In this document: one piece after another, positions 1 through 64,000 of the stretch
How the letters are laid out: every line of letters starts with the position of its first letter
Numbering within the stretch: the stretch's first letter is position 1
Assembly: GCA_902766005.1 (NCBI GenBank)
Contig: CACXCB010000039.1
Coordinates: forward strand, 1 to 64,000
DNA: 64,000 nucleotides
Source of the DNA: an uncultured Erysipelotrichaceae bacterium
Lineage (GTDB): Bacteria > Bacillota_I > Bacilli_A > Erysipelotrichales > Erysipelotrichaceae
Direction: 5' to 3'
Translations under genes and position numbers: made by a program
The notes under the pieces: generated by a model
What the model saw: only the letters and a program-made list of their open reading frames with translations
Databases searched by the model: none
What the model was told of the DNA's origin: nothing

Positions 1-93
1 ATTTTCTGTAAACACTCATGGGGTCAGAATCATCCCCGAGTTATCTTATCTATTTTTTTCAGCCACCCCGACTAATCTTGGGGCGCCAAAAAA

Positions 94-115
94 ATCCGTG
101 ATTTTTCACACGGAT
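94..115 (-). terminator. Intrinsic terminator of the zinc-ribbon gene
   Basis: Seven-base arms ATCCGTG and CACGGAT surround an 8-nt loop, and on the minus strand a run of T follows (positions 94 down to 88). The 3' gene's stop codon overlaps the upstream arm. The leftmost 85 bases of the window hold no gene; they contain two small GGGG/CCCC-armed hairpins (20-37 and about 65-82) of unknown role. Confidence 0.75.
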
Positions 116-369
116 CAGAATAATGCATAAACGAAGATGGCAAGGATAACCACGGCATCTGCAACAAGAGCAATTTCCGCAGAACGGATATCCGGCCGAG
201 CTAATGGAATCTCCTTTTTTGCCCTATGTACGTAAGCGCCAGGTGCTTCCAGAATGGTTGTCTCAAGTGAACGGACACCGGGAGAATGATGAATCACTTT
301 AGCTCCGCATGTGATACAGAAATTTGCATCCTCCTCTAATGGACAACCGCAATTTGTACAATAAATCAT
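115..369 (-). CDS. Small zinc-ribbon protein with C-terminal membrane segment
   Basis: This 84-residue protein opens with a zinc ribbon: Cys4-x2-Cys7 and Cys18-x2-Cys21, the usual double CxxC knuckle that holds one zinc. The middle is polar and the last ~19 residues (about 66-84) are hydrophobic, so it is likely anchored in the membrane by its tail. A strong site (GAGGAGG) lies 5 nt before the ATG. It starts 10 bases after the Sel1-like gene and is probably co-transcribed with it. Such zinc-ribbon plus membrane-helix proteins are common in Firmicutes and mostly uncharacterised; I infer no specific function. Confidence 0.75.
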   Translation of the reverse strand: MIYCTNCGCPLEEDANFCITCGAKVIHHSPGVRSLETTILEAPGAYVHRAKKEIPLARPDIRSAEIALVADAVVILAIFVYALF

Positions 370-378
370 ATAACCTCC

Positions 379-2148
379 TCAAGAGAATCGATGCGCAGTT
401 ATCTTCTGCGCCACATTCAGATATTCCTTTACCGGCATTTCATATTTTCTCATGGAAAAGGTATTTACGACAACCCCTTCTCCATCTTCCACCAAAACAT
501 GATCACCCCGCTTCAAGCCCGGAATGGTATTTCGGTAGTCTTCCCTTGTACCATCTTCTTTCTGAATACGAACGTAATCCTCCGGTTCTTCTTCCTGCCA
601 ATTTTCAGGACGATCGTCTGTAAATATGAAGGAATCCGCACCAAATACAGCAACAGCTTCATTATTCGCATACAGATATGTCGTATTTGTATAAATATTG
701 TACCCTAACGAGCCAAAAGAAACAGGTTCTTTTTTCTCGTCACCGATCCAGTGAAACCCCTTCGCGATTAGAACAATCTTCTCTTTCAGGCGGCTGTAAG
801 ACATGCTTTCCACCGTCAACAGCAGGTGATTTCCCGCAAGGTGGTCTGCCCTTTGCAGGATCAGAAGACAATCATTTTCATCTATTGGCTGGACTGTCAT
901 TTCCAGCGGAACTCCTCCGGAAAGAATGCGGTCCATGACAACCGGTTCTTTCAACATGCTTTCCCTGTCATGTATAAAGCCGCCGATGGTTGCTTCCATT
1001 TCACTGATTGCATTCAGAAGCTTCTCTTTCAGTTCTTCATCCATTTCCGTCCTGTCGTAATGCATTCGCTGGTTTAATGCATTCATCGCATCCAGATAGT
1101 AACTGTATGCCAGCATCTGGTCCTCTTGTGTTCCAATGCCGAAGCGGCAATAGTTGCCCATGCGATATGCAGCTTCCGCAAAACAGCAGCCATAATCCCC
1201 TTCAATAAACGGTCTCTTTAATTTTGTGTAGACGGTTCTGACCTGATGGATCGCGGCATCATAGCTCTTTGGACAACCCCATCCTTTTTCAAGACAATCA
1301 GCCACATGCAAAGCAGCCATTTCCACATCGGCAAAAGCTGCCATGGAATAATAGGAATAAGCCATTTCATAATCTGGATCGCATCCAAGCCCTTTCTCAT
1401 ACATATATCCCAGAGCATTCCCGGCATAAACATCCTGGATTTCATCAACCAGAATTTCCAGATACTCTTTTGCCAAAGGATAATCTTTCTCGTAAACGGT
1501 ATTTCCAAACAGGCAGCAGTATGCTTTAATCCGCAAGGCATCGTACATGCCTTTTTCACACATTTCTTCCAGACAGTCTTCAAAGAGATCCTTCAAAGGC
1601 TGTTCCACAAGATCAATCTCCGTTCTTTCTGCAAGGATCGTTATAAAACGCATTTTCTGCATCAATGTCAGATGCCATTGCGATATCGGAAGTTCTTCGT
1701 TGTAGATAACACAATCCAGAATATCCAGATACTCATGAATATCCGCAAAATCTGAAATATTGATTTCCGGGTCGAAAGGAATCTGATATATCATTCCGAA
1801 AACCATGCACAAAGCAGCTTCCCTGTTAAAGGGAAACCGCATTAATGCATTTTCAAAATCAATATTCCTGAAAGAAACCCCTTCATACCCGAAAGCTCCA
1901 GCCAGATTGATTTCATCTGCCATTGCGATAATCACATCATACCATTTCTGATAGAGATTGATATAAGTTATTTTTTTGCGCATCATATTCTGAAAAGCCG
2001 CATGGCAATCATCAAAAGAAATCCGGAAAGGATCCTCACAACGGATTAAAATATCTTTTGTTTGGCTTGATCCGGTGAGCTCTTCAAATGTAATTTCATA
2101 ACGGATAAAAGACCGTAATTTATCTATTGAACAAATTAATTCATTCAT
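379..2148 (-). CDS. Sel1-like repeat protein of unknown function
   Basis: About 589 residues, no signal peptide and no membrane helix. Residues ~245-355 hold Sel1/TPR-like helical repeats (for example the segments NALGYMYEKGLGC and ALHVADCLEKGWGC, with recurring YSYY motifs), a fold used for protein-protein contacts. The first ~220 residues and the C-terminal ~200 residues match nothing I recognise; the C-terminal part is beta-rich and might be a separate domain. I chose the ATG at 2148 because AAGAGGTG sits 3-4 nt upstream, rather than the GTG two codons earlier. It is divergent from the TetR gene, with a perfect palindrome between them, so TetR control is plausible. Confidence 0.7.
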   Translation of the reverse strand: MNELICSIDKLRSFIRYEITFEELTGSSQTKDILIRCEDPFRISFDDCHAAFQNMMRKKITYINLYQKWYDVIIAMADEINLAGAFGYEGVSFRNIDFENALMRFPFNREAALCMVFGMIYQIPFDPEINISDFADIHEYLDILDCVIYNEELPISQWHLTLMQKMRFITILAERTEIDLVEQPLKDLFEDCLEEMCEKGMYDALRIKAYCCLFGNTVYEKDYPLAKEYLEILVDEIQDVYAGNALGYMYEKGLGCDPDYEMAYSYYSMAAFADVEMAALHVADCLEKGWGCPKSYDAAIHQVRTVYTKLKRPFIEGDYGCCFAEAAYRMGNYCRFGIGTQEDQMLAYSYYLDAMNALNQRMHYDRTEMDEELKEKLLNAISEMEATIGGFIHDRESMLKEPVVMDRILSGGVPLEMTVQPIDENDCLLILQRADHLAGNHLLLTVESMSYSRLKEKIVLIAKGFHWIGDEKKEPVSFGSLGYNIYTNTTYLYANNEAVAVFGADSFIFTDDRPENWQEEEPEDYVRIQKEDGTREDYRNTIPGLKRGDHVLVEDGEGVVVNTFSMRKYEMPVKEYLNVAQKITAHRFS

Positions 2149-2192
2149 ATTCACCTCTTGTAAAAAGAAAACAATTCATTTTCATTTTTGCA

Positions 2193-2208
2193 TTGAAAAT
2201 ATTTTCAA
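2193..2208. promoter_or_regulatory. Perfect 16-bp palindrome, candidate TetR operator
   Basis: TTGAAAATATTTTCAA is its own reverse complement. It lies in the divergent gap between the Sel1-like gene and the TetR gene, which is where TetR proteins usually bind to control themselves and the divergent partner. An A/T-rich palindrome can occur by chance, so the assignment is inferred from position and symmetry. Confidence 0.45.
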
Positions 2209-2320
2209 AAAAACTTCAAAACATCATACGATGCTGTTTTATTTTCAAAAATACCCTTTTTATTCTGGCCGTTTTCATCTACCATTTTTATGTGAATGAT
2301 TTGAAAGGAGTAAATCCACC

Positions 2321-2860
2321 ATGCCAAAAATTATACCAGATGTCAGGAATCGTATTCTTGACTCCGCCAGAAAGCAGCTCGGCGAGAATGGCTACACAGG
2401 CCTTTCCTTACGCGGAGTTGCCGAAGATTGTCAGATTGCCGTTGGAACTACCTACAATTACTTTCCAAGCAAAGCAGCTCTTGTAGCAGCTGTCATGGAA
2501 AGTGATTGGAATGAAGCAATCCAAGAGATTGATGGCCAGTTTTCCTCGGTAACATCAATCACCGATGCAATCTGTACAATCTACAAAACCATTTTTAAGT
2601 TTTCCAAAACATACTGGAACATCTTTTCCCATTCTTACGAAGTCAGCACAAACAACGAGCCTGTAAGAGACAGCCATGACAAATTGATGGATAACATCAA
2701 GAATAAGCTTCAGGAAATCATGGAAAAATTCGGTTATAGTGAAAACGACTCTTTCATGACATTGATATCCCAGACATTATTGTATGCGGCTATCCAGAAT
2801 CATAAAGAAGAAGATATCAAGGAACTGGCAGAAAGACTGTTTCCGGAGAAAAAAGGATAA
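2321..2860 (+). CDS. TetR/AcrR-family transcriptional regulator
   Basis: The 179-residue protein has the standard TetR N-terminus: helix 1 (residues 7-22), then a helix-turn-helix at ~28-47 (LRGVAEDCQIAVGTTYNYFP) and the conserved SKAAL after it. The C-terminal ~120 residues are helical and would form the ligand-binding dimer domain, whose ligand cannot be told from sequence. AAAGGAG lies about 10 nt upstream of the ATG. It is divergent from the Sel1-like/zinc-ribbon pair and the 2193-2208 palindrome is in the gap, so those genes are its likely targets. Confidence 0.9.
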   Translation: MPKIIPDVRNRILDSARKQLGENGYTGLSLRGVAEDCQIAVGTTYNYFPSKAALVAAVMESDWNEAIQEIDGQFSSVTSITDAICTIYKTIFKFSKTYWNIFSHSYEVSTNNEPVRDSHDKLMDNIKNKLQEIMEKFGYSENDSFMTLISQTLLYAAIQNHKEEDIKELAERLFPEKKG

Positions 2861-2876
2861 TTTTATCCTTTTTTTA
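2849..2876. terminator. Convergent bidirectional terminator
   Basis: AAAAAAGGATAA pairs with TTATCCTTTTTTT. It ends the TetR gene and, read from the other strand, the tyrosine phosphatase gene whose stop codon is at its edge. Confidence 0.75.
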
Positions 2877-3629
2877 TTCGAGAAATGTGTTTTTCATCTC
2901 TTTCAAATCATATGCAGTTACATGCAGCACCTTCTCAAAATATGCTTCATATGTCCCGCACTCTGTAAGAATCATTTCGTCTACAATCCTGATGTTGTTT
3001 TCCTTTGTACCGAAGTACACCATCAGATCATCTTCGCTTTTCTGATATTCTTTCGGAAGAGAAGCATTTCTCTCCAGTATTTTCTGTAAAGTTTCCTTCC
3101 TGAATTCATTGGTCAGCATATAATCCCTGATCGCTGTCTCTTTGTCTACACCCAAAGCGATCAATATCAGATATGCCCCGACTCCGGTCCTGTCTTTGCC
3201 GGCACTGCAATGGAACAGGATCGGCACTTTTTTTCTTAATATCTCATCAAACATGCGGGAATAAGCATGCATGAAAGGAAGCTGGGCATAGAACCTTGCC
3301 ATGAAATCATCTTCGGTATATTTCTGCAAAGCTTCCGGAGAAAGGTCTATCTCCGCTTGTGCTTCCGTAACCATTGCGGAAGCATGGATGTATTTTGCCC
3401 CTTTGATTACCGGATCCTTCAAATTGACAACTTCATAATCACTGCGCAAGTCCAAGATTGTCTTAATTCCTAAAGATCTGACAATTGCAAGCTCTTCTTC
3501 ATTCAGGTCAGCCAGTGCACCACACCGATAAAACATGCCTTTTTTTACATGTTTTCCATCTGTTGTTTCATAACCACCCAGTTCACGGAAATTGCGATCT
3601 TTTCTGATTTTTTCAATATCCTTCATCAT
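2874..3629 (-). CDS. Tyrosine-protein phosphatase, DSP/PTP family (PF13350-like)
   Basis: The CX5R signature HCSAGKDRTG is at residues ~140-149 (the Cys is the nucleophile that forms the phospho-enzyme and the Arg binds phosphate). The N-terminal part has the RDLGG-like motif FRELGGYET and an LDLRSDYEV segment typical of the bacterial tyrosine phosphatase family that includes Listeria LipA-like enzymes. Substrate (phosphotyrosine or phosphoinositide) is not predictable. The frame is open back to 3674, but I start at the ATG-ATG pair at 3629 because the upstream reading frame overlaps the preceding gene; this leaves a 17-nt overlap with the metallophosphatase gene, suggesting translational coupling. 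No signal peptide is visible, so it is probably cytoplasmic. Confidence 0.85.
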   Translation of the reverse strand: MMKDIEKIRKDRNFRELGGYETTDGKHVKKGMFYRCGALADLNEEELAIVRSLGIKTILDLRSDYEVVNLKDPVIKGAKYIHASAMVTEAQAEIDLSPEALQKYTEDDFMARFYAQLPFMHAYSRMFDEILRKKVPILFHCSAGKDRTGVGAYLILIALGVDKETAIRDYMLTNEFRKETLQKILERNASLPKEYQKSEDDLMVYFGTKENNIRIVDEMILTECGTYEAYFEKVLHVTAYDLKEMKNTFLE

Positions 3630-4578
3630 CTGCCATCTTCTCTCTTCTCTTTTGATCTGTTTCAATCCATTCATCCAATGTCAGCGGCTGATAATTGCTG
3701 AACATACAGAAACAGTTGATCATCTGACAGGGAATCTCTTCCAGTTCATCACCGTATCTGGATTTTCTTCTGGATTTCTTTGTGATCTGAATAAAGCGGT
3801 TGACCAGCACCTCATCATATGTGTTATGCACATGCCCATACAACATATATGTGAGCGGAACATCATCCGCCTTCCGATATTGTCCATTGTAACAGAAAAC
3901 AGGATAATGTGAGAGAACTACTTTGCGCTTGTTGTCGGAAATTTCCGCATACGGTTTCACCCATCTCAGTAAAGATCTGTCAAATTCCTTATCCTCCAGG
4001 TATTTATCATGATTGCCTTCAATCAGATACAGCTTGCCGTGAAGCTGCCGGATAATATCGTTTGTCGCCTTTCCTTTGGCAATCGAAAGATCACCGAGAA
4101 TATACACTTCGTCCTTTTTTGTAACCTTTTTGTTCCATTCCTCAATCATATGCCGATTCATTTCTTCATAACCGGAAAACCCACGGCAATCCATTTGACG
4201 GTTGAGAGAATTATGATAGAAATGCAGGTCAGATATATACAGCTTTCGGGAAGGAATTGTTTTTTCCTTTGCCTTCCATTGCTCCTTCCACATTTCCAGT
4301 TCCTCATCCGGATTCTCAAAATCATGAAAATACAGAGGGATTACAGCTTCCGGATCTTTTTCTTTCGTATAAATGCCAAAGTGTTTTTCCAATACGTCAA
4401 ACATTCCTCTGCGCCACAGCTGATAGATTGAAATACCTTTCACCAGCTGCTTTTTTGCATGTGTGTCCAAAGACGGGAGAGATTTTTGAATCTTCTGCAA
4501 ATCCTTGATTTCTTTTTCTTCTTTTGTCACTGCCAGCATAAAAGATAAAACTCTTTCAGCAGCATTATTTTCCTGCAT
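3613..4578 (-). CDS. Calcineurin-like metallophosphoesterase
   Basis: About 321 residues. The two-metal phosphoesterase motifs are in order: ISDLHFYH (DxH), YILGDLS (GD), LIEGNHDKY (GNHD), VVLSHYPVF (H) and LYGHVHN (GHxH). They occupy the C-terminal two thirds; the first ~110 residues are helical and unassigned. The frame opens at 4674, but a very strong ribosome binding site (AAGGGGGTGA) sits about 10 nt before the ATG at 4578, so that is the start, with a TTG one codon upstream as the only alternative. It is the first gene of a two-gene unit with the tyrosine phosphatase. Substrate unknown. Confidence 0.85.
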   Translation of the reverse strand: MQENNAAERVLSFMLAVTKEEKEIKDLQKIQKSLPSLDTHAKKQLVKGISIYQLWRRGMFDVLEKHFGIYTKEKDPEAVIPLYFHDFENPDEELEMWKEQWKAKEKTIPSRKLYISDLHFYHNSLNRQMDCRGFSGYEEMNRHMIEEWNKKVTKKDEVYILGDLSIAKGKATNDIIRQLHGKLYLIEGNHDKYLEDKEFDRSLLRWVKPYAEISDNKRKVVLSHYPVFCYNGQYRKADDVPLTYMLYGHVHNTYDEVLVNRFIQITKKSRRKSRYGDELEEIPCQMINCFCMFSNYQPLTLDEWIETDQKRREKMADDEGY

Positions 4579-4718
4579 CAATAAAATCACCCCCTTAAAA
4601 TTAATACATGAAAGTATCTGATGAATCAAGTGTTTCTTTTTCCCCCACTTCTTATCATTTGACTCATTTGACATATGTGTTTATTATATAGATATCAGAA
4701 ATGAAAGGAAGTTCCGTT

Positions 4719-5555
4719 ATGAAATATCGTATTGTTTCAGACTCTTCATCCAATTTATTAACATTTCCGGGGGATATTGATTATAAAACAGTCCCTTTGA
4801 AAATTCTTGTAGATGGGGTTGAATATGTCGATGAAATCGGTCTGGATACAGCTGAACTTGTCGCCAAAATCAAAACCAGCCAGACTGCAACAAGCACTTC
4901 ATGCCCGAATACATTCGAATGGCTGAATGCATTCGAAGGGGCAGACGCTATTTTCGCAATCACCATCAGCAGCCAGCTCTCCGGAAGCTACTCTGCTGCA
5001 TGTGCTGCAAGAGATGATTATATGGCATCCCATCCGGAAGCCAAAGTCTATGTGATTGATTCACTTTCAACAGGCGGTGAAATGATCCTGCTCATCGAAA
5101 AACTGGCTGAATTAATGAAGGAAGAAAGATCTTTTGAAGAAATCAAACAGATCATCGAAGATTATCATTCCCGTATTCATCTGTTGTTCGGCTTGCTTTC
5201 CTTAAGGAACCTCGCCAAAAACGGCAGAGTCAGTCCTACCATCGCCAAAATTGCCGGACTGCTTGGCATCCACTTCCTCGGCAGAGCTTCCGATAAAGGT
5301 ACAATTGAAGAAGTCGGTATCTATCGCGGACAGAAGAAACTGGTTAAAGGTACTGTTGCACAAATGATCAAGGAAGGCTATCAGGGTGGAGAGGTATGGA
5401 TCTCCCACTGTCTGAATCCAGAAATCGGTGTTTCCCTGAAAGAGGCAATCCAGAAGGAATTTCCAAATGCCAATGTCAACATCAATCAATGTACGGGCCT
5501 CTGCAGCTACTACGCTGAAGAAGGCGGCATGATTCTCGGATACGAGACAATATGA
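4719..5555 (+). CDS. DegV family fatty-acid-binding protein
   Basis: The ~278-residue protein has DegV features: the opening IVSDSSSNL, a TSCPNTFEW loop, SSQLSGSYSAA and IDSLSTGGEM segments, and a conserved C-terminal half with VGIYRGQKK and the SHCLNPE element. DegV proteins (FakB type) bind fatty acids and present them to the kinase FakA for phosphorylation; no fakA is in this window. The ATG at 4719 follows AAAGGAAG by 7 nt; the upstream ATG at 4701 actually overlaps that ribosome binding site. It is a monocistronic unit ended by the terminator at 5561-5591. Confidence 0.9.
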   Translation: MKYRIVSDSSSNLLTFPGDIDYKTVPLKILVDGVEYVDEIGLDTAELVAKIKTSQTATSTSCPNTFEWLNAFEGADAIFAITISSQLSGSYSAACAARDDYMASHPEAKVYVIDSLSTGGEMILLIEKLAELMKEERSFEEIKQIIEDYHSRIHLLFGLLSLRNLAKNGRVSPTIAKIAGLLGIHFLGRASDKGTIEEVGIYRGQKKLVKGTVAQMIKEGYQGGEVWISHCLNPEIGVSLKEAIQKEFPNANVNINQCTGLCSYYAEEGGMILGYETI

Positions 5556-5560
5556 CAAAA

Positions 5561-5591
5561 AAAACAACTCCCTCAATTTGGGAGTTGTTTT
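5561..5591. terminator. Terminator after DegV and the GH1 operon
   Basis: AAAACAACTCCC pairs with GGGAGTTGTTTT around a 7-nt loop. A/T runs on both sides allow it to work for the DegV gene and for the convergent beta-glucosidase operon. Confidence 0.8.
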
Positions 5592-5602
5592 CATGTTAAG
5601 GA

Positions 5603-7072
5603 TTAATCCAGGTCTTCGCCATTGGAAGCGATGACTTTCTTGTACCAGAAGAAGGAATCCTTTCTGCTTCTTGCCATGGTTCCTTTTCCTTCATCATCCA
5701 TGTCAACATAGATGAAGCCGTAACGCTTTCTCATTTCGCCTGTTCCGGCAGATACAACGTCAATGCATCCCCATGTCGTATAGCCGATTAAGTCTACACC
5801 TGCTGCCAGAGCTTTATCCATTGCCTGGATATGTTTTCTGTAGTAGTCAATTCTGAATGGATCATGAATTGAACCGTCTTCTTCCACTGTATCATATGCG
5901 CCTAAGCCGTTTTCAACAACCATGATCGGAATCTCATAACGATCATAAATCATCTCCAGATAATAGTCGAGTCCGCTTGGATCGGTGGACCAGCCCCAGT
6001 CGGAGTATTCCAGATACGGGTTCTTTGCACCGGCAGACATATTGCCGCCTACAATCTCGACATCCTTGTGTGTTGTAACATTCTGTGACATGTAGTAGCT
6101 GAATGTATACATGTCGACAGTTCCTCTGGACAGATCATCCAGGTCTTCTTCCGTGATATCCAGATCGACATTATGCTCGCTCCAGATACGCTTTGCGAAT
6201 GTCGGATAATAGCCTTTGCACTGTACGTCTCCGCAATAGAAGATCTTCTCTTCCCATCTGTGCCTGTTTTCGATGATATCTGCAGGATCACATGTTCCCG
6301 GATAGTAGCAGATGCCGCAGATCATGCAGCCGATCATATTCGCAGGATCAATGGCATGACCAATCTGGACAGCTTTAGCGGAAGCGACAAACTGATAATG
6401 CAGATGCTGGCATGCTTCGCCGAATTCTTCATCTGTAACGTTGCCTCTGAAGACCGGATCCGGCATGGTGTTATTGATTTCGTTAAATGTCAGCCAGTTA
6501 TGCACCAGTCCCTTGTATTCCGTAAAACATGTTGTGGCATAACGTACAAAATGATCAATTGTCTCTCTGTTCAGCCAGCCGCCGCAATGCTCTTCCAGAT
6601 ACAAAGGCGTATCGAAATGCCAGATGGTAACGAGTGGTTCAATGCCGTTCTTGTGCATTTCATTGAACATGTCACGATAGAATTCAACACCCTCTTTGTT
6701 CGGTTCCTTTTCCAATCCTGTCGGATACAGCCTGGACCAGGAAATGGACATTCTAAACTGTTTGAAACCCATCTCGCCGAATAATGCAATATCCTCTTTA
6801 TAGTGATGATATCCGTCTACTGCCTCATGATTTGGATAATGGTATTCCGGCAATACGGCATATTTTGCCCCTTCCGGAAGCTTTTCATGGCGATTTAATG
6901 TGCCATGATTGCCATCTTTGTCAATATACGTGATCTTTCTTCTTTCTTTGACAGAACCTCCTGTAGTAACGTCTGTCATTGCAGGTCCGCGGCCGCCTAA
7001 ATTCCAGCCGCCTTCCCACTGGTTAGCAGCTACAGCGCCACCCCATAAAAATCCTTCAGGAAAATGTGCCAT
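5603..7072 (-). CDS. 6-phospho-beta-glucosidase, GH1
   Basis: The 489-residue protein is a full-length GH1 barrel. It starts FPEGFLWGGAVAANQWEGG (residues ~4-22), the classic family start. The acid/base Glu is in LTFNEIN (~residue 190) and the nucleophile Glu in VVENGLG (~residue 380). The C-terminal KRYGFIYVD carries the Lys/Tyr pair that in this family binds the 6-phosphate, so phosphorylated cellobiose or aryl-beta-glucosides entering through a PTS are the likely substrates. It is the last gene of a three-gene operon, close to a second GH1 paralogue, 23 nt downstream of it. No PTS genes are in the window. Confidence 0.93.
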   Translation of the reverse strand: MAHFPEGFLWGGAVAANQWEGGWNLGGRGPAMTDVTTGGSVKERRKITYIDKDGNHGTLNRHEKLPEGAKYAVLPEYHYPNHEAVDGYHHYKEDIALFGEMGFKQFRMSISWSRLYPTGLEKEPNKEGVEFYRDMFNEMHKNGIEPLVTIWHFDTPLYLEEHCGGWLNRETIDHFVRYATTCFTEYKGLVHNWLTFNEINNTMPDPVFRGNVTDEEFGEACQHLHYQFVASAKAVQIGHAIDPANMIGCMICGICYYPGTCDPADIIENRHRWEEKIFYCGDVQCKGYYPTFAKRIWSEHNVDLDITEEDLDDLSRGTVDMYTFSYYMSQNVTTHKDVEIVGGNMSAGAKNPYLEYSDWGWSTDPSGLDYYLEMIYDRYEIPIMVVENGLGAYDTVEEDGSIHDPFRIDYYRKHIQAMDKALAAGVDLIGYTTWGCIDVVSAGTGEMRKRYGFIYVDMDDEGKGTMARSRKDSFFWYKKVIASNGEDLD

Positions 7073-7095
7073 TTTCTCTCCTTTTCTCTATTTTC

Positions 7096-8873
<1,778 letters not shown>

Positions 8874-8899
8874 CTTAATTATCTCCTTTTTCTATGTTT

Positions 8900-8927
8900 A
8901 TTATAGCATGTAAGCGTTTTCTATCAA
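8900..8927 (-). promoter_or_regulatory. Sigma-A promoter of the GH1 operon
   Basis: On the minus strand TTGATA (-35, 8922-8927), a 16-bp spacer and TATAAT (-10, 8900-8905) lie 27 nt upstream of the 84-aa gene. The spacer is filled by a cre box. Confidence 0.75.
8909..8922 (-). promoter_or_regulatory. CcpA cre box inside the GH1 promoter
   Basis: AGAAAACGCTTACA matches the cre consensus TGWAANCGNTNWCA at 13 of 14 positions (only the first base differs). It sits between -35 and -10, where bound CcpA would block RNA polymerase, so the operon should be repressed when glucose is available. Confidence 0.75.
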
Positions 8928-8936
8928 ACAATTTTC

Positions 8937-9917
8937 TTATTTATCTGCTGAAAAACGAATATTTGCATCATCTCTTGCCTTCTGCAGAACACCCATAACC
9001 GTCAATGTATCTTCCAGCCATGCATGCATCTGCACCGTGTTTTCTTCAGCAATAACCTTGGCAATCGTCACAAATTCCGTCTGCATCGGATTTGGATCTT
9101 CTGCAATATCGAGTTTTTGCGGATCTTTGTCATTAGCATACAAGGTGATGTTGCGAATCATGCCCGGCCTGCTGTCAACATGGATAAAACCGCCATCTCC
9201 CTGTATCATCATGCCGTTATTTGAAGCAGAATCCTTTGCTCCGCTGCATGTCACCAGGAAACCGGGATACCGCATCAGCAGAATCCCGCTGGTATCGATC
9301 CCGTTAAAGCCCTTGTTCGCATAGTAATGAACCTCTTCCGGTTTTCCAAGCAAGCCTTCGACAAAGTGGATATTATATACATTGATGTCATACAATGCTC
9401 CACCGGAGAGATTCGGATCAAATGCAGGTAAAACCTTCCCTTCTTTATATGTATTATATCTTCTGGAATACTGGGAATAATTACACTGTACCAGGCGGAT
9501 CTGACCGATCCTGTCAAGATTCTTTTTGATATTGGCATAGTTCTGAGAATATCTTGACATAATCGCTTCAAAAAGGTACAAATCCTTTTCTTTTGCAAGA
9601 GACACAAGTTCGTTTGCTTCGGCATATGTTGAAGTAAAAGGCTTTTCACAGATGACGTTTCTGCCTGCCTCCAGCGCTTTCTTTGTGTATTCATAATGCA
9701 GGCTGTTGATCAGGCCGATATATACAACATCATATGACCGATCCTGTAAGAAAGCATCATAATCCGTATAAATTGTTTCAATGCCATACTGCTCACAAAG
9801 AGGCATGCCCTTGTCCCTGTTTCTGCACCACAAAGCTACAGCCTCAATATCTGTCCCTTTGATGGACTCTAAAGCCGAAACAACGATTCCGCCGTTTCCT
9901 ACAATTCCTAATTTCAT
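8937..9917 (-). CDS. Gfo/Idh/MocA family NAD(P)-dependent oxidoreductase
   Basis: The 326-residue protein has an N-terminal Rossmann fold (LGIVGNGGI at residues 3-11) and the family motif CEKPF (~residues 89-93), whose Lys is catalytic. The C-terminal half is the beta-sheet domain of the family (the segment GGALYDINVY is characteristic). Members oxidise sugars, inositols or dihydrodiols; the substrate cannot be read from sequence. It lies upstream of the GH1 operon on the same strand, but the GH1 promoter intervenes, and a terminator separates it from thiT. Confidence 0.9.
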   Translation of the reverse strand: MKLGIVGNGGIVVSALESIKGTDIEAVALWCRNRDKGMPLCEQYGIETIYTDYDAFLQDRSYDVVYIGLINSLHYEYTKKALEAGRNVICEKPFTSTYAEANELVSLAKEKDLYLFEAIMSRYSQNYANIKKNLDRIGQIRLVQCNYSQYSRRYNTYKEGKVLPAFDPNLSGGALYDINVYNIHFVEGLLGKPEEVHYYANKGFNGIDTSGILLMRYPGFLVTCSGAKDSASNNGMMIQGDGGFIHVDSRPGMIRNITLYANDKDPQKLDIAEDPNPMQTEFVTIAKVIAEENTVQMHAWLEDTLTVMGVLQKARDDANIRFSADK

Positions 9918-9948
9918 TCGCTAAATCTCCTCGTTTTCCTAATTATAT

Positions 9949-9976
9949 CAAAAAAGACATCCCTTGAGGGATGTCT
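9949..9976 (-). terminator. Terminator of thiT
   Basis: AGACATCCC and GGGATGTCT pair around a 3-4-nt loop; on the minus strand six T follow. The stem overlaps the last bases of thiT. Confidence 0.8.
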
Positions 9977-10682
9977 AGGCAACAAATTTAACCTTTGCTT
10001 TCTGCAATCTTTCGATTAATAGCGGCACCACAAAGATGCATACAATCAAAGAGACAAGGTTATACCAGAGATTATAGCTTAAAGAAAATGCCCAGGAAGC
10101 AGGACTGCCCGGATATTCTCCTTCCGGCATCCAGTAATACACACCGGAAAGAACCTGCAGAAAATACTTCAACAACATCGCAATGACGATACCGAAACGC
10201 TTCTTTTCACTTAAATACCAGTAGACGAAGGCAAATGTTCCCAATGCAATCACACCACCTGCAATAAATGCAGCCATAACATGGCCATAGGAATTGATGA
10301 TACCGAAGAACGCTCCGGCCGCCAATAAAATGCCCATCGCCAAAGCGTCGATCTTACCCGGATTTTTAAACGGCCACAACAGGGAAGCTAAACCGCATGC
10401 AAGTAACGGTCCGACATAATCCAGAATAGTCTGGATCGGATAATAGATCCACATCGGAAAACCGAGAATCCATGTCATCAGCCATGACATCAGTGCGACA
10501 CCGGCGCCATACTTCCAGCCTAAATGGTAAGAAGCAATAAATACCGCAATCAGTTCCAGTTCAATGGAACCGCCGTTTGGCATCTGCAGAAACGGAATCA
10601 GATTACCAATCCATTTCAGGACAACGTACAATACTACATATAAAGCCATGTAGACAAGCTTTTGTGTCTGGTCTTTCTTCAT
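9975..10682 (-). CDS. thiT: Energy-coupling factor thiamine transporter S component
   Basis: The 235-residue protein is very hydrophobic, with six predicted membrane helices. The stretch PNGGSIELELIAVFIASY and the loop around GFPMWIYYPIQTILDY match ThiT, the substrate-binding S protein that takes up thiamine together with a shared ECF AT module encoded elsewhere. A TPP riboswitch directly upstream confirms the role. GGAGGTG precedes the ATG by 8 nt and can be buried in a hairpin controlled by the riboswitch. Confidence 0.95.
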   Translation of the reverse strand: MKKDQTQKLVYMALYVVLYVVLKWIGNLIPFLQMPNGGSIELELIAVFIASYHLGWKYGAGVALMSWLMTWILGFPMWIYYPIQTILDYVGPLLACGLASLLWPFKNPGKIDALAMGILLAAGAFFGIINSYGHVMAAFIAGGVIALGTFAFVYWYLSEKKRFGIVIAMLLKYFLQVLSGVYYWMPEGEYPGSPASWAFSLSYNLWYNLVSLIVCIFVVPLLIERLQKAKVKFVA

Positions 10683-10688
10683 AAAAAT

Positions 10689-10708
10689 ACACCTCCAATC
10701 GAAGGCGT
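10689..10708 (-). promoter_or_regulatory. Hairpin sequestering the thiT ribosome binding site
   Basis: On the minus strand ACGCCTTC can pair with GGAGGTGT around a GATT loop (eight pairs, two of them G-U), hiding the GGAGG. The competing pairing is CCTTACGC (10705-10712) with GCGTAGGG (10729-10736), which belongs to the aptamer, so ligand binding should free the sequestering strand. Confidence 0.6.
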
Positions 10709-10715
10709 AAGGAAT

Positions 10716-10802
10716 CGTTTTGTAAACTCCCTACGCTGGCATGATCCAGATCAGGTGATAAGGGTCTTTCTCAGCACTATGGCACCCCTGTTCACGCAAA
10801 CG
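10716..10802 (-). ncRNA. TPP riboswitch (THI element) upstream of thiT
   Basis: The minus strand carries the conserved THI-box blocks in order: GGGGTGC, CTGAGA, ACCC, then ACCTGATCTGGATCATGCC and GCGTAGGGA. P1 is formed by GTGAAC and GTTTAC plus CGTTT and AAACG. A promoter -10 TATAAT (10803-10808) with -35 TTCCAT 17 bp upstream lies just before it, inside the end of the neighbouring gene. No terminator hairpin follows; control appears to act on translation through the 10689-10708 hairpin. Confidence 0.95.
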
Positions 10803-10814
10803 ATTATAGCACAC

Positions 10815-11900
10815 TCATACTTCCCATGGAAGGTTTTTTCGAATTTCATTCCAAAATACATCTGAGGAATCCGAAGCAAATTTACTGAGTATTTCAGTGA
10901 CTTGTTTTATCTGCTTCCTATCTGTATCAGACAAAGCTTTTACGACTGCTTTAAATGTTTCAAACCGATGTTCGTCAATATCCTTGATGGAATGATATCC
11001 GGAAGCTTCCGCCACCTCAAAAATCGTATCAATAAATCTCTTTCTGTCCTTTAAGGAAATCCCTTCCAGCCATGTATCAATTGCCTCCTTAACAAACAGA
11101 GAATAACGTGACAATTCTGTCTCTTCAAAAGACTTTCCGAGAATTTGCCAGCTGTAAGGATCATGCTGAAGAAGTGATTTTTCATTGCTTTTCATGACTG
11201 TCTGCCTGGCATCATTATGCATGAGCTGTCCGATCACGGAATTCTCAGGTGCAAATCTTCTCATTTTCCATAACTGCTTATGATAAATATCTTTATACAG
11301 CATTTCATTCTGAAAGCCCGGTCCGTCAAACGAAACGATTTTCTGGATTTTATCCTGCAGCTCTGCGTGGCAATATGTTCCTGCATATATCGCAAGATTG
11401 CCACCTTTGGAATGTCCTGTAATAAATATCTTTTCACCATCACAGCCATTCAGATATTCTGTCGCTTCCAGCTGGGCAGGTGTCTGTTCCATACAGGAAA
11501 AATAGAAATCTTCATGCCATCCTGTCAAGGTAGGATCTGTTCCGCGATAAGCTATACAACATGTATGATCCCCCATCAAAAACGTCATGGCGGAAAACTG
11601 TATATTCTGTTCAGGATCCAGATGATTGACATAGCCGGAGACAATAATATCTTTTGTACGGACTGCATGGGATGCCTTTTCCAGTAAAGGTTTAGGATCA
11701 TATTGATATCTGGATTGGTCATATCCTGCCGCTTCATATCTTCTGTACAATTCTTCAATGGTGATATCCTCCCCTTCTGTCAATCCATCCATATTCGTAT
11801 AGGAAAGAATGGAGAATATAAGCATATCGATTTCATTTACCGGATCCTGCGCAAATAAAAGATCTCCGCGCCAGTCAAGATAATCCAATACATTTGCCAT
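10815..11900 (-). CDS. Mbeg1-like lipase/esterase family protein (DUF2974)
   Basis: The 361-residue protein has an alpha/beta-hydrolase core with the nucleophile elbow ITGHSKGGNLAIY (GxSxG at ~residue 158-162) and the upstream CIAYRGTD, both typical of the DUF2974 family. This family resembles class 3 lipases and is usually cytoplasmic in Firmicutes; physiological substrate unknown. The C-terminal ~120 residues are helical. It is the third gene of a PNPOx-like/91-aa/DUF2974 unit, starting 3 nt after the 91-aa gene. Confidence 0.8.
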   Translation of the reverse strand: MANVLDYLDWRGDLLFAQDPVNEIDMLIFSILSYTNMDGLTEGEDITIEELYRRYEAAGYDQSRYQYDPKPLLEKASHAVRTKDIIVSGYVNHLDPEQNIQFSAMTFLMGDHTCCIAYRGTDPTLTGWHEDFYFSCMEQTPAQLEATEYLNGCDGEKIFITGHSKGGNLAIYAGTYCHAELQDKIQKIVSFDGPGFQNEMLYKDIYHKQLWKMRRFAPENSVIGQLMHNDARQTVMKSNEKSLLQHDPYSWQILGKSFEETELSRYSLFVKEAIDTWLEGISLKDRKRFIDTIFEVAEASGYHSIKDIDEHRFETFKAVVKALSDTDRKQIKQVTEILSKFASDSSDVFWNEIRKNLPWEV

Positions 11901-11903
11901 ATA

Positions 11904-12179
11904 TCACCTCAGCATTTTCATCCATGATTCACTTCCGATGTCAATTTCATCCTCATAGTCATCAAAATCATTGTAGTAGACACAGGAAAGATACTTTTCT
12001 GCCTTGTCCATCCGGCACAATGCATAAACATAGTTGTCTTCATAGAATTCTCCCATCACGGTATCCGCTTCATACTGATGCGCAATAACATTGAAGACAT
12101 GAAAAAAAGCTTTATCGTCGAAACATTCTCCTTGAAACACTTTTTTATCTTTGACAATGATTTTATAGGCAGAAGTCAT
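11904..12179 (-). CDS. 91-residue protein of unknown function
   Basis: I do not recognise a family. The protein is acidic at its C-terminus (a DDYEDEIDIG stretch) and mixed alpha/beta in the first 60 residues, with two cysteines of no clear motif. No signal peptide or membrane segment. Its ATG overlaps the stop of the upstream PNPOx-like gene (ATGA) and the DUF2974 gene follows 3 nt later, so it is a genuine, translationally coupled middle gene of the operon. Confidence 0.65.
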   Translation of the reverse strand: MTSAYKIIVKDKKVFQGECFDDKAFFHVFNVIAHQYEADTVMGEFYEDNYVYALCRMDKAEKYLSCVYYNDFDDYEDEIDIGSESWMKMLR

Positions 12180-12778
12180 TTCCGATTTCTTCTTTCCTTG
12201 CGGTCCTGAATAATATCGGAAATATCGAAAGGTGTTTCATCGATTTCTTTCTCATAAACATTGATAAAAGGAACGTCTTCCTTTGTACGGATTGGGAACT
12301 CACTCTTGGCAGTCACATTTTCCAGCTTGCAGGTAATGACACCGATATAAATATTCGGAACGGTTTTTCTTTCCGACAGAGGCTTGATATCCCTGTGATT
12401 GCATGTATAGAGCAGATTGTATCCTTTTTCCCATGTTTCAGGATCCTCTTCATACTCCAGCATCTTCATTTCGCCTTTTGCGATCACACTGCGGTAATCA
12501 TGATAATGCCCCTTGTATTTGCGGTCAGGAAAATCATTGAAGATGCTGAAAGAAAGACAGACTCTCGGATCCCTTTCAAACAGGGAAACCTTTTTCCCTC
12601 TTTTGGTAAAATGGGTATACACAACCAGTTCATCTTCTTTCATCTCATAACCGAAACTTAACGGCACAACATACGGAAAACCATCTTCATCATTCACGCC
12701 GACCGAAACAATCATCATTTCATCCAGCATTGCCGCTATCAGCTCTTTGTCATATACTTCACGTTCAAATCGCAACAT
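12176..12778 (-). CDS. Pyridoxamine 5'-phosphate oxidase-like flavoprotein
   Basis: The 200-residue protein shows the FMN-binding split-barrel pattern: a short first helix, MIVSVGVNDEDGFPYVVPLSFGYE (first two strands), LVVYTHFTKRGKKVSLFERDPRVCLSF and the VIAKGEMKML strand. These are shared with NimA-like/PNPOx-related proteins that bind FMN and, in some cases, reduce small molecules; true PNPOx activity is unlikely. It heads a three-gene unit with the 91-aa gene and the DUF2974 gene. Confidence 0.8.
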   Translation of the reverse strand: MLRFEREVYDKELIAAMLDEMMIVSVGVNDEDGFPYVVPLSFGYEMKEDELVVYTHFTKRGKKVSLFERDPRVCLSFSIFNDFPDRKYKGHYHDYRSVIAKGEMKMLEYEEDPETWEKGYNLLYTCNHRDIKPLSERKTVPNIYIGVITCKLENVTAKSEFPIRTKEDVPFINVYEKEIDETPFDISDIIQDRKERRNRK

Positions 12779-12884
12779 CCTTCATTCCTCCGTTTTCATT
12801 ATAGTAACATACGGATAATCCATATACAAATTCCCCAAAACCAATTTGGAAAAGATGACGTCTTTCATATTGCAGGAGGTACAT

Positions 12885-13823
12885 ATGATGAAAGAGTATA
12901 TTCGCTGCATGCTTGCAGGTATACTGTTCATGACAGGCTGTGCCGTATCCGATGAAACGAAATCATCCGATTCCGCAGGTGAAACAGAACATGCCGAAAC
13001 AGAAAAAACGGGCAAATCCAATGCAGATACAGAAATGATACAGATTGAACAGAAAGGCCCGTATGGAAAAATTTCATTATCTTTGCCTGAGGATTGGGAC
13101 TACACCCTCTGTCCTGTAGATGATGCAAACCTTGTCAATGCAGATTACGGCATTCAATTTCATCCTTCCCATACCGAAGGATGCATTGAACTCGGATACT
13201 CCTCTATGTTTGGTGTCTGCGGTACCGGTCTGCAAGAAGAAAAAGCAACCATTGCCGGACAAGACGCTTTGATCGGCACCTATGACAATCATGAAAGATG
13301 GAGTTTCATCTCTTTCACAGATTGTAAAATCGTTGCCCTGAATTGTTCAGCAGAAACATGGACTGATAAAGAATTTGAAAAAGCAATGCATATTCTCCAT
13401 ACTTTTTCCTTTGCAGAAGAGGAAAAAGAAGGTGCAATCGGTTTTTATCAGCCGGATTCCGAAGATATTTCCATTGGTTTGGAAGTCTCTGTTACCAACA
13501 TCACTTCTGAAGGAGCCATTATTCATTTCAACCAGTTTGATGACACCAAAACCAATGCATTATTTTATGGAGAAGATTTCACGCTGGAAAAGAAAAACGG
13601 GGAAGACTGGATATCTGTTCCCCGTCATGAAGATATCGCTATCACTGCGATTGCCTATGGCATTCCCCTTATGGAAATATCCGAACATCCCTATGAATGG
13701 AAATACATGTACGGCTCTTTAGAAAGCGGTGAATACCGTCTCGGCATTCATGTTATGGAAGAAAACAATGAATACATGGATCACATGGTCTATGCTCACT
13801 TTATCATCGCAGATGACCAATAG
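12885..13823 (+). CDS. Surface lipoprotein of unknown function
   Basis: The precursor starts MMKEYIRCMLAGILFMTGC; the lipobox LFMTGC puts the lipidated Cys at about residue 19, so the mature protein is tethered to the outer face of the membrane. A low-complexity acidic/serine linker (about residues 22-50) follows, then a beta-rich domain with a likely second immunoglobulin-like domain after residue ~205 (the segment GLEVSVTNITSEGA is typical). GCAGGAGGT lies just before the ATG-ATG pair at 12885/12888. It is convergent with, and overlaps by 28 nt, the membrane-protein gene. Function unknown. Confidence 0.8.
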   Translation: MMKEYIRCMLAGILFMTGCAVSDETKSSDSAGETEHAETEKTGKSNADTEMIQIEQKGPYGKISLSLPEDWDYTLCPVDDANLVNADYGIQFHPSHTEGCIELGYSSMFGVCGTGLQEEKATIAGQDALIGTYDNHERWSFISFTDCKIVALNCSAETWTDKEFEKAMHILHTFSFAEEEKEGAIGFYQPDSEDISIGLEVSVTNITSEGAIIHFNQFDDTKTNALFYGEDFTLEKKNGEDWISVPRHEDIAITAIAYGIPLMEISEHPYEWKYMYGSLESGEYRLGIHVMEENNEYMDHMVYAHFIIADDQ

Positions 13824-14362
13824 ATTACTGTCGAAATGAAGCCTATCAATATCAGCAAAAGAATAATCCAGATCACGGTAGCCTTCTTAGATTGCTCACG
13901 CACCCGCAGAAAAGGATAGGGACCGTCAACTTTGCCGATATAATTCATATAGATCATGATGATACCATACAGCAATGTTACTGCAGCAGGAAGAAATAAC
14001 ATGATTCCCTCTGCATGTTCTTCCAGAAAGAAATAGGAAATCAGATTCAAAAGCGGACAGACGATATGCAGAAAGAAACCGGATCTTGACCAGAACAAAG
14101 CCCTGTTATTCTTCAACATCGGCCGCAGAATAAAGATTGTCACAAGAACGGTCATGGTAAGCATGCATACCGAAAGGAAGCGTAAACCAATGACCCAATC
14201 TGCACTTCCAAACACCAGTAAAAACAAAGCTGAAAACATTCCTGCCACATTTGACAGCTGTGTATAATAGATCATGCTTTTCAGCAGTTTTTTGCGTTTA
14301 ACAGCCGTGATGCCCCATATCTCCAGAACGATTATTGAAATCAACATTCCCTTTATATTCAT
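13796..14362 (-). CDS. Pr6Pr-type integral membrane protein
   Basis: About 188 residues with roughly five to six hydrophobic helices. The motif YYTQLSNVAG near residue 30 and the paired PLLNLISYFFLE and YGIIMIYMNYIGKVDGPYPF segments follow the pattern of the Pr6Pr family, whose function is not established. I start at the ATG at 14362: the longer frame to 14446 would begin inside the terminator of the upstream oxidoreductase gene. The start has only a weak, distant GGAAG. The 3' end overlaps the convergent lipoprotein gene. Confidence 0.7.
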   Translation of the reverse strand: MNIKGMLISIIVLEIWGITAVKRKKLLKSMIYYTQLSNVAGMFSALFLLVFGSADWVIGLRFLSVCMLTMTVLVTIFILRPMLKNNRALFWSRSGFFLHIVCPLLNLISYFFLEEHAEGIMLFLPAAVTLLYGIIMIYMNYIGKVDGPYPFLRVREQSKKATVIWIILLLILIGFISTVIYWSSAMIK

Positions 14363-14422
14363 ACATTTATTGTATCTTCCATAAAGCCTTTTTTGAAGTA
14401 TTATGCATAATCCGACCCAAAT

Positions 14423-14449
14423 AAAATGACCGTCAATGACGGCCATTTT
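14423..14449 (-). terminator. Terminator of the Fe-S/FAD oxidoreductase gene
   Basis: AAAATGACCGTC pairs with GACGGCCATTTT around AAT (one A-C mismatch), directly after the stop of the 14454-17240 gene; on the minus strand the stem ends in TTTTATTT. Confidence 0.75.
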
Positions 14450-14453
14450 CAGG

Positions 14454-17240
14454 TTATTTCTTCAGCTTGATCTTCAGTTCTCTCTTGAGAGCGTAAGGGA
14501 TGATAGCCTTGAGCTTGCTTTCTTCCGCTGTCAGCATGCGTGTATTCTGCGGCATGTCTCTTTCCAGACGGATAGCGTCAAACTCGCACCTTGTCGTACA
14601 CAGGCCGCATCCGATACAACGGTTGACATCAACTGTTGTTGCACCGCACTTCAAACATCTGTTGGCTTCTGCCTTAACCTGCTCTTCTGTAAGCGGCAGA
14701 CGCAGATCTTCATATGTCTTTGCAGCTTCACCCGGCTTCATACCCGGAGCCTGTCTCTTAGCTGTATCATAGCTGTCAATTCTGACATCTTCACGATCCA
14801 GCTCGATGAACTGTCTCAAATCTCTGCCGATGGTCAGAGACTGGCCAGGATGTACATAACGATGGATGGAAACCATTGCATCTTTACCGTTGGCAATCGC
14901 ATCGATTGCGAATCTTGCACCATGGTAAATATCACCGCCGACGAAGATATCCGGCTCAGCTGTCTGCAATGTAACCTGATCAGCAACAGCTGTTCCGTTA
15001 CCGCGCAATTCTACCTTTGTATCTTTGAGCAGATCGCCCCATGCAGCAGCCTGTCCGATTGAAAGTAATACATTGTCACATGCAACTGTCTTCAGCTCTG
15101 TTTCATCATAAAGAGGTGCGAATCTGCCTTCTTTATTGAATACCTGTGTGCACTGTTTCAAGACAAGACCTGTAACCTTGCCGTCTTCTACGACAACTTC
15201 CTTCGGTCCCCAGCAGTTCTTGATCACAACGCCTTCTTCTTTTGCCTCGGCAATCTCATCTTTTGCGGCAGGCATTTCATCCGGTCCTTCAAGACAGTAC
15301 ATCTCAACAGAATCGGAACCTGCTCTTAATGCTGTTCTTGCTACATCGATTGCGACATTACCGCCACCGATGACAATTGTCTTGCCGGACAGAATCTTGC
15401 CATGATCTTTGTTTGCCTTGCGCAGGAAATCAACACCGCTTTCTGCATATTCCTCATTCGGAATGCCTGCTTTTCTGCCGGCCTGCATACCGATCGCAAT
15501 GTAGAATGCTTTATATCCCTGATCCCTGAGTTCCTGAATGGTGACATCCTTGCCGACTTCAACACCGGTTTTGAATTCAACACCCATAGCCTTGATGACA
15601 TCGATTTCCGCATCGATGACATTTCTTTCCAGGCGATAGGAAGGAATGCCGTATCTCAGCATACCGCCAAGATCCTCTTCCTTTTCAAATACAGTTACCG
15701 GATAACCATTCTGACGCAGATAATATGCTGCAGATAATCCTGCAGGGCCTGCACCGATGATCGCTACCTTGTAATCATCAGACCACATATTGCCAAAGTC
15801 ATTGTGACATTCCGGAATATAACGGTTTTCTTCGTTCAGCTCTTGTGCAGCGATGAACTTCTTGATTTCATCGATTGCAACTGGCTGATCGATTGTGCCT
15901 CTTGTACATCTGTCTTCACATCTTCTGTTACATACGGCACCGCAAACTGCAGGTAACGGATTATCCTGTTTAATCAGCTTCAATGCATCCATATATCTGC
16001 CTTCGGCAGCCATGCGGATGTATCCCTGAACAGCAAGATGTGCAGGACAAGCTGTCTTACAAGGCGCTGTACCTGTATCGTAGCAGTTGATCTTAGCGGT
16101 ATCACGATAGTTCTTGTTCCACTTCTCCGGTCCCCATTTGACAAGATCAGGAAGTTCAGTCTTCGGATATGTAACTTCTTCGCCATTAGCTCTGCACAGT
16201 TTCTGGCCGAGCTTTGCTGCACCGACAGGACAAACTTCAACACACTTGCCGCAAGCGACACACTTGTTGCGGTCAACATGGGCACGATAGGAGGAAGCAG
16301 ACATATTCGGTGTATTGAACAGCTGTGATGTTCTCAAGGCATTGCATACGCCATGCGGACAGTTACAGATGCCGACGATCTTGTCTTCACCATCGAGATT
16401 GGTAATCTGATGAACATATCCTCTTTCCTCACCTTTGCGAAGAACTTCCATGACTTCCTCATATGTGCAATAGTATGCATCCTTATGTGTCTCAACAAGG
16501 TATTCCGCCATATCGCCTAGTCCGATACACCAGTAATCCTCAATATCACCTGTGCCTTCGCCACGTACGGTCTGCTGTCTTCTGCAAGAGCAGATATCCA
16601 GACAGTATTTGTCATATTTCTTGAGCCAGTAAGACAATTTTTCCAAAGAAACAGCCTGATTGTTTGCTTCAATGGCCTTTTCGACAGGAATAACATGCAT
16701 TCCCAATCCTCCGCCTCCCGGAGGAACCATATGAGCAACCTTTCCTACCGGAACACTGGATGCATAGTTAAAGAATGTTGCGACTTCCGGATGTTCTTTG
16801 ACAAGATTGCCTGTCATCATCATGTATTCGCCGGATCCGACTACCCATTTCGGTACGAAGTACTGGCGATGATGATCTTCATTTTCACGATCGAATTCAA
16901 TCAAGCCCAGTCCGCAGATATGGTCGACCATGTTCTGGCATTCAACCACATCCATCTCGTTTCTCTTGGCAATTTCCTCAATAGACAGTTTGACAACTCT
17001 CTTCTTTTTGAAAGAAGTTAACAGCTTGACTTCTTCCTTTGTCAGCAATCTGTCTAAAAGCCAGTAATCAGGATCGCTTTCCTGGATCTTTTTCGGATTG
17101 CCGAGGACATTGATGTCATCTGAAATCATTGCAGCCGCAATCTTCAGATACTTTCTCTTTTCAGGATCCTCCACATGATAATCCTGGGGCAGAAAGTCAT
17201 TCTCATTGAACATATAGTTCTTATACTTTTCAGGTATCAT
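14454..17240 (-). CDS. Large Fe-S/FAD oxidoreductase, GltD-like
   Basis: The 928-residue protein is multidomain. Residues ~50-115 look like a winged helix. At ~220 there is a CSCRR cysteine pair, then a 4Fe-4S ferredoxin unit at ~328-345 ([15 protein letters not shown]). From ~385 a GltD-like region has the N-terminal cysteine cluster ([30 protein letters not shown]), an FAD site near 490 ([17 protein letters not shown]) and an NAD(P)H site near 620 ([11 protein letters not shown]). The C-terminus has more cysteines ([16 protein letters not shown]). It should pass electrons between NAD(P)H and a partner; glutamate synthase itself is not present here. A LysR gene is divergent. Confidence 0.88.
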
Positions 17241-17340
17241 AAAAATTATTTCTCCTCACTCTTTTCCTAATATAAGGATAGCATGAAAGAGAAAGCTTTC
17301 ACGAATGAATCGATCTGCTTCATGCAATATTTCTCTTGAT

Positions 17341-17359
17341 TTATGCACAATTTGCATAA
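17341..17359. promoter_or_regulatory. Inverted repeat between the oxidoreductase and LysR genes
   Basis: TTATGCA and TGCATAA are perfect 7-bp arms around CAATT, 12 bp before the LysR start codon. Symmetry and placement fit a LysR autoregulatory and divergent-gene site. Confidence 0.5.
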
Positions 17360-17370
17360 ATAATAGAAGC

Positions 17371-18246
17371 ATGGAAATCCGTTACATTCAGGAATTCGCT
17401 GATCTTGCCAAAACGGGAAGCTACAGTGAATCCGCCAAAAACCTGCACATCTCCCAATCTTCCCTTTCCCGCCATATCCAGTTTATGGAAAAAGAACTCG
17501 GGGAAAGCCTTTTTGTACGTTCGACGCGGAAGATAACCCTTTCCGCTTTCGGCAAAAACTACCTTCCGTATGCTCGAAAAATCCTGGAGGCAAGCCGGCA
17601 GGCAGATCAGGCGATTGCCGATTTTAAAGCCAGGGCAAACTCCACCATTCTTTTAGGCAGCAGCTACAATGCAGAACTGTATTCGATTACCGATTGCGTT
17701 GTCGGTTTCAGAAAAGAGCATCCCGAAATCTTTGTCAACATCATTGAAAAAAGCCTGAATGAACTGGAGCAGGATTTTATTGAGGGAAAGATTCATTTAA
17801 CAACAATGGCATACCCGCGCTGGCACAAAACGAAGCACATGTACATCACAGCAGGCAGTTCCACCTTGGCAGCAGTACTTCCCAAAAATCATTTTCTTTG
17901 TTCATACGATGTCATTCCGCTGTACCGGTTTGACGGTCTGGATATGATGATTCCGGAAGAAAACTCCCTTTTAAACAACTTCATCCGCCACGTATTTACG
18001 CGTGAAGGCATTTATCCGAATATTGTGTATCAGGGAGGTTTGAAAAGCAGGCTGCGCATGTGTCAGGAAGGCATGGGCATCATCCTGGAAGAAGAAAAAA
18101 TCATCCTTGACCAGCTCAAAGATGATTCCTTTACGGTAAAGCCTTTCTATCCGGATATCTCGTTTGATTACGGTTTGCAGTATTCCGACAATCTTTCCCG
18201 GGCAGAAAAGATCTTTGTCAGCTATGTGCGCAACTATTTCAAATAG
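17371..18246 (+). CDS. LysR-family transcriptional regulator
   Basis: About 291 residues. The N-terminal winged helix-turn-helix is intact (IRYIQEFADLAKTGSYSESA, then LHISQSSLSRHIQFMEKELG), followed by the linker helix and a two-lobed effector domain beginning near residue 90. The ATG at 17371 gives the standard LysR start MEIRYIQ; the ORF's 22 extra upstream codons are rejected. It is divergent from the 928-aa oxidoreductase gene with the 17341-17359 inverted repeat between, so that gene is the likely target. The 3' end overlaps the MBL gene by 13 nt. Confidence 0.9.
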   Translation: MEIRYIQEFADLAKTGSYSESAKNLHISQSSLSRHIQFMEKELGESLFVRSTRKITLSAFGKNYLPYARKILEASRQADQAIADFKARANSTILLGSSYNAELYSITDCVVGFRKEHPEIFVNIIEKSLNELEQDFIEGKIHLTTMAYPRWHKTKHMYITAGSSTLAAVLPKNHFLCSYDVIPLYRFDGLDMMIPEENSLLNNFIRHVFTREGIYPNIVYQGGLKSRLRMCQEGMGIILEEEKIILDQLKDDSFTVKPFYPDISFDYGLQYSDNLSRAEKIFVSYVRNYFK

Positions 18247-19034
18247 AGAATATCTCCGTCATCGGGAATAAACAGATTCCCGTGATAGTATTGTTTTCCT
18301 TCTTCTGCATACAATTGTTTTCTTTGCAGAAGATTTTTTTCCTCGGCATGATACAAAATCAGGTTCGGGATATGAAATGCCTCTGCTGTTTCACAAGCAT
18401 CTTTCACGGTAGAATGATGCTTTTCATATGGCTTGAAAAGATCCCTTTGTCCATATAAGCAGAAAGCCTCATGCATCAGCCATGTACTGTTTTTGACATA
18501 CTCTTCTTCACTTTCATTGTACGGTTCATCGCCAAGACATGTCAGCCTGTCTGTATCATTGTAGGCATAGCTGTAACCAAACTGATTTGCCTTGATGGAA
18601 TGAATATCAAAGAAAGTGATCTCATGATCAAGAACCTTCAGCTTTTCACCATCCCTGACCTCCTGTAAAACCAGGTGCGGCGCAAGAGCTTCAGGATCTG
18701 TATCGAGCATAATAGCAAGCACAAAGCGAAGGATTGCAATCACCTCATGATGGCTGATAATTCTGACCGTTCCGGAAAAGCGAGAGGATTTGATTCTAGC
18801 GGCATACATTCTTAACAGCCAGAAAATACCGGTAATATGATCAAGATGCTTATGGGTGATGAAGATATCCTGTATCTGATTCAGGGATATGGAAGCATCC
18901 TTCAGATGTCTTAAGATCTGTATGCCCCCTCCTCCATCCACCAGAAAGTATTTCCCGTTTTCTTCAATTGCATAGCATGTATTGAAACAATCCAGTGTCA
19001 CCGCATTGCCTGTGCCTAATAGAATCAGTTTCAT
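18234..19034 (-). CDS. MBL-fold metallohydrolase, RNase Z-like
   Basis: The 266-residue protein opens LILLGTGNAVTLD and has the metal-binding THKHLDH (HxHxDH) near residue 60, typical of the ELAC/RNase Z-like branch of the metallo-beta-lactamase fold. The exosite arm of true tRNase Z is not evident, so a non-tRNA phosphodiesterase or hydrolase is as likely. Its start overlaps the stop of the ABC permease gene (ATGA), making it part of an operon with the ABC pair and amidohydrolase. Confidence 0.85.
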   Translation of the reverse strand: MKLILLGTGNAVTLDCFNTCYAIEENGKYFLVDGGGGIQILRHLKDASISLNQIQDIFITHKHLDHITGIFWLLRMYAARIKSSRFSGTVRIISHHEVIAILRFVLAIMLDTDPEALAPHLVLQEVRDGEKLKVLDHEITFFDIHSIKANQFGYSYAYNDTDRLTCLGDEPYNESEEEYVKNSTWLMHEAFCLYGQRDLFKPYEKHHSTVKDACETAEAFHIPNLILYHAEEKNLLQRKQLYAEEGKQYYHGNLFIPDDGDILYLK

Positions 19035-20341
19035 GATTCCTTCCTCAAAATACTGTTACGATAAAAGGACAGTGTCAAAAGATAGACACCCATCAAAGAC
19101 ACCACGAGCATTCCCGTGATCCAGACCGCATTCATGATTGTAAACAGCTTTGCCCTGACAAGAGCGTAGTAAACTGCGGAAAGATAAAATAATGCCACAA
19201 ACAGAACGAATCCATAAAACATCGTGATTTCCCTGCGCATCAGCTTTTGAATCTGCATTTGTTCAAAACCGGTCTGATCCAGAATCTGAAACTCCTTCGT
19301 ACGGGAAGACAGCTCTGTTTCCAAACGGAACATGATCGCCATGGATTGCAGAATGACAATAAAGATAAAGGAAATCCAGACGAGCATTCTTTCTAACGGT
19401 GTATCATTTCTTGTAAACATCATCGCAATCAGGACAACCACATCCGCCACCAAGAGATACAGGGTTATGCCGCTGACCAGGATGTCCTGTCTTAGGAACC
19501 CGTTAGCAAAAGCGGCTACCGGTTTGTTCATTCTCTTTTTCCGGTTATATCTGCTGAAAAGAGGCAGCAGGATATCCTTCAAAACATGATCCAGTCCGAC
19601 ACATCCCGCAATCACAAATACGGCTATTCCGCCGGTACCGTTATTGGAAAAAAGAATCGGAAGCAACGCTACAAACACCCAGAATATCTTCGCAATAAAA
19701 CGGGTAAACGGTGAGGAATAAAACCCCATCAGCTTTTCTTTATTCGCACCTGTTTTAATGTTGTCGCTTAACATCAAAACCGCCCCGCTCTTATAAGCAA
19801 AAGACGCATTCAGTACCGTTGTCCAGAAAACCAGGAAAAGCGTGATGGAAACATATTCCACAATCGCAAAAGACTGGATTGTGATCAGAAAATCAGAGCC
19901 TTGCGAAATCAGGATTCTGTTGATCATCGGGATCAAAGCGAGTCCCGTAAGCACTCCAAGAGGAATAGCAACCGCCAGCATCATAAACGTCTGGATCAGC
20001 AGGTATAAAAGCAGCTGTGTATACGTAGCGCCTGAAATCAGACGGATGGCAAGTTCTTTTGCCTTTGTTCGTACATAGAAGTCATTGGTAAAAACAATAT
20101 CAATGGAACACATGACTACCACAAACACCATCATGATGTTTCCCATGTTTCCATTCAATATATACTTTGTGAGGTCTACCATGTTATTGGTGACATAGAT
20201 TTCCGCCATTCCCTGTGTCGCTGATTCTGCCATGTTGAAAAACAGAAACATCAGAACAGATGTCAGATAAAAAGTCAGGCAATAGAACAACGCTTTGGAT
20301 TTAGAGGCTTTCAGGGAGCGGATTGCATCCTTGCCGATCAT
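19031..20341 (-). CDS. FtsX-like ABC permease, short Bce-type
   Basis: The 436-residue protein is highly hydrophobic with about eight to ten membrane helices. Its first helix, then the segment FLFFNMAES and the conserved FtsX-like second part match permeases of BceAB antimicrobial-peptide transporters. Those are usually ~650 residues because of a ~200-residue extracellular domain that contacts the sensor kinase; here that domain appears absent. The ATPase gene overlaps its 5' end by 4 nt. No BceRS two-component genes are nearby. Confidence 0.8.
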   Translation of the reverse strand: MIGKDAIRSLKASKSKALFYCLTFYLTSVLMFLFFNMAESATQGMAEIYVTNNMVDLTKYILNGNMGNIMMVFVVVMCSIDIVFTNDFYVRTKAKELAIRLISGATYTQLLLYLLIQTFMMLAVAIPLGVLTGLALIPMINRILISQGSDFLITIQSFAIVEYVSITLFLVFWTTVLNASFAYKSGAVLMLSDNIKTGANKEKLMGFYSSPFTRFIAKIFWVFVALLPILFSNNGTGGIAVFVIAGCVGLDHVLKDILLPLFSRYNRKKRMNKPVAAFANGFLRQDILVSGITLYLLVADVVVLIAMMFTRNDTPLERMLVWISFIFIVILQSMAIMFRLETELSSRTKEFQILDQTGFEQMQIQKLMRREITMFYGFVLFVALFYLSAVYYALVRAKLFTIMNAVWITGMLVVSLMGVYLLTLSFYRNSILRKES

Positions 20342-21108
20342 GAGATCCTGCTCCTTCTTTTTCTCGAGGAGCTGATTGCCACAATCTTCTGGAAATACTC
20401 ATCTTCATCCATATCTCCCTTTTGAATCTCAGAGGTGATATTGCCATCCCTGATAAAAATCAGGCGGGAGGTATAGGAGGCAATAAAAGCATCATGCGTG
20501 ACCATCACTACCGTCACACCATCCTCCCGGTTCAGTTTCTGAAACAGTTCTAAAAGTTCTTCGGAATTCTGTGAATCCAGATTGCCGGTAGGTTCATCGG
20601 CAATGATGATGCTTGGGTTGTTGATCAAGGCTCTGGCAATGGCCGTACGCTGTCTCTGTCCGCCTGAGCATTCCGAAGGAAGCTTGTACAGATGGTCCTG
20701 CATATCCATCTTCTCTGCCATTTCTTTAACCCTTGTCTCAATTTCGGCAGGATCCACTCCTGCAAGAGATAAAGGCAGAGCGATGTTTTCATAAATCGTA
20801 TGCGTATCGAGCAAATTAAAATCCTGGAAGATAAACCCGAGATTTTCATAGCGGAAGTGCCCGATGTCATTGGCTGACATGGAAAGGACATTCTTGCCGT
20901 TGATAAACACCTTGCCTTCCGTCGGTGTATCAATGGTGCTGATGTTGTTGATGAAGGTGGATTTACCGGATCCGCTCGGTCCCATGACACCGATGAACTC
21001 TCCTTTTTCCACTTGAATATTAATGTCATGCAATGCTTCAAATGCATTTAGGGAATTTGCATTGTATACCTTTTTCAGATGCCTTGCTTCAAGAACAATT
21101 TCACTCAT
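20338..21108 (-). CDS. ABC transporter ATP-binding protein, Bce/LolD-type
   Basis: About 256 residues with Walker A GPSGSGKST (~residue 41-49), Q-loop FQDFNLLD, signature SGGQRQR and Walker B IIIADEPTGNLDSQ. The sub-family follows MacB/LolD/BceA exporters that pair with FtsX-like permeases, as here. The ATG at 21108 follows GAGGTGG by 3 nt; the ORF's four extra codons overlap that site and the amidohydrolase stop. Operon order is amidohydrolase, ATPase, permease, MBL hydrolase. Confidence 0.93.
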   Translation of the reverse strand: MSEIVLEARHLKKVYNANSLNAFEALHDINIQVEKGEFIGVMGPSGSGKSTFINNISTIDTPTEGKVFINGKNVLSMSANDIGHFRYENLGFIFQDFNLLDTHTIYENIALPLSLAGVDPAEIETRVKEMAEKMDMQDHLYKLPSECSGGQRQRTAIARALINNPSIIIADEPTGNLDSQNSEELLELFQKLNREDGVTVVMVTHDAFIASYTSRLIFIRDGNITSEIQKGDMDEDEYFQKIVAISSSRKRRSRIS

Positions 21109-21116
21109 AAACCACC

Positions 21117-22394
21117 TCATTCATTGATATCTTCACTGATTTCCGTTTCATAGATGACACCTTCCTTCATGACAAAGGCGCAATCGAGAAGGGCTTTCGG
21201 ATCTGTCAATAGATCTCTTCTCCATGCGGAAATATCTGCAAGCTTTCCCTTTTCCAATGTACCGGTTATCCGGTCTATGCCAAGAATTTCTGCATTGTTT
21301 TTTGTGGCTGCCTTCAAGGTACGGTATGCACCCATGCCGCTGTTCATCCAGGCTGCATACTCCCAGCCGCTGTCATAGTTTTGGTGATTGGCAACAAAAT
21401 CCGTTCCGTACCCCAATTTGATGTTGCTGTTACGGATCACTTCTCTTCCATCCACGAGCATTTGACGATACAGTTCCAGCTTAGCTCGGAATTCAGGCTG
21501 TTTCTTTGCAATCTTTTCAGGATCATAGTGTACTGCTTCATCATATGGGCAGAATGTAGGAACCAGATAAGCTCCGCTGTCCTCATACATTTTTGCGGTT
21601 TCCTCATCCATCAAAGAACCATGTTCCATGCCGTCTATGCCAAGTTTTAACAATGTCTGCATCATTTCCGGTGCGTAGACATGCGCAGTTACGGTTGTTC
21701 CCATCTCATGAGCCGTGCGGATAATAGCTTCCAGTTCTTCATCATTCAGCTGTTTCTGCAAAGGGGTATCGTTCGGTGTAAAGAAACCCCCTGTTGCCAT
21801 AATCTTGATAAAATCACTGCCGTACTTGATTTCTTCTCTTGTTGCATTGATGAAGAAATCCTTTCCTGTGCCGCATGTCGGCTTGTTTCTTTCCATGAAA
21901 TGCGCAAAATGAGGATTTTTAAACATGCCCTGTGAGAAATCACCATGGCTTCCCGGAGAACACAAAGATTGTGCCGCCGCCTTGATTCTTGCCCCTTTCA
22001 ACAATCCCCCATTAATCACGTTTCTTACCGCAAGAACACCATATCCGCTGCTGGCAATCGCTCCCATATGCCTGACGCTGGTAAAGCCTCTGCGCAATGC
22101 CTTTTCAGCACATCTGGCTGTTGCCAGTGTCTTCATCTCTTCTGAAAACATGTAAACCTCTTCACGGATATCATGCCAGTCAAAATAGTCCATGTGCATA
22201 TGTGCATCAATCATTCCCGGGGTTACTGTTGCATCAGTCAGGTCTATCACTTCTGCACCTTCCGGAATTTCAAGATTATTACCGATTTCATCAATTCTTG
22301 TGCCTTTTACAATGATCTGCATATTCTCCTGCAGGCAATCCTGCAGCCCATCATACAGTTTTCCGCACTTGATATAAAATATTTTTTCCATCAT
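21117..22394 (-). CDS. Metal-dependent amidohydrolase, imidazolonepropionase/prolidase-like
   Basis: The 425-residue protein has the amidohydrolase pattern: MIDAHMHMDYF (HxH, ~residue 61-65), SDFIKIMATGG (lysine that is carbamylated), TAHVYA and MEHGSL (histidine ligands) and GYGTDFV (catalytic Asp). The sub-family includes Xaa-Pro dipeptidases and organophosphate/imidazolone hydrolases; I cannot say more. A second ATG is one codon downstream with better spacing to GAGGT. It heads the unit with the Bce-like ABC genes, so the two are expressed together, for reasons not evident. Confidence 0.88.
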   Translation of the reverse strand: MMEKIFYIKCGKLYDGLQDCLQENMQIIVKGTRIDEIGNNLEIPEGAEVIDLTDATVTPGMIDAHMHMDYFDWHDIREEVYMFSEEMKTLATARCAEKALRRGFTSVRHMGAIASSGYGVLAVRNVINGGLLKGARIKAAAQSLCSPGSHGDFSQGMFKNPHFAHFMERNKPTCGTGKDFFINATREEIKYGSDFIKIMATGGFFTPNDTPLQKQLNDEELEAIIRTAHEMGTTVTAHVYAPEMMQTLLKLGIDGMEHGSLMDEETAKMYEDSGAYLVPTFCPYDEAVHYDPEKIAKKQPEFRAKLELYRQMLVDGREVIRNSNIKLGYGTDFVANHQNYDSGWEYAAWMNSGMGAYRTLKAATKNNAEILGIDRITGTLEKGKLADISAWRRDLLTDPKALLDCAFVMKEGVIYETEISEDINE

Positions 22395-22429
22395 TTACCT
22401 CTTTTACATCATTATAATGCATGCATGTA

Positions 22430-23065
22430 TTAGTCACCAAAGACTTTCTTTATACATTCCGGCAATTGTGTCATATTGCTTATGGTATATTCCGCATCTT
22501 TTACATCGCCAAATCCGTATTCTGCAAAGACAAAGGGAATACCCGCTTCTTTTGCAGCGTTATAGTCACCGGTTGTATCTCCTATGTACACAGCTTTCTC
22601 TAGATGGTTTCTCTGCATCAACAGGAGGATATTTTCCCCTTTGGATTTTCCTGTTCTCCCTGACATTTCAATATCTTGAAAATAACCGGTCAGCTCATGC
22701 GCATGCATAAAAGCCTGCACATAGCCATCCTGGCAATTGCTGACAATATACAAACCGTATATCGCATGCAGCTTCTCAAGTGTCTCTCTGACGCCATTAT
22801 ACAAAACAGCTCCATATTGATAAAAATATTCCACCTCCGCTTCAGCACAAAGATCCATGATTCTGTTTTGTTCCTCTTCGCTTATATCTGCAAAAAGAAT
22901 CCGACCGATCTCCTCATTGGTTTTTCCCATGCATTGTTTGACAGTATCCACTGTAATCATGGATATTCCTTCTTTTCCAAAAACAGAGTTCCAGATTTCA
23001 GCCACTTCGCTTGTACTGTCCCATAATGTTCCGTCCAAATCAAAAATCACTGCATTTTCATTCAT
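22430..23065 (-). CDS. HAD-superfamily hydrolase, phosphoglycolate phosphatase-like
   Basis: About 211 residues. HAD motifs are AVIFDLDGTLWDS (I), IVSNCQ (II), the GKSKGENI lysine region (III) and YIGDTTGDYNAAKEAGI (IV), and it has the helical C1 cap of PGP/beta-phosphoglucomutase-like enzymes. The ATG at 23065 is preferred to the ORF start at 23218 because the longer frame covers the divergent CsoR gene; AAAGGA lies ~11 nt upstream. Likely acts on a small phosphorylated metabolite. Confidence 0.85.
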   Translation of the reverse strand: MNENAVIFDLDGTLWDSTSEVAEIWNSVFGKEGISMITVDTVKQCMGKTNEEIGRILFADISEEEQNRIMDLCAEAEVEYFYQYGAVLYNGVRETLEKLHAIYGLYIVSNCQDGYVQAFMHAHELTGYFQDIEMSGRTGKSKGENILLLMQRNHLEKAVYIGDTTGDYNAAKEAGIPFVFAEYGFGDVKDAEYTISNMTQLPECIKKVFGD

Positions 23066-23113
23066 GAAAGTAAAATCCTTTCCTAACATATGCAAAAATG
23101 ATACAATCATTCC

Positions 23114-23425
23114 ATGACAGAAATCAATCATAAAGAGCATGCACATCTTCATAGCCATACGCATGATCCCAAACATATGCAGAATATTGTCAACAGACTG
23201 TCCCGTTCCATCGGTCATCTGAATGCGGTAAAAAGCATGGTGGAACGTGGCGAAGACTGCTCGGATGTATTAATACAGCTTGCGGCTGTCAAAGGTGAAT
23301 TAAACTCCATCAGCAAAAAAATTCTGGAAGAACATCTTGATCACTGCATCGTAGAGGCAATTGAAGAACACGATATGGAAGCAATCGAAAAATTGCATAA
23401 TGCGATTAATCAGATGATTAAATGA
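23114..23425 (+). CDS. CsoR/FrmR-family metal-responsive repressor
   Basis: The 103-residue protein is an all-helical DUF156 regulator. It has the Cys (GEDCSDV, ~residue 53) and the H-x3-C pair (EEHLDHC, ~residues 74-78) that make the C-H-C fingerprint of copper-sensing CsoR. The N-terminal 20 residues are histidine-rich (HKEHAHLHSHTHD), an extra possible metal-binding tail. Targets are usually copper exporters; none is adjacent, so it may act elsewhere, or on the divergent HAD gene. It ends at a terminator. Confidence 0.88.
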   Translation: MTEINHKEHAHLHSHTHDPKHMQNIVNRLSRSIGHLNAVKSMVERGEDCSDVLIQLAAVKGELNSISKKILEEHLDHCIVEAIEEHDMEAIEKLHNAINQMIK

Positions 23426-23426
23426 G

Positions 23427-23450
23427 CAAACGTAAAAGCGTTTGTTTTTT
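23427..23450 (+). terminator. Terminator of the CsoR-like gene
   Basis: CAAACG and CGTTTG pair around a 6-nt loop, followed by TTTTTTTATTT. Confidence 0.75.
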
Positions 23451-23488
23451 TATTTCAGGAAAGCTACAATGAATGGCAGGAGTATTCT

Positions 23489-24925
23489 ATGAAAATCTGT
23501 TTATTAAATGATTCTTTTCCGCCGATCATCGACGGTGTAGTAAATGTAGTATTGAATTATGCCGATATTCTTTGTAAAAAAGAAAATACCGAAGTCATTG
23601 TAGGCACACCATGGTATCCGGATACGGATTATGATCAATATCCTTATCCTGTCAAAACGTATCCGAGCCTGGATACCTCTTTTTTAACCGGCGGATATCG
23701 TGCAGGTTATCCGTTTCCGATCAAGGAAATCGGGGAAATGCTTGCTTTTCATCCGGATATTATCCATACCCATTGTCCGGTTTCTTCCTGCTTTATCGCA
23801 AGATCCATGCGAGATGCTTCAGAAGCACCTGTGATTCTGACTTATCATACAAAATATGATATTGATATCAGAAATACCATCCCCTCTAAACCGCTTCAGG
23901 ATGAATGCATCAAAGCTTTGGTAAACAATGTTTCCGCATGTGATGAAGTTTGGGCTGTCAGCAACGGAGCCGGTGAAAGCCTGAAAGCTTTAGGCTATAA
24001 AGGTGATTACAAGGTTATGCCTAACGGGGTTGATTTTGCCAAAGGCAGATGTTCTGCAGAAGAAGTAACCGAAGCCACAAAAGACTATGATCTTCCATCT
24101 GATATTCCTGTTTTCCTCTATGTCGGAAGAATCATGGATTATAAAGGACTGCCTTTAATTATTGAGGCTCTTGCTTCTTTAAAAGAACAATATGATTTCC
24201 GCATGGTATTTATCGGAAAAGGGCCTGACATGAACCATTTGAAACAGCTCATTCAAAATGCAGGTATCTCTTATGACGAGAAACAGCCTGATGGAACAAT
24301 CATCTCCCACCCCGGCTCTTCTACAGGCAAAATCATACTGACAGGTGCAATCCATGATCGCAATGTTTTACGTGCATGGAATACAAGAGCTGATCTTTTC
24401 CTGTTTCCTTCTACCTTTGATACAAACGGATTAGTTGTCAGGGAAGCGGCTGCTTGCGGTTTGGCAAGTGTATTGATTCAAGGTTCTTGCGCTGCCGAAG
24501 GCATCATTGACGGCAGAAACGGATTTCTGATAGATCAAAATGCCGAATCCCTCTGTACGTTCCTCACACATGCCTGCACTCATATGGACACCATTCACGA
24601 GGCTGGTAATGCCGCAATGGAAGAAATTTATCTGTCATGGGAAGATGCGGTAAATGAAGCATGCAAAGGATATGCTGAGGTTCTTGAGAAAAAACAGAGA
24701 GGATTATACATCCGGAAGAAAGAACTCGCTGATGAACCTCTATATGAAATGTCTGCCGAAGCTGCAAGAAGATATCTTGATATCACTTTGAACGAACTGC
24801 CGCAGATGGAAGGCATGTTAGAAAATATGCATCAGAAAAGCCAGGAAGTCATTGAGGCATTCCAGGCAAAGGGAAATCAGAGATTACAGGAATTGAAAGA
24901 GTTTTTGAAAACCGGTAATTTTTAA
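23489..24925 (+). CDS. Group 4 glycosyltransferase
   Basis: The 478-residue protein has the GT4 (GT-B) architecture. The N-terminal Rossmann half starts LLNDSFPPIIDGV, a glycine-poor donor loop typical of lipid glucosyltransferases; ~200 has the VMPNGVDF motif; ~215-225 VFLYVGRIMDYKG; and the C-terminal half carries the donor site near LFLFPSTFDTNGLVVREAAACG. Family members add sugars to diacylglycerol, glycan or metabolite acceptors. A helical tail of ~80 residues (about 400-478) extends the core. It is followed directly by a TnpB relic. Confidence 0.88.
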   Translation: MKICLLNDSFPPIIDGVVNVVLNYADILCKKENTEVIVGTPWYPDTDYDQYPYPVKTYPSLDTSFLTGGYRAGYPFPIKEIGEMLAFHPDIIHTHCPVSSCFIARSMRDASEAPVILTYHTKYDIDIRNTIPSKPLQDECIKALVNNVSACDEVWAVSNGAGESLKALGYKGDYKVMPNGVDFAKGRCSAEEVTEATKDYDLPSDIPVFLYVGRIMDYKGLPLIIEALASLKEQYDFRMVFIGKGPDMNHLKQLIQNAGISYDEKQPDGTIISHPGSSTGKIILTGAIHDRNVLRAWNTRADLFLFPSTFDTNGLVVREAAACGLASVLIQGSCAAEGIIDGRNGFLIDQNAESLCTFLTHACTHMDTIHEAGNAAMEEIYLSWEDAVNEACKGYAEVLEKKQRGLYIRKKELADEPLYEMSAEAARRYLDITLNELPQMEGMLENMHQKSQEVIEAFQAKGNQRLQELKEFLKTGNF

Positions 24926-25080
24926 AGGATCATGACAGGGATCATAATGCAGCCATAAACCTGAAAAAAGAAGCGCTGAGAATTGCGCTTCTGCAAAGAA
25001 TCAAAATGAATAACGGTACCCTGGGGTACAGGGAATCCTATAAGCTTCAGCGAAGGTGGCGGGAGTATGTCACGCAATGA
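24926..25080 (+). pseudogene. TnpB (IS200/IS605) C-terminal relic
   Basis: One frame from 24926 to the stop at 25078-25080 has no start codon and reads about 51 residues beginning KDHDRDHNAAINLKKEA. The HDRDxNAAxN motif is the RuvC-III/C-terminal catalytic block of TnpB, the IS605-family nuclease. The rest of the protein is absent because the preceding glycosyltransferase stop codon lies immediately upstream. The terminal part ends GTLGYRESYKLQRRWREYV. It is a deletion remnant of an IS605-like element. In live elements the 3' end of tnpB continues into the guide (omega) RNA. Confidence 0.75.
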
Positions 25081-25127
25081 CGGAATGCATAAAGATTTAT
25101 GTAATGTAAAACAAAGATTTGTTCTGG

Positions 25128-25150
25128 AAAGCGGAGAAATCCGCTTTTAT
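25128..25150. terminator. Hairpin between TnpB relic and hydrolase gene
   Basis: AAAGCGGA pairs with TCCGCTTT around GAAA. A/T runs on both sides make it a plausible terminator for the convergent hydrolase gene, or the right-end hairpin of the former IS605 element. Confidence 0.65.
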
Positions 25151-25908
25151 TTTTGACAGATCAGTTTATTTATTTCTTGGGTAAATAATTCACGATATTG
25201 TAAAGCCATACCGCCATGACCGACATTTTCAAATTTTCTGAAAACTGTATTCGGAAAATTCTTTTTGATATACCGTATATCCCATTTACGGTCTTTTTCT
25301 TCTTTGTCCGCATACCAGTAGTAAATCTTTTTGCATTCTGTTTTGATCCTTGGCGGCATGGAATAATTATTGCAGGAATCAAATGTATTCCAAATGGTTT
25401 TATAACTGACGTTTTTCATTAGATTGCCAAGATACTCTATATCTTCTTTTGACAGTTCATCAGTAGAAAAAGCTTTTTCCAGTATTTTCGTTCCGCCGAG
25501 TTTTCCTAAAGAAACCACAAGAAAATCTCTTATGGCAATGCCTCTGGTAATCAGCCTGGGCAATTGATATGGTGTTATGGCACCATCCAGTATGGCAGAT
25601 TGAATATCCAGATGCCGATTGGCAAGAAGCCTGACAATCACACTGCCGCCCATGGAACAGCCATATGCACATGCCAAACGGGAGTATCTTCTTTCCAAAA
25701 ACCAGTTTTCGAGCTCTTCCGCTATTGTTTCAATACTTGTAAAATCCTGTTTATGATCAGGGTCATAACCCGGCAAAGCAGGAATCACCAGATGATAGTT
25801 TCTTTCCAGATAAGGAATCACATATTCAAAATAATCCCACATGACCATGGAAGGATGAACAAGCAAAATAATCTTTTCATTTTCCTTTCCGAATTCATGA
25901 ATATTCAT
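25147..25908 (-). CDS. Alpha/beta-hydrolase
   Basis: The 253-residue protein has the fold's pattern: IILLVHPSMVMWDYFEYVIP (oxyanion loop), CAYGCSMGGSV with nucleophile Ser near residue 92 (GxSxG), an acid near YWYADK and a C-terminal His in VGHGGMAL. The substrate cannot be told. It is monocistronic, with a -10 TATAAT (25945-25950) overlapping the GTTAG operator upstream, shared in sequence with the operon beginning at 30516. Confidence 0.85.
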   Translation of the reverse strand: MNIHEFGKENEKIILLVHPSMVMWDYFEYVIPYLERNYHLVIPALPGYDPDHKQDFTSIETIAEELENWFLERRYSRLACAYGCSMGGSVIVRLLANRHLDIQSAILDGAITPYQLPRLITRGIAIRDFLVVSLGKLGGTKILEKAFSTDELSKEDIEYLGNLMKNVSYKTIWNTFDSCNNYSMPPRIKTECKKIYYWYADKEEKDRKWDIRYIKKNFPNTVFRKFENVGHGGMALQYRELFTQEINKLICQK

Positions 25909-25925
25909 AGTACCCCCTCTTTTTA

Positions 25926-25941
25926 GTTAGACATAACTAAC
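25926..25941. promoter_or_regulatory. GTTAG-N6-CTAAC operator (copy 1)
   Basis: Inverted 5-bp arms GTTAG/CTAAC six bases apart, 17 bp upstream of the alpha/beta-hydrolase start codon and just downstream of its -10. The second copy at 30530-30545 matches at 14 of 16 positions on the same strand. A shared repressor is inferred; none is encoded next to either copy. Confidence 0.6.
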
Positions 25942-26070
25942 ACCATTATATCACTGATTCCTATTCGTTTCTCATCTTCCGTCTCTTTTTTCAGTTTTAT
26001 CATTTTTTGCAAAACCGATCTTTAAGATGAAATCAGTTTCCTGTTTTTTGATCTTTCTTTGCAATGAAAA

Positions 26071-26104
26071 AGACAGGTTAATCATATTCATGATCAATCT
26101 GTCT
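26071..26104 (-). terminator. Terminator of the 667-aa methyltransferase gene
   Basis: AGACAG and CTGTCT with an inner stem around an ATGATCATGAATATGAT-like core, then TTTTTC on the minus strand, 20 nt past the stop at 26126. Confidence 0.6.
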
Positions 26105-26125
26105 GACAGTGAACTTTCTGGATGA

Positions 26126-28129
26126 TTATAGTTTTTCTGCCACAATGATGCAGTTGGAATCCGGAAACGGTACAGGTTCCTCAGAGATCGGATCACACAG
26201 TTCTACTAACGGGGACAAATGTTCGGGATAACCCGGCTCCAGGAAGGAATCTGCCCGCAGTATTTTGAATCCCATTTTCTCAAATAATTCCACAAAATCT
26301 TTTATTTCATAATACCCGAAGCACTCCTGTACTTCATGTGCATAGGATTCCTTTCCCCATGTATAGGTATACAGAAACTCTCTTCCGAAGTTGATGTCTG
26401 TGATAACATATTTCTCCTTATCATCAATATGCAATACTTTCTGATCTTCGGTCAGTTCACGATCCATTCCTTTGAAATCTCTCAGATACTCTTTAAAGAA
26501 AAATAATCCGTCCTTTTTCTTAAAATGAATCTCAATATCATCACTTCCAGGTGTTTTGATTCCGTCACGGATAATGATTCTGCCTCCTTTGTTCAGAGAA
26601 TCTGCAGCATTTTGTAAAGCTCTCTTAATGGATGCGTAATCAAACAAGCCATTGCCTAGATCCGTATAGGAATAGATTTCATGGATAATCGAAGAGAACA
26701 AAATCGTATCCACTTTTTCTTCGAACGGACTATCGACAAAATTATGTTTCTGACAAAGCCAGTGTCTGCCTTCCTCATCCTTCTTTAATTCCAATGATAG
26801 GATTACATTAGCGGAAATGTCCGTTCCGATAATGGTTTTATCAGGGTACCTGTCTTCCAATGCATTCAGCAGAACCCCTCCTCCGGAGCCTACATCCACT
26901 ACCTTCTGTCCTATGACATAGTCCAGAATGGAAAGCTTTGTGCTTGTTTCTGCTGCATTCATTGTCTTTAAATACTTTTCTTCATTGTTCAGCCTGTCAA
27001 AGGCATCTCTGCGAAAGCCAAAAGTATCAAACAGTAACGTAATGCATTTTTCATAGGAAAGAAGATGCGACCTTTCAGCTTCAACACAGAATTCAATCAT
27101 CTTTTCACATACTGGTGTGAAATGCACTCCCACCTCTAAAAAGATGCCTTTCTTTATAAATGTAAGAAACACATGTTCCTGATACGATGAAGGATCGGCA
27201 ATGTATTTTTCTATGATTCTCTGTTTATATGTATTGATATGTTTCTTTCCCTCATAATCATAATAGATCTCATCTGCAAGCGGCTTGAAGTTGATGTGAC
27301 GGATATTGTTGTCACGGTCGATGGATTCTATTGCTCTTTGTACAATCTTATAAGCCCCTTCCATGCCAAAAGGCTCTAAAGCAGATTGGAAATACCAAAG
27401 ATCATATTTCGGAAACACAGATGTATGGAAAAATGAAACAGTGTTCTTATCAGGGCTGCCTGTGTTTGGCAACAGCTGATGCAGCCGCTCTGTACTTTCC
27501 AATTCTCTAAATCTCTGTTTGTAAATATCTTCCCCAAAGATTTTAATTCTGTCTTTGACATTCAGATATATTTCTTTGGAAACAGCTTCTATAATGCAGC
27601 GGTTTAATACCTCAATAATTCTGCAGAAACGTTCCTTTGACATTAATTCCGTAAGAAGAATGAGATCCCTGCTGCTTTCCATGCGGCATTCACCACGGAT
27701 AAACTGTCCTGCAAGTCCATGTGTTTTGACAAGGATATATACAGGATCAATACCGGGAGATTGCGGTTCAGTATGATCCAGATAGATCATTGCTGAAGCT
27801 TCATTATGAATTTCCAAAGGATATCCCCTGTCTCTCCACCTCTTTCTGTCTTCCGCAGAACCTGCTTTAGCGACTTCCGACCAGCACAAAACCGTACGGA
27901 TCAGCTGATAGTCTTCCTCTTGTAAATCCGTAACACTGTCTAAAATATCCAATGTGCGCATGACATAACGCAATACTGCATTGTCCTTCTTATCTGCCAT
28001 CTTTTCAATTCTTTCGGCATTCCAGTAATAGTCTTCGCCAGACACAAGATACTGCAGCCATGGAAGATAGAACATTTCCTTCTTTACCGTTACTCCGTCT
28101 TTTTCAAAATAACGCTCCTGATTCAGCAT
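26126..28129 (-). CDS. SAM-dependent methyltransferase with large N-terminal domain
   Basis: The 667-residue protein is unusually long. A class I methyltransferase domain occupies about residues 385-540: motif I KVVDVGSGGGVLLNALEDR, then GTDIS, FSSIIHEIYSY and GGRIIIRDG. The first ~380 residues match nothing I know; they are mixed alpha/beta with no membrane helix or signal peptide. The C-terminal ~100 residues are again helical. A methyl acceptor cannot be predicted. It is the next gene upstream of the alpha/beta-hydrolase and faces the same way, but has its own terminator. It is separated by ~60 nt from the ATC-hydrolase/methyltransferase gene. Confidence 0.8.
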   Translation of the reverse strand: MLNQERYFEKDGVTVKKEMFYLPWLQYLVSGEDYYWNAERIEKMADKKDNAVLRYVMRTLDILDSVTDLQEEDYQLIRTVLCWSEVAKAGSAEDRKRWRDRGYPLEIHNEASAMIYLDHTEPQSPGIDPVYILVKTHGLAGQFIRGECRMESSRDLILLTELMSKERFCRIIEVLNRCIIEAVSKEIYLNVKDRIKIFGEDIYKQRFRELESTERLHQLLPNTGSPDKNTVSFFHTSVFPKYDLWYFQSALEPFGMEGAYKIVQRAIESIDRDNNIRHINFKPLADEIYYDYEGKKHINTYKQRIIEKYIADPSSYQEHVFLTFIKKGIFLEVGVHFTPVCEKMIEFCVEAERSHLLSYEKCITLLFDTFGFRRDAFDRLNNEEKYLKTMNAAETSTKLSILDYVIGQKVVDVGSGGGVLLNALEDRYPDKTIIGTDISANVILSLELKKDEEGRHWLCQKHNFVDSPFEEKVDTILFSSIIHEIYSYTDLGNGLFDYASIKRALQNAADSLNKGGRIIIRDGIKTPGSDDIEIHFKKKDGLFFFKEYLRDFKGMDRELTEDQKVLHIDDKEKYVITDINFGREFLYTYTWGKESYAHEVQECFGYYEIKDFVELFEKMGFKILRADSFLEPGYPEHLSPLVELCDPISEEPVPFPDSNCIIVAEKL

Positions 28130-28163
28130 AAAAATTCTCCCTATGTCACTATTGTACCAAAAA

Positions 28164-28186
28164 AATGTCAGGTTATTCCTGACATT
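28164..28186 (-). terminator. Terminator of the ATC-hydrolase/methyltransferase gene
   Basis: AATGTCAGG pairs with CCTGACATT around TTATT; on the minus strand TTTTTTT follows. It lies just past the stop codon at 28190. Confidence 0.8.
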
Positions 28187-28189
28187 GAT

Positions 28190-29593
28190 TTACTTTTTGC
28201 CAAGCAGCAAAGCTGATCCTTTTAACAACAGAAGTTTTGCTTCCTTTTCACTCATGAATGTACCGTCTGTCGTTGAAATCAGCTGTACATCTTCATAGCC
28301 TTCTGCCTTTAATTCTTCGATAAACTTCTGCATATCCCCATATCTTTGCGGCTCCATCAGATCATGTATCGCAAATGTTCCGCCCTTCTTTAATACACGT
28401 AATGTTTCTTTCAGAAGTTTTTGTTTATTTCTGCCGGTGATGTTATGGTAAACATAATTGGATACTACCGCATCAAAGGTTTCATCTTCAAAATCCAGTT
28501 TTATGGCGTTACCATTCTGGAAAGATGTATTTTTCGCGCCTTCCGCTTCTGCATTGGCTTCACACCTCGCCTTGTTGAAAGAAGCATATTCCGGTCCCCA
28601 TGGATCAATGCCGATGACTTTTGCCTGTGGATTTCTTTTCGCCACAGCAATCGTCAATGCGCCGGATCCTGTTCCGACATCCAGGCATGTCTCTCCTTCA
28701 TTCAGATGCACATGATCTGCAATTCCTCCGATGATCTGCTTGGACAGTTTTCTTTCTCCTTCATAGGAAAATTTATCATGCGCATAAATGCACCAGGCTG
28801 TCCATGCACCGCATCCGATTGCTCCTGCAGCTAATACACCGCTCAAAGTGTTTTTTACAAGAGGTTTTAATTCTTTACCGATGACTTGTGTACAAGCTGC
28901 TCCTGCCGCCAATACGGCCGTCCCTGCTCCAAAACCATAGATCATGCCTTTTGGCACCCAGTTTTTGTAATCCGCTTTCATCTCTTTCTTCTTCCTGATG
29001 TAAAAATCACAAAATTCGCCACCTGTGCCGATGGTTTGCGTTCGCATGAATTCCAGGCCCGGAATGTTGCCGTACATGCGGTTATCGTTATCGCAATAGA
29101 TCTTGTTGATTTCAGGACATCCCAGCAATGTCAGATATTTGTGATAAGGGCAAGCCAGGACATCCATCCTGTAGGCATCTTTTTCTTTTGGATAATACCG
29201 GTTTTCAAAACCTGTTTTGTCAGAAAACATCTTCTTAGTCAAAGGATCCCATATCCGGATAAAGACATCCTTCATGCCCGGCATCTGCATCATTTTGGCA
29301 AGGCTTTCACTCTTACCTTTTGTATTATTTATTGCTGCTTCTTCCAGAATGGCATATGCTTCTTCCTGTCCGATTTCTTCTTTGAGACAAAGATAGACTG
29401 CAGCGGAAGGAAAGATAAAACCATGGGCATGAAATTTATTCCCTTCCGGGATATCCTCATATTTTTGTAAAATCTGTTCCAGTTTCAATAAAGCTTTGTG
29501 CCAGATTTCATCACTCTTCTCAGCACCGAGATGCTGTTCCATGACTTCTTTGATCCACAATTTGTTTTTCATTAATTTTTCTGCCAGTTCCAT
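28190..29593 (-). CDS. Fusion: ATC-hydrolase-like domain, membrane segment, methyltransferase
   Basis: About 467 residues in three parts. Residues ~1-190 resemble the L-2-amino-thiazoline-4-carboxylate hydrolase family: the block CPYHKYLTLLGCPEINKIYC then YGNIPGLEFMRTQTIGTGGEFCDFYI is characteristic, including the three Cys. Residues ~205-260 are two hydrophobic Ala/Gly-rich segments. Residues ~285-440 are a class I SAM methyltransferase with LDVGTGSGALTIAVAKR and VIGIDPWG. The ATG at 29593 follows AAGGAG by 9 nt. It directly follows the BAAT-like gene (overlap of 2-4 nt region), same operon. Confidence 0.8.
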   Translation of the reverse strand: MELAEKLMKNKLWIKEVMEQHLGAEKSDEIWHKALLKLEQILQKYEDIPEGNKFHAHGFIFPSAAVYLCLKEEIGQEEAYAILEEAAINNTKGKSESLAKMMQMPGMKDVFIRIWDPLTKKMFSDKTGFENRYYPKEKDAYRMDVLACPYHKYLTLLGCPEINKIYCDNDNRMYGNIPGLEFMRTQTIGTGGEFCDFYIRKKKEMKADYKNWVPKGMIYGFGAGTAVLAAGAACTQVIGKELKPLVKNTLSGVLAAGAIGCGAWTAWCIYAHDKFSYEGERKLSKQIIGGIADHVHLNEGETCLDVGTGSGALTIAVAKRNPQAKVIGIDPWGPEYASFNKARCEANAEAEGAKNTSFQNGNAIKLDFEDETFDAVVSNYVYHNITGRNKQKLLKETLRVLKKGGTFAIHDLMEPQRYGDMQKFIEELKAEGYEDVQLISTTDGTFMSEKEAKLLLLKGSALLLGKK

Positions 29594-29595
29594 AT

Positions 29596-30516
29596 TTACC
29601 ACTCCTTGATTGTTTTTGTCATTTTTTCATCGATATCAATGCGTGTCTTTTCACACTCCTTCGGATATCGCTTCGCATCTTTGAACATGAAACCGATCAA
29701 TGTATTCAATCCGAAAGGAAGAATCTTTTTCAGAAGAGATTGCGGGAAGACAAAATGTGTTCCATGTAAATACAGTAATGATTCCCATGTACAGTTGTGC
29801 GGAAGAGATCTGAGCCTTTCTTCCATTCTTTCAATATATCTGCATGTATCCCAGAGGACATCATCTTTTGCTCCGATAAACAGGATCTTCCCCTGAATTC
29901 TTTCCACCTTGATCTTTTCTCCTTCACGCAAAGGATGCCTTCTTTCGGATTCGTCAAACATATTGATTGAAGAAATAAAGTTACCGCTGTTTTTGGTTTC
30001 TTCCTGTATCTTTTGCCAGTATTCCGGATGCCGGTATGCATAAGGAAGATACGGTAATGGTTCTCCCATCCATGTTACGGTGGATTCTCCATCTCCCGGC
30101 CTTTCGTGCATGCCGTCCTTCCCATCCTGATAAAAACCTTCCATGACAAAATCACATGGTGACATGGCAATGGTCAGTGTGATATCCGGATAATAAGATG
30201 CTGCCACCAGTGCCAGCATGCCGGTTGTCGAAGCACCGCAAATACCGATTTTTTCAATTCCCTTTTCATGCAGAAAGGCAATGGCTTTTCCAATGCGCTC
30301 CAATGGATAGTTGTGATGTCCGTAGTCTTTTTTATCCGCTGACATGGTCATCACATGGCACCCTCTCTCAATCATCCATTTCGCTGCTGTTACCGCAAGA
30401 AGATCTGTGGAAGAATCTCCGATCATGGCGATCATTGCCTTCCTGCTGTTTAGAGGTCCTTGGAAAAACGCTCCGCAAAAGCCGTCTTTTTCTATTGTAA
30501 ATATTTGTTTTTTCAT
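29596..30516 (-). CDS. Alpha/beta-hydrolase, BAAT/acyl-CoA thioesterase-like
   Basis: The 306-residue protein follows the C-terminal domain of bile acid-CoA:amino acid N-acyltransferase and related acyl-CoA thioesterases: GICGASTTGMLALVAASYYPDITLTIAMSP near residue 100, an acid in FIGAKDDVLWDT and a His in LHGTHFVFPQ. The nucleophile motif is GxSTT, not GxSxG. It heads an operon with the fusion methyltransferase and sits just downstream of the second GTTAG operator. Confidence 0.78.
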   Translation of the reverse strand: MKKQIFTIEKDGFCGAFFQGPLNSRKAMIAMIGDSSTDLLAVTAAKWMIERGCHVMTMSADKKDYGHHNYPLERIGKAIAFLHEKGIEKIGICGASTTGMLALVAASYYPDITLTIAMSPCDFVMEGFYQDGKDGMHERPGDGESTVTWMGEPLPYLPYAYRHPEYWQKIQEETKNSGNFISSINMFDESERRHPLREGEKIKVERIQGKILFIGAKDDVLWDTCRYIERMEERLRSLPHNCTWESLLYLHGTHFVFPQSLLKKILPFGLNTLIGFMFKDAKRYPKECEKTRIDIDEKMTKTIKEW

Positions 30517-30529
30517 ACATTCTCCAATC

Positions 30530-30545
30530 GTTAGATAAAACTAAC
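30530..30545. promoter_or_regulatory. GTTAG-N6-CTAAC operator (copy 2)
   Basis: GTTAGATAAAACTAAC on the plus strand, 13 bp upstream of the BAAT-like start codon, with a -10 TATAAG (30545-30550) abutting it. Near-identical to the copy at 25926-25941 in sequence and in its position just after the -10. Confidence 0.6.
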
Positions 30546-30613
30546 TTATATCTGTTATTATTCTACTTCTTTTTTCTGCAGATAAAAAGAGAAACCGATA
30601 TAATATTGTTGTT

Positions 30614-31381
30614 ATGAAATACTTCTTTTTTGATATAGATGGCACATTAACAAACATACATACCGGCAAGGTCGTTCCCAGTGCAGTCGAAACCATCCGC
30701 CAATTGCAGAAAAACGGTTATTTTGTTGCGATTGCTACAGGAAGAGCACATTACAAATCCCTTGCCATTGCTGAAGAAGCCGGCATCCATAACCTGGTCA
30801 CGAATGGCGGTGCAGCTTTAACGATTGATGATCAGATGGTATGCAACATTCCTTTGGATAAGGAAAAAGCTCTGAGGATTATACACGAAGCTGAAGAAAA
30901 AGGATTCGGTGTACTGGTTGCTTTTGAAGACAGCATCAAGGTCTTCATGAAAAATCATCTCTTTATTGATCAGGTCGGGGAAAGAAAAGAACCGACGGAA
31001 TATATTTACAAACCTGACATGAATTATGAAGATCTTGAAAACATCTACAAGATCTATATCTCCGTTTCTACAGAACAAGAATATAAACTTGTTCACAGAG
31101 ATCTTTTAACCAATCTTCGTTTCATTCCCGATTATCTGACTTATCAGCATGATCAGAAAGATAAAGGCATACGTGACATGATGGATTATCTCCATGCCGA
31201 TTATAAGGATGTTGTGGTATTCGGTGATGCAGAAAATGACATAGTCATGTTTCAAAAAGAATGGACCTGTATTGCCATGGGAAACGGTTATCCGCCCCTT
31301 TTACAAATAGCAGATTATGTGACAGATGCCGCTGAAGATGACGGCATCTTGAATGCATGCAGACACTTCAAGTGGATATAG
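30614..31381 (+). CDS. HAD-IIB (Cof-type) phosphatase
   Basis: The 255-residue protein has FFDIDGTLTN (motif I, residues 5-14), IATGRAHY (II), a Lys region before residue ~180 and VVFGDAENDIVMFQKE (IV), the Cof/YidA arrangement with a C2 cap. These enzymes dephosphorylate sugar phosphates or flavin/vitamin intermediates. Its promoter, transcribed away from the BAAT-like operon, starts near 30600. The gene runs alone up to the pgi promoter region. Confidence 0.9.
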   Translation: MKYFFFDIDGTLTNIHTGKVVPSAVETIRQLQKNGYFVAIATGRAHYKSLAIAEEAGIHNLVTNGGAALTIDDQMVCNIPLDKEKALRIIHEAEEKGFGVLVAFEDSIKVFMKNHLFIDQVGERKEPTEYIYKPDMNYEDLENIYKIYISVSTEQEYKLVHRDLLTNLRFIPDYLTYQHDQKDKGIRDMMDYLHADYKDVVVFGDAENDIVMFQKEWTCIAMGNGYPPLLQIADYVTDAAEDDGILNACRHFKWI

Positions 31382-31473
31382 AGAAAAAAATATGGATCTT
31401 CTAATGAAAAACTAACAGGAATGATCAAATCTGTGTCATAATAATAGAAGAAAAAACAGGAGGAAATTTTAAA

Positions 31474-33054
31474 ATGATCAATTGGAAAAACCTTGATGAG
31501 CTGGAAGCTTACAAGGAATTAGAAGCAGATCCGAAGGTATGCCTGCCGGAAGTCATGGCAGGAGAAAACGGTGCTGAGCGTGTTAAGAAATATTGTGCAC
31601 CTATGGCAGAAGGCCTCGCTTTCAACTATGCTGCAAAAGCTGTAGACGACAAGATCCTGGACTCCTTAAAGAAGCTGGCAGAAGAAGCACAACTCTTGGA
31701 GAAATTCGAAGAGCTCTATAATGGTGCAGTTGTCAACACAGGCGAAAAGCGTCTCGTATTGCATCAGTTGTGCAGAGGACAGCTTGGCAAAGATGTCATT
31801 GCTGATGGTGTAAATAAGCGTGAATTCTATGTCAAGCAGCAGGAAAGAATTGCTGCCTTTGCAAAGAAAGTTCACGATGGCGAAATCACAAATGCAGACG
31901 GTGAAAAATTCACAACTGTTGTACAGATCGGTATCGGCGGATCCGACTTAGGTCCTCGTGCAATCTACATCGCACTTGAAAACTGGGCAAGAAAGAACAA
32001 CACACTGAAGATGGAAGCTAAATTCATCTCCAACGTTGACCCTGATGATGCAGCAGCTGTATTGAACTCCATCGATGTCAAACATTCTCTGTTTGTATTA
32101 GTATCCAAATCCGGAACAACTCTTGAGACATTGACAAATGAAGCATTTGTCAAGAATGCTTTGACGGAAGCAGGCCTTGATCCGGCAAAACACATGGTTG
32201 CTGTCACAAGTGAAACATCACCTCTTGCAAAGAACGAAGGTTATCTTGATGCATTCTATATGGATGATTACATCGGCGGACGTTACTCTTCCTCTTCTGC
32301 AGTAGGCTGCGGTGTATTGTCTCTTGCTTTCGGTCCGGAAGTATTTGCACAGTTCCTCGATGGTGCTGCTGCTACTGATAAGCTCTCTACAGAAAAAGAC
32401 ATCCTCAAGAATCCTGCATTGCTGGATGCATTGATCGGTGTTTATGAGAGAAATGTTCTCGGTTTTGAAAACACAGCAGTTCTTCCATACTCCCAGGCAT
32501 TGAGCCGCTTCCCTGCACATTTACAGCAGCTCGATATGGAATCCAATGGTAAATCCGTTAACCGTTTCGGAGAGCCTGTTGATTATCCTACAGGACCGAT
32601 CATCTTCGGTGAACCGGGCACAAACGGACAGCACTCCTTCTATCAGTTACTGCATCAGGGTAAGACAATCATCCCTCTGCAGTTCATCGGCTACAGAAAC
32701 TCCCAGATCGGCACAGACGTAGTCATCGAAGGAAGCACATCCCAGCAGAAACTCTGCGCTAACGTAGCTGCACAGATCGTTGCCTTTGCATGCGGCAAAG
32801 AAGATGAAAACCTCAATAAGAAGTTCGATGGCGGACGTCCATCCTCCATCATCATCGGCGACCAGCTGACACCTGCTTCTCTTGGTGCATTGTTAGCTCA
32901 CTTCGAAAACAAAGTTATGTTCCAGGGCTTTGCATGGAATGTTAACAGCTTCGACCAGGAAGGCGTACAGCTCGGCAAGGTTCTCGCTAAGAAAGTTCTT
33001 GCACACCAGACAGATGGTGCATTGGCTGTCTACAGCGATCTTCTGAATATCTAA
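31474..33054 (+). CDS. pgi: Glucose-6-phosphate isomerase
   Basis: The 526-residue protein carries the PGI signatures VSKSGTTLET (~residue 212) and the long QLDMESNGKSVNR / GEPGTNGQHSFYQLLHQG block (~345-390) with the catalytic Glu and His. It interconverts glucose-6-phosphate and fructose-6-phosphate in glycolysis. An AGGAGGAAATTTTAAA spacing before the ATG gives strong translation. It is longer than the ~450-residue PGI of many Firmicutes, but no extra domain is evident. It stands alone and ends at an intrinsic terminator. Confidence 0.96.
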   Translation: MINWKNLDELEAYKELEADPKVCLPEVMAGENGAERVKKYCAPMAEGLAFNYAAKAVDDKILDSLKKLAEEAQLLEKFEELYNGAVVNTGEKRLVLHQLCRGQLGKDVIADGVNKREFYVKQQERIAAFAKKVHDGEITNADGEKFTTVVQIGIGGSDLGPRAIYIALENWARKNNTLKMEAKFISNVDPDDAAAVLNSIDVKHSLFVLVSKSGTTLETLTNEAFVKNALTEAGLDPAKHMVAVTSETSPLAKNEGYLDAFYMDDYIGGRYSSSSAVGCGVLSLAFGPEVFAQFLDGAAATDKLSTEKDILKNPALLDALIGVYERNVLGFENTAVLPYSQALSRFPAHLQQLDMESNGKSVNRFGEPVDYPTGPIIFGEPGTNGQHSFYQLLHQGKTIIPLQFIGYRNSQIGTDVVIEGSTSQQKLCANVAAQIVAFACGKEDENLNKKFDGGRPSSIIIGDQLTPASLGALLAHFENKVMFQGFAWNVNSFDQEGVQLGKVLAKKVLAHQTDGALAVYSDLLNI

Positions 33055-33061
33055 GCTTTGC

Positions 33062-33088
33062 AAGGAATGCTTCGGCATTCCTTTTTTT
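33062..33088 (+). terminator. Terminator of pgi
   Basis: GGAATGC pairs with GCATTCC around TTCG, followed by eight T. The UUCG tetraloop is a strong terminator feature. Confidence 0.9.
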
Positions 33089-33105
33089 CATGGTAGAATA
33101 GTGGC

Positions 33106-33840
33106 ATGATAAACAAGAAATCAGAAATACGATTATACAAGATGGAATATGTCGACGGCAGACAAGTACGCATCTATGAAAACGGAGGTGTCATGCAGTC
33201 GGCACAATACATCGAAAAAGGACATCATTTTGAGCTTGTCTTTGACTACATGAAGAAATTCAACATCATCTTTGATTTAAAGAAGGATATTAACGATATT
33301 CTGATGATCGGCGGTGCGGGTTATTCTTATCCCAAATATGTCATCAGCCACTATCCGGATGTTTCCATGGATGTCGTGGATATTGATCCTTCCTCCTATG
33401 AAAATGCAAAGGAATTCTTTTATGTTGATGAACTGATCTATGAATATCATCTGCATGAGAATCATCGCCTGAATCCATATACTGATGACGGAAAACACTT
33501 CCTTGAAGTAACAGATAAAAAATATGATGTGATCATCAATGATGCATTTACAGGCATTGATCCTGCAGCGGACATGCTGGAAAGAGGAACGGTAAAGCTC
33601 ATTCAGGATCATCTGAAGGAAAACGGAATTTATATGGCCAACCTTCCCGGCTACAACCGCCTAAAAAAATCCGTCACTTTGCGCAATGCGATAAAACAGA
33701 TGAAATCTGTTTTCAAATATGTTTATCTTCTGCGCATCGAAAGCAAGCTCACTGGCAGCTATATGTGCAACTATGTGGTAATTGCAACCGATCATTCCTA
33801 TGAGATTGATGATACAATCGAATACACAGAATTTCTGTAA
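33106..33840 (+). CDS. Spermidine synthase-like methyltransferase-fold protein
   Basis: The 244-residue protein has the polyamine-synthase pattern: QYIEKGHHFELVFDYMKKF, ILMIGGAGYSYPKYV (nucleotide-type glycine loop, ~65-80), MDVVDIDPSS and the acidic FTGIDPAADMLERG segment. These proteins transfer aminopropyl groups from decarboxylated SAM, but many of the single-domain forms are not proven spermidine synthases; no speD or speB partner is nearby. It starts soon after the pgi terminator. Confidence 0.78.
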   Translation: MINKKSEIRLYKMEYVDGRQVRIYENGGVMQSAQYIEKGHHFELVFDYMKKFNIIFDLKKDINDILMIGGAGYSYPKYVISHYPDVSMDVVDIDPSSYENAKEFFYVDELIYEYHLHENHRLNPYTDDGKHFLEVTDKKYDVIINDAFTGIDPAADMLERGTVKLIQDHLKENGIYMANLPGYNRLKKSVTLRNAIKQMKSVFKYVYLLRIESKLTGSYMCNYVVIATDHSYEIDDTIEYTEFL

Positions 33841-33861
33841 TACAAATTGGGGGTTTTGAAT

Positions 33862-34479
33862 ATGACAGAAAAAGAAAAAATGCTGGCTGGGAAATTATAT
33901 TCCGCTGCCGATCCGGAACTCGGAAGCCTTCTTTTAAAGGCAAGAAAACTGGCAAGAAAATACAATCAGATTGATGAAGATCAGCCTGAAGAGCAGCAGA
34001 AGGTATTGCAATCACTGCTTGCCAATTCAGAGAATATCCCTGCCATGCAGGCACCGATCTCTTTTGACTATGGCTGTAATACATACTTCGGAAAAAACTG
34101 CAGCACGAATTTTAATTTCACATGTCTGGATGTCTGCCCGGTACATATCGGTGATGATGTCCTGTTCGGTCCGAATGTAACCCTGGCAACACCGATGCAT
34201 CCACTGCTTCCGGAAGAAAGAAATGTGCATGTCAGAGAAGACGGAAGCTGGTATATGCTGGAATATGCCAAACCGATTACCATTGAAAACAGCTGCTGGA
34301 TTGCGGCTAATGTTGTGGTATGCGGAGGTGTTACAATCGGCGAAGGATCAGTCATCGGTGCAGGAAGCGTTGTAACAAGAGACATACCGCCACACAGCCT
34401 GGCTGCAGGGAATCCATGCCGTGTCATCCGCCAGTTAAACGAAAATGACAAGCTGCCTTCAGCTTTGCATTTAAAATAA
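33862..34479 (+). CDS. Maltose/galactoside O-acetyltransferase-like enzyme
   Basis: About 205 residues. It opens with the Maac domain (KMLAGKLYSAADPEL) and has the left-handed parallel beta-helix of hexapeptide acetyltransferases: repeated triplets such as ITIENSCWIAANVVVCGGV and IGEGSVIGAGSVV, with the acceptor/CoA-site His in ATPMHPLLPEER. It would acetylate sugars using acetyl-CoA. The ATG at 33862 is chosen over the TTG at 33847 because GGGGG precedes it at good spacing. Confidence 0.9.
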   Translation: MTEKEKMLAGKLYSAADPELGSLLLKARKLARKYNQIDEDQPEEQQKVLQSLLANSENIPAMQAPISFDYGCNTYFGKNCSTNFNFTCLDVCPVHIGDDVLFGPNVTLATPMHPLLPEERNVHVREDGSWYMLEYAKPITIENSCWIAANVVVCGGVTIGEGSVIGAGSVVTRDIPPHSLAAGNPCRVIRQLNENDKLPSALHLK

Positions 34480-34502
34480 AAGTAACTCACATAATAAGAA
34501 AA

Positions 34503-34547
34503 AGACACAGGCTCAATAACCCTGATTCGGGCTGAGAACCTGTGTCT
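34503..34547. terminator. Bidirectional hairpin between acetyltransferase and agrD
   Basis: AGACACAGG pairs with CCTGTGTCT, with a second inner stem (CTCA/TGAG and CCTG/CGGG) inside. It has A/T on both flanks and stops the acetyltransferase gene and the convergent agrBD operon. Confidence 0.75.
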
Positions 34548-34650
34548 CTTATTAAATACTCAAACTGTCATACTTTGGTACTTGACATCGGGATCAGTTT
34601 ATTGAAGAAAACATCCTTTTTCTTATATAACTTTTTCCGTTAATCAGTCT

Positions 34651-34794
34651 TCATTCTGTTGATTTATATAGTTTCAATCCTTTAACAGCTTCAGGCATCT
34701 TTTCTTGATATGAATATTTTGAAGATGGACGATTGGCTGTCTCTTTAGCTGATTTAACGCAGATTTTCACTACTGTTCGAAATAATACATTCAT
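34651..34794 (-). CDS. agrD: AgrD-like autoinducer peptide precursor (47 aa, Ser core)
   Basis: A 47-residue ORF overlaps the end of agrB by 41 nt and has AAAGGAG 9 nt upstream, inside agrB, so it is translated from the same mRNA. It has the AgrD layout: an amphipathic N-terminus with charged ends (residues 1-20, VVKICVKSAKE), a small core around NRPSSKYSY (21-29) and a C-terminal recognition tail QEKMPEAVKGLK with the expected acidic residues and Pro. There is no Cys in the core, the normal thiolactone residue; Ser24/Ser25 would give a serine lactone, as in S. intermedius AIP and E. faecalis GBAP. It is too short for most gene finders. Confidence 0.7.
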   Translation of the reverse strand: MNVLFRTVVKICVKSAKETANRPSSKYSYQEKMPEAVKGLKLYKSTE

Positions 34795-35353
34795 TTTTCA
34801 GCACTCCTTTCCTAATTCGGTACTTTTGAAACATGCAAAGAACCATTAACCATGCCATTGCCATAAGAATCATACCCTTAGGGATTTGAGATCTAATGAT
34901 CTGTAAAAATAAATATAAAACCAATAGCAACGTGAGCCTGATTTTTGCATATATACTATAAAGACCTATTTCTTTAGCATTCAAAATCTGATTCTCATTT
35001 TGAACCGGGGAAACAACAAATAGATACATGAATGGAATCGTAATCCAACAATAATGTAAATTTGATACATATTTTTCAGCCAAACAGCTCAATATGACCA
35101 TGAAGATTGTAACCAATCCACACTGGATAAGTGTTTTGCAATGATATCCTCCACAATAAGATCTTAAAAATGTAAAACTGCAAATAAACACAACACCTTC
35201 TTGCAACTTGTGGAGGCATGCACACAAGAACAAAATAATCAGGGTTTCTAGCCAAAATGCAATTTCAACTTTTAAGCCATACAGAACGATATTAAAATCA
35301 ATTTGAAGTTCAGTAGAAGCATTGTGCAGTTTATCAACAAACCATTGCATCAT
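34754..35353 (-). CDS. agrB: AgrB-type autoinducer-processing membrane protease
   Basis: The 199-residue protein is membrane-embedded with about four to six helices. The AgrB catalytic pair is plain: the segment RSYCGGYHCKT has the cytoplasmic His/Cys (GGxHxKT preceded by a Cys) that cut AgrD at its C-terminus and form the ring. AAGGAG lies 11 nt before the ATG-ATG start. The -10 TATCAT (35378-35383) and -35 TTGCAT (35400-35405) sit upstream with a 16-bp spacer, and a direct repeat pair (35413-35445) lies beyond. The downstream agrD overlaps its end. Confidence 0.85.
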   Translation of the reverse strand: MMQWFVDKLHNASTELQIDFNIVLYGLKVEIAFWLETLIILFLCACLHKLQEGVVFICSFTFLRSYCGGYHCKTLIQCGLVTIFMVILSCLAEKYVSNLHYCWITIPFMYLFVVSPVQNENQILNAKEIGLYSIYAKIRLTLLLVLYLFLQIIRSQIPKGMILMAMAWLMVLCMFQKYRIRKGVLKNECIISNSSENLR

Positions 35354-35377
35354 CTATTTCGTATCTCCTTGAGTAAT

Positions 35378-35405
35378 ATGATAGGCATCTAAGAAACAAA
35401 TGCAA
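35378..35405 (-). promoter_or_regulatory. Promoter of agrBD
   Basis: On the minus strand TTGCAT (-35, 35400-35405), a 16-bp spacer and TATCAT (-10, 35378-35383), 24 nt before the agrB start. Only a weak -35, which suits a promoter needing an activator at the direct repeats just upstream. Confidence 0.55.
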
Positions 35406-35412
35406 TAGGAGT

Positions 35413-35445
35413 GGGACATTTGGTAGGCTTTTGGGATATTTGGTA
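35413..35445. repeat. Direct repeat pair upstream of agrBD
   Basis: GGGACATTTGGTA (35413-35425) and GGGATATTTGGTA (35433-35445) are 12/13 identical with a 20-bp period, between agrB and the divergent response regulator gene. On the minus strand they read TACCAAATRTCCC and lie 8 bp upstream of the agrBD -35. They share an ATCCC core with the repeats at 38592-38626. Two-turn spacing suits LytTR dimers. Confidence 0.6.
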
Positions 35446-35479
35446 AGATTTCCACACAAAAAAGAGGTATTATAGTTTT

Positions 35480-36178
35480 ATGAATATAGCCATATTGGAT
35501 GATGATATTATATTTCTTAATCTGTTTAAAAAACAATTATCTGCCTATTTGGATAATGATGTTCCATTAACATATACCAAACCAGAGAATCTTTTGACAG
35601 CCTTAAAAAACAGAGAATTTGATGTTATTTTTTTAGATATTGAAATGCCGGAAACTGACGGTTTGACAATAGCAAGACAATTATATCAGGATAATTGTCA
35701 TTCCATGATTGTTTTTATTACCAATCGCTCGGAATTAGTATATAAAGCTTTTGGATTAAACATTATTGGTTTTATTGTAAAATCAGAGATGAATGATCAA
35801 TTACCTCATGTAATGGATAAAATAAATACAGAATTACAGTCTATGCATTATATAACTGTTGAAACTAGAGAAAAAAGCAACCAGAAAATTCAAATATCTA
35901 ATATCTTATTTGGAGAAATTGTGACTAGAAAAGTCTTTCTTTATTTGTTGAACGGCAAAAGAATTGAACTAAAAACCAGAATTATTGGAGAAATTTACCA
36001 ATTGTTGCCTGAAAAACAATTCATTTTCTGTAACCGTTCCTGTTTTGTCAACATTAAAATGGTAGAAAGAATTACTGATTATCATTTATTTTTAAAAAAT
36101 CAAACAGATCCAATAGACATCAGCTCAGCGAGAAGAAAGGATATTAAAAATGCTTATTTTAATGAAAGATTTTTATAA
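35480..36178 (+). CDS. LytTR-type response regulator (AgrA-like)
   Basis: The 232-residue protein has a receiver domain (acidic DDD at 7-9, phospho-acceptor Asp53 in FLDIEMP, Lys in FIVKSE near residue 102) and a C-terminal LytTR DNA-binding domain (~135-232, with FCNRSCFVNIKMVERI). LytTR regulators bind 9-bp direct repeats about two helix turns apart. It is divergent from agrBD, and its putative promoter lies within the same intergenic DNA as the 35413-35445 repeats. The -10 candidate TATTAT is close to the start; the ribosome site AAAGAGG is 12 nt away. Confidence 0.88.
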   Translation: MNIAILDDDIIFLNLFKKQLSAYLDNDVPLTYTKPENLLTALKNREFDVIFLDIEMPETDGLTIARQLYQDNCHSMIVFITNRSELVYKAFGLNIIGFIVKSEMNDQLPHVMDKINTELQSMHYITVETREKSNQKIQISNILFGEIVTRKVFLYLLNGKRIELKTRIIGEIYQLLPEKQFIFCNRSCFVNIKMVERITDYHLFLKNQTDPIDISSARRKDIKNAYFNERFL

Positions 36179-37453
36179 TCCTTCTTTTAATATTGCTGTA
36201 GCGAAAAAATAGCCTTCATTAAGATTAACAATTAAAAATCCCCCATGTTTTTCGCATAACAAATTAACTGATTGTAATCCAATGCCATGGTTCTTATAAT
36301 CTTTTTTCCACGTCTCAAGTTCTACCTTTTTTTTATCCGTCGTGTTTTTTACATTTATTTCAAGACTAGTGTCTTCCTGGCTTATTTGTAGAATTATTTC
36401 TTTCTTTTCTTTGCTGATATTTTCGATTGCATTATCCAAAAGATTCCCAAGAATTAAAGCAATATCATATTCTGTTTCTTTAGAAAAATCTTTGATAGCT
36501 GTAATTGTTTTAACTATAATACCTTTTTCTTTTGCCTGGCTAACTTTCGAAGAAATGATTGCATCGATTGCTGTTTTTCCAGTATTAAAAATAACAGGTG
36601 ACTGTTCTAGAAGATTAATATCCATTTTTAACTGTTCTTGACATTTTTTTATTTCACCAGCGTCCAAATATCCGTTTAATATGGTGAACTGATTTTTCAA
36701 ATCATGTCTCATTGTACGAATTTCTTGTTCCTTCTTATTGAATTCTTCAGCAAAACGCTGAATGTTCGTCAACCGCTCTGCCAATAATTTATTTTCCATT
36801 AACTGAAAACTATCATACGTAGATTTGCAGAACAAATAATACGTTACCAATGATATTCCTGATATTAATAAATTGACAAAAACCAGTAAAAGGAAATGTT
36901 CCGATTCATTATAAATAACATTCTCAATAAGAGCTGTGATACCACAAAGAACCGCAAACAGAAACACAAAGAAAACTGAATACTGTGAATCCATTTTTCT
37001 GTATTTTTTTGAGAATTTGGCCATGGCAAGCATAATTATAGATAAGAAAAATCTCGAACAAATAAATCGATATATTACAGGTACTTGAATCAATGCCTCA
37101 CTTGCAGTAATTCCTAAAAAAGAGTAAATCAAAGTTAATGTTATTTCATTACCTGTGCTGATTAAAGTGTATAGCTGAATAATATATATTAAATTTGTAA
37201 ATGTATTATTAGCTTGGCTTTTATCTTCACAATAATGAGTAATAAAAAATGATAAAGCAATGAAAACAAATGAATATAAGCCATCGTAAATTCCAAAATA
37301 GTTAAATAATGTTATTTCAGAAGAAATAATAAAACTATAAATAATATAGAAATATATTTTTTTCTTTTTTTGTATATCTACAAATCTACTGATCAAGTAT
37401 GCATATAGTAACCCTTCTGCTATATTTATGCATATGTCCATCATGCCAATCAT
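36173..37453 (-). CDS. GHKL sensor histidine kinase, AgrC-like
   Basis: About 426 residues. The first ~230 are six or seven membrane helices, as in AgrC. The cytoplasmic part has the modified H-box RTMRHDLKNQF (His ~252 in the frame) and the GHKL ATP-binding elements LILGNLLDNAIENI and HGIGLQSV, with no canonical N/G1/F/G2 domain. This would sense a peptide and phosphorylate one or both LytTR regulators. The ATG at 37453 follows AGGTG by six. It overlaps the first regulator (6 nt at 36173-36178, convergent) and follows the second regulator in the XRE operon. Confidence 0.9.
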   Translation of the reverse strand: MIGMMDICINIAEGLLYAYLISRFVDIQKKKKIYFYIIYSFIISSEITLFNYFGIYDGLYSFVFIALSFFITHYCEDKSQANNTFTNLIYIIQLYTLISTGNEITLTLIYSFLGITASEALIQVPVIYRFICSRFFLSIIMLAMAKFSKKYRKMDSQYSVFFVFLFAVLCGITALIENVIYNESEHFLLLVFVNLLISGISLVTYYLFCKSTYDSFQLMENKLLAERLTNIQRFAEEFNKKEQEIRTMRHDLKNQFTILNGYLDAGEIKKCQEQLKMDINLLEQSPVIFNTGKTAIDAIISSKVSQAKEKGIIVKTITAIKDFSKETEYDIALILGNLLDNAIENISKEKKEIILQISQEDTSLEINVKNTTDKKKVELETWKKDYKNHGIGLQSVNLLCEKHGGFLIVNLNEGYFFATAILKEGL

Positions 37454-37458
37454 AGTTA

Positions 37459-38160
37459 TCACCTGTATTTAAAAGTATAATACATATTCTGGAATGATGT
37501 GAACAAATTTCTAGAAACTGATAAATGTATACCGGATTTTAAAATAATGATTTGTTTATGACAGGATTCTATTTCCTTCAAATTAACAATTTCCCCCTGA
37601 TTAATCCGAACAAAATCGAACCTCTTAAGTATGCCGGTTAACGAAAGAAACTCTTTCATACTCATCCTTAAATTTATATCACCATTCTTCGTATGAATAA
37701 TAAGGTTATTATGATTGCATTTAATGTACTCTATTTCACTCGATGAAATTTGAAATCTTCTATTCATTAATTCTAACGTAATATTATCTCTTGTTTCCTT
37801 TAGATACCTTCTAATCACTCTTTCCGTTTCTTCTTGAATTAAAGATTTTCGCAAAAAATCATATGCGTGATTTTGATAGGAAGAAAAAACATATTCTTCT
37901 ATTGATGAGACGAATACAATTTTTCCGATAGCCTCTCTAAATACTCTCTCAGATAGTTCAAATCCGTTAATTAATGGCATTTGTACATCTATGAAATATA
38001 AATCATAATCTTTAATTGTGCAAACCTCACCATTTGTGTAATAATCTGCATGAATTTCAATATTCATTTTTTCGGAAATTGAATGCAATAGAAGATGCAT
38101 CATATTTAAATATTCCGAATCGTCATCGAAGACGCATATTGTTATTTTATTTTTTTCCAT
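37459..38160 (-). CDS. LytTR-type response regulator, second copy
   Basis: About 233 residues with a receiver (FDDDSE, phospho-acceptor Asp ~58 in FIDVQMPLINGF) and a C-terminal LytTR domain (ISSSEIEYIKCNHNNLII, then GEIVNLKEIESC). It differs clearly from the 35480 regulator, so this is not a recent duplication. The ATG at 38160 overlaps the XRE stop by 14 nt; the ORF's 17 extra codons are unlikely. It lies in one unit: XRE regulator, this regulator, kinase. Confidence 0.88.
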   Translation of the reverse strand: MEKNKITICVFDDDSEYLNMMHLLLHSISEKMNIEIHADYYTNGEVCTIKDYDLYFIDVQMPLINGFELSERVFREAIGKIVFVSSIEEYVFSSYQNHAYDFLRKSLIQEETERVIRRYLKETRDNITLELMNRRFQISSSEIEYIKCNHNNLIIHTKNGDINLRMSMKEFLSLTGILKRFDFVRINQGEIVNLKEIESCHKQIIILKSGIHLSVSRNLFTSFQNMYYTFKYR

Positions 38161-38497
38161 GGAGTTTTCTGAATTGATCTGCCACAAGATTGAGAATGTA
38201 TATTTCTTCATCTGTCAAATCACTGTCATCTACTACAGGTCTTTTACGTGGTGATCCTTGTAAAAAAAACATATTCTCAAAAGTAACTTTATAGATTCTT
38301 AAGGCACTAGCAATATTATCATAGGACATATTACCATCCCCTCTCTCCCATCCTCCATATGTTCTGACTGTGACACCAAATTTATTTGCACACTGTTCCT
38401 GGGTATAATTATGTTGTTCACGATAATACTCTAAGCGATTCAATGGTGTCCGATCTGGCCTCTCATTTTTATTCTTACCCTTTTTTTCTTTTTTCAT
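38147..38497 (-). CDS. XRE-family helix-turn-helix regulator
   Basis: The 116-residue protein has a lambda-repressor-like HTH at residues ~18-75: LNRLEYYREQHNYTQEQCANKFGVTVRTYGGWERG is the classic XRE pattern. The first ~18 residues are highly basic (KKEKKGKNKNERPDRT). The last ~35 residues are an acidic helical tail. GAGGGTGAGGAG precedes the ATG by ~8 nt. It heads the operon with the second LytTR regulator and the kinase, so it is probably a circuit regulator, possibly autoregulated at the 30-bp palindrome just upstream. Confidence 0.88.
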   Translation of the reverse strand: MKKEKKGKNKNERPDRTPLNRLEYYREQHNYTQEQCANKFGVTVRTYGGWERGDGNMSYDNIASALRIYKVTFENMFFLQGSPRKRPVVDDSDLTDEEIYILNLVADQFRKLHGKK

Positions 38498-38558
38498 AAT
38501 AGTATCTCCTCACCCTCAGGAGCAATCGTAAATGACAGGCACAAAAATATGTATGTAA

Positions 38559-38588
38559 CTAAAACAGGAAGAAATCTTCCTGTTTTAG
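38559..38588. repeat. Perfect 13-bp inverted repeat upstream of XRE
   Basis: CTAAAACAGGAAG and CTTCCTGTTTTAG are perfect reverse complements around an AAAT loop, 62 bp upstream of the XRE start. It can form a strong hairpin, but its position before the gene also suits a dimeric XRE operator. A transcription barrier between the XRE operon and the secreted-protein operon is a third reading. Confidence 0.6.
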
Positions 38589-38591
38589 TGA

Positions 38592-38626
38592 TTCGATCCC
38601 AAAATCGTTTATTTCAATCCCAAAAT
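38592..38626. repeat. 14-bp direct repeats at 21-bp spacing, LytTR-site candidate
   Basis: TTCGATCCCAAAAT (38592-38605) and TTCAATCCCAAAAT (38613-38626) differ at one base and are exactly 21 bp apart, two turns of DNA. The second repeat runs straight into the -35 of the secreted-protein promoter, matching how LytTR activators (AgrA at P2/P3) bind. It lies in the gap between the XRE operon and the secreted-protein gene, so it could serve both. Confidence 0.65.
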
Positions 38627-38654
38627 TAACCATGACTAGATAAATCTATATATT
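38626..38654 (+). promoter_or_regulatory. Promoter of the leader peptide/secreted protein
   Basis: TTAACC (-35, 38626-38631), a 17-bp spacer and TATATT (-10, 38649-38654). The direct repeats end on the -35. The transcript would begin near 38661 and carry a leader of ~345 nt before the secreted gene. Confidence 0.55.
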
Positions 38655-38682
38655 ATAAAGCCACAAAGGAAAGGAAACTATC

Positions 38683-38727
38683 ATGTATATATCAAGGTAT
38701 AAAAACGGTGACAGTTTGCACAATTAA
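38683..38727 (+). CDS. Possible 14-residue leader peptide
   Basis: An ATG at 38683 opens MYISRYKNGDSLHN and stops at 38725-38727. AAAGGAAAGG lies 8-9 nt upstream, the best ribosome site in the leader. It is too short to be a normal protein and has no signal-peptide features. A leader peptide or spurious ORF are both possible; translation could influence the downstream stem. Confidence 0.35.
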   Translation: MYISRYKNGDSLHN

Positions 38728-38827
38728 CAAATGACAGTCATATATCATTATCCATTTTGTTCATAAATGGGCATCAACCAAAAAAATATAATGATAATAT
38801 GACGCCATTCCTCAATTACAAAGCATT

Positions 38828-38912
38828 AGGACTGTATAAACTATAAAAGAACTAATAGTTTCATTTTCTATTAAATTCAATTACATTTTTAAAAATTCCA
38901 ATGTACAGTCCT
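38828..38912 (+). repeat. Long-range inverted repeat in the 5' leader of the secreted gene
   Basis: AGGACTGTA (38828-38836) pairs perfectly with TACAGTCCT (38904-38912), with a smaller AACTAT/ATAGTT stem inside. In the long gene-free gap 38498-39006 the repeats, promoter, mini-ORF and this structure are all I can see; the 38728-38827 and 38913-39000 stretches are AT-rich with a possible second promoter (TTGTTT, 17 bp, TATTAC) near 38932-38960. Confidence 0.4.
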
Positions 38913-39006
38913 TGCGGAAAGATTGTTTGTTTGCTCCATATCATATATTACGAAGGAATAATTACTGATAAATAATTTAATGAAATTTTAGAAACGGAGA
39001 ATGTCA

Positions 39007-39816
39007 ATGAAAAAATTATTAAACAAGATAATTAAGCTAACTGCAATAGCTTGCTTAATCACAAACTTCATACCTGTTCATGCTGAAGAAATGAGTGGAA
39101 TTGAAATGTCAGCAAATTCCATCTCTGTAAACTCAAACACATTTCAAACACTTATAGAAAATGGGAATATTCCTAGAGAAGTTTTAGATTATATTATCGA
39201 AACACAAAGAACTTACCCAGATGCTGAGATCACAATCACATCAGATCTTTTACCTTCAGGAGAAGCTTCGCCCAACATTAATTATACTAATTTAAGAACA
39301 TATGGGGGATGCCAGCTGGCCGACTGGGTTGTACATGTTAGTACAGCACATAATATGCAAAATATCCTTACTGGGTCTTCAGCGGGAGGTTTTGCCCAAT
39401 ACCTGGCATATTATTTAGGTTCCTCCTTCATTTTTCAGAAGGTTCCCTTTGCCAGTGCTGCCATGACTGCTGCTGAATATATACTTAATACCAATGCCTA
39501 CACAGCAAAAGCTGGAGATAAATTAAATGCAGCACCTGCATATTCCACATATACAAAGTATACATACGTGAAATGGAATGGGAACTGGACTCTTGGCGTT
39601 CAATCATTTAACGCCACAGTTACGACAATATCTTGGTATTTGTATTTGCAATCTACGGGAACACAATATACAGCAACTAGAAGTTATAACCAGAATCTTA
39701 AAAGTTCACACTATAATTCTCCTGATTCAGCAGCTGTTCAAAATTATCAATCTGGAGGGATTATTGATACAAAGCCAAAAATAAAAATTGGTTCTGTCTA
39801 TTTCAACTTATATTAA
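39007..39816 (+). CDS. Secreted protein of unknown function, agr-linked
   Basis: The precursor has about 269 residues with a clear Sec signal peptide (KKLLNKIIKLTAIACLITN, then IPVHA with cleavage before EEM). The mature part has a hydrophobic middle (about residues 120-165: ILTGSSAGGFAQYLAYYLGS, then SSFIFQKVPFASAAMTAAEY) and a beta-rich, Tyr/Trp/Ser/Thr-heavy C-terminus. It has one Cys. The layout recalls the geobacillin-26-like secreted proteins, but I am not sure. The ATG at 39007 has GGAG 7 nt upstream and is preferred over the one two codons before. It is the only gene behind the repeat-bearing promoter, so it is the likely output. Confidence 0.75.
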   Translation: MKKLLNKIIKLTAIACLITNFIPVHAEEMSGIEMSANSISVNSNTFQTLIENGNIPREVLDYIIETQRTYPDAEITITSDLLPSGEASPNINYTNLRTYGGCQLADWVVHVSTAHNMQNILTGSSAGGFAQYLAYYLGSSFIFQKVPFASAAMTAAEYILNTNAYTAKAGDKLNAAPAYSTYTKYTYVKWNGNWTLGVQSFNATVTTISWYLYLQSTGTQYTATRSYNQNLKSSHYNSPDSAAVQNYQSGGIIDTKPKIKIGSVYFNLY

Positions 39817-39831
39817 GTTATAATAGTTTTC

Positions 39832-40287
39832 ATGAAAAGAAAATATAAAATACTCATCGGCTTAGTCGTTTTTCTTGGCATATTTATGATTTTCCGTTTT
39901 CTGGACAACGGCATAACTGTACATGGCAATGATCTTTTGAAAAATCTGCCTGATACCCTTCCGAATGTATCATCCGTAGAAATCATGGATGTAACAGGAA
40001 AGCAGAAAGATTTTGAAATGACTGCAGGAGATGTCAAACAATTATATGCCATCCTGGCTGAAGGAGAGTTCCAAAAAATACGTGAAGAAAAATATCATGG
40101 AACATTTTCCGGTGACAGGGTTGACATAAACATTCCTGGTGAAAACAATCACTTCTACTTTATCGAAATCTGCGATTACAAAAAAATGACGATTCAGGAT
40201 TTCGGATCAGATACAGAATCATATTATGAAATCATAAGCGAAGAAACCAAAACAAAACTGGAAAAACTATTTATCGCATATCAATAA
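39832..40287 (+). CDS. Membrane-anchored protein of unknown function
   Basis: The 151-residue protein starts KRKYKILIGLVVFLGIFMIF, one N-terminal membrane anchor with the bulk outside. The rest is alpha/beta and soluble, with a VEIMDVTGK strand followed by a helical part and a beta-rich C-terminus. No known motif. It starts 15 nt after the secreted protein's stop and has no own promoter signal visible, so it may be co-transcribed with it (for example as an immunity or accessory protein, a guess from position). It ends at a strong terminator. Confidence 0.65.
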   Translation: MKRKYKILIGLVVFLGIFMIFRFLDNGITVHGNDLLKNLPDTLPNVSSVEIMDVTGKQKDFEMTAGDVKQLYAILAEGEFQKIREEKYHGTFSGDRVDINIPGENNHFYFIEICDYKKMTIQDFGSDTESYYEIISEETKTKLEKLFIAYQ

Positions 40288-40317
40288 AAGCATCAGATTT
40301 TGCTCTGATGCTTTTTC
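40287..40317. terminator. Convergent terminator after the agr island
   Basis: AAAGCATCAGA pairs with TCTGATGCTTT around TTTTGC. It ends the 151-aa gene and the convergent MFS gene. Confidence 0.85.
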
Positions 40318-40326
40318 TTTCATAAA

Positions 40327-41571
40327 TTAAACGTTTTCGATTCCCGATCTTCTTTCTTTATGACGGATGCCTACAGCTAATACTGTAGCCACAATCAGGA
40401 TGATCTGACATACCAGTGCAATCCAGAAGTCAATGGTATATGTTCCTGTTGTGTCATAGAGAGAACCTAACAGGGAAATTGCTACCGCATTGGCAATACC
40501 GCCGATAAAACTGATGATCGGATAAACCGTGCCATAGTATTCCATGCCAAACAGATAGCCTGCAATCATTGCCATGCCTACAGCTGATACTGCGTAGGTT
40601 GTCGCAAACATGCCGGATCCTGCATACAATGCCCATTCCTGTCCGACAAACAATAACAGGCAGATACCGCCGATATTGATGATCGCATTAATATAAATTG
40701 CTTTATAGGAACCTAATTTATCATTCAGAATACCGAAGATAATCTTGGATGCAATGTTGCATGCCATGGATACCGACAACATCAATGCACCTACAGATGC
40801 TGCTTTGCCTAAAGATACCGCATAACCCGGCAGATGTTGCGGAACAGCTGCCACGGTATTGGTTGCAAGGCAGATAAAGATCATCAGGAAGAACTTCGGA
40901 TTCAGGAAATTGAAGCGCGGGTTGGCTCCGCTGATGGCAGAAATCTTTCCTTCTTCTTTTGCCTTCAAGTATTCTTCATAACCATATGGCTGTATACCGG
41001 CTGTTTCCGGACGAATCGTAATCGGAAGCAGAATCGCCGGCAGACAAAATGCAACGGTGAAGATTGCCACATATACAAAACCTGTACGCCATCCGGAAGC
41101 ATTGATGATATTTGTAAAGATTGGTGAAAGGATAACTCCCGGTACACCGCTGAATGCCATGACAACACTGGTGAAGATGCCTCTGTTTGCATAGAACCAG
41201 AAGTTGACAATCATTGTGATTAATACAAAGTTGATAATGCCATCACCAAGACCTCTGAAAATGCTGAACACATACAGCATGAAGACAGACTTTGAAGTGG
41301 AAATCAGAAAGGACATTCCCGCTAACAATGCTGTCGCAACAATAATCATCAGTTTCAGATTCTTTTCATTGATCTTTTTCGGAATGAACATAGCACCAAT
41401 GGAAGCGACAATTGATGTAATGGTGATCATCATCGAAACACTTCCTCTTCCGACCCCGAGATCCTCGGCAATTGGTCCATAAAAAACACCGGCACAATTG
41501 ATCGTAACACCGATCGAAGCTGCCGCAAGTCCGCACATGGCGATCAAGACGAATATATGTTTGGCTTTCAT
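40327..41571 (-). CDS. MFS transporter, oxalate/formate antiporter-like
   Basis: The 414-residue protein has twelve hydrophobic helices. The first loop carries GRGSVSMMITITSIVASIGA and the interdomain loop includes FSGVPGVILSPIFTNIINASGWR, the pattern of the oxalate:formate antiporter and monocarboxylate branch of MFS. Its substrate is likely a small organic acid, but not proven. It is monocistronic. Confidence 0.85.
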   Translation of the reverse strand: MKAKHIFVLIAMCGLAAASIGVTINCAGVFYGPIAEDLGVGRGSVSMMITITSIVASIGAMFIPKKINEKNLKLMIIVATALLAGMSFLISTSKSVFMLYVFSIFRGLGDGIINFVLITMIVNFWFYANRGIFTSVVMAFSGVPGVILSPIFTNIINASGWRTGFVYVAIFTVAFCLPAILLPITIRPETAGIQPYGYEEYLKAKEEGKISAISGANPRFNFLNPKFFLMIFICLATNTVAAVPQHLPGYAVSLGKAASVGALMLSVSMACNIASKIIFGILNDKLGSYKAIYINAIINIGGICLLLFVGQEWALYAGSGMFATTYAVSAVGMAMIAGYLFGMEYYGTVYPIISFIGGIANAVAISLLGSLYDTTGTYTIDFWIALVCQIILIVATVLAVGIRHKERRSGIENV

Positions 41572-41607
41572 AAAACTCCCCTTTTTTCTTACTTCTATTG
41601 TACCATT

Positions 41608-42822
41608 TTAAAAGGCAAAATCACCATGATCGAACACAACAATTTCTCTGCCGTCTTCTGTTGTTCCAGTAATGTGCATATCTTTTGTGCCGATCATAAA
41701 ATCAATATGTATCATGGAATCATTGAATGTATATTTTGGATCAGACGGCTGTTGGCGGCTTAAGCCTCTGCCCAGTGCAAGATGGCATGATGCATTTTCA
41801 TCGATCAAGGTTGTGTAATAAACGATATTGCTCATAGAGATCGGTGAATGATATTCCACCAATGCACATTCTCCAAGATAACATGCATTTTCGTCCATGC
41901 GGATTAATTCTTCAAGAACGGTTTTCCCTTCATTTGCGATAACTTCGACAACCTTTCCTTTTTCAAATCGGAAACCGAAATCTTTTAAAACCTTTCCGCC
42001 TAATACCAGAGGCCTTGAGGCAAATACAATGCCTTCCGTTCCGTATTTCTCCGGCGTGGTACAGATCTCTTCTGTAGGAATGTTGGGATTATACGGAATA
42101 TAGTTTTCCGGATGTTTTCTTTTGGAAAAACCAAAATAGGAATCAGGTGTCAATTGCACCGTCAGGTCTGTTCCGTTAGAGGCGGTGTAATGCAGTTTTT
42201 TGAAATGGAAAGAATCCATTTTCTCGCCACGCTCCCCGGTTCTTTTTTTCTTCTCTTCCCATGTTTTTACGACATCGTTTTCTTCATCGATGTAACATAA
42301 TTTCAATAACAGTTTCCACAGTTCTTCCAGTCTGTCTTCTTCCTTAACTTCTGAAAGAATCGCATCTGCCCATTCTTTTGTAGGAATCATGGCAATCAGC
42401 CATTGGCAGTGTTTCTCTCTGGAAGCTTTGCGCATGATGTTTCTGACACCGTCCACATGGGCAAAGATCGCATTGGACCTTTCTTCGGAAACATCTTCCA
42501 TCAGCTTTGGATTCACCCCTTCCAGCCTGACAAAACAGGCATTCTGATCCAGGTATTGCTGATTCTGCAATTCTTCCCAAGATTCTATTTTACGAATATC
42601 TTCGTCGCTTCTGTATTTGGAAGATACCTTCAAGGCAGCCAGATCCAGATAGTGAACAATCACATTGCTTGCGCCAAGCTTGTAACATTCTTCCATAAAA
42701 TACGGAATAAAGTAAGATCCTTCTACTGCTGCTTCAACCAGAACAGGCTGTCCTTTTTGTACATTCAGACCTACCCTTGCCAATGTATAAGCATACTTCT
42801 GCATCATCTGTGTCAGGTTCAT
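41608..42822 (-). CDS. M29-family aminopeptidase (PepS/AmpS-like)
   Basis: About 404 residues. It starts LTQMMQKYAYTLARVGLNVQ, the standard thermophilic aminopeptidase opening, and has the C-terminal metal centre GECALVEYHSPIS then SCHLALGRGL and HIDFMIGT, typical of the two-zinc M29 peptidases. The ATG at 42822 follows AAGGAAGA by 8 nt; one two codons upstream is the alternative. It overlaps the M20 peptidase's stop by a few bases, so the two peptidases are coupled. Confidence 0.92.
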   Translation of the reverse strand: MNLTQMMQKYAYTLARVGLNVQKGQPVLVEAAVEGSYFIPYFMEECYKLGASNVIVHYLDLAALKVSSKYRSDEDIRKIESWEELQNQQYLDQNACFVRLEGVNPKLMEDVSEERSNAIFAHVDGVRNIMRKASREKHCQWLIAMIPTKEWADAILSEVKEEDRLEELWKLLLKLCYIDEENDVVKTWEEKKKRTGERGEKMDSFHFKKLHYTASNGTDLTVQLTPDSYFGFSKRKHPENYIPYNPNIPTEEICTTPEKYGTEGIVFASRPLVLGGKVLKDFGFRFEKGKVVEVIANEGKTVLEELIRMDENACYLGECALVEYHSPISMSNIVYYTTLIDENASCHLALGRGLSRQQPSDPKYTFNDSMIHIDFMIGTKDMHITGTTEDGREIVVFDHGDFAF

Positions 42823-42824
42823 GA

Positions 42825-44174
42825 TCATTCTTCCTTCCCGTATCTCTTAAACAGTTCCACATAGAAAGAAACATTATCCGCAAGTACATTTGTATCGATA
42901 TGTTCATCGATGGAATGTGCTCCCCCGCTTTTGCCGTTATAGACAATACCGGTATAGCGGTATACACTTCCCGAAGGAGATAAATCACTATAATATCTTG
43001 AATCCGTCCCTCCTGCCATCATGCATGGCATCATCGTTATGCCGGGATATCTTTCTTTGGTAATCTGTTCCAGAAGATGATATCCATAGCTGTCTGTAGA
43101 GGAAACGCGCGGCGGATTATGTCCCTTAATCAATTTAAACTGAACATCTTCAGGCAATACTTCTTTAAAATGTCTTTCCAGGTCTTCCAGCGTTTCACCA
43201 GGAAGAATGCGGCTGTTGGTTATAATCGATGCATGTTCGGGCAGAATATTCGCCTGATCACTTCCTTTAGCCATGGTAGGCGTTGTCGTTGTCCTTAACA
43301 TAGTATTGATATAAGACTGCTGATCAGCCAGTTCAATCAATCTGCTTTCATTTTCCTTTGGATTTTCAAACAGTTTTCTGTATTCCTCTTTCATAAACGG
43401 TGCTCTTGCCTGCATCTCTTGTATAACAGGTGCACACAGCTTCGGTTCCATTCTGTTTTCTTCCAATTCATATACCGCTTTTGCCAGTCTTGTGATTGAG
43501 GTATGGAGTGGCGGATACGCAGCATGCCCGCCTTTAACATCCATGTAAATCTCATGATCGGCATATCCCTTTTCAGAAACATAAATCTCCGCGATATATC
43601 CGCCATTCTTCAATTGCCGGATGCCGCCACATTCATCAATTGCCATGCCTAATTGTATGCCTCTTTTTACAAGTTCATCGTGCAGATATTGTCCTGCTGC
43701 GCCTTCTCCTCCCATAATCTCTTCATTATAGCCAAAGGCAAAATACAGATCATAATCCGGTTCAAAGCCTTCTTCAATTAATAATTCCAATGCATCCATA
43801 TATGCCTGTATATTGCATTTGGAATCGGTTGTTCCTCTTCCGTACATGATGCCTTCTTCATCTACAAAGCCGGAAAAAGGAGGATATTTCCACATTGCAT
43901 GGTCGCCTTCCGGAACAACATCCTGATGCGCCGTCATCAATAAAGGCAGTTGTTTTGATTTGCCGGTTCCTTTCCAATGATACAGTAATGCACATTTACC
44001 GATTACTTCCTTTTGCATCTTCTGATGCACTAAAGGATATGCCTGTTCTAAATAATTATGCAGTTTGAAAAACTCTTCGGTCCTTGTTTTTTCCGGATCA
44101 CTGCTGGAAACGGTAGGAATCTGTACCATTCCCTGCAGATGGGAGATGAATAATTCTTTCTTATCTTTATTCAT
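42825..44174 (-). CDS. M20-family peptidase (ArgE/DapE/CPG2-like)
   Basis: The 449-residue protein has the M20 metal ligands: LLMTAHQDVVPEG (His and Asp), YGRGTTDSKCN (bridging Asp), FGYNEEIMGGEGA (Glu pair) and the C-terminal GGTDSRYY (His/Asp). The insertion of the lid domain lies around residues 210-330. It trims N-acyl or dipeptide substrates, paired with the M29 aminopeptidase, so the operon degrades oligopeptides in the cytoplasm. Confidence 0.92.
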   Translation of the reverse strand: MNKDKKELFISHLQGMVQIPTVSSSDPEKTRTEEFFKLHNYLEQAYPLVHQKMQKEVIGKCALLYHWKGTGKSKQLPLLMTAHQDVVPEGDHAMWKYPPFSGFVDEEGIMYGRGTTDSKCNIQAYMDALELLIEEGFEPDYDLYFAFGYNEEIMGGEGAAGQYLHDELVKRGIQLGMAIDECGGIRQLKNGGYIAEIYVSEKGYADHEIYMDVKGGHAAYPPLHTSITRLAKAVYELEENRMEPKLCAPVIQEMQARAPFMKEEYRKLFENPKENESRLIELADQQSYINTMLRTTTTPTMAKGSDQANILPEHASIITNSRILPGETLEDLERHFKEVLPEDVQFKLIKGHNPPRVSSTDSYGYHLLEQITKERYPGITMMPCMMAGGTDSRYYSDLSPSGSVYRYTGIVYNGKSGGAHSIDEHIDTNVLADNVSFYVELFKRYGKEE

Positions 44175-44276
44175 ATCAATTACCTCTATCCATTATGATA
44201 CCATTTCTTCGTGATTTGGTAGACATTTTCAGATGACAAATATATAATTGTCGGGGTTTAGAAACAGAGGTGCAGA

Positions 44277-45119
44277 ATGATAGATAAAATAGAAGCTCTT
44301 GCAGCAGATATCGATATGACATTAACTGCCAAAGGTGCAGATATGCCTGAAATTGTAAAAAAAGCTTTTTGTGAATTACATAACCAGGGTGTTTTACTGG
44401 GACTGGCAACAGGCAGAGAGGTCGATGAAAAACTGCTCCATCAGGGAGAATTCTGGAATCTTCCTTTTGAATTTGATTTTATTGTCGGCATGAACGGCGG
44501 TATGATCTATGATGCTGAAGATCAGTCCATGTGGACTACAGATCTGTTAAGCACAACAGAAATGAAAGAAATTCTGGCATACTTCATGCCTCTCATAGAA
44601 AAATATTCCATTGCCGTAAATGTTGAAGGCGGAGGCAATCACAATGCCATGAATATCAATGGCGAATTGCTTGCATCCATGAAAAGACATGGATTTATCT
44701 TTGAAGATAAAACCGGTGATGTAGACGGTTTTTGCGACAAGCCCTGCTACAAATTTCTCTTTAGGACAGAACCGGAATATGAGAAGCAGATCCATAAAGC
44801 ATTTAACGATAGATTCAGTGATAAATATCAGCTGATCGGTACTTTCCCGGGAACGGTAGAACTCATGCATAAAGGCATTTCCAAAGGAGACGGCATGAAA
44901 AGATATGCCGATAAGCATCATCTGGATTTAGATAATGTCATTGCCTTCGGTGATAACGAAAATGATAACTCTCTCCTGAAAGCCTGCGGATGGGGTGTAT
45001 GCCTGAAAAACGGTGCCCAGGGAACAAAAGATATCGCTGATGCAATCACGGAATATGATTGTGAAAACGGCGGTGTCGGCCATTATCTGTTTGATCATTA
45101 TCTGAACAATCAAGGGTGA
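44277..45119 (+). CDS. HAD-IIB (Cof-type) phosphatase
   Basis: The 280-residue protein has AADIDMTLT (motif I, residues 10-18), GLATGRE (II) and VIAFGDNENDNSLLKA (IV), with a C2 cap region. Motif I has Met where Gly is usual (DIDMTLT, versus DIDGTLT), a minor departure. It probably hydrolyses sugar phosphates. It is followed by a terminator and then thrH. Confidence 0.88.
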   Translation: MIDKIEALAADIDMTLTAKGADMPEIVKKAFCELHNQGVLLGLATGREVDEKLLHQGEFWNLPFEFDFIVGMNGGMIYDAEDQSMWTTDLLSTTEMKEILAYFMPLIEKYSIAVNVEGGGNHNAMNINGELLASMKRHGFIFEDKTGDVDGFCDKPCYKFLFRTEPEYEKQIHKAFNDRFSDKYQLIGTFPGTVELMHKGISKGDGMKRYADKHHLDLDNVIAFGDNENDNSLLKACGWGVCLKNGAQGTKDIADAITEYDCENGGVGHYLFDHYLNNQG

Positions 45120-45135
45120 ATGCCCTTTTTTTATT
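45112..45135 (+). terminator. Terminator of the HAD-IIB gene
   Basis: AAGGG pairs with CCCTT around TGAATG, followed by seven T. Confidence 0.65.
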
Positions 45136-45186
45136 GCATCATTGTTTTGTACACGATAAAATGAACTTGCATGAGAGGTATATAGT

Positions 45187-45786
45187 ATGAATATTGTCTG
45201 TTTGGATCTTGAAGGTGTATTGGTACCTGAAATCTGGATCGCCTTTTCCGAAGCAACCGGCATTCCGGAATTAAGACGCACAACCAGGGATGAACCTGAC
45301 TACGATAAATTAATGCACTATCGTATGGATATACTCAAAGAACATGGCTTAGGATTAAAAGAAATACAGGAGACCATTTCTAAAATAGAACCACTGGATG
45401 GTGCAAAAGCATTTCTCGATGAATTAAGATCTATTACGCAGGTTGTCATTCTCAGTGATACTTTTGAACAGTTCGCTATGCCTTTAATGAAAAAGCTGGG
45501 TTATCCCGCTTTATTCTGCAACACATTACAAGTTGCAGACAATGGTGAAATCATCGGTTATACAATGCGTTGTGAGCATTCCAAATTATCCAGCGTCAAA
45601 GCTTTACAATCCATCGGCTTTGAAACCATTGCAGCCGGTGACAGCTACAATGATCTCGATATGATCCTTGCCTCAAAAGCAGGTTTCCTGTTCAGAAGTA
45701 CCGAACAGATTAAAAAAGATCATCCTGAATTGCCTGCTTATGAAGCATTTGATGATCTGATGAAAGCAATCAAAGAAAATCTATAA
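45187..45786 (+). CDS. thrH: Bifunctional phosphoserine phosphatase/homoserine phosphotransferase
   Basis: The 199-residue protein starts VCLDLEGVLVPEIWIAFSEA, the marker of ThrH (the Asp nucleophile is in DLEGVL). ILSDTFEQFA (II), the MRCEHSK segment and AAGDSYNDLDMI (IV) complete the HAD set. ThrH removes phosphate from phosphoserine and can transfer it to homoserine, linking serine and threonine synthesis. No ser or thr genes are adjacent. It ends at a terminator. Confidence 0.9.
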   Translation: MNIVCLDLEGVLVPEIWIAFSEATGIPELRRTTRDEPDYDKLMHYRMDILKEHGLGLKEIQETISKIEPLDGAKAFLDELRSITQVVILSDTFEQFAMPLMKKLGYPALFCNTLQVADNGEIIGYTMRCEHSKLSSVKALQSIGFETIAAGDSYNDLDMILASKAGFLFRSTEQIKKDHPELPAYEAFDDLMKAIKENL

Positions 45787-45787
45787 G

Positions 45788-45814
45788 AAAATGACCTTCA
45801 TCAGGTCATTTTTT
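45788..45814. terminator. Terminator between thrH and the cassette
   Basis: AATGACCT pairs with AGGTCATT around TCATC, followed by TTTTTT. Confidence 0.75.
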
Positions 45815-45988
45815 AAAATTCCTTTTTCTCCATGATTCGTATTGATGCCAAGCCACATAGCCATGACTGGATTTATCACTGATCCCTTCATCCACAAAAC
45901 CAGCATAGTAATGGACAAGGGCATCTTTACACGTTAATACCAACCCTTTTCTGCCTTGCTTTTTAGCATCTGCAACGGCCTGTCTGAT
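45806..45988 (-). pseudogene. GNAT N-acetyltransferase C-terminal remnant
   Basis: On the minus strand a frame without a start codon, bounded upstream by a stop, reads IRQAVADAKKQGRKGLVLTC then KDALVHYY, GFVDEGISDKSSHGYVAWHQ. This is the end of a GNAT acetyltransferase (acetyl-CoA-binding helix and beta-strands 5-6). The N-terminal half is missing and the last residues are replaced as it enters the 36-bp repeat. Two residues also seem lost in the AxxGFVDEG segment. Confidence 0.7.
45814..45849. repeat. 36-bp direct repeat, left copy
   Basis: Identical to 46506-46541. It begins TAAAATTCCTTTTTCTCC and is the 3' end of the ABC-permease gene (last 12 codons). It is followed by the GNAT relic. 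The two copies bracket about 650 bp holding the GNAT relic and ybjQ. Confidence 0.85.
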
Positions 45989-46130
45989 TCACAATCATGC
46001 TTAGCGTTTCTTGCGATATACAAGCAATGTATTTACGCCAAAAACCATCTGCCATTTACCATCTCCATCATGCATGTACGCATTTTCATACATTGCATCA
46101 GTTAAAACATATTTTGTCATTCAATTTGAA

Positions 46131-46406
46131 TCAGCAATCATCTTCTAAAACAACAGCCGTCCCCTGCACAATAGGTACCATGGATTGGGAAGAACATGCA
46201 AAATTCACTCCTAATACCGCATTTGCGCCTAGTTTTAATGCTTTTTCATACAATCTGTCATACGCCCTGTTGAGGGACTCCTCGATATTAAATGGGCTTC
46301 TGACAAGCTGGAACTGGTCATCAAAGGCAACAACAATTCCAAGCTCTTTGTTCACCCTCTTGCCTGTTACATATGGCAGTGTGCTGATCATTCTTTCATC
46401 ATTCAT
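46131..46406 (-). CDS. YbjQ family protein (heavy-metal-binding, DUF74)
   Basis: The 91-residue protein carries the family core: ISTLPYVTGKRVNKELGIVV at the start, NIEESLNRAYDRLYEKA in the middle and LGANAVLGVNFACSS near the end. The family is a small pentameric beta-barrel with no proven catalytic activity. It lies in the cassette between the 36-bp repeats, upstream of the ABC permease on the minus strand. It ends without an obvious terminator before the GNAT relic. Confidence 0.85.
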   Translation of the reverse strand: MNDERMISTLPYVTGKRVNKELGIVVAFDDQFQLVRSPFNIEESLNRAYDRLYEKALKLGANAVLGVNFACSSQSMVPIVQGTAVVLEDDC

Positions 46407-46484
46407 CTATAAGATCCCCTTTTTAATTTTACGTAATTTTCTTTCATTATCAATACTAAAAGAATCATAGATAAGCAAAAAGAA

Positions 46485-46505
46485 AAAACGACCGGTCGGT
46501 CGTTC
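46485..46505 (-). terminator. Terminator of the GntR-ABC operon
   Basis: AACGACC pairs with GGTCGTT around GGTC; on the minus strand TTTTTTC follows. It lies directly past the permease stop. Confidence 0.7.
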
Positions 46506-47146
46506 TAAAATTCCTTTTTCTCCATGATTCGTATTGATGCCGCAATCGAAATCATACACAGAATGACAATAAAAGCAATCATTGCCGCAAGTACAATCTT
46601 AAAATCAAGCTGAGATAGTTTTTCTGCCAGTTTACTGTAGTTTTCACCGTTATTTCCATTCAGAAAATAGACGATCAGCGCTCCGATTCCGAAAATACCG
46701 AACAGGACAAACTTACTTTTTTCAGAGCCGTATTTCAAACGCAGCGGAAGCATAATCGAAATCAGAAAGACTGACATCATTAATGATGTGATTACATTTT
46801 CTCCGATTTCTTCGATTAATTGTCCGTCTTTTATAAATCCGACAATGATGCAGATAATCAAACCAAGCAGGCAGAAGAAGACAGACATAAGGAAGGAAAA
46901 GACATATTTTTCTTTTGCATAGGTTTTTCTTGAAACCGGAAATGTCAACAAATAGCTGTATCCGTTTTCCATTTCATCATAAGAAAGCGTACTCAGCGAG
47001 AAGATGGAGCCAATCATGGTGAGATAAACAATACCGCTGAAAGTATCCATACCGAAAGACATGCCGATCCCGCAGATCAGAATCAATAACAGTGATTTAT
47101 ATTGATTTCCTAACAGATAAAAATCTTTTGTCAGCAGCCCTTTCAT
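46505..47146 (-). CDS. ABC-2 transporter permease
   Basis: The 213-residue protein has six membrane helices and the ABC-2 pattern (DFYLLGNQYKSLLLIL, then YSYLLTFPVSRKTYAKEKY). It pairs with the ATPase gene, whose start it overlaps by 4 nt, and with the GntR gene. The last 12 codons also form a 36-bp repeat found 690 bp away at 45814-45849. Confidence 0.85.
   Translation of the reverse strand: MKGLLTKDFYLLGNQYKSLLLILICGIGMSFGMDTFSGIVYLTMIGSIFSLSTLSYDEMENGYSYLLTFPVSRKTYAKEKYVFSFLMSVFFCLLGLIICIIVGFIKDGQLIEEIGENVITSLMMSVFLISIMLPLRLKYGSEKSKFVLFGIFGIGALIVYFLNGNNGENYSKLAEKLSQLDFKIVLAAMIAFIVILCMISIAASIRIMEKKEF
46506..46541. repeat. 36-bp direct repeat, right copy
   Basis: Identical to 45814-45849; within the last codons of the ABC-permease gene. 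Confidence 0.85.
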
Positions 47147-47994
47147 ACACTTTCTCCCTTCGCCATAAATATAATCACATCGTCTATATGCGCCTTTTCT
47201 ACAACCGTCTCCGGATAATTCTCCTGATAATACCTGATTTGATTTGTCAGACAGGAATACCCGAAACTTTCTTTTTTCCTTTTTAACAGATATTGTTTAT
47301 CCAGTTTTTCATATTCAGAAACACTGACTTTCAAAATTCCGTATGAATCCATTAATGTATCAGCATCTTCATGAAGGATGATGTTTCCCTTATGAATCAT
47401 GTAGATATCATCACAAAGGCTTTCCAGATCAGAAGAAATATGGGAACTGATCAATATTGCCCTGTCCTCTTTTTCCGCCATGTAATCCCTTAACATCTCC
47501 AGCACTTCATCTCTTGCCATGACATCCAAGCCTGTAGTCGGTTCATCAAGAATCAGAAAATCCGCCTGATGGGTAATCGCTGTCAGCACTTTGAGTTTGG
47601 CTTTCATGCCGGTTGATAATTCGATGATCTTCTTTGCCGGATCCAGATTGAATTTCCTGCATCCGCTCTTGAATCTTTCTTCATCAAAGGCAGGATAAAA
47701 CTGTCTCAGTATTTTCTGTGTATCCCTGACTGTCAGATAATTGTTAAAACCTGTATCAGCTAATACTGTTCCTATTTTTTCAAAATCTTTTTCTTCAATT
47801 TCATTCAGTTTTTTTCCAAACAGCTTTATCGTTCCCTGCTCAGCATAAACAAGTTTCAGTATAGTTTTGAACAATGTACTCTTACCGGCACCGTTTTCTC
47901 CGACAATACCTGTAATATTTCCTTTTTTCACATCCAGGGAACAGTTCAGTGCAAAACCCGGATATGTCTTTTTTAAGCCTCTAACCTCTAACAT
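47143..47994 (-). CDS. ABC transporter ATP-binding protein (YtrB-type)
   Basis: The 283-residue protein has Walker A GENGAGKST (~residue 33-41), signature LSTGMKAKL (LSTGM in place of LSGGQ) and Walker B LILDEPTTGLD. This is typical of the multidrug/antibiotic-type ABC proteins linked to GntR regulators of the YtrA group. It overlaps the GntR stop (7 nt) and the permease start (4 nt), so the three genes form one operon. Confidence 0.92.
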   Translation of the reverse strand: MLEVRGLKKTYPGFALNCSLDVKKGNITGIVGENGAGKSTLFKTILKLVYAEQGTIKLFGKKLNEIEEKDFEKIGTVLADTGFNNYLTVRDTQKILRQFYPAFDEERFKSGCRKFNLDPAKKIIELSTGMKAKLKVLTAITHQADFLILDEPTTGLDVMARDEVLEMLRDYMAEKEDRAILISSHISSDLESLCDDIYMIHKGNIILHEDADTLMDSYGILKVSVSEYEKLDKQYLLKRKKESFGYSCLTNQIRYYQENYPETVVEKAHIDDVIIFMAKGESV

Positions 47995-48368
47995 GATGAT
48001 TCCTCCAGTATCAAATCCAGTATTTCCTTGATTTCCTCATTTTCCAAACCATACTCTTTGGCAATCATGACTACCTTTTCCATCTCTGCTTCCACCTGCT
48101 GTCTCTGTGCTTCTTTTAATACCTGCAGATTAATGCCTGTTACATATGTACCTTTGCCATGGATTGTCGAAGTCAGTCCCTCCTCTTCCAGACAGTCATA
48201 TGCCTTTTTGACAGTTAACGCAGAGATTTTCAATTCTTTGGACAATGTTCTTACCGAAGGCAGCGGATCACCATCATGCAATTCTTTGGAAACGATCATT
48301 TGTTTAATTCTTTCAACGATTTGTTCATAGATCGGGATCATTGAAGATGTGTTAATAATAATATTCAT
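47988..48368 (-). CDS. GntR-family regulator, YtrA subfamily
   Basis: The 126-residue protein has the GntR winged helix: IYEQIVERIKQMIVSKELHD then LPSVRTLSKELKISALTVKK and the wing GKGTYV, followed by only a short C-terminal helical tail of ~45 residues, the YtrA feature. These repress their own ABC operon and are released by cell-wall antibiotics. The operator-like repeats lie just upstream of its start. Confidence 0.92.
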   Translation of the reverse strand: MNIIINTSSMIPIYEQIVERIKQMIVSKELHDGDPLPSVRTLSKELKISALTVKKAYDCLEEEGLTSTIHGKGTYVTGINLQVLKEAQRQQVEAEMEKVVMIAKEYGLENEEIKEILDLILEESSC

Positions 48369-48385
48369 AAGTGGCCTCTTTATGT

Positions 48386-48438
48386 ATAAACAGTATATAA
48401 CAGTATAGAACTGTTTTCAACTGTTTTATACTGTTTAT
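48386..48438 (-). promoter_or_regulatory. Promoter and YtrA operator of the GntR-ABC operon
   Basis: On the minus strand TTGAAA, a 17-bp spacer and TATACT form a near-consensus promoter. Two copies of AACAGTATA (48388-48407) face TATACTGTT (48427-48436) as inverted repeats over the promoter, with an extra ACTGTT pair between. This symmetry fits GntR control. Confidence 0.7.
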
Positions 48439-48459
48439 CGACAATAATGTTCAAAATCC

Positions 48460-48500
48460 GAATTTTGCTCAATGAAAGTGCTGAATTTTGCTTAATGAAA
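48460..48500. repeat. Short tandem repeat
   Basis: GAATTTTGCTCAATGAAA (48460-48477) and GAATTTTGCTTAATGAAA (48483-48500) differ at one base with a 23-bp period. No function apparent; in the gap between the GntR promoter and the hydrolase terminator. Confidence 0.55.
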
Positions 48501-48508
48501 ATGAAAAA

Positions 48509-48541
48509 GATCAATGAGCCATACAACTCATTGATCTTTTT
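48509..48541 (-). terminator. Terminator of the lysophospholipase-like gene
   Basis: AAAAAGATCAATGAG pairs with CTCATTGATCTTTTT, a 15-bp stem with an 8-nt loop. It ends the hydrolase gene; the plus strand also has a T tail. Confidence 0.85.
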
Positions 48542-48582
48542 TACGAAAGATAAATTTATAAATCAGCTATTCGTGAATTCTT

Positions 48583-49509
48583 TTATTCACACATATCGAA
48601 GAAATCAATGATGGTTTCTTCCACATCCTCCTTGATATCTGCATAATTGTGAATTTCATGACGATATCCCGGATAGAGTTTTACAGCCACATTATGACCT
48701 GTATCTGTTAACCAGTTTGCACATTGGTAAATGCCTGTACCGAATTGTCCTACCGGATCCTGATCACCGGCAATGCTTAAAATCGGTAAATCAGCAGGTA
48801 CTTTCTTTGCCCATTCAGGACCGGTAATATCCTGCATCATCTGCATAAAATACAGCCATGCTCTGTTCGATGTCGGTTTTGTGAAAGCATCAAACGGATC
48901 TTCGGCATGATCTTTCTGAACATACGGATCATCACAAATCCACTCATTGCCGAGTTTCACACCTTCCTGACATCTGGCAAACATCCATCCCATCAGCATG
49001 CCGCCAAGTTCCGGATCAGATTCTTTCCCTTTGCCTTCATCAATGAGTTTCTGCACATGCGCAATGCCTTCTTCGAGATTTGGCCATACGCCTGTTGTTC
49101 CGCAGAGTGTTACGCCATTGAGATCATCACCGTATTTAGCGATATACATTCTTGCGATAAAGGAACCCATGCTGTGGCCGAACATAAAGTACGGAAGATC
49201 CGGATACTTTTCTACGGCGATATCGTGTAACTTCTTTTCGTCTTCCATCATCGTGGTGAATCCCTTCTCACCCCAGTCTCCCCATGTATCATTTTCAAGA
49301 GCTGTTTTGCCATGGCCTACATGGTCATCTGCCACAACAATGTACCCTGCTTCCATGAATGATGTAATCATATGCAGATATCTTCTGGAATGTTCGCCAA
49401 ATCCATGGATCAGCTGGATGATACCTTCCGGTTCACATGCAGGAACATAAATCCAGCCATAAACCTGGTCTCTTTCATTGAACGACAAAAACTTTACTTC
49501 ATGCAACAT
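48583..49509 (-). CDS. Alpha/beta-hydrolase, lysophospholipase/monoglyceride-lipase-like
   Basis: The 308-residue protein follows the Hydrolase_4 pattern: IIQLIHGFGEHSRRYLHMI (oxyanion HGxGE), FGHSMGSFIARMY (nucleophile Ser), SIAGDQDPVG (Asp) and a His in YRHEIHNY. These enzymes take lysophospholipids or monoglycerides. It is monocistronic with a terminator, and no secretion signal is visible. Confidence 0.9.
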   Translation of the reverse strand: MLHEVKFLSFNERDQVYGWIYVPACEPEGIIQLIHGFGEHSRRYLHMITSFMEAGYIVVADDHVGHGKTALENDTWGDWGEKGFTTMMEDEKKLHDIAVEKYPDLPYFMFGHSMGSFIARMYIAKYGDDLNGVTLCGTTGVWPNLEEGIAHVQKLIDEGKGKESDPELGGMLMGWMFARCQEGVKLGNEWICDDPYVQKDHAEDPFDAFTKPTSNRAWLYFMQMMQDITGPEWAKKVPADLPILSIAGDQDPVGQFGTGIYQCANWLTDTGHNVAVKLYPGYRHEIHNYADIKEDVEETIIDFFDMCE

Positions 49510-49589
49510 TATATTTTCCTCCTAAAGCTTTCGCTCTTATTGTTACTTCTATAGTAACACTGCAATGAAAAAAGAAAAAGATCCGGTTT

Positions 49590-50039
49590 TCAGATCTTCT
49601 CTCTTTGCATGCGGATAAACTTTCTTTCTACAGCCTCGGCATAATCATCCTCTTCTTCCTTTGTTTCAGGCATGAATTCCGGAACCGGTGTAGGCTTTTC
49701 ATTTTCATCCAGTGCAACAAAAACGGCATAGGCACGGTTAATCAGTTCCCTTTCACCGTTTCTTTCCACATAGGAATCTACTTTGACTTCCAAAGATGTG
49801 GTTCCTGCCCAGGTTACTTTTGCCTCCTGAATGACAATATCATTTAAATATGCGGGTTTTAAAAAATTCAGATTGTCTACACAGACGGTTGTCACCTCAT
49901 GTCTGGCATATCTTCTTGCTGCAACGGCACCGACCACATCGATCCATGCCATTAACTGCCCGCCAAAAAGACGCGGAATTTTATTACCGTTACAATGTTG
50001 TGCCAATACAATCTGTGTACTGCTGGTTATTTCATGCAT
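49590..50039 (-). CDS. Acyl-CoA thioesterase (hotdog fold)
   Basis: The 149-residue protein has the hotdog core of YciA/BACH-like thioesterases: FGGQLMAWIDVVGAVAARRY (helix and catalytic Asp), then VDNLNFLKPAYLNDIV and the WAGTTSLEVKVDSYVER strand. It hydrolyses acyl-CoA. It is divergent from the AraC gene. The C-terminal ~25 residues are acidic. Confidence 0.9.
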   Translation of the reverse strand: MHEITSSTQIVLAQHCNGNKIPRLFGGQLMAWIDVVGAVAARRYARHEVTTVCVDNLNFLKPAYLNDIVIQEAKVTWAGTTSLEVKVDSYVERNGERELINRAYAVFVALDENEKPTPVPEFMPETKEEEDDYAEAVERKFIRMQREKI

Positions 50040-50117
50040 GATGATTCTCCTTTCCTCTATTATAACAAACTCCCATAGAAAAAGAAAAATAGTGTAAAAT
50101 ATAGATGAGGATATTGT

Positions 50118-50993
50118 ATGCTGACGTATAATCTTGACATTGAACAGGGAAGTTTATGGCTTAGAACCACCCCGACAGAATTTGCCTTAAAACAACCGTA
50201 TTACTGCACGGAAGCAGGCATTTTTTATGCACGGGAAAAGTTTAATACAGCAAGAGATTATAAAGACAGCTATCTGTTATTTTATACTTTGGAAGGCTGC
50301 GGCATTATTGAGCAGAATGAACAGACAATTTACCTCCCTGCACACCATGCATTATTCCTGAACTGCCGCAAACCACAATCGTATTATACAGATCCACAGA
50401 CAGGAAAATGGACCCATTACTGGGTGCATTTTGACGGATCGGGCATCTCTTCAATGGAAGAATTACTGACAGAAGACAACCGGATTGCCGCCATCCCCAT
50501 GGGATCGGAAATATTCACCCAATCTTTTGATACATTATTACAGAATCTCGAAAAAACAAATACCGATACGATATTAACAGAAAGTCTTCTGGTCCATCAG
50601 CTGTTAACGGACATGATTATTCATCGTTCCGTATCCTATTCCGCCAACCAGTCCATTATCATGCAGAGTGCCGATTACATCAAAAACCATTTTGCCGAAC
50701 CGATCAATTTACAGATGCTTTTGGATCTGACACATATGTCCAAAGCCTATTACATGCGTTTATTCCGTCAGTACATCGGTACTACACCTTATAAATATAT
50801 GCTGACAATGCGCATGAATAAGGCCAGGGAATATCTCGAATTAACAGATATGACCATTCATGAAATTGCTTTAAAAACAGGTTTTCAGGATGATGCTTCT
50901 TTCAGCACAAGGTTTTCTTCCATGATAGGCATGAGCCCGTTAAAATACCGCAAGGAAGCCATTACCAGAAAACAGGTTTACGGGAGTCATTGA
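50118..50993 (+). CDS. AraC-family transcriptional regulator
   Basis: The 291-residue protein has a cupin-type N-terminal sensor (~residues 20-150, with the DSYLLFYTLEGCG and KWTHYWVHFDGSG pattern of AraC sugar sensors) and a C-terminal double HTH (~190-290, with NLQMLLDLTHMSKAYYMRLF then MTIHEIALKTGFQDDASFSTRF). It is likely an activator. It is immediately followed (1 nt) by the Y-family polymerase gene, an odd pairing. Confidence 0.92.
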   Translation: MLTYNLDIEQGSLWLRTTPTEFALKQPYYCTEAGIFYAREKFNTARDYKDSYLLFYTLEGCGIIEQNEQTIYLPAHHALFLNCRKPQSYYTDPQTGKWTHYWVHFDGSGISSMEELLTEDNRIAAIPMGSEIFTQSFDTLLQNLEKTNTDTILTESLLVHQLLTDMIIHRSVSYSANQSIIMQSADYIKNHFAEPINLQMLLDLTHMSKAYYMRLFRQYIGTTPYKYMLTMRMNKAREYLELTDMTIHEIALKTGFQDDASFSTRFSSMIGMSPLKYRKEAITRKQVYGSH

Positions 50994-50994
50994 C

Positions 50995-52473
50995 ATGACG
51001 GAAAAAACATATATCGCAATTGATCTGAAATCATTCTATGCATCGGTAGAATGCGTGGAAAGAAATCTTGATCCTTTAACCACAAACCTAGTCGTTGCAG
51101 ATGCCTCCAGAACAGATAAAACAATCTGTCTTGCCGTTTCCCCCTCTTTGAAATCCTATGGGATCGGCGGAAGACCGAGATTATTTGAAGTGAAGCAGAA
51201 AATGAAACAAATTAATCTGCAAAGACAAAAAGCCATTCATTATAAACCATTTACTAACGAATCTTATTCTTCAATTACCTTAGATAAATATCCTTCCATA
51301 AAAGCAGATTTCATCATTGCCGTACCGAGAATGGCTTTTTATATGCAATACAGCACGAAGATTTATGAAATCTACCTGAAATACATTTCTCTGGAAGACA
51401 TTCATGTCTATTCGATAGATGAAGTGTTCATTGATGTGACAAGCTATTTAAACCTGTATCATACAACCCCGCATGAATTAGCCATGACCATGATCAAAGA
51501 TGTTTATCAGAATACCGGTATTACTGCCACTGCCGGCATAGGTACAAATCTGTATTTAGCCAAAGTAGCAATGGATATTGTTGCCAAGCATGTTGATGCG
51601 GATCAGGACGGTGTCAGAATTGCCGAATTGAATGATATGACCTACAGACAATTGTTATGGAATCATAAACCCATCACAGATTTCTGGCGAGTAGGAAGAG
51701 GCTATGCCAAAAGGCTGGAAAAATACCAGCTGTATACAATGGGAGATATTGCCCGCTTTTCATTACAGAACGACTATCAATTATATGAGGAATTCGGTGT
51801 TAATGCAGAACTGTTGATTGATCACGCATGGGGATATGAGCCCTGCACAATCAAAGATATCAAGGCCTACCAGCCTGAAAATCACTCTCTTGGTAACGGC
51901 CAGGTTCTGATGCGTCCTTATACCTTTGAAGAAGCAGAAATCATCGTCAAAGAAATGACCGACAATCTTGTTTTACAGCTTGTGGATAAAAAACTAATGA
52001 CAAATGCACTGGGATTATATATCGGCTATGATTCCTCGAATCTTAAAGATTATGCAAATCTTGAGACAAAGAAAAACTGGTACGGCAGAACTGATCCCAA
52101 ACCATCAGATGGCATTATGCATCTGAAACAATACACCTCTTCTACCAAAAACATTATGCAGGAAGCTGTAAAACTTTATCATAAGATCGCCAATCCTGCC
52201 TTATCCATCCGCAGGATCAACATCAGCTTTCATAACATCCTTCCTAAAGAAGAGGCACAGAAGATTTCCTCCTATGAGCAGATTGATCTGTTTTCCGAAG
52301 TGCAGGAAACACAAATCAATCCGAAAGATTTGGATAAAGAGGAAAAGCTGCAGAAAGCTTTGCTGGATATCAAGCATAAATACGGCAAAAATGCCGTATT
52401 AAAAGGAACCAGCCTGCAGAAAGCTGCTACAGGAAGAGAAAGAAACAAACAGATCGGAGGACACAGGGAATGA
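50995..52473 (+). CDS. Y-family DNA polymerase (DinB/UmuC-like)
   Basis: The 492-residue protein has the Y-family catalytic acids: IAIDLKSFYASVECVE (residues 7-22) and YSIDEVFIDV (~135-145). The fingers, palm and thumb are recognisable; the C-terminal ~150 residues hold the little finger, and the tail has a QIDLFSE clamp-binding-like motif. It belongs to the UvrX/plasmid-type group rather than DinB. GGGAG is 8 nt upstream and the start follows the AraC stop by one base. Translesion synthesis is its expected role, paired with the YolD-like protein. Confidence 0.9.
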   Translation: MTEKTYIAIDLKSFYASVECVERNLDPLTTNLVVADASRTDKTICLAVSPSLKSYGIGGRPRLFEVKQKMKQINLQRQKAIHYKPFTNESYSSITLDKYPSIKADFIIAVPRMAFYMQYSTKIYEIYLKYISLEDIHVYSIDEVFIDVTSYLNLYHTTPHELAMTMIKDVYQNTGITATAGIGTNLYLAKVAMDIVAKHVDADQDGVRIAELNDMTYRQLLWNHKPITDFWRVGRGYAKRLEKYQLYTMGDIARFSLQNDYQLYEEFGVNAELLIDHAWGYEPCTIKDIKAYQPENHSLGNGQVLMRPYTFEEAEIIVKEMTDNLVLQLVDKKLMTNALGLYIGYDSSNLKDYANLETKKNWYGRTDPKPSDGIMHLKQYTSSTKNIMQEAVKLYHKIANPALSIRRINISFHNILPKEEAQKISSYEQIDLFSEVQETQINPKDLDKEEKLQKALLDIKHKYGKNAVLKGTSLQKAATGRERNKQIGGHRE

Positions 52474-52880
52474 ATGACAACTACGAAGATATCATCCATC
52501 TTCCTCATTTTGTTTCCAAAAACAGGCCGCATATGTCCAATGCGGACCGTGCTGCACAATTCTCCCCTTTTGCGGCATTAACAGGCTATCACGAAGCCAT
52601 TCAGGAAGCTTCTGTTCCGCCGATGGAAAAGATCATCTTATCAGATATGGCTCTGGAAGAACTGGATGAAAAAATGTTTATTCTTATACAGAATCTGAAA
52701 GAACACCCATCCATTCAGCTAACCTATGAAAAAGACGGCTTCTATCATACAGAAACCGTCAGTGTAAAAAGAATAGATCCTGATGAAAGAAAACTCATTT
52801 CCATGGATAATAAACACTATTCTTTTGATGATATCATTGCCATCGAAAGTCCGCTGTTTCAAAAAAACTCACAGATGTGA
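52470..52880 (+). CDS. YolD-like family protein
   Basis: The 136-residue protein has the family start: DIIHLPHFVSKNRPHMSNADRAAQFSPFAAL, followed by IILSDMALEEL and a beta-rich C-terminal half. YolD-like proteins are found next to Y-family polymerases of the UvrX/UmuC type in Gram-positives and are presumed accessory. The start overlaps the polymerase stop (ATGA). Confidence 0.88.
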   Translation: MNDNYEDIIHLPHFVSKNRPHMSNADRAAQFSPFAALTGYHEAIQEASVPPMEKIILSDMALEELDEKMFILIQNLKEHPSIQLTYEKDGFYHTETVSVKRIDPDERKLISMDNKHYSFDDIIAIESPLFQKNSQM

Positions 52881-52886
52881 GTTTTT
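52865..52886 (+). terminator. Terminator of the YolD-like gene
   Basis: AACTCACA pairs with TGTGAGTT around GA, then TTTTATT. It also stops the convergent isomerase gene. Confidence 0.75.
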
Positions 52887-52887
52887 A

Positions 52888-54309
52888 TTATCTGGTAATT
52901 ACATCTACCGGAATATTGAATATCTTGGCTACTTTCAAGATTGTATCAATATGTCTTCCTACTGCAGCTGCCATATGATGCGTAGGACCGGCTTCATTCC
53001 ACTTGTTCATGAATTCCCTTGCTCCGCAAGAGAATCTTGTACGCATATTCGTATCTCCGAACATGAAGATCGGACCATCTTCGTTGACACCTTCAGCAAC
53101 GACAAACTTGAAATGTCCATCCCTGTCTTGTGTAATTGCCAGGTAAGTAACAGGACCTGTAGGAGGATAGAACTGTGTCAGGTATCCGCCGCCTGTCTTT
53201 CCATGGAAGACAGGAACAATCTTCATTGTCGGCTTATGTGCCTGTGAGATGTCGGCATCACCGCTGCCGCTGTGACCGATAATGCACAGATCTTCATTGA
53301 AATCGATCGAATACATTTCAGAAAGCTGTCCTGTACCGGCAATCGTCTTTAAGATGGACATTGCCATAGCTACCTTGATGTCACCTTCTACAGCACAAGC
53401 TGTCCCCTGTTTGATTAACATGGAGAATGCCGGAATTAACATACTGTCGAGTTTGCCGGCAATTCCCTGGGCAAAACCATCATAATGGGATGCCACAAGA
53501 CCGAGCTGTTCATCCTTTACCCACTGTTCAAAGGCGACGACATATTTAGCCATATCCCATACAGTCTCAACCGTAGCACCACCTTCGATTTCAAATGTAT
53601 CCAGGATATCTTCTGCCTTAGCGCGAATTGCTTCTTCATCGGTAATATCATCGGCAATTGCCCACATCTTTTCCCAGTCAAACTGTTTTGTATAGACAAA
53701 CATTCTATGGTAAAGATTGGTTTCATCAATATACAGATCCATCATGCCCGGGTAGGGTCTGCCGATCTGTGCTAAGTTTGTATCACGGAATCTTCTTCTG
53801 ACCTGTGCAGCCTTGCACCATTCCTCGATTTCCTTCTGTACTGCAGGATCACCGCCTTCAACTACACCGGTAATAACAGCGGAACGTTTTCCGGCACGGT
53901 TGAGGTCTGCAACCATTTCTCCTACTGCACCGCATGCATACAGTTCGCCAAGCCACTTCGGTGTATCCGTATTGGCATAATCCGGAGCTTTTAATTTCTG
54001 CACATTAACAATGACTACAGGTACATCAAGATCCCTGACTGCCGGCAGCATATTGTAGCTTGTCGCATATGTCAGCATCTGCAGGATCACAAGATCTACA
54101 TCTGCAGCTCTGAATTTATCTCCGGCAGCCTGTGATAATTCTTTTGTAGTGACAATCCCGCCATCAATGATATCTACTGTATCCGGAAGAGTCTTTTTGA
54201 AGGCTTCATACTGTGATTCAAATTCAGGTACCAAAGAAGGAAACTGAGGAAGATATGCACCTAACGCAATGGCGAAAACGCCTACTCTCGCTTTTGTTTC
54301 TACTAACAT
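52888..54309 (-). CDS. L-fucose/L-arabinose-isomerase-family protein
   Basis: The 473-residue protein has the fold of AraA/FucI: an N-terminal VGVFAIALGAYLPQFPSL, the acidic pair region GVVEGGDPAVQKE (~160), then the metal-site Glu/His block in the second half (LCIIGHSGSGDADISQAH, ~350; TMKIVPVFHGKTGGGYLTQF). It sits directly downstream of rhamnulokinase and rhamnulose-1-phosphate aldolase, where L-rhamnose isomerase (RhaA) would be. RhaA belongs to a different sequence family, so this could be a non-orthologous replacement. Alternatively it acts on a related sugar. Confidence 0.8.
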   Translation of the reverse strand: MLVETKARVGVFAIALGAYLPQFPSLVPEFESQYEAFKKTLPDTVDIIDGGIVTTKELSQAAGDKFRAADVDLVILQMLTYATSYNMLPAVRDLDVPVVIVNVQKLKAPDYANTDTPKWLGELYACGAVGEMVADLNRAGKRSAVITGVVEGGDPAVQKEIEEWCKAAQVRRRFRDTNLAQIGRPYPGMMDLYIDETNLYHRMFVYTKQFDWEKMWAIADDITDEEAIRAKAEDILDTFEIEGGATVETVWDMAKYVVAFEQWVKDEQLGLVASHYDGFAQGIAGKLDSMLIPAFSMLIKQGTACAVEGDIKVAMAMSILKTIAGTGQLSEMYSIDFNEDLCIIGHSGSGDADISQAHKPTMKIVPVFHGKTGGGYLTQFYPPTGPVTYLAITQDRDGHFKFVVAEGVNEDGPIFMFGDTNMRTRFSCGAREFMNKWNEAGPTHHMAAAVGRHIDTILKVAKIFNIPVDVITR

Positions 54310-54312
54310 TTT

Positions 54313-55146
54313 TTATTTCTCCTTTTCGTATAAGAATTTTTCAGGAAGGTTGACTTTGAAATCCTTTGCCAGATCTCTGAAATTCTGCGGTGTAATTGTC
54401 TGCAGCTTTGTCGGAGACATGGACAGTACTTTGACAAGAATCTCAGCTGATTTTTCAACGGTATGCATTAATCCGAATGTTGTATCGAAGTCAGGGCCGC
54501 TGGCAAACATGCCATGATGTGCCCAGATCGCTACATCATACTGCTTCATCAGTTCACTTGTTGCAACAGCAATATCTCTGCCGCCCGGAACCATCCATCC
54601 GACAACACCGACACCATCCGGGAATACTACAGGACATTCTGTTGCCATTTCCCAGAGTTCTCTTGTGAATACTTCATCGGTTAAAGGCAGCACAAATGTC
54701 AATGCGATCACATTTGTGGTATGCGCATGATAGATGACCCTGTGTGTTCCGTTGCTTGCCTTCTTTTTCACCTCATGATTCATCAGATGGGAAGGCAATT
54801 CGCTTGTCGGTCTTCCACCGTTACACAAGCCCCAGAGAATTCTATAGTTTTCACCCTTTTCATCAATCTCAATGATGCAGGAAGTATCTTCCGGATCCAG
54901 AATGACATTGCGGAAATACTTTCCCGAACCTGTAACCATGAAGTATTCCTTGGCAAGATCCGGTACGCTTGTACCGATCTCTTTCCACTCGGAAGGTTCA
55001 TGGAAGTATTCTTTTACCTCTTCCACTTCCTCCGGTTTAATACGATAGGAAAGATTTCCTCCGTTTCTTTCATGCCAGCCCTGCAGCCAGCCATCGTTGC
55101 ATAATCTGATAAATCCCTGTACGAACTTTACATCTAAGATACTCAT
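54313..55146 (-). CDS. rhaD: Rhamnulose-1-phosphate aldolase
   Basis: The 277-residue protein is a class II aldolase: GWHERNGGNLSYRI near residue 25 is the RhaD-type opening, the HAHTTNVIA segment (~140) and WAHHGMFASG (~210) carry the zinc histidines. It splits L-rhamnulose-1-phosphate to DHAP and L-lactaldehyde. It overlaps rhaB by 4 nt; the downstream isomerase gene follows after 3 nt. Confidence 0.92.
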   Translation of the reverse strand: MSILDVKFVQGFIRLCNDGWLQGWHERNGGNLSYRIKPEEVEEVKEYFHEPSEWKEIGTSVPDLAKEYFMVTGSGKYFRNVILDPEDTSCIIEIDEKGENYRILWGLCNGGRPTSELPSHLMNHEVKKKASNGTHRVIYHAHTTNVIALTFVLPLTDEVFTRELWEMATECPVVFPDGVGVVGWMVPGGRDIAVATSELMKQYDVAIWAHHGMFASGPDFDTTFGLMHTVEKSAEILVKVLSMSPTKLQTITPQNFRDLAKDFKVNLPEKFLYEKEK

Positions 55147-56567
55147 TGCGGTTTTACCTCCTTGATTTCAAAACTGTCGCGAATGATATTTCTTGCTTCC
55201 TGCAATGTTTCTATTTCTTTTTCTTCCATCATCTGTACCAGAAGGTTTCCCAAAGCTGTTCCTTCCGTAGGACCGGCATATACTGTTAATCCTGTAGCGT
55301 CAGCAGTCATCTGATTCAGATACATGTCTTGCGAACCTCCGCCGACAATATTCATTGAAGTATATTTTTTACCGGTCAGTTTTTCCAATGAAACGATTGT
55401 TTTTTTGTAGTCTTCGGCAAGGGAAATATATACCGTCTGCATGATTTCGCCGGTTGTTTCAGGAACCGGCTGGTTTGTATCCCTGCATGCCTGTTTAACT
55501 TCTTCAATCATTGAAGAAGGTGCTAAGAAGCGATCATCATCCGCATCTACACATGCATGGAAATTCCTTGCCTGTTTTGCTTCTTCAATCAATTGCGGGA
55601 AGGATGGACGATTCCCCTTTTCATCTGCCAGCTCTTTACGGATATTCTGTATCATCCATAAGCCCATGATATTCTTCAGATAGCGGAAGCGGTAATCATA
55701 ACCGCCTTCATTGGTGAAATTTTCATGCATGCTTTCGGGTGTGGTAATCGGCTCTTTATTTTCTACGCCTAACAAGGACCATGTACCGGAAGATAAGAAT
55801 ACAGCATGATCATCTTTTGCGGGAACGGAAAGGAATGCAGATCCTGTATCATGTGTTGCCGGCAGTACCACTTTCATGTTTAATCCTGTTTCATCCTGTA
55901 CTTCTTTTGTAAATTCACCAATCACTGTTCCCGGTACGGAAATCTTTTGAAAAATCTTTCTGGGAAGTCCTGCTTTTTCGATCAGTTCCTCATCCCACTC
56001 CTTTGTCTCAGCATTCACCAAGGCAGTTGTCGAGGCATTGGTATATTCCTGTGCTTTGACTCCCGTTAACAGATAATGCAGATAATCCGGAATCATCAGC
56101 ATGCATTCTGCCTTTTCCAATTGCTCAGGATGTTCTTTTTTTAATGCCAGCAATTGATAGATTGTATTAAATTTCAAATACTGAATGCCGGTTTTATGAT
56201 AGTGATCTGCAAAGGATAAGATTCCTTTACCTTCAAGTTCCTCTTGAATACCATTGGTTCTTTCATCACGATAACTGACCGGATCAGATATTCTCTTTCC
56301 TTCTTGATCCAGTAAAACAAAATCTACTGCCCATGTATCAATTCCCATTGTAGATGGCTCATATTCCTGTTTCTTACACTGTCTGATTCCTTCAAGGATA
56401 TGGCTGTATAAGCCATCGATATCCCAGCACAGATGCCCGTCTTTTTCAACCAGTCTGTTTTCGAATCGATAAATCTCTTTCAGTTTTAATTGTCCGCTTT
56501 CCAGATATCCGATCATATGTCTTCCCGAAGAAGCACCGATATCCACCGCCAGATGGTAATTCATCAT
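55143..56567 (-). CDS. rhaB: Rhamnulokinase
   Basis: The 474-residue protein is a FGGY-family sugar kinase: VDIGASSGRHMIGYLE at the start (phosphate loop), HDTGSAFLSVP (~235) and a C-terminal ATP-binding half with VGGGSQDMYLNQMTADATG. The N-terminal ASSGRHM replaces the usual loop as in RhaB. It phosphorylates L-rhamnulose. It heads the three-gene operon, with a likely -10 TATACT about 30 nt upstream. Confidence 0.93.
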   Translation of the reverse strand: MMNYHLAVDIGASSGRHMIGYLESGQLKLKEIYRFENRLVEKDGHLCWDIDGLYSHILEGIRQCKKQEYEPSTMGIDTWAVDFVLLDQEGKRISDPVSYRDERTNGIQEELEGKGILSFADHYHKTGIQYLKFNTIYQLLALKKEHPEQLEKAECMLMIPDYLHYLLTGVKAQEYTNASTTALVNAETKEWDEELIEKAGLPRKIFQKISVPGTVIGEFTKEVQDETGLNMKVVLPATHDTGSAFLSVPAKDDHAVFLSSGTWSLLGVENKEPITTPESMHENFTNEGGYDYRFRYLKNIMGLWMIQNIRKELADEKGNRPSFPQLIEEAKQARNFHACVDADDDRFLAPSSMIEEVKQACRDTNQPVPETTGEIMQTVYISLAEDYKKTIVSLEKLTGKKYTSMNIVGGGSQDMYLNQMTADATGLTVYAGPTEGTALGNLLVQMMEEKEIETLQEARNIIRDSFEIKEVKPQ

Positions 56568-56670
56568 AACCCTCTCCTTTTTACAATAAAAGTATATAAG
56601 TGAATTCTCAGAAAAACCATTTTGATTAGTCTTTACTTTTTTTGAAAAAGTCTACTTTATTGAAACAGGA

Positions 56671-56698
56671 TAGACAATCAGAATTTAACTGTTACAAT
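56671..56698 (+). promoter_or_regulatory. Promoter of the SNF2 gene
   Basis: TAGACA (-35, 56671-56676), a 16-bp spacer and TACAAT (-10, 56693-56698), each one base off consensus. Transcription should start about 7 bp downstream, at or next to the ATG at 56705. Confidence 0.55.
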
Positions 56699-56704
56699 GA
56701 ATAC

Positions 56705-58840
56705 ATGCCAAAAATCAATCAGAATTCCGTCATTCAACTGGATACATTAACAAGAACATACCTGGATACCTTGGAATCTTTTATCCATTTTGAAACAACG
56801 GATGAACAGTATTTAAAAGATGAAATTACTTCATACGGATGCCAGCAGGTTCTTCCGATGATGGAAAACATGCCAATAGAAGAATTAACAAGATTCAAAA
56901 GCAATCTCAAGATATCTCTTTTAAAAACCAATGGCTATTCTTCCCTGGCGGATATATTGTCCTCTGCGCCGGAAAAGATCAGTGCCATCAACGGCATTTC
57001 CGAAGATACGGCACTGTTTCTTTTTGATGCCTGTCATAAAATTCAGCTGGACCTGGCTTCGGTAAGCCATTTCCGTTTAAGACCGCAAGAGCAGCAACAA
57101 GGTATTTTACATGCTTTATATAAAATGCAGATGCATCCATCATTATCCCATGAAGCATCGGAATTATCCGCATTATACAAAGAGAGATTTCTTTCTTTGT
57201 TGAAGGATATACAGCCGTTAAAGAAAAATGCTTTCTTATCTTTCTTTACGCCTTTCTGGACGAAAAACAAAGCCAATGCTGCATTTACACAGCTTCAGGC
57301 TATGCATGAAGGTCTTCCCGGAAGGCGCATGGAAGACCTTATCGAAAAAGACAGACAGATCGAACAGATTTCCTTCGAAGATCTTTTGATTCATTACAGA
57401 GCCCATACTGCTCAATATGAGAATCTGACTGAAAAGACCGATGACCGTTTTGTCGATTATGATATACTCGAAGGCGGAATTCCTGCCGAAATGGCTGAAG
57501 AAATCAATCGATATCATTTGGATCTTGATCTTGTAAAAGCTTCTTTGCGAAGATATCAGGTCTTTGGGGTAAAGTACATACTCTCCCAAAAGAATGTTCT
57601 TTTGGGAGATGAAATGGGACTGGGCAAAACCATTGAAGCCATCGGAGCCATGGCACATCTCGCTTTTAACGGTGCAATGCATTTTATGGTTGTCTGTCCT
57701 GCCGGAGTATTAATCAACTGGCAGAGGGAAATACAATTACACAGCCATCTTCATCCTGTCATCCTTCATGGAAAAGATAAAAATGCTCTGGAAGAATGGA
57801 TCAATTTCGGCGGGGTTGCGGTAACCACTTACCAGTCTGCACAAAATTATGATCTTCCTGATGATTTCTATATGGAAATGCTTATCGCTGATGAAGCACA
57901 ATATGTGAAAAACCCACAAGCCAAAAGAACCCAAAAAGTGCGTGAATTGTCTTTGCAGGCAGAACGGACACTCTATATGACAGGAACACCTTTGGAAAAC
58001 AGAGTCGACGAGATGTGTGAATTGGTCAATGCCCTGCAGCCAATTATTGCCAGCCAGCTGGAAAGCAGAAAATACATGGCTGCTGCTCCTTTATTTAAAG
58101 AGCTTCTTGCCCCGGTTTATTTACGAAGGAAAAGAGATGATGTCCTGGATGAACTTCCCGGTATTATTTATACAGATGAGTGGTGTGAATTAACACCTTT
58201 GGAAAGAACAAATTATATTTCCCATTTGCAGACAGGTTCCTTCAACCAGATGCGCAGGGTATCCTGGGATTCACCGCATTCCTCTAAAGCAGCAAGAATG
58301 ATAGAACTTGTGGAAAGTGCAGAAGAGGAAGGCAGGAAAGTTTTGATATTCTCCTTCTTCCTGGATACCATGGAAGAAATAGCCCGTCTTTTAAAAGATC
58401 GCTGTATCGGCATGATCAGCGGTTCTATCCCGCTGATAAAAAGACAGGAAATCATCGATGCCTTCAGCAATGCTAAACCGGGTGCAGTGCTTGTCATGCA
58501 GGCGGTCACCGGCGGAACCGGCATTAACTTACAGGCTGCTTCCATGATCATCTTTGCCGAACCGCAGATCAAGCCTTCGATTGAGCTTCAGGCAGTTTCC
58601 CGTGCATACCGCATGGGACAGACACAATCCGTCAGTGTACACAGGTTGTTAGCAACAGATACAATCGATGAAGCAATGTGCGAAATGCTGCAGAAAAAGC
58701 AGGAGATTTTTGATGCCTTTGCGGATGAATCCGTTATCGCTGAAGCAGAAAATGAAACCGCAACACAGAGTGAATGGATTCATGACCTGATCCAAAAAGA
58801 AAAGGAAAAACATCATATCCCCATAACCCCATTGAACTGA
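56705..58840 (+). CDS. SNF2-family DEAD/DEAH-box helicase
   Basis: About 711 residues. The helicase core has Walker A VLLGDEMGLGKT (~residue 300), motif II MLIADEAQYVKN (DEAQ instead of DEAH), TMTGTPLENRVDE-like motif III, and helicase-C motifs including GGTGINLQAASMIIFAEPQIKPS and the terminal RAYRMGQ. This is SWI2/SNF2 type. The N-terminal ~270 residues are helical and unassigned. The ORF begins at 56642, but no ribosome site supports that; the ATG at 56705 falls at the expected transcription start, a possible leaderless mRNA. Bacterial SNF2 helicases associate with DNA repair or phage defence; nothing here says which. Confidence 0.85.
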   Translation: MPKINQNSVIQLDTLTRTYLDTLESFIHFETTDEQYLKDEITSYGCQQVLPMMENMPIEELTRFKSNLKISLLKTNGYSSLADILSSAPEKISAINGISEDTALFLFDACHKIQLDLASVSHFRLRPQEQQQGILHALYKMQMHPSLSHEASELSALYKERFLSLLKDIQPLKKNAFLSFFTPFWTKNKANAAFTQLQAMHEGLPGRRMEDLIEKDRQIEQISFEDLLIHYRAHTAQYENLTEKTDDRFVDYDILEGGIPAEMAEEINRYHLDLDLVKASLRRYQVFGVKYILSQKNVLLGDEMGLGKTIEAIGAMAHLAFNGAMHFMVVCPAGVLINWQREIQLHSHLHPVILHGKDKNALEEWINFGGVAVTTYQSAQNYDLPDDFYMEMLIADEAQYVKNPQAKRTQKVRELSLQAERTLYMTGTPLENRVDEMCELVNALQPIIASQLESRKYMAAAPLFKELLAPVYLRRKRDDVLDELPGIIYTDEWCELTPLERTNYISHLQTGSFNQMRRVSWDSPHSSKAARMIELVESAEEEGRKVLIFSFFLDTMEEIARLLKDRCIGMISGSIPLIKRQEIIDAFSNAKPGAVLVMQAVTGGTGINLQAASMIIFAEPQIKPSIELQAVSRAYRMGQTQSVSVHRLLATDTIDEAMCEMLQKKQEIFDAFADESVIAEAENETATQSEWIHDLIQKEKEKHHIPITPLN

Positions 58841-58927
58841 AAAATACACCTTACTCATGTGTAACTTTTTGTGACACAGATACCTTCCGGTGACTGTTTT
58901 GTTTCCTTGATCGTTCGTTGTGAATAA

Positions 58928-58957
58928 TTGAAAGAATACGTAATACTCAGTTATAAT
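58928..58957 (+). promoter_or_regulatory. Promoter of the second LysR gene
   Basis: TTGAAA, an 18-bp spacer and TATAAT, 44 nt upstream of the start codon. Confidence 0.7.
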
Positions 58958-58964
58958 TGATGCA

Positions 58965-58989
58965 ATGATATTATGATTCTGAATATCAT
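58965..58989. repeat. Inverted repeat in the LysR 5' region
   Basis: ATGATATT and AATATCAT are perfect 8-bp arms with a 9-bp spacer, between the -10 and the start codon. It could be an autoregulatory site. Confidence 0.45.
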
Positions 58990-59001
58990 CAGGAGAATAC
59001 T

Positions 59002-59880
59002 ATGGAAATCAGAACACTTCGCTATTTTCTTGCAGTTGCAAGGGAAGAAAACATGTCGCACGCTGCCGAAAAGCTGCATGTCACACAGCCTACCCTGTCC
59101 AAAGCTATGCGATCCCTGGAAGAAGAGCTCGGCAAAAAACTGTTTGTACGACACAGTTTCAGCATCCGGCTGACAGAAGAAGGACAGCTTTTACAAAAAC
59201 GTGCAGAGGATCTTGTCAGCATGGCTGATAAAATTGAAAAGGAATTTATATCACTGGATGATATACAGGGAGGAGAATTATATTTCGGATTAGCTGAATC
59301 CTATCAGATACGCTATCTTGCCAAAGAAATCCTATCCTTTAAGAAACAGTATCCCGATCTGCATTACCATATCACCAGCGGTGATACGGAACAGGTTGTT
59401 GAGAAGCTGAACAAAGGCTTGATTGATTTCGCCGTGCTTGCCGAAACACCGGATTATAATAAGCATGAAGCGATTGCATTTCCGGAAGATGACAGATGGG
59501 GACTTGTTTTGAGAAAAGATGATCCTCTTGCAAAAAAGCAATCAATCTCGGTTGATGACATGAAGGGTTTACCGATATTCTGTTCCGAGCAGGGATGGCA
59601 AAATGAAATAAAAAACTGGGCCGGAAGGAAATGGGAACATCTTCATCTGGAAGGTACTTTCCGCCTTTCCTATAACGGTTCATTGTTTGTCAAAGAAGGA
59701 TTGGGATATCTTCTGACATTTGCACATCTGATTGACACATCTGAAAACAGTGATCTGATCTTTATTCCCCTGACTCCGTCTTTGAGTACAAAACTGTATC
59801 TTGTCTATAACAAATATCAGAAATTAACCCCGATTGCCGAACGCTTCCTCCGCCAGATTGAAACAGCATTTTCCCATTAA
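59002..59880 (+). CDS. LysR-family transcriptional regulator
   Basis: The 292-residue protein has the winged HTH at the N-terminus (RTLRYFLAVAREENMSHAAE then VTQPTLSKAMRSLEEELGKK) and a periplasmic-binding-type effector domain beginning at ~residue 88. AGGAG lies 6 nt before the ATG. It resembles CysB/YwbI-type members but I cannot name a target; convergent msmK is not divergent, so target genes are not evident. Confidence 0.92.
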   Translation: MEIRTLRYFLAVAREENMSHAAEKLHVTQPTLSKAMRSLEEELGKKLFVRHSFSIRLTEEGQLLQKRAEDLVSMADKIEKEFISLDDIQGGELYFGLAESYQIRYLAKEILSFKKQYPDLHYHITSGDTEQVVEKLNKGLIDFAVLAETPDYNKHEAIAFPEDDRWGLVLRKDDPLAKKQSISVDDMKGLPIFCSEQGWQNEIKNWAGRKWEHLHLEGTFRLSYNGSLFVKEGLGYLLTFAHLIDTSENSDLIFIPLTPSLSTKLYLVYNKYQKLTPIAERFLRQIETAFSH

Positions 59881-59908
59881 AAAACCAAATCCATGAGGAT
59901 TTGGCTTT
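59881..59908. terminator. Bidirectional terminator of LysR and msmK
   Basis: CCAAATCC pairs with GGATTTGG around ATGA, with A and T runs on both sides, between the two convergent genes. Confidence 0.8.
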
Positions 59909-59922
59909 TCTTTATCTTTATC

Positions 59923-60927
59923 TTAGTATTCCAGATTCTTGCCGGAAACAGGATCGAAGATATGAACAGCATTCGGAGCAAATGTAAAGCTGATTTCAGA
60001 ACCGATACCGAGGGCATTGTCATTGAGATCAAGTGTCGGAACGATGATGATACAGTCTTTGCCCATTGCATTCATATGCAGATGTACAGAGGAACCCATC
60101 ATTTCACTGACTTCTACAACACCCTTCATCATAGCACCGTCGACATTGTCGAGTGTGATATGTTCAGGTCTTGCACCTACCTGGACATCCTGTTCCTTAA
60201 CACCGTTTGCCTTCAGACGTGCCTGCTTGTCTTCAGATACAACAATCTCTGCATCTGCAATTCTGACCGCATACTTGCCATCACTATTGATAACGAGTTT
60301 GCCATCGAACATGTTCATCTGCGGCATGCCGATGAATCCTGCAACGAATGTGTTGATTGGTGCATTGAATACTTCCTGTGGTGTACCGATCTGCTGAACT
60401 TCGCCGTCTTTCATGATGACGATTCTGTCACCGAGTGTCATTGCTTCTGTCTGGTCATGTGTTACGTAGATGAATGTTGTGTCGATTCTCTGTCTCAGCT
60501 TGATGATCTCAGCTCTCATTTGGTTTCTCAGTTTAGCGTCCAAGTTGGAGAGAGGCTCGTCCATCAGCAATACTTTAGGCTCACGGACGATCGCACGACC
60601 GATAGCAACACGCTGTCTCTGACCGCCGGAAAGAGCTTTCGGTTTTCTGTCAAGATACTGCATGATGCCGAGGATTTCAGCTGCCTGGTTAACTCTCTCG
60701 TTCATCTCAGCCTGAGGAACTTTTCTCAGTTTCAATGGGAACTCAAGGTTCTGTCTGACCGTCATGTGAGGATACAAAGCATAGTTCTGGAAGACCATTG
60801 CGATGTCTCTGTCTTTCGGTGCAACATCGTTAACAAGCTTGTCATCGATGTAGAGCTCACCTCTTGTGATCTCTTCAAGACCTGCAACCATTCTGAGGGT
60901 TGTGGATTTACCGCAGCCGGATGGACC
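59923..60927 (-). pseudogene. msmK: MsmK/UgpC-type sugar ABC ATPase, 5' end removed by insertion
   Basis: The frame from the minus strand starts within the Walker A motif: GGTCCATCCGGC gives [13 protein letters not shown], then the Q-loop [11 protein letters not shown], signature LSGGQRQR, Walker [15 protein letters not shown] and the C-terminal TOBE region characteristic of MsmK/MalK. About 36 N-terminal codons are missing; the codon just before GGT is an in-frame TAA that belongs to the inserted element. The first ATG inside (60891) lies past Walker A, so any product would lack ATP binding. MsmK energises several oligosaccharide importers, so its loss could cripple more than one. Confidence 0.88.
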
Positions 60928-61010
60928 TTATTCCGACTTTTTTATTATTCCGATATTTTTGAAGAAGCACTGTATTTACCAGTAGATCTCCGCGATATTA
61001 TCGGAATAAT
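60928..61010. repeat. Repeated TTATTCCGA end motifs of the RIT element
   Basis: TTATTCCGA occurs at 60928-60936 and 60945-60953 in direct orientation; the inverse, TCGGAATAA, is at 61001-61009. The second and third extend to a 12-bp inverted match (ATTATTCCGATA at 60944-60955 against 60999-61010). Such short, multiple, inverted sites next to the first recombinase gene are likely binding/cleavage sites of the recombinases. Confidence 0.7.
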
Positions 61011-61053
61011 TCTAATTCTATGCTAGGCTATCCTTGAAAGGAGGCCAAAAATA

Positions 61054-62298
61054 ATGGCATTGAGTATTGAAAGCGCCATCGAAAGGCTGCTTAATAATTT
61101 AAAAGCCGCCGGGCGCGCCGACGCAACCCTCGATCTGTATCGATATACCCTGAAACCATTAATCAATGAATGTGGTCATTCGATGAACGAACCGTGCAAT
61201 CAAAGTACAATCGATAATCTTCTTAAGAAAGTTGAGGAAAGATACGCTGAAGGAAAAATTGTGTTTGAGTTTTATCGTTTTTCAAAGCGTGCCTGCAGGC
61301 TGCTTTATGAAAGCGGCACAGAAATGACGATCAATTTGAGTGCTGATACATCTCAGATGAGACGATTCGTTCCAGACAATATGTATGATGGTTTAATCGA
61401 AGACATTATCAAATCTTGCAATTTCTGTGAATCATCTGAGGCTGACATTGGAGCACTTATCAGACGCTTCTTTTGTTTCATTGAAGAAATGAACATCGTA
61501 TTGAATGACGTACAGAATTCTACATTTTTTCAGTTTGCTGACTATTGCTCTGAGACTGTCAAAGGTACGATGTATCGTGTTGTTCGGGCTGTCAAGTGTC
61601 TGAGTAAGTATTTCAAAGAACATAAGATTGGAAATGTCACCGCAGACTTTAGTGGCTTAAAAGCCGGGCCAAGAAACATTCGACTTATCCCTGCTTTTTC
61701 TTCCGAAGAGATCGAAAAATTCTTAAAAGCGATCGATACAGATACACCTATCGGAAAGCGTGATAAAGCAATTATTACGCTTGCTGCGGCTACCGGGATT
61801 CGCGGATGTGATATTGCAGATCTGACCTTTTCTTGCATTGACTGGAAAAAGAAAACGATTCATTTCATACAGAGAAAAATACACCGTCCGTTATTGTTGC
61901 CGGTTCCCAATAGTGTGCTCAACGATATTGCAGATTATATTCTGCACGGACGTCCTGATATTGAATCACAGTATGTCTTTTTAACTTCCAGGGCGCCTTA
62001 CAAACAATTTGATTCATCCATGCACAGTATTATGAAAAAATACTGTGCTAAAGCAGGCGTGGAAAATATAAAGGGAAGAGGGTTTCACAGCGTCAGACGT
62101 TTCTTTGCGACTCAGTCGATTCAAAATGGTGTTTCAATCTTTGCTGTTTCAGAAATGCTCGGACATAAAGATATTTCTGAAGACCGTGTCTATCTTTCGG
62201 TTGATGCCGAAATGAATTCTTTTATCGCTGCTGACTTTTCAGAATGTCAATTGTCTGGAACTGTCTATACATCCTCTGTTTTTGGAGGTATCAGATGA
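61054..62298 (+). CDS. RIT recombinase A (tyrosine recombinase)
   Basis: The 414-residue protein has the catalytic tetrad pattern: AAATGIRGCDIADLTF (first Arg, ~249), a Lys in the beta-hairpin near FIQRKIH, HSVRRFFATQ (His and second Arg, ~345) and GHKDISEDRVYLS (His and Tyr, ~371-380). It is the first gene, with AAAGGAGG 9 nt before the ATG. The N-terminal ~200 residues form the core-binding domain. Its stop overlaps the next gene's start. Confidence 0.92.
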   Translation: MALSIESAIERLLNNLKAAGRADATLDLYRYTLKPLINECGHSMNEPCNQSTIDNLLKKVEERYAEGKIVFEFYRFSKRACRLLYESGTEMTINLSADTSQMRRFVPDNMYDGLIEDIIKSCNFCESSEADIGALIRRFFCFIEEMNIVLNDVQNSTFFQFADYCSETVKGTMYRVVRAVKCLSKYFKEHKIGNVTADFSGLKAGPRNIRLIPAFSSEEIEKFLKAIDTDTPIGKRDKAIITLAAATGIRGCDIADLTFSCIDWKKKTIHFIQRKIHRPLLLPVPNSVLNDIADYILHGRPDIESQYVFLTSRAPYKQFDSSMHSIMKKYCAKAGVENIKGRGFHSVRRFFATQSIQNGVSIFAVSEMLGHKDISEDRVYLSVDAEMNSFIAADFSECQLSGTVYTSSVFGGIR

Positions 62299-63248
62299 AT
62301 ACGGGTAGAGATAAACTGTATACCCAATTGAACGGTATGATTGAGCACCGCCGCAGTCTTGGATATAAAGAAACCACCACATATTCTACTCTTTATCCTT
62401 TTATCGATTATTGCAGTGAAAATTATCCTGATGCGACAGGGATTACAGAAGACATGCTTTCTTCATGGCTGGCTTACCGACAATATAACAGTCCAGGAAC
62501 AGTAAATTCTTTTCTGGCCTGTTTCAATAACCTTTCCTCATACATCAGGTTATGTGGAGAAAGCGCTTATTTGGCAAATGACGGAGAATATTGGGAAAAA
62601 GGAATCGAGTTTGTTCCAACTTTGCTTAATGATGAACAGATAAAATCACTGTTTCACACCATTGATACGACTTTGACACGGAGAAAATGTGATCCGCCAA
62701 CTGAAATCGTTTCACCTGTGCTTTTCAGGTTTATGTATTGCGCTGGCATGCGTCCCGCAGAACCTCTTCACCTGCTTAAAGACGATGTTAATTTAGCTAC
62801 AGGTGATGTTTATATTCGAAAATCAAAAAAGAATAAGGATCGTCACATTATTATTTCCGAAGATTTGCGGAACCTTTGCGTTCAGTTTGATAGCCTTCAG
62901 GACTCTCAGAGAACATATTTCTTTGAACATAACAAATTTCCATTATCCAGAAAATGGATGACACCGCATTTTGTCAGGCTGGCCAGAAAAAGTAATATCG
63001 GAGATGCGTCGGGAAAGCTTCGTCCCTATGATCTTCGGCACATGTTTGCTTCACGTACGATTATGAAGTGGATCGATAATAAGCAGGAGGTTATGGAATT
63101 ACTCCCATATCTTTCGGTATATATGGGACATGAAAACATCAATAGTACGCTGTACTATGTCCATCTCCTTCCTGAACGTTTAAAGGCATCTTCCGGAATT
63201 GACTGGAACATATTCAATTCGGTCTACGGGGGAACTTATGAAGGCTAA
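62295..63248 (+). CDS. RIT recombinase B (tyrosine recombinase)
   Basis: About 317 residues from the ATG at 62295, which overlaps the stop of the first (ATGA) and follows TTTTGGAGG by 6 nt. The tetrad is YCAGMRPAEPLHLL (Arg), RPYDLRHMFA (Arg/His; the first His is replaced by Tyr, PYDLR instead of HDLR) and GHENINSTLYYVHL (His and Tyr). The Y-for-H change is notable but the rest is intact. The ORF's 17 extra upstream codons are excluded. Confidence 0.9.
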   Translation: MNTGRDKLYTQLNGMIEHRRSLGYKETTTYSTLYPFIDYCSENYPDATGITEDMLSSWLAYRQYNSPGTVNSFLACFNNLSSYIRLCGESAYLANDGEYWEKGIEFVPTLLNDEQIKSLFHTIDTTLTRRKCDPPTEIVSPVLFRFMYCAGMRPAEPLHLLKDDVNLATGDVYIRKSKKNKDRHIIISEDLRNLCVQFDSLQDSQRTYFFEHNKFPLSRKWMTPHFVRLARKSNIGDASGKLRPYDLRHMFASRTIMKWIDNKQEVMELLPYLSVYMGHENINSTLYYVHLLPERLKASSGIDWNIFNSVYGGTYEG

Positions 63249-64000
63249 GGATCCAAAATTGTTTGAAACGATAAACAGGTTTCTGACTGAATATATTCCG
63301 GTAATCAAGAGAAGGGACGAAGATACAGTCACTGCATATAAAACAGGTTTGAACACTTTCCTGAACTATATATGTGAAACGAATAACTGTCGTTTGACGG
63401 ACATCACCACAAATGAATTCAAAAGTAAAAATATCCTTGATTATATTCTCAAAATGGCGGATGAGGGATATGCAGTAAAAACGATCAATCTGAGATTATC
63501 CAGCATCAAAAGTTTCTGTAAGTATGCGATGAAGAATAATATCCTGCAGATTGACCAGCTTAATGATATCCTTGAAATCTCTTGTTTGGAAGAAACGGAA
63601 GCCTCTGAATTAATCTATCTTTCTCTTTCGGAAATAACATCTTTGCTTAAGCTGCCTGATCCAAACACAAAATACGGAGCAAGAGACAGATTTTATATCA
63701 TTCTTCTTTATGACAGCGGTGCACGGAATTCCGAAATACTCAATCTTCCGGCAGAGAAATTTAAAATCAATAAAAACGGAACCGGAGAGATCAATTTCCT
63801 CGGTAAAGGGAATAAACCGCGTACGACTCCAATTTCAAAAGAAGTCGTTGATGCATACCATCAGTACTGTAAGTTTTGGGATAAGAAAAAGTATCTTTTT
63901 TATACAATACGCAATGGTATATGTGCACCGATGTCTGCCGATAATGCTGGACGCATTCTCATTAAATATGAGGCTATCATGAAGAAAACACATCCGGACA
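63238..64000 (+). CDS. RIT recombinase C (tyrosine recombinase), truncated by window end
   Basis: An open frame from the ATG at 63238 (GGGGGA 4 nt upstream, overlapping the previous gene by 11 nt) runs to the end with no stop, at least 254 residues. It opens KAKDPKLFETINRFLTEYI, typical of the core-binding domain, and has the first catalytic Arg in LLYDSGARNSEILNLP (~residue 162) with a LGKGNKPRTTPIS hairpin containing the Lys. The His-x-x-Arg and Tyr motifs are outside the window. Confidence 0.88.
   Translation, partial: MKAKDPKLFETINRFLTEYIPVIKRRDEDTVTAYKTGLNTFLNYICETNNCRLTDITTNEFKSKNILDYILKMADEGYAVKTINLRLSSIKSFCKYAMKNNILQIDQLNDILEISCLEETEASELIYLSLSEITSLLKLPDPNTKYGARDRFYIILLYDSGARNSEILNLPAEKFKINKNGTGEINFLGKGNKPRTTPISKEVVDAYHQYCKFWDKKKYLFYTIRNGICAPMSADNAGRILIKYEAIMKKTHPD

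Follow-up and report, generated by a model that had tools for sequence, protein, structure and literature searches.

An agrB gene of an uncultured Erysipelotrichaceae bacterium is followed by a short frame that resembles agrD and whose product has no cysteine in its core, which raises the question of whether this frame encodes a genuine precursor of an autoinducing peptide (AIP) and, if so, which residue closes the ring of the signal. The agr reviews consulted (PMC12312760, PMC3673130) name no sources of lactone AIPs other than the S. intermedius group and E. faecalis. The window, which is the whole stretch of 64,000 nucleotides that was analysed, contains the features listed below, with the basis of each assignment in brackets; loci used for comparison carry L numbers.

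34651–34794, minus strand: agrD, 47-residue autoinducing peptide precursor, core without cysteine (sequence, profile, alignment)
34711–34725, minus strand: codons of the predicted five-residue ring Ser24-Ser25-Lys26-Tyr27-Ser28 (alignment with six relatives, profile register, TIGR04223 position 23)
34723–34725, minus strand: Ser24 codon, predicted ring nucleophile (as for the ring)
34754–35353, minus strand: agrB, membrane endopeptidase of 199 residues (PF04647)
34804–34810, minus strand: Shine–Dalgarno sequence AAAGGAG of agrD, within agrB (sequence)
35120–35122, minus strand: catalytic Cys78 of AgrB (alignment)
35141–35143, minus strand: catalytic His71 of AgrB (alignment)
35412–35451: predicted LytTR regulator site in the agrB–RR1 intergenic region, a direct repeat with a 20-bp period reading TACCAAATATCCCAAAAGCCTACCAAATGTCCC in the agrB sense (repeat search)
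35480–36178, plus strand: RR1, response regulator of the LytTR type, transcribed away from agrBD (PF00072 and PF04397)
36173–37462, minus strand: AgrC-like histidine kinase (GHKL; PF14501, 66 bits)
37459–38211, minus strand: RR2, the other LytTR-type response regulator, which overlaps the start of the kinase gene (PF00072 and PF04397)
38147–38497, minus strand: Xre-type HTH regulator, leading the HTH–RR2–kinase set (PF01381, 36 bits)
38592–38626: direct repeat ATCCCAAAAT upstream of the HTH gene, period 21 bp (repeat search)
39001–39816, plus strand: secreted-looking protein of 271 residues (open frame, divergent from the HTH gene)

The agrD frame and its partner AgrB

The 47-codon frame, translated as MNVLFRTVVKICVKSAKETANRPSSKYSYQEKMPEAVKGLKLYKSTE, overlaps agrB by 41 nt, and AAAGGAG precedes its ATG at a spacing of 9 nt; the coordinates and this motif bear out the frame, the overlap and the separate ribosome site described in an earlier note on this DNA. 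The same note had proposed an AgrD architecture with a cysteine-free core, and this also stands: Cys12, in the leader, is the sole cysteine, and a profile made only of AgrDs from other genera and the S. pseudintermedius AgrD ranks the frame first among the 1372 open reading frames of the window (E = 2.7e-4, with the next frame at 0.1). With the genus paralogues added to the profile and the peptide itself left out, E becomes 1.3e-11. Substitutions at codon positions 1, 2 and 3 among the seven agrD sequences of the genus, window included, number 283, 205 and 440, respectively. Judged by its sequence, agrD is under protein-level constraint and the 47-codon frame is a genuine agrD, presumably translated in this cassette. 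No model was matched by the window AgrD in Pfam and NCBIfam; the TIGR04223 search suggested in the earlier note thus gave no hit for the window peptide itself, and among its gap-free relatives the cut-off of 19 is exceeded by L004 (25 bits) and by L007 (34.5 bits), with L003 (15.7 bits) and L002 below it.

AgrB scores 83.8 bits against PF04647, for which the gathering cut-off is 23. Its His71 and Cys78, seven residues apart, are invariant in 61 of 61 aligned AgrBs, 44 with Ser/Thr-type and 17 with Cys-type partners, and the catalytic pair is therefore the same in hydroxyl-type and Cys-type enzymes. The nearest named records belong to Solobacterium sp. and to uncultured Erysipelotrichaceae metagenome-assembled genomes, two of the three Solobacterium records coming from sheep ileum and rumen; the contig search with AgrB gave five loci only, and the comparison rests on the genome search. 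No related solved structure was found by sequence. A phage or plasmid origin was rejected, since no AgrB relative was found in phages or viral contigs and the only plasmid-borne matches, on three clostridial plasmids, share 27% identity.

The ring residue

Six relatives align with the window peptide without gaps, three from the same assembly (L002, L003 and L004) and three from congeners (L007, L009 and L039); all adjoin agrB and each lacks a core cysteine. Their cores are SRKNL/FQEKLP, SKKGM/YQEEMP, SVKSS/YQEKMP, SWKGM/YQEDMP, STKTM/FQEPMP and SRKGM/YQEKMP, that of the window being SSKYS/YQEKMP (the slash marks the predicted cleavage site). Orthologues with a core cysteine, which the earlier note regarded as evidence against its proposal, were sought in the genus and none was found. 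All seven genus peptides keep Pro23, Ser24, Lys26, Gln30 and Glu31, and the most variable ring positions are 25, occupied by R, K, V, R, W or T across the six relatives, and 27; variation at these two positions beside an invariant Ser24 is, as far as alignment can tell, the pattern of specificity residues. Both AgrD profiles place Ser24 in the ring column. In gap-free alignments to TIGR04223, model position 23 is serine in L004, L007 and L010 and cysteine in L080, and in the S. pseudintermedius AgrD (sequence from PMC4774685) it falls on Ser27, the precursor serine forming the lactone in that species (PMC3673130); the window Ser24 was equated with this residue via the register of L004 and L007. 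Moreover, S24SKYS/YQEKMP fits the layout of AgrD, with the nucleophile five residues before cleavage followed by an x-[Q/E]-[P/E]..P tail. A ring that ends in a polar residue, here Ser28, is unusual, yet L004 shares this feature.

Because of the invariance of Ser24, the profile register and TIGR04223 position 23, the ring residue is taken to be Ser24 and not Ser25, so that the predicted ring, with ends assigned by homology, is SSKYS (Ser24–Ser28), cleaved before Tyr29. The earlier note had started the ring at Ser25 and proposed the product NRPS-SKYSY, an NRPS tail with a SKYSY ring resembling RIPT-STGFF. Ser25 is indeed present in the window AgrD, and the overall length is close to that of RIPTSTGFF, but this is the position that varies where residue 24 is always serine, the ring column of both profiles lies elsewhere, and STGFF followed by DEPEIP in S. 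pseudintermedius matches SSKYS/YQEKMP and not SKYSY/QEKMP. A ring through Ser25 is accordingly very unlikely and was rejected on the alignment and the profile register; the conserved serine that was expected among orthologues does exist, but at position 24.

Other departures from a Ser24 lactone fare no better. Release of a linear, ringless peptide by the AgrBs of this lineage would be compatible with a core without cysteine and with ring chemistry not being visible in sequence, but it is hard to reconcile with the retention of Ser, Thr or Cys at one position in 58 of the 58 distinct AgrDs found in the order, a count that profile detection, favouring conserved positions, may inflate; such a product is very improbable. 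A lactam through Lys26 would draw on the invariance of this residue across the genus set; outside the genus, however, lysine is mostly absent there while Ser/Thr is kept, and the ring would have three residues only. With its lineage-specific residue and tiny ring, the lactam was rejected and is scarcely credible. The chance that the cassette is decayed, or that the agrD frame is untranslated, is also very small: at the related locus L039, agrB carries a frameshift and the start of agrD is unclear, but in the window the reading frames of agrB, agrD, RR1, the kinase and RR2 are intact, and agrD has its third-position bias and ribosome site. The Ser24 lactone is thus preferred, and the window cassette is best described as a real agrBD with a predicted serine-lactone signal.

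As a separate observation, the L039 lesion (4001–4527; also L045 and L061) splits agrB into pieces of 115 and 133 residues, with an agrD behind that lacks a clear ATG, and reflects either assembly error or decay.

Cassette layout and proposed mechanism

The cassette is not a canonical agrBDCA operon: RR1 is divergent, the kinase, part of an HTH–RR2–kinase operon that comes after agrBD and RR1, is convergent with RR1, and an extra LytTR regulator and an Xre-type gene are present. RR1 occupies the same place at L004/L178, L005, L179, L183 and L184; the Xre-type gene also occurs in L178, L182 and L184, and the whole window set (RR1, kinase, RR2 and Xre) recurs at L178 and L184. Other arrangements include RR2–kinase–RR1–agrB at L179, RR2, Xre and agrB with no RR1 between them at L182, and a cassette without RR1 at L039. 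A later start for RR2, at an ATG at 38160, is possible. The protein encoded at 39001–39816 matched no family and has no second copy elsewhere in the genome; it is a possible target of the system, and its membership of the cassette is unsure. The assembly of the window (4.05 Mb, 366 contigs) holds six AgrB genes; given its 6.5% contamination, these parallel cassettes may not all derive from a single strain.

At L178, the second LytTR regulator (7360–7860, minus strand) is truncated at 166 residues, with LytTR-like sequence continuing in another frame. The same locus carries, at 8384–12694 beside a parallel Ser-type cassette, a small secreted protein, possibly an agr-controlled secreted product, together with a pair of ABC proteins for which TIGR03608 (lactococcin 972-type bacteriocin export) is the top NCBIfam model, with scores below its cut-off.

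A LytTR site consists of direct repeats spaced by roughly two turns of the DNA helix. The repeat between agrB and RR1 and that upstream of the HTH gene have TTTTGGGAT in common, and most cassettes have direct repeats at a distance of 40–60 bp upstream of agrB (p = 4e-6 when combined, the repeat having been first noticed in the window and L002 and then tested in the other cassettes); individually, those of L004, L009 and L039 are weak. Since their spacing fits, the repeats are predicted to be sites at which the LytTR regulators would bind.

Taken as a whole, the cassette probably operates as an agr-type peptide quorum-sensing system in which AgrB makes a Ser24 lactone, the kinase senses it and the LytTR regulators raise agrBD. 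The leader would hold AgrD at the membrane, where AgrB, through His71 and Cys78, would cleave after Ser28 to form an acyl-enzyme thioester, to be attacked by the Ser24 hydroxyl to give the five-residue lactone SSKYS, with a short N-terminal tail, of which Pro23 is the last residue, staying on the ring. A second protease may then trim this tail as the peptide exits the cell, and the AgrC-like kinase would sense the peptide and phosphorylate one or both LytTR regulators, which in turn would bind the repeat of 20 bp period between agrB and RR1 and increase agrBD transcription. The steps of AgrB cleavage and ring closure are established (PMC12312760), and replacement of the S. pseudintermedius serine by cysteine lowered signalling (PMC3673130). 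For the present cassette, we infer the lactone chemistry from register and conservation, the processing ends from homology, and kinase sensing and autoinduction from the layout.

The S. intermedius/pseudintermedius system (AIP RIPTSTGFF) shares with the window AgrB and AgrD, a serine fifth from the AIP end, a proline in the tail and serine at TIGR04223 position 23 (PMC4774685, PMC3673130). In contrast, it belongs to another bacterial order and has canonical agrBDCA, whereas the window agrBD, with its S-x-K-x-x ring, has two LytTR regulators, one of them divergent from it, and is accompanied by an Xre-type gene. In Fsr of Enterococcus faecalis, an AgrB-like protein also makes a serine lactone signal (GBAP), but the ring of GBAP exceeds that of the staphylococcal signal by four residues, and fsrD is contained entirely within fsrB (PMC3673130). 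Cys-type agr of staphylococci and clostridia has the same His/Cys pair in AgrB, leader–core–tail layout of AgrD and Q/E-x-x-P tail, and differs in its thiolactone cysteine; in the AgrB tree of the present order, the Cys-type AgrBs lie on the other side of one branch.

Predicted hydroxyl-type signals across the order

AgrBs were sampled from 295 genomes of the order and their flanks inspected for AgrDs. The distinct AgrDs found adjoining AgrB comprise 40 Ser-type, six Thr-type and 12 Cys-type peptides, a Ser/Thr to Cys ratio of 46:12 that is to be read with many AgrB loci having no recognisable AgrD and with a profile trained on a Ser-rich set. This tally suggests, from sequence, that hydroxyl-type signals prevail in the order; the earlier description of natural lactone autoinducers as rare does not hold for this sample. 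Outside the order, within the class, AgrDs are mostly Cys-type in a small sample in which the registers of L165 and L167 are uncertain.

In a maximum-likelihood AgrB tree covering 54 pairs from the order, one split, where shuffled labels need 11 changes, parts all 12 Cys-type from all 42 Ser/Thr-type AgrBs with support of 94/72 (unstarred), which may mark a hydroxyl/Cys division and is not conclusive. The Ser, Thr and Cys labels together need four changes on this tree, and Ser–Thr swaps occur within the hydroxyl side. It may be, although the proposal is tentative and falls slightly short of an even chance, that the Erysipelotrichales hold a separate AgrB/AgrD lineage for hydroxyl nucleophiles, making serine and threonine lactones, with several parallel channels in cells such as that of the window and with each cassette combining an AgrC-like kinase with a divergent LytTR regulator, in many cases alongside an Xre gene and another LytTR regulator.

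Several individual loci add to the variety of cores. Threonine stands at the ring position beside AgrB in L005 (1160–1825; RIP-TLKTA/WQP) and L008 (KIP-TLKTA/WQP), and further Thr-type AgrDs occur in L137 (ring TWIWM), L138, L144 and L149. A second, more distant agr class of the same genus (L016, L026, L032, L034, L035 and L064) has serine at the ring position in PSRxG[FY][FY]Q-type cores, such as SRSGY/YQPD and SRAGF/FQPD; its AgrDs score weakly and lie on the strand opposite agrB. The agrD core of L014, SCNHQ, keeps the ring serine with a cysteine directly after it, making the choice of ring residue ambiguous.

What gives these findings broader interest is the hydroxyl-type AgrB/AgrD lineage with its threonine forms; no description of Ser or Thr AgrDs of this order was found in the openly searchable literature. 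Should the proposal be correct, lactone AIPs would be the normal form across a whole order of gut bacteria, with threonine used as well as serine, and searches requiring a core cysteine would miss most of the signals of the order. AgrB may then be specialized for hydroxyl attack, and the order would offer a natural set of AgrB/AgrD pairs for probing what decides between lactone and thiolactone.

What the first reader, a model, noticed from the sequence alone, without database searches (positions are those of the whole stretch)
38626..39816. Secreted protein with a long structured leader behind the repeat-bearing promoter
About 345 nt lie between the promoter and the secreted gene. The leader has a 14-codon mini-ORF with the best ribosome site in the region and a 9-bp long-range stem (38828-38836 with 38904-38912). 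This suggests post-transcriptional control, or a second internal promoter near 38932-38960. The product is a signal-peptide protein with a hydrophobic middle, possibly bacteriocin-like, and a membrane-anchored 151-aa protein follows 15 nt later, a layout typical of toxin and immunity pairs. That reading is inference.
Basis: inference. Interest (0 to 1): 0.65.

Follow-up and report, generated by a model that had tools for sequence, protein, structure and literature searches.

The report
Quorum-controlled secreted protein, probable bacteriocin
A gut-type bacterium carries a previously undescribed secreted protein, most likely a weapon against rival bacteria with its own protection protein, that appears to be switched on by a neighbouring chemical population-sensing system rather than by a structured RNA leader.

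Summary
The layout is real: repeat-bearing promoter, ~340-nt leader, secreted 269-aa protein, and a membrane-anchored 151-aa protein 15 nt later. The leader argument is weak: it folds no better than shuffles, the 9-bp stem is near chance, and the mini-ORF's ribosome site is not the best in the region. What matters lies next door: an agr-type quorum-sensing cassette (agrB, an agrD-like gene with Ser in place of Cys, GHKL kinase, two LytTR regulators, XRE regulator). LytTR-style paired half-sites ([TA][ACT]CCAAA, 20-21 nt apart) occur twice in 64 kb: before agrB and before the secreted gene, each pointing at its gene. The only relative found, in Anaerorhabdus furcosa (28% identity), follows an AgrD-like gene by 15 nt and also precedes a single-TM 153-aa protein, although the two small membrane proteins are not detectably homologous. 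The protein matches no Pfam, NCBIfam or PDB entry and is not a geobacillin-26 family protein (positive control 123.6 bits). Best reading: a rare family of agr-controlled, Sec-secreted proteins, probably bacteriocins with a membrane immunity protein. Quorum control is well supported by anatomy; antibacterial function is inferred.

The parts
34651..34794 (-). agrD-like autoinducer precursor, 47 aa, putative core SSKYSY followed by QEKMPE (Ser where staphylococcal AgrD has Cys)
   Evidence: ORF; 16 of 22 residues identical without gaps (counted by eye on the alignment) to the AgrD of another agr locus of the same genome (L009). Not reported by TIGR04223 at E<=1, so called by position and motif.
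34754..35353 (-). agrB, processing protease/exporter
   Evidence: PF04647 83.8 bits, cut-off 23
35417..35445 (-). paired LytTR-type half-sites TACCAAATA-11-TACCAAATG, 11 bp upstream of the -35 (TTGCAT-16-TATCAT, 35378-35405) of agrB
35480..36178 (+). LytTR response regulator 1
   Evidence: PF00072 and PF04397; 34% identity over 102 aa to a response regulator cut by the end of the A. furcosa contig
36173..37462 (-). AgrC-like GHKL histidine kinase
   Evidence: PF14501 66.3 bits
37459..38211 (-). LytTR response regulator 2 (true start probably near 38160)
   Evidence: PF00072 and PF04397
38147..38497 (-). XRE-type HTH regulator, divergent from the secreted gene
   Evidence: PF01381 36.1 bits
38558..38589 (.). 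perfect palindrome, 15-bp arms, 2-nt centre; candidate operator
   Evidence: 0 of 500 shuffles
38597..38626 (+). paired LytTR-type half-sites TCCCAAAAT-12-TCCCAAAAT
   Evidence: only exact copy in the own genome
38626..38659 (+). candidate promoter (TTAACC-17-TATATT or ATGACT-16-TATAAA)
38683..38727 (+). 14-codon leader ORF MYISRYKNGDSLHN, significance unproven
38828..38912 (+). 9-bp long-range stem (arms 38828-38836 and 38904-38912), near chance
39007..39816 (+). secreted 269-aa protein (signal peptide about 1-27), probable bacteriocin
   Evidence: no family in Pfam/NCBIfam/PHROGs/PDB; relative in A. furcosa, 28%, E 1.8e-28
39832..40287 (+). 151-aa protein with one N-terminal TM segment, candidate immunity protein
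   Evidence: hydropathy; two credible relatives in the genus
40286..40315 (+). intrinsic terminator at the end of the pair

Best explanation
An agr-type quorum-sensing cassette controls a two-gene effector operon. AgrB (shown by family) would process the AgrD-like peptide into a Ser-lactone signal (inferred). The GHKL kinase would sense it and phosphorylate a LytTR regulator (inferred from family), which would bind the paired CCAAA boxes upstream of agrB (positive feedback) and of the secreted gene (boxes shown, binding inferred). The operon makes a Sec-exported protein of about 27 kDa, most likely a large unmodified bacteriocin acting on competing Gram-positive bacteria (inferred), and a single-TM protein that most likely gives the producer immunity (inferred). 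The long leader is most likely just an untranslated region; no regulatory role was demonstrated.
For: agr cassette. Paired half-sites occur only twice in the window, both at cassette promoters and co-oriented with their genes; 4 of 200 shuffles reach two; no pair at the other 28 spacings tested. The 9-12-9 geometry matches published LytTR sites (PMC6193735, passages). The A. furcosa relative sits 15 nt after an AgrD-like gene and precedes a single-TM 153-aa protein. Patchy distribution: 2 of 315 genomes of the order; AT-rich segment, 28-35% G+C against about 40-43% around it. Credible relatives of the TM protein in two further genomes of the genus that lack the secreted protein, as orphan immunity genes would be.
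Against: No homology or fold match to any known bacteriocin. The TM proteins of the two loci are not detectably homologous (BLASTP E 6.7). The window agrD is not reported by the AgrD model at E<=1. The half-site pattern was derived from the two sites it finds. Window and A. furcosa differ in cassette order, and the A. furcosa contig ends just before the AgrD-like gene. No expression or activity data.
Confidence: 0.52

Rival explanations
1. Same quorum control, but the secreted protein is not antibacterial: a surface, adhesion, matrix or host-interaction factor, with the single-TM protein as a helper or membrane partner.
For: No similarity to any bacteriocin family; agr systems commonly control exoproteins (established knowledge); TM-protein relatives occur without the secreted protein.
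Against: Rare and patchy presence, AT-rich segment, two-gene layout with its own terminator, same layout in a second genus.
Confidence: 0.28
2. The leader is the control point: the mini-ORF and the long-range stem regulate translation or elongation.
For: Mini-ORF and stem exist; with at least 4 G/C such a stem is seen in only 34 of 2000 shuffles.
Against: Fold z -0.36; 1038 of 2000 shuffles hold a perfect 9-bp inverted repeat; no Rfam family in the region. The relative's upstream is an AgrD-like gene at a contig end, so leaders could not be compared.
Confidence: 0.07
3. The repeats are operators of the divergent XRE regulator (or of an unknown factor), and the agr cassette is merely a neighbour.
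For: The XRE gene is adjacent and divergent; a strong palindrome lies between.
Against: Paired boxes of the same motif lie upstream of agrB, 3.2 kb away, and the direct-repeat spacing fits LytTR dimers; the palindrome is the more likely XRE site (inference).
Confidence: 0.12
4. A distant member of the geobacillin-26 family of class III bacteriocins.
For: Similar size and a Sec signal; an active member, alicyclobacillin 24, is described in PMC13176240 (outline with abstract, passages and section 3.3 read).
Against: No match to NF035925 at E<=10, while Ali24 scores 123.6 bits; no BLASTP similarity to Ali24.
Confidence: 0.04

Closest known systems
agr-type quorum sensing (agrBDCA and agr-like loci of Firmicutes)
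   Same: AgrB family, AgrD-like precursor overlapping the end of agrB, GHKL kinase, LytTR regulator, paired boxes before agrB
   Different: Two LytTR regulators and an XRE regulator; split gene order with divergent units; Ser in the peptide core (as in three other AgrDs of this genome); an adjacent secreted effector operon with the same boxes
LytTR-controlled bacteriocin promoters and LytTR Regulatory Systems (PMC6193735, passages)
   Same: Two 9-bp direct repeats about 12 bp apart, just upstream of the -35
   Different: Half-site TCCCAAAAT/TACCAAATA instead of ACCACTTAT-like; regulator belongs to an agr-type two-component system
Dysgalacticin / DysI (class III; PMC8308785, passages)
   Same: Sec-exported large protein with an adjacent gene for a membrane-associated immunity factor
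Geobacillin 26 / alicyclobacillin 24 (NF035925; PMC13176240)
   Same: Sec signal, secreted protein of about 24-27 kDa
   Different: No sequence match

Membership tests
agr-type quorum-sensing system | AgrB protease/exporter | tested here: met
   PF04647 83.8 bits, cut-off 23
agr-type quorum-sensing system | AgrD precursor recognised by the family model TIGR04223 | tested here: not met
   C39 not among the matches at E<=1; called instead by position and by gapless similarity to the AgrD of another locus of the genome
agr-type quorum-sensing system | GHKL kinase and LytTR response regulator | tested here: met
   PF14501, PF00072, PF04397
agr-type quorum-sensing system | secretion and sensing of a cyclic peptide | not testable with these tools
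   needs mass spectrometry and a reporter
LytTR-controlled promoter | two direct repeats 11-13 bp apart | tested here: met
   12 bp (secreted gene) and 11 bp (agrB) apart
LytTR-controlled promoter | repeats end some 4-11 bp upstream of the -35 | tested here: inconclusive
   11 bp for agrB; 0 or 5 bp for the secreted gene, depending on which -35 is chosen
Geobacillin-26 family (NF035925) | score over the curated cut-off of 40 bits | tested here: not met
   no match at E<=10; positive control Ali24 123.6 bits
Class III bacteriocin | large (over about 10 kDa) exported protein | tested here: met
   269 aa; mature about 26.7 kDa with an assumed cut after residue 27; N-terminal hydrophobic segment and VHA motif; no SignalP available
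Class III bacteriocin | antibacterial activity | not testable with these tools
   needs purified protein
Class III bacteriocin | dedicated immunity gene alongside | tested here: inconclusive
   a single-TM protein follows in both loci, but the two are not detectably homologous
Dysgalacticin / streptococcin A-M57 | sequence similarity | not tested
   record not held

The most novel reading that the evidence does not exclude
The two proteins found a new family of large Sec-secreted bacteriocins under direct control of an agr-type Ser-lactone quorum system, with signal precursor and weapon physically linked in A. furcosa (15 nt apart) and tied by shared LytTR boxes in the window genome, so that signal and weapon may be inherited and diversify together.
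Probability: 0.4. Interest if true: 0.62.

Novelty: new variant of a known kind. Interest (0 to 1): 0.45.

Why it matters
If true, it adds a protein family with no detectable relative outside two genomes to the small set of large secreted bacteriocins, and gives one a testable regulator: a review (PMC8308785, passages) says that regulation of the streptococcal class III bacteriocins has not been worked out. It also gives a handle on peptide signalling in Erysipelotrichaceae, a gut family.

Tried and rejected
Leader as riboswitch or structured RNA: no Rfam match there, z -0.36. Internal promoter at 38932-38960: none at 9 of 12. Geobacillin-26 membership: rejected. Wide searches without new relatives: 72,556 plasmid and 50,697 phage records, viral contigs, genome contigs (patterns fell in the signal peptide; one search gave only A. 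furcosa), 392 genomes drawn from the phylum (the genome itself plus one short match with four stops, dropped as chance).

Structure: single-sequence model pLDDT 32.4; two-sequence model pLDDT 56, pTM 0.55, with two helices and three long strands, but no Foldseek match under E 0.1 and no VIA Z over 6.6 (best rows actin capping protein, within the range that tool calls common); no fold is claimed.

Synteny by the neighbouring MFS gene: 15 loci of the genus (59-70% identity), none with any other tested window gene (14 proteins) within about 1.5 kb, so uninformative. The ORF about 490 nt upstream of the TM homologue in another genome of the genus (L071 9926-10465) has no family and no BLASTP similarity to the secreted protein. 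The TM protein gave no match in plasmids or viral contigs.

Paper searches: Erysipelotrichaceae+bacteriocin+agr 8 papers, Anaerorhabdus+bacteriocin 10 (8 listed), class III bacteriocin+quorum sensing+agr 3, AgrD+Erysipelotrichaceae+serine 0, cyclic lactone autoinducer peptide+bacteriocin+LytTR 1; from listings, abstract starts and passages of the last none describes this pair. Not all literature is held.

Full report
What is there. The secreted ORF is 39007-39816 (+); ATG 39007 fits the GGAG at about 7 nt better than ATG 39001. The 151-aa ORF starts 15 nt later and an intrinsic terminator closes the pair at 40286-40315. Upstream on the other strand are an XRE regulator (38147-38497), a LytTR response regulator (37459-38211) and a GHKL kinase (36173-37462); a second LytTR regulator (35480-36178, +) and agrB (34754-35353, -) lie further up. 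An overlooked 47-aa ORF (34651-34794, -) overlaps the end of agrB and has an AgrD-like C-terminus, NRPSSKYSYQEKMPEAVKG. The segment is AT-rich: 28-35% G+C in the three 2-kb steps from 34 to 40 kb, against 41-43% in the steps on either side.

Leader. The leader folds no better than dinucleotide shuffles (z -0.36, 34 of 100 shuffles at least as stable). 1038 of 2000 shuffles hold a perfect 9-bp inverted repeat; 34 of 2000 hold one with at least 4 G/C, as here, a threshold chosen after seeing the stem. The mini-ORF's ribosome site is about equal to that of the secreted gene and weaker than those of XRE, agrB and agrD. No internal promoter-like site lies at 38932-38960, and no Rfam family matches (the only hit in the window is a TPP riboswitch far away).

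Promoter boxes. The repeat TCCCAAAAT-12-TCCCAAAAT (38597-38626) has the geometry of LytTR sites, two 9-bp repeats about 12 bp apart just upstream of -35 (PMC6193735, passages read). A perfect 9-mer repeated at 20-22 nt occurs in 97 of 5000 shuffles of this intergenic region. It is the only exact copy in the held genome; the other five matches there, at three mismatches, are no more than the reversed control gives (6 in all against 6). The agrB/regulator-1 intergenic region holds a second pair on the agrB strand, TACCAAATA-11-TACCAAATG, 11 bp upstream of TTGCAT-16-TATCAT; a near-repeat this good occurs in 1 of 2000 shuffles. The joint pattern [TA][ACT]CCAAA at 20 or 21 nt occurs twice in the window, at these two places, each on the strand of the gene it precedes; 4 of 200 whole-window shuffles reach two, and no pair occurs at the other 28 spacings tested. 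The pattern was made from the two sites, so these figures are generous to it. The word TTTTGGGAT alone is not significant in the window (4 matches; 9 of 100 shuffles reach 4). Upstream of three other agrB genes of the same genome that the script could orient (L023, L026, L028, of five others found) a direct-repeat scan found no CCAAA pair.

Relatives. The secreted protein has no match in Pfam, NCBIfam, PHROGs or the PDB (the one weak NCBIfam row has E 0.027, 14.3 bits against a cut-off of 330). In the order, 2 of 315 held genomes have it: this one and G112, 28% identity over the whole length, E 1.8e-28. G112 is Anaerorhabdus furcosa ATCC 25662, contig NZ_FUWY01000011.1, Erysipelotrichaceae in the NCBI taxonomy; the window's genome is in the same family by the tool's coding. 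There the gene is preceded at 15 nt by a 36-aa AgrD-like ORF, MKIVKK...SKYRAYEPRPIKKK, at the very end of the contig, and followed after 79 nt by a 153-aa protein with one N-terminal TM segment. The same contig carries response regulators and kinases similar to those of the window, at 23-34% identity. AgrD-like peptides of three other agr loci of the window's genome also have Ser five residues before the conserved Tyr, so the Ser core is usual in this genome.

The TM protein. It has no family. BLASTP finds no similarity between the window and A. furcosa TM proteins (E 6.7), so what is shared is layout, size and topology, not proven homology. Of 315 genomes of the order, 8 match at E<=0.01: this one, two credible ones in the genus (G057 40%, E 2.4e-11, cut by the contig end; G021 27%, E 3.3e-8) and five weak ones (E 0.001-0.008) that I do not count. 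Both credible genomes gave no match for the secreted protein. This fits orphan immunity genes, but also a protein with an unrelated job.

Mechanism. Shown: the cassette, the boxes, the gene pair, the relative with a linked AgrD-like gene. Inferred: cyclisation through Ser, sensing by the kinase, binding of a LytTR regulator to the boxes, co-transcription of the pair, antibacterial activity, immunity. The two-sequence AlphaFold model (pLDDT 56, pTM 0.55) is too weak for a fold; Foldseek gave nothing below E 0.1 and VIA nothing over Z 6.6.

Comparison with known systems. It works like an agr-controlled effector locus; the agr membership tests on AgrB, kinase and regulators are met, the AgrD family model is not. 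The effector resembles class III bacteriocins in size and export, and dysgalacticin/DysI in having an adjacent membrane protein gene (PMC8308785, passages), but could not be compared with dysgalacticin by sequence. It is not a geobacillin-26 family protein: no match at E<=10 against NF035925, whereas alicyclobacillin 24 scores 123.6 bits, and no BLASTP similarity to that protein.

Caveats. The held genome is 4.05 Mb in 366 contigs with 6.46% estimated contamination, larger than most members of its genus, so the owner species of this contig is not certain. Only two sequences of the family are known, so conservation arguments are thin.

Noticed in passing
window 38558-38589: Perfect 15-bp-arm palindrome ACTAAAACAGGAAGA/TCTTCCTGTTTTAGT between the XRE gene and the LytTR boxes; 0 of 500 shuffles. 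Candidate operator of the XRE regulator.
   Followed up: partly
window 35480-36178 and 37459-38211: Two LytTR response regulators for one kinase; an activator/repressor split as recalled for plantaricin PlnC/PlnD is possible (recalled, no call).
   Followed up: no
window 10711-10799 (-): TPP riboswitch, 66.7 bits.
   Followed up: no
L071 9926-10465 (-): Open frame of 179 codons, no family, about 490 nt upstream of a TM-protein homologue and near genes that look like IS21-type transposition genes (named from reading) in another genome of the genus; may be the remnant of a different secreted protein.
   Followed up: partly
L028, upstream of agrB at 1229: Seen by eye: ACCACTTGT-11-ACCAGTTAT, close to the published LytTR consensus, before another agrB of the same genome.
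   Followed up: no
G000 C51, C75, C217, C252, C294, C39: Six agrB-like genes in one assembly, with several Ser-core AgrDs.
   Followed up: partly
L003 10628-12911 and L005 1715-8344: The A. furcosa contig with the relative also carries an ABC transporter of lantibiotic-immunity type next to a two-component pair, and a 2209-aa repeat-rich surface protein (names from reading the sequences, not from a family search).
   Followed up: no
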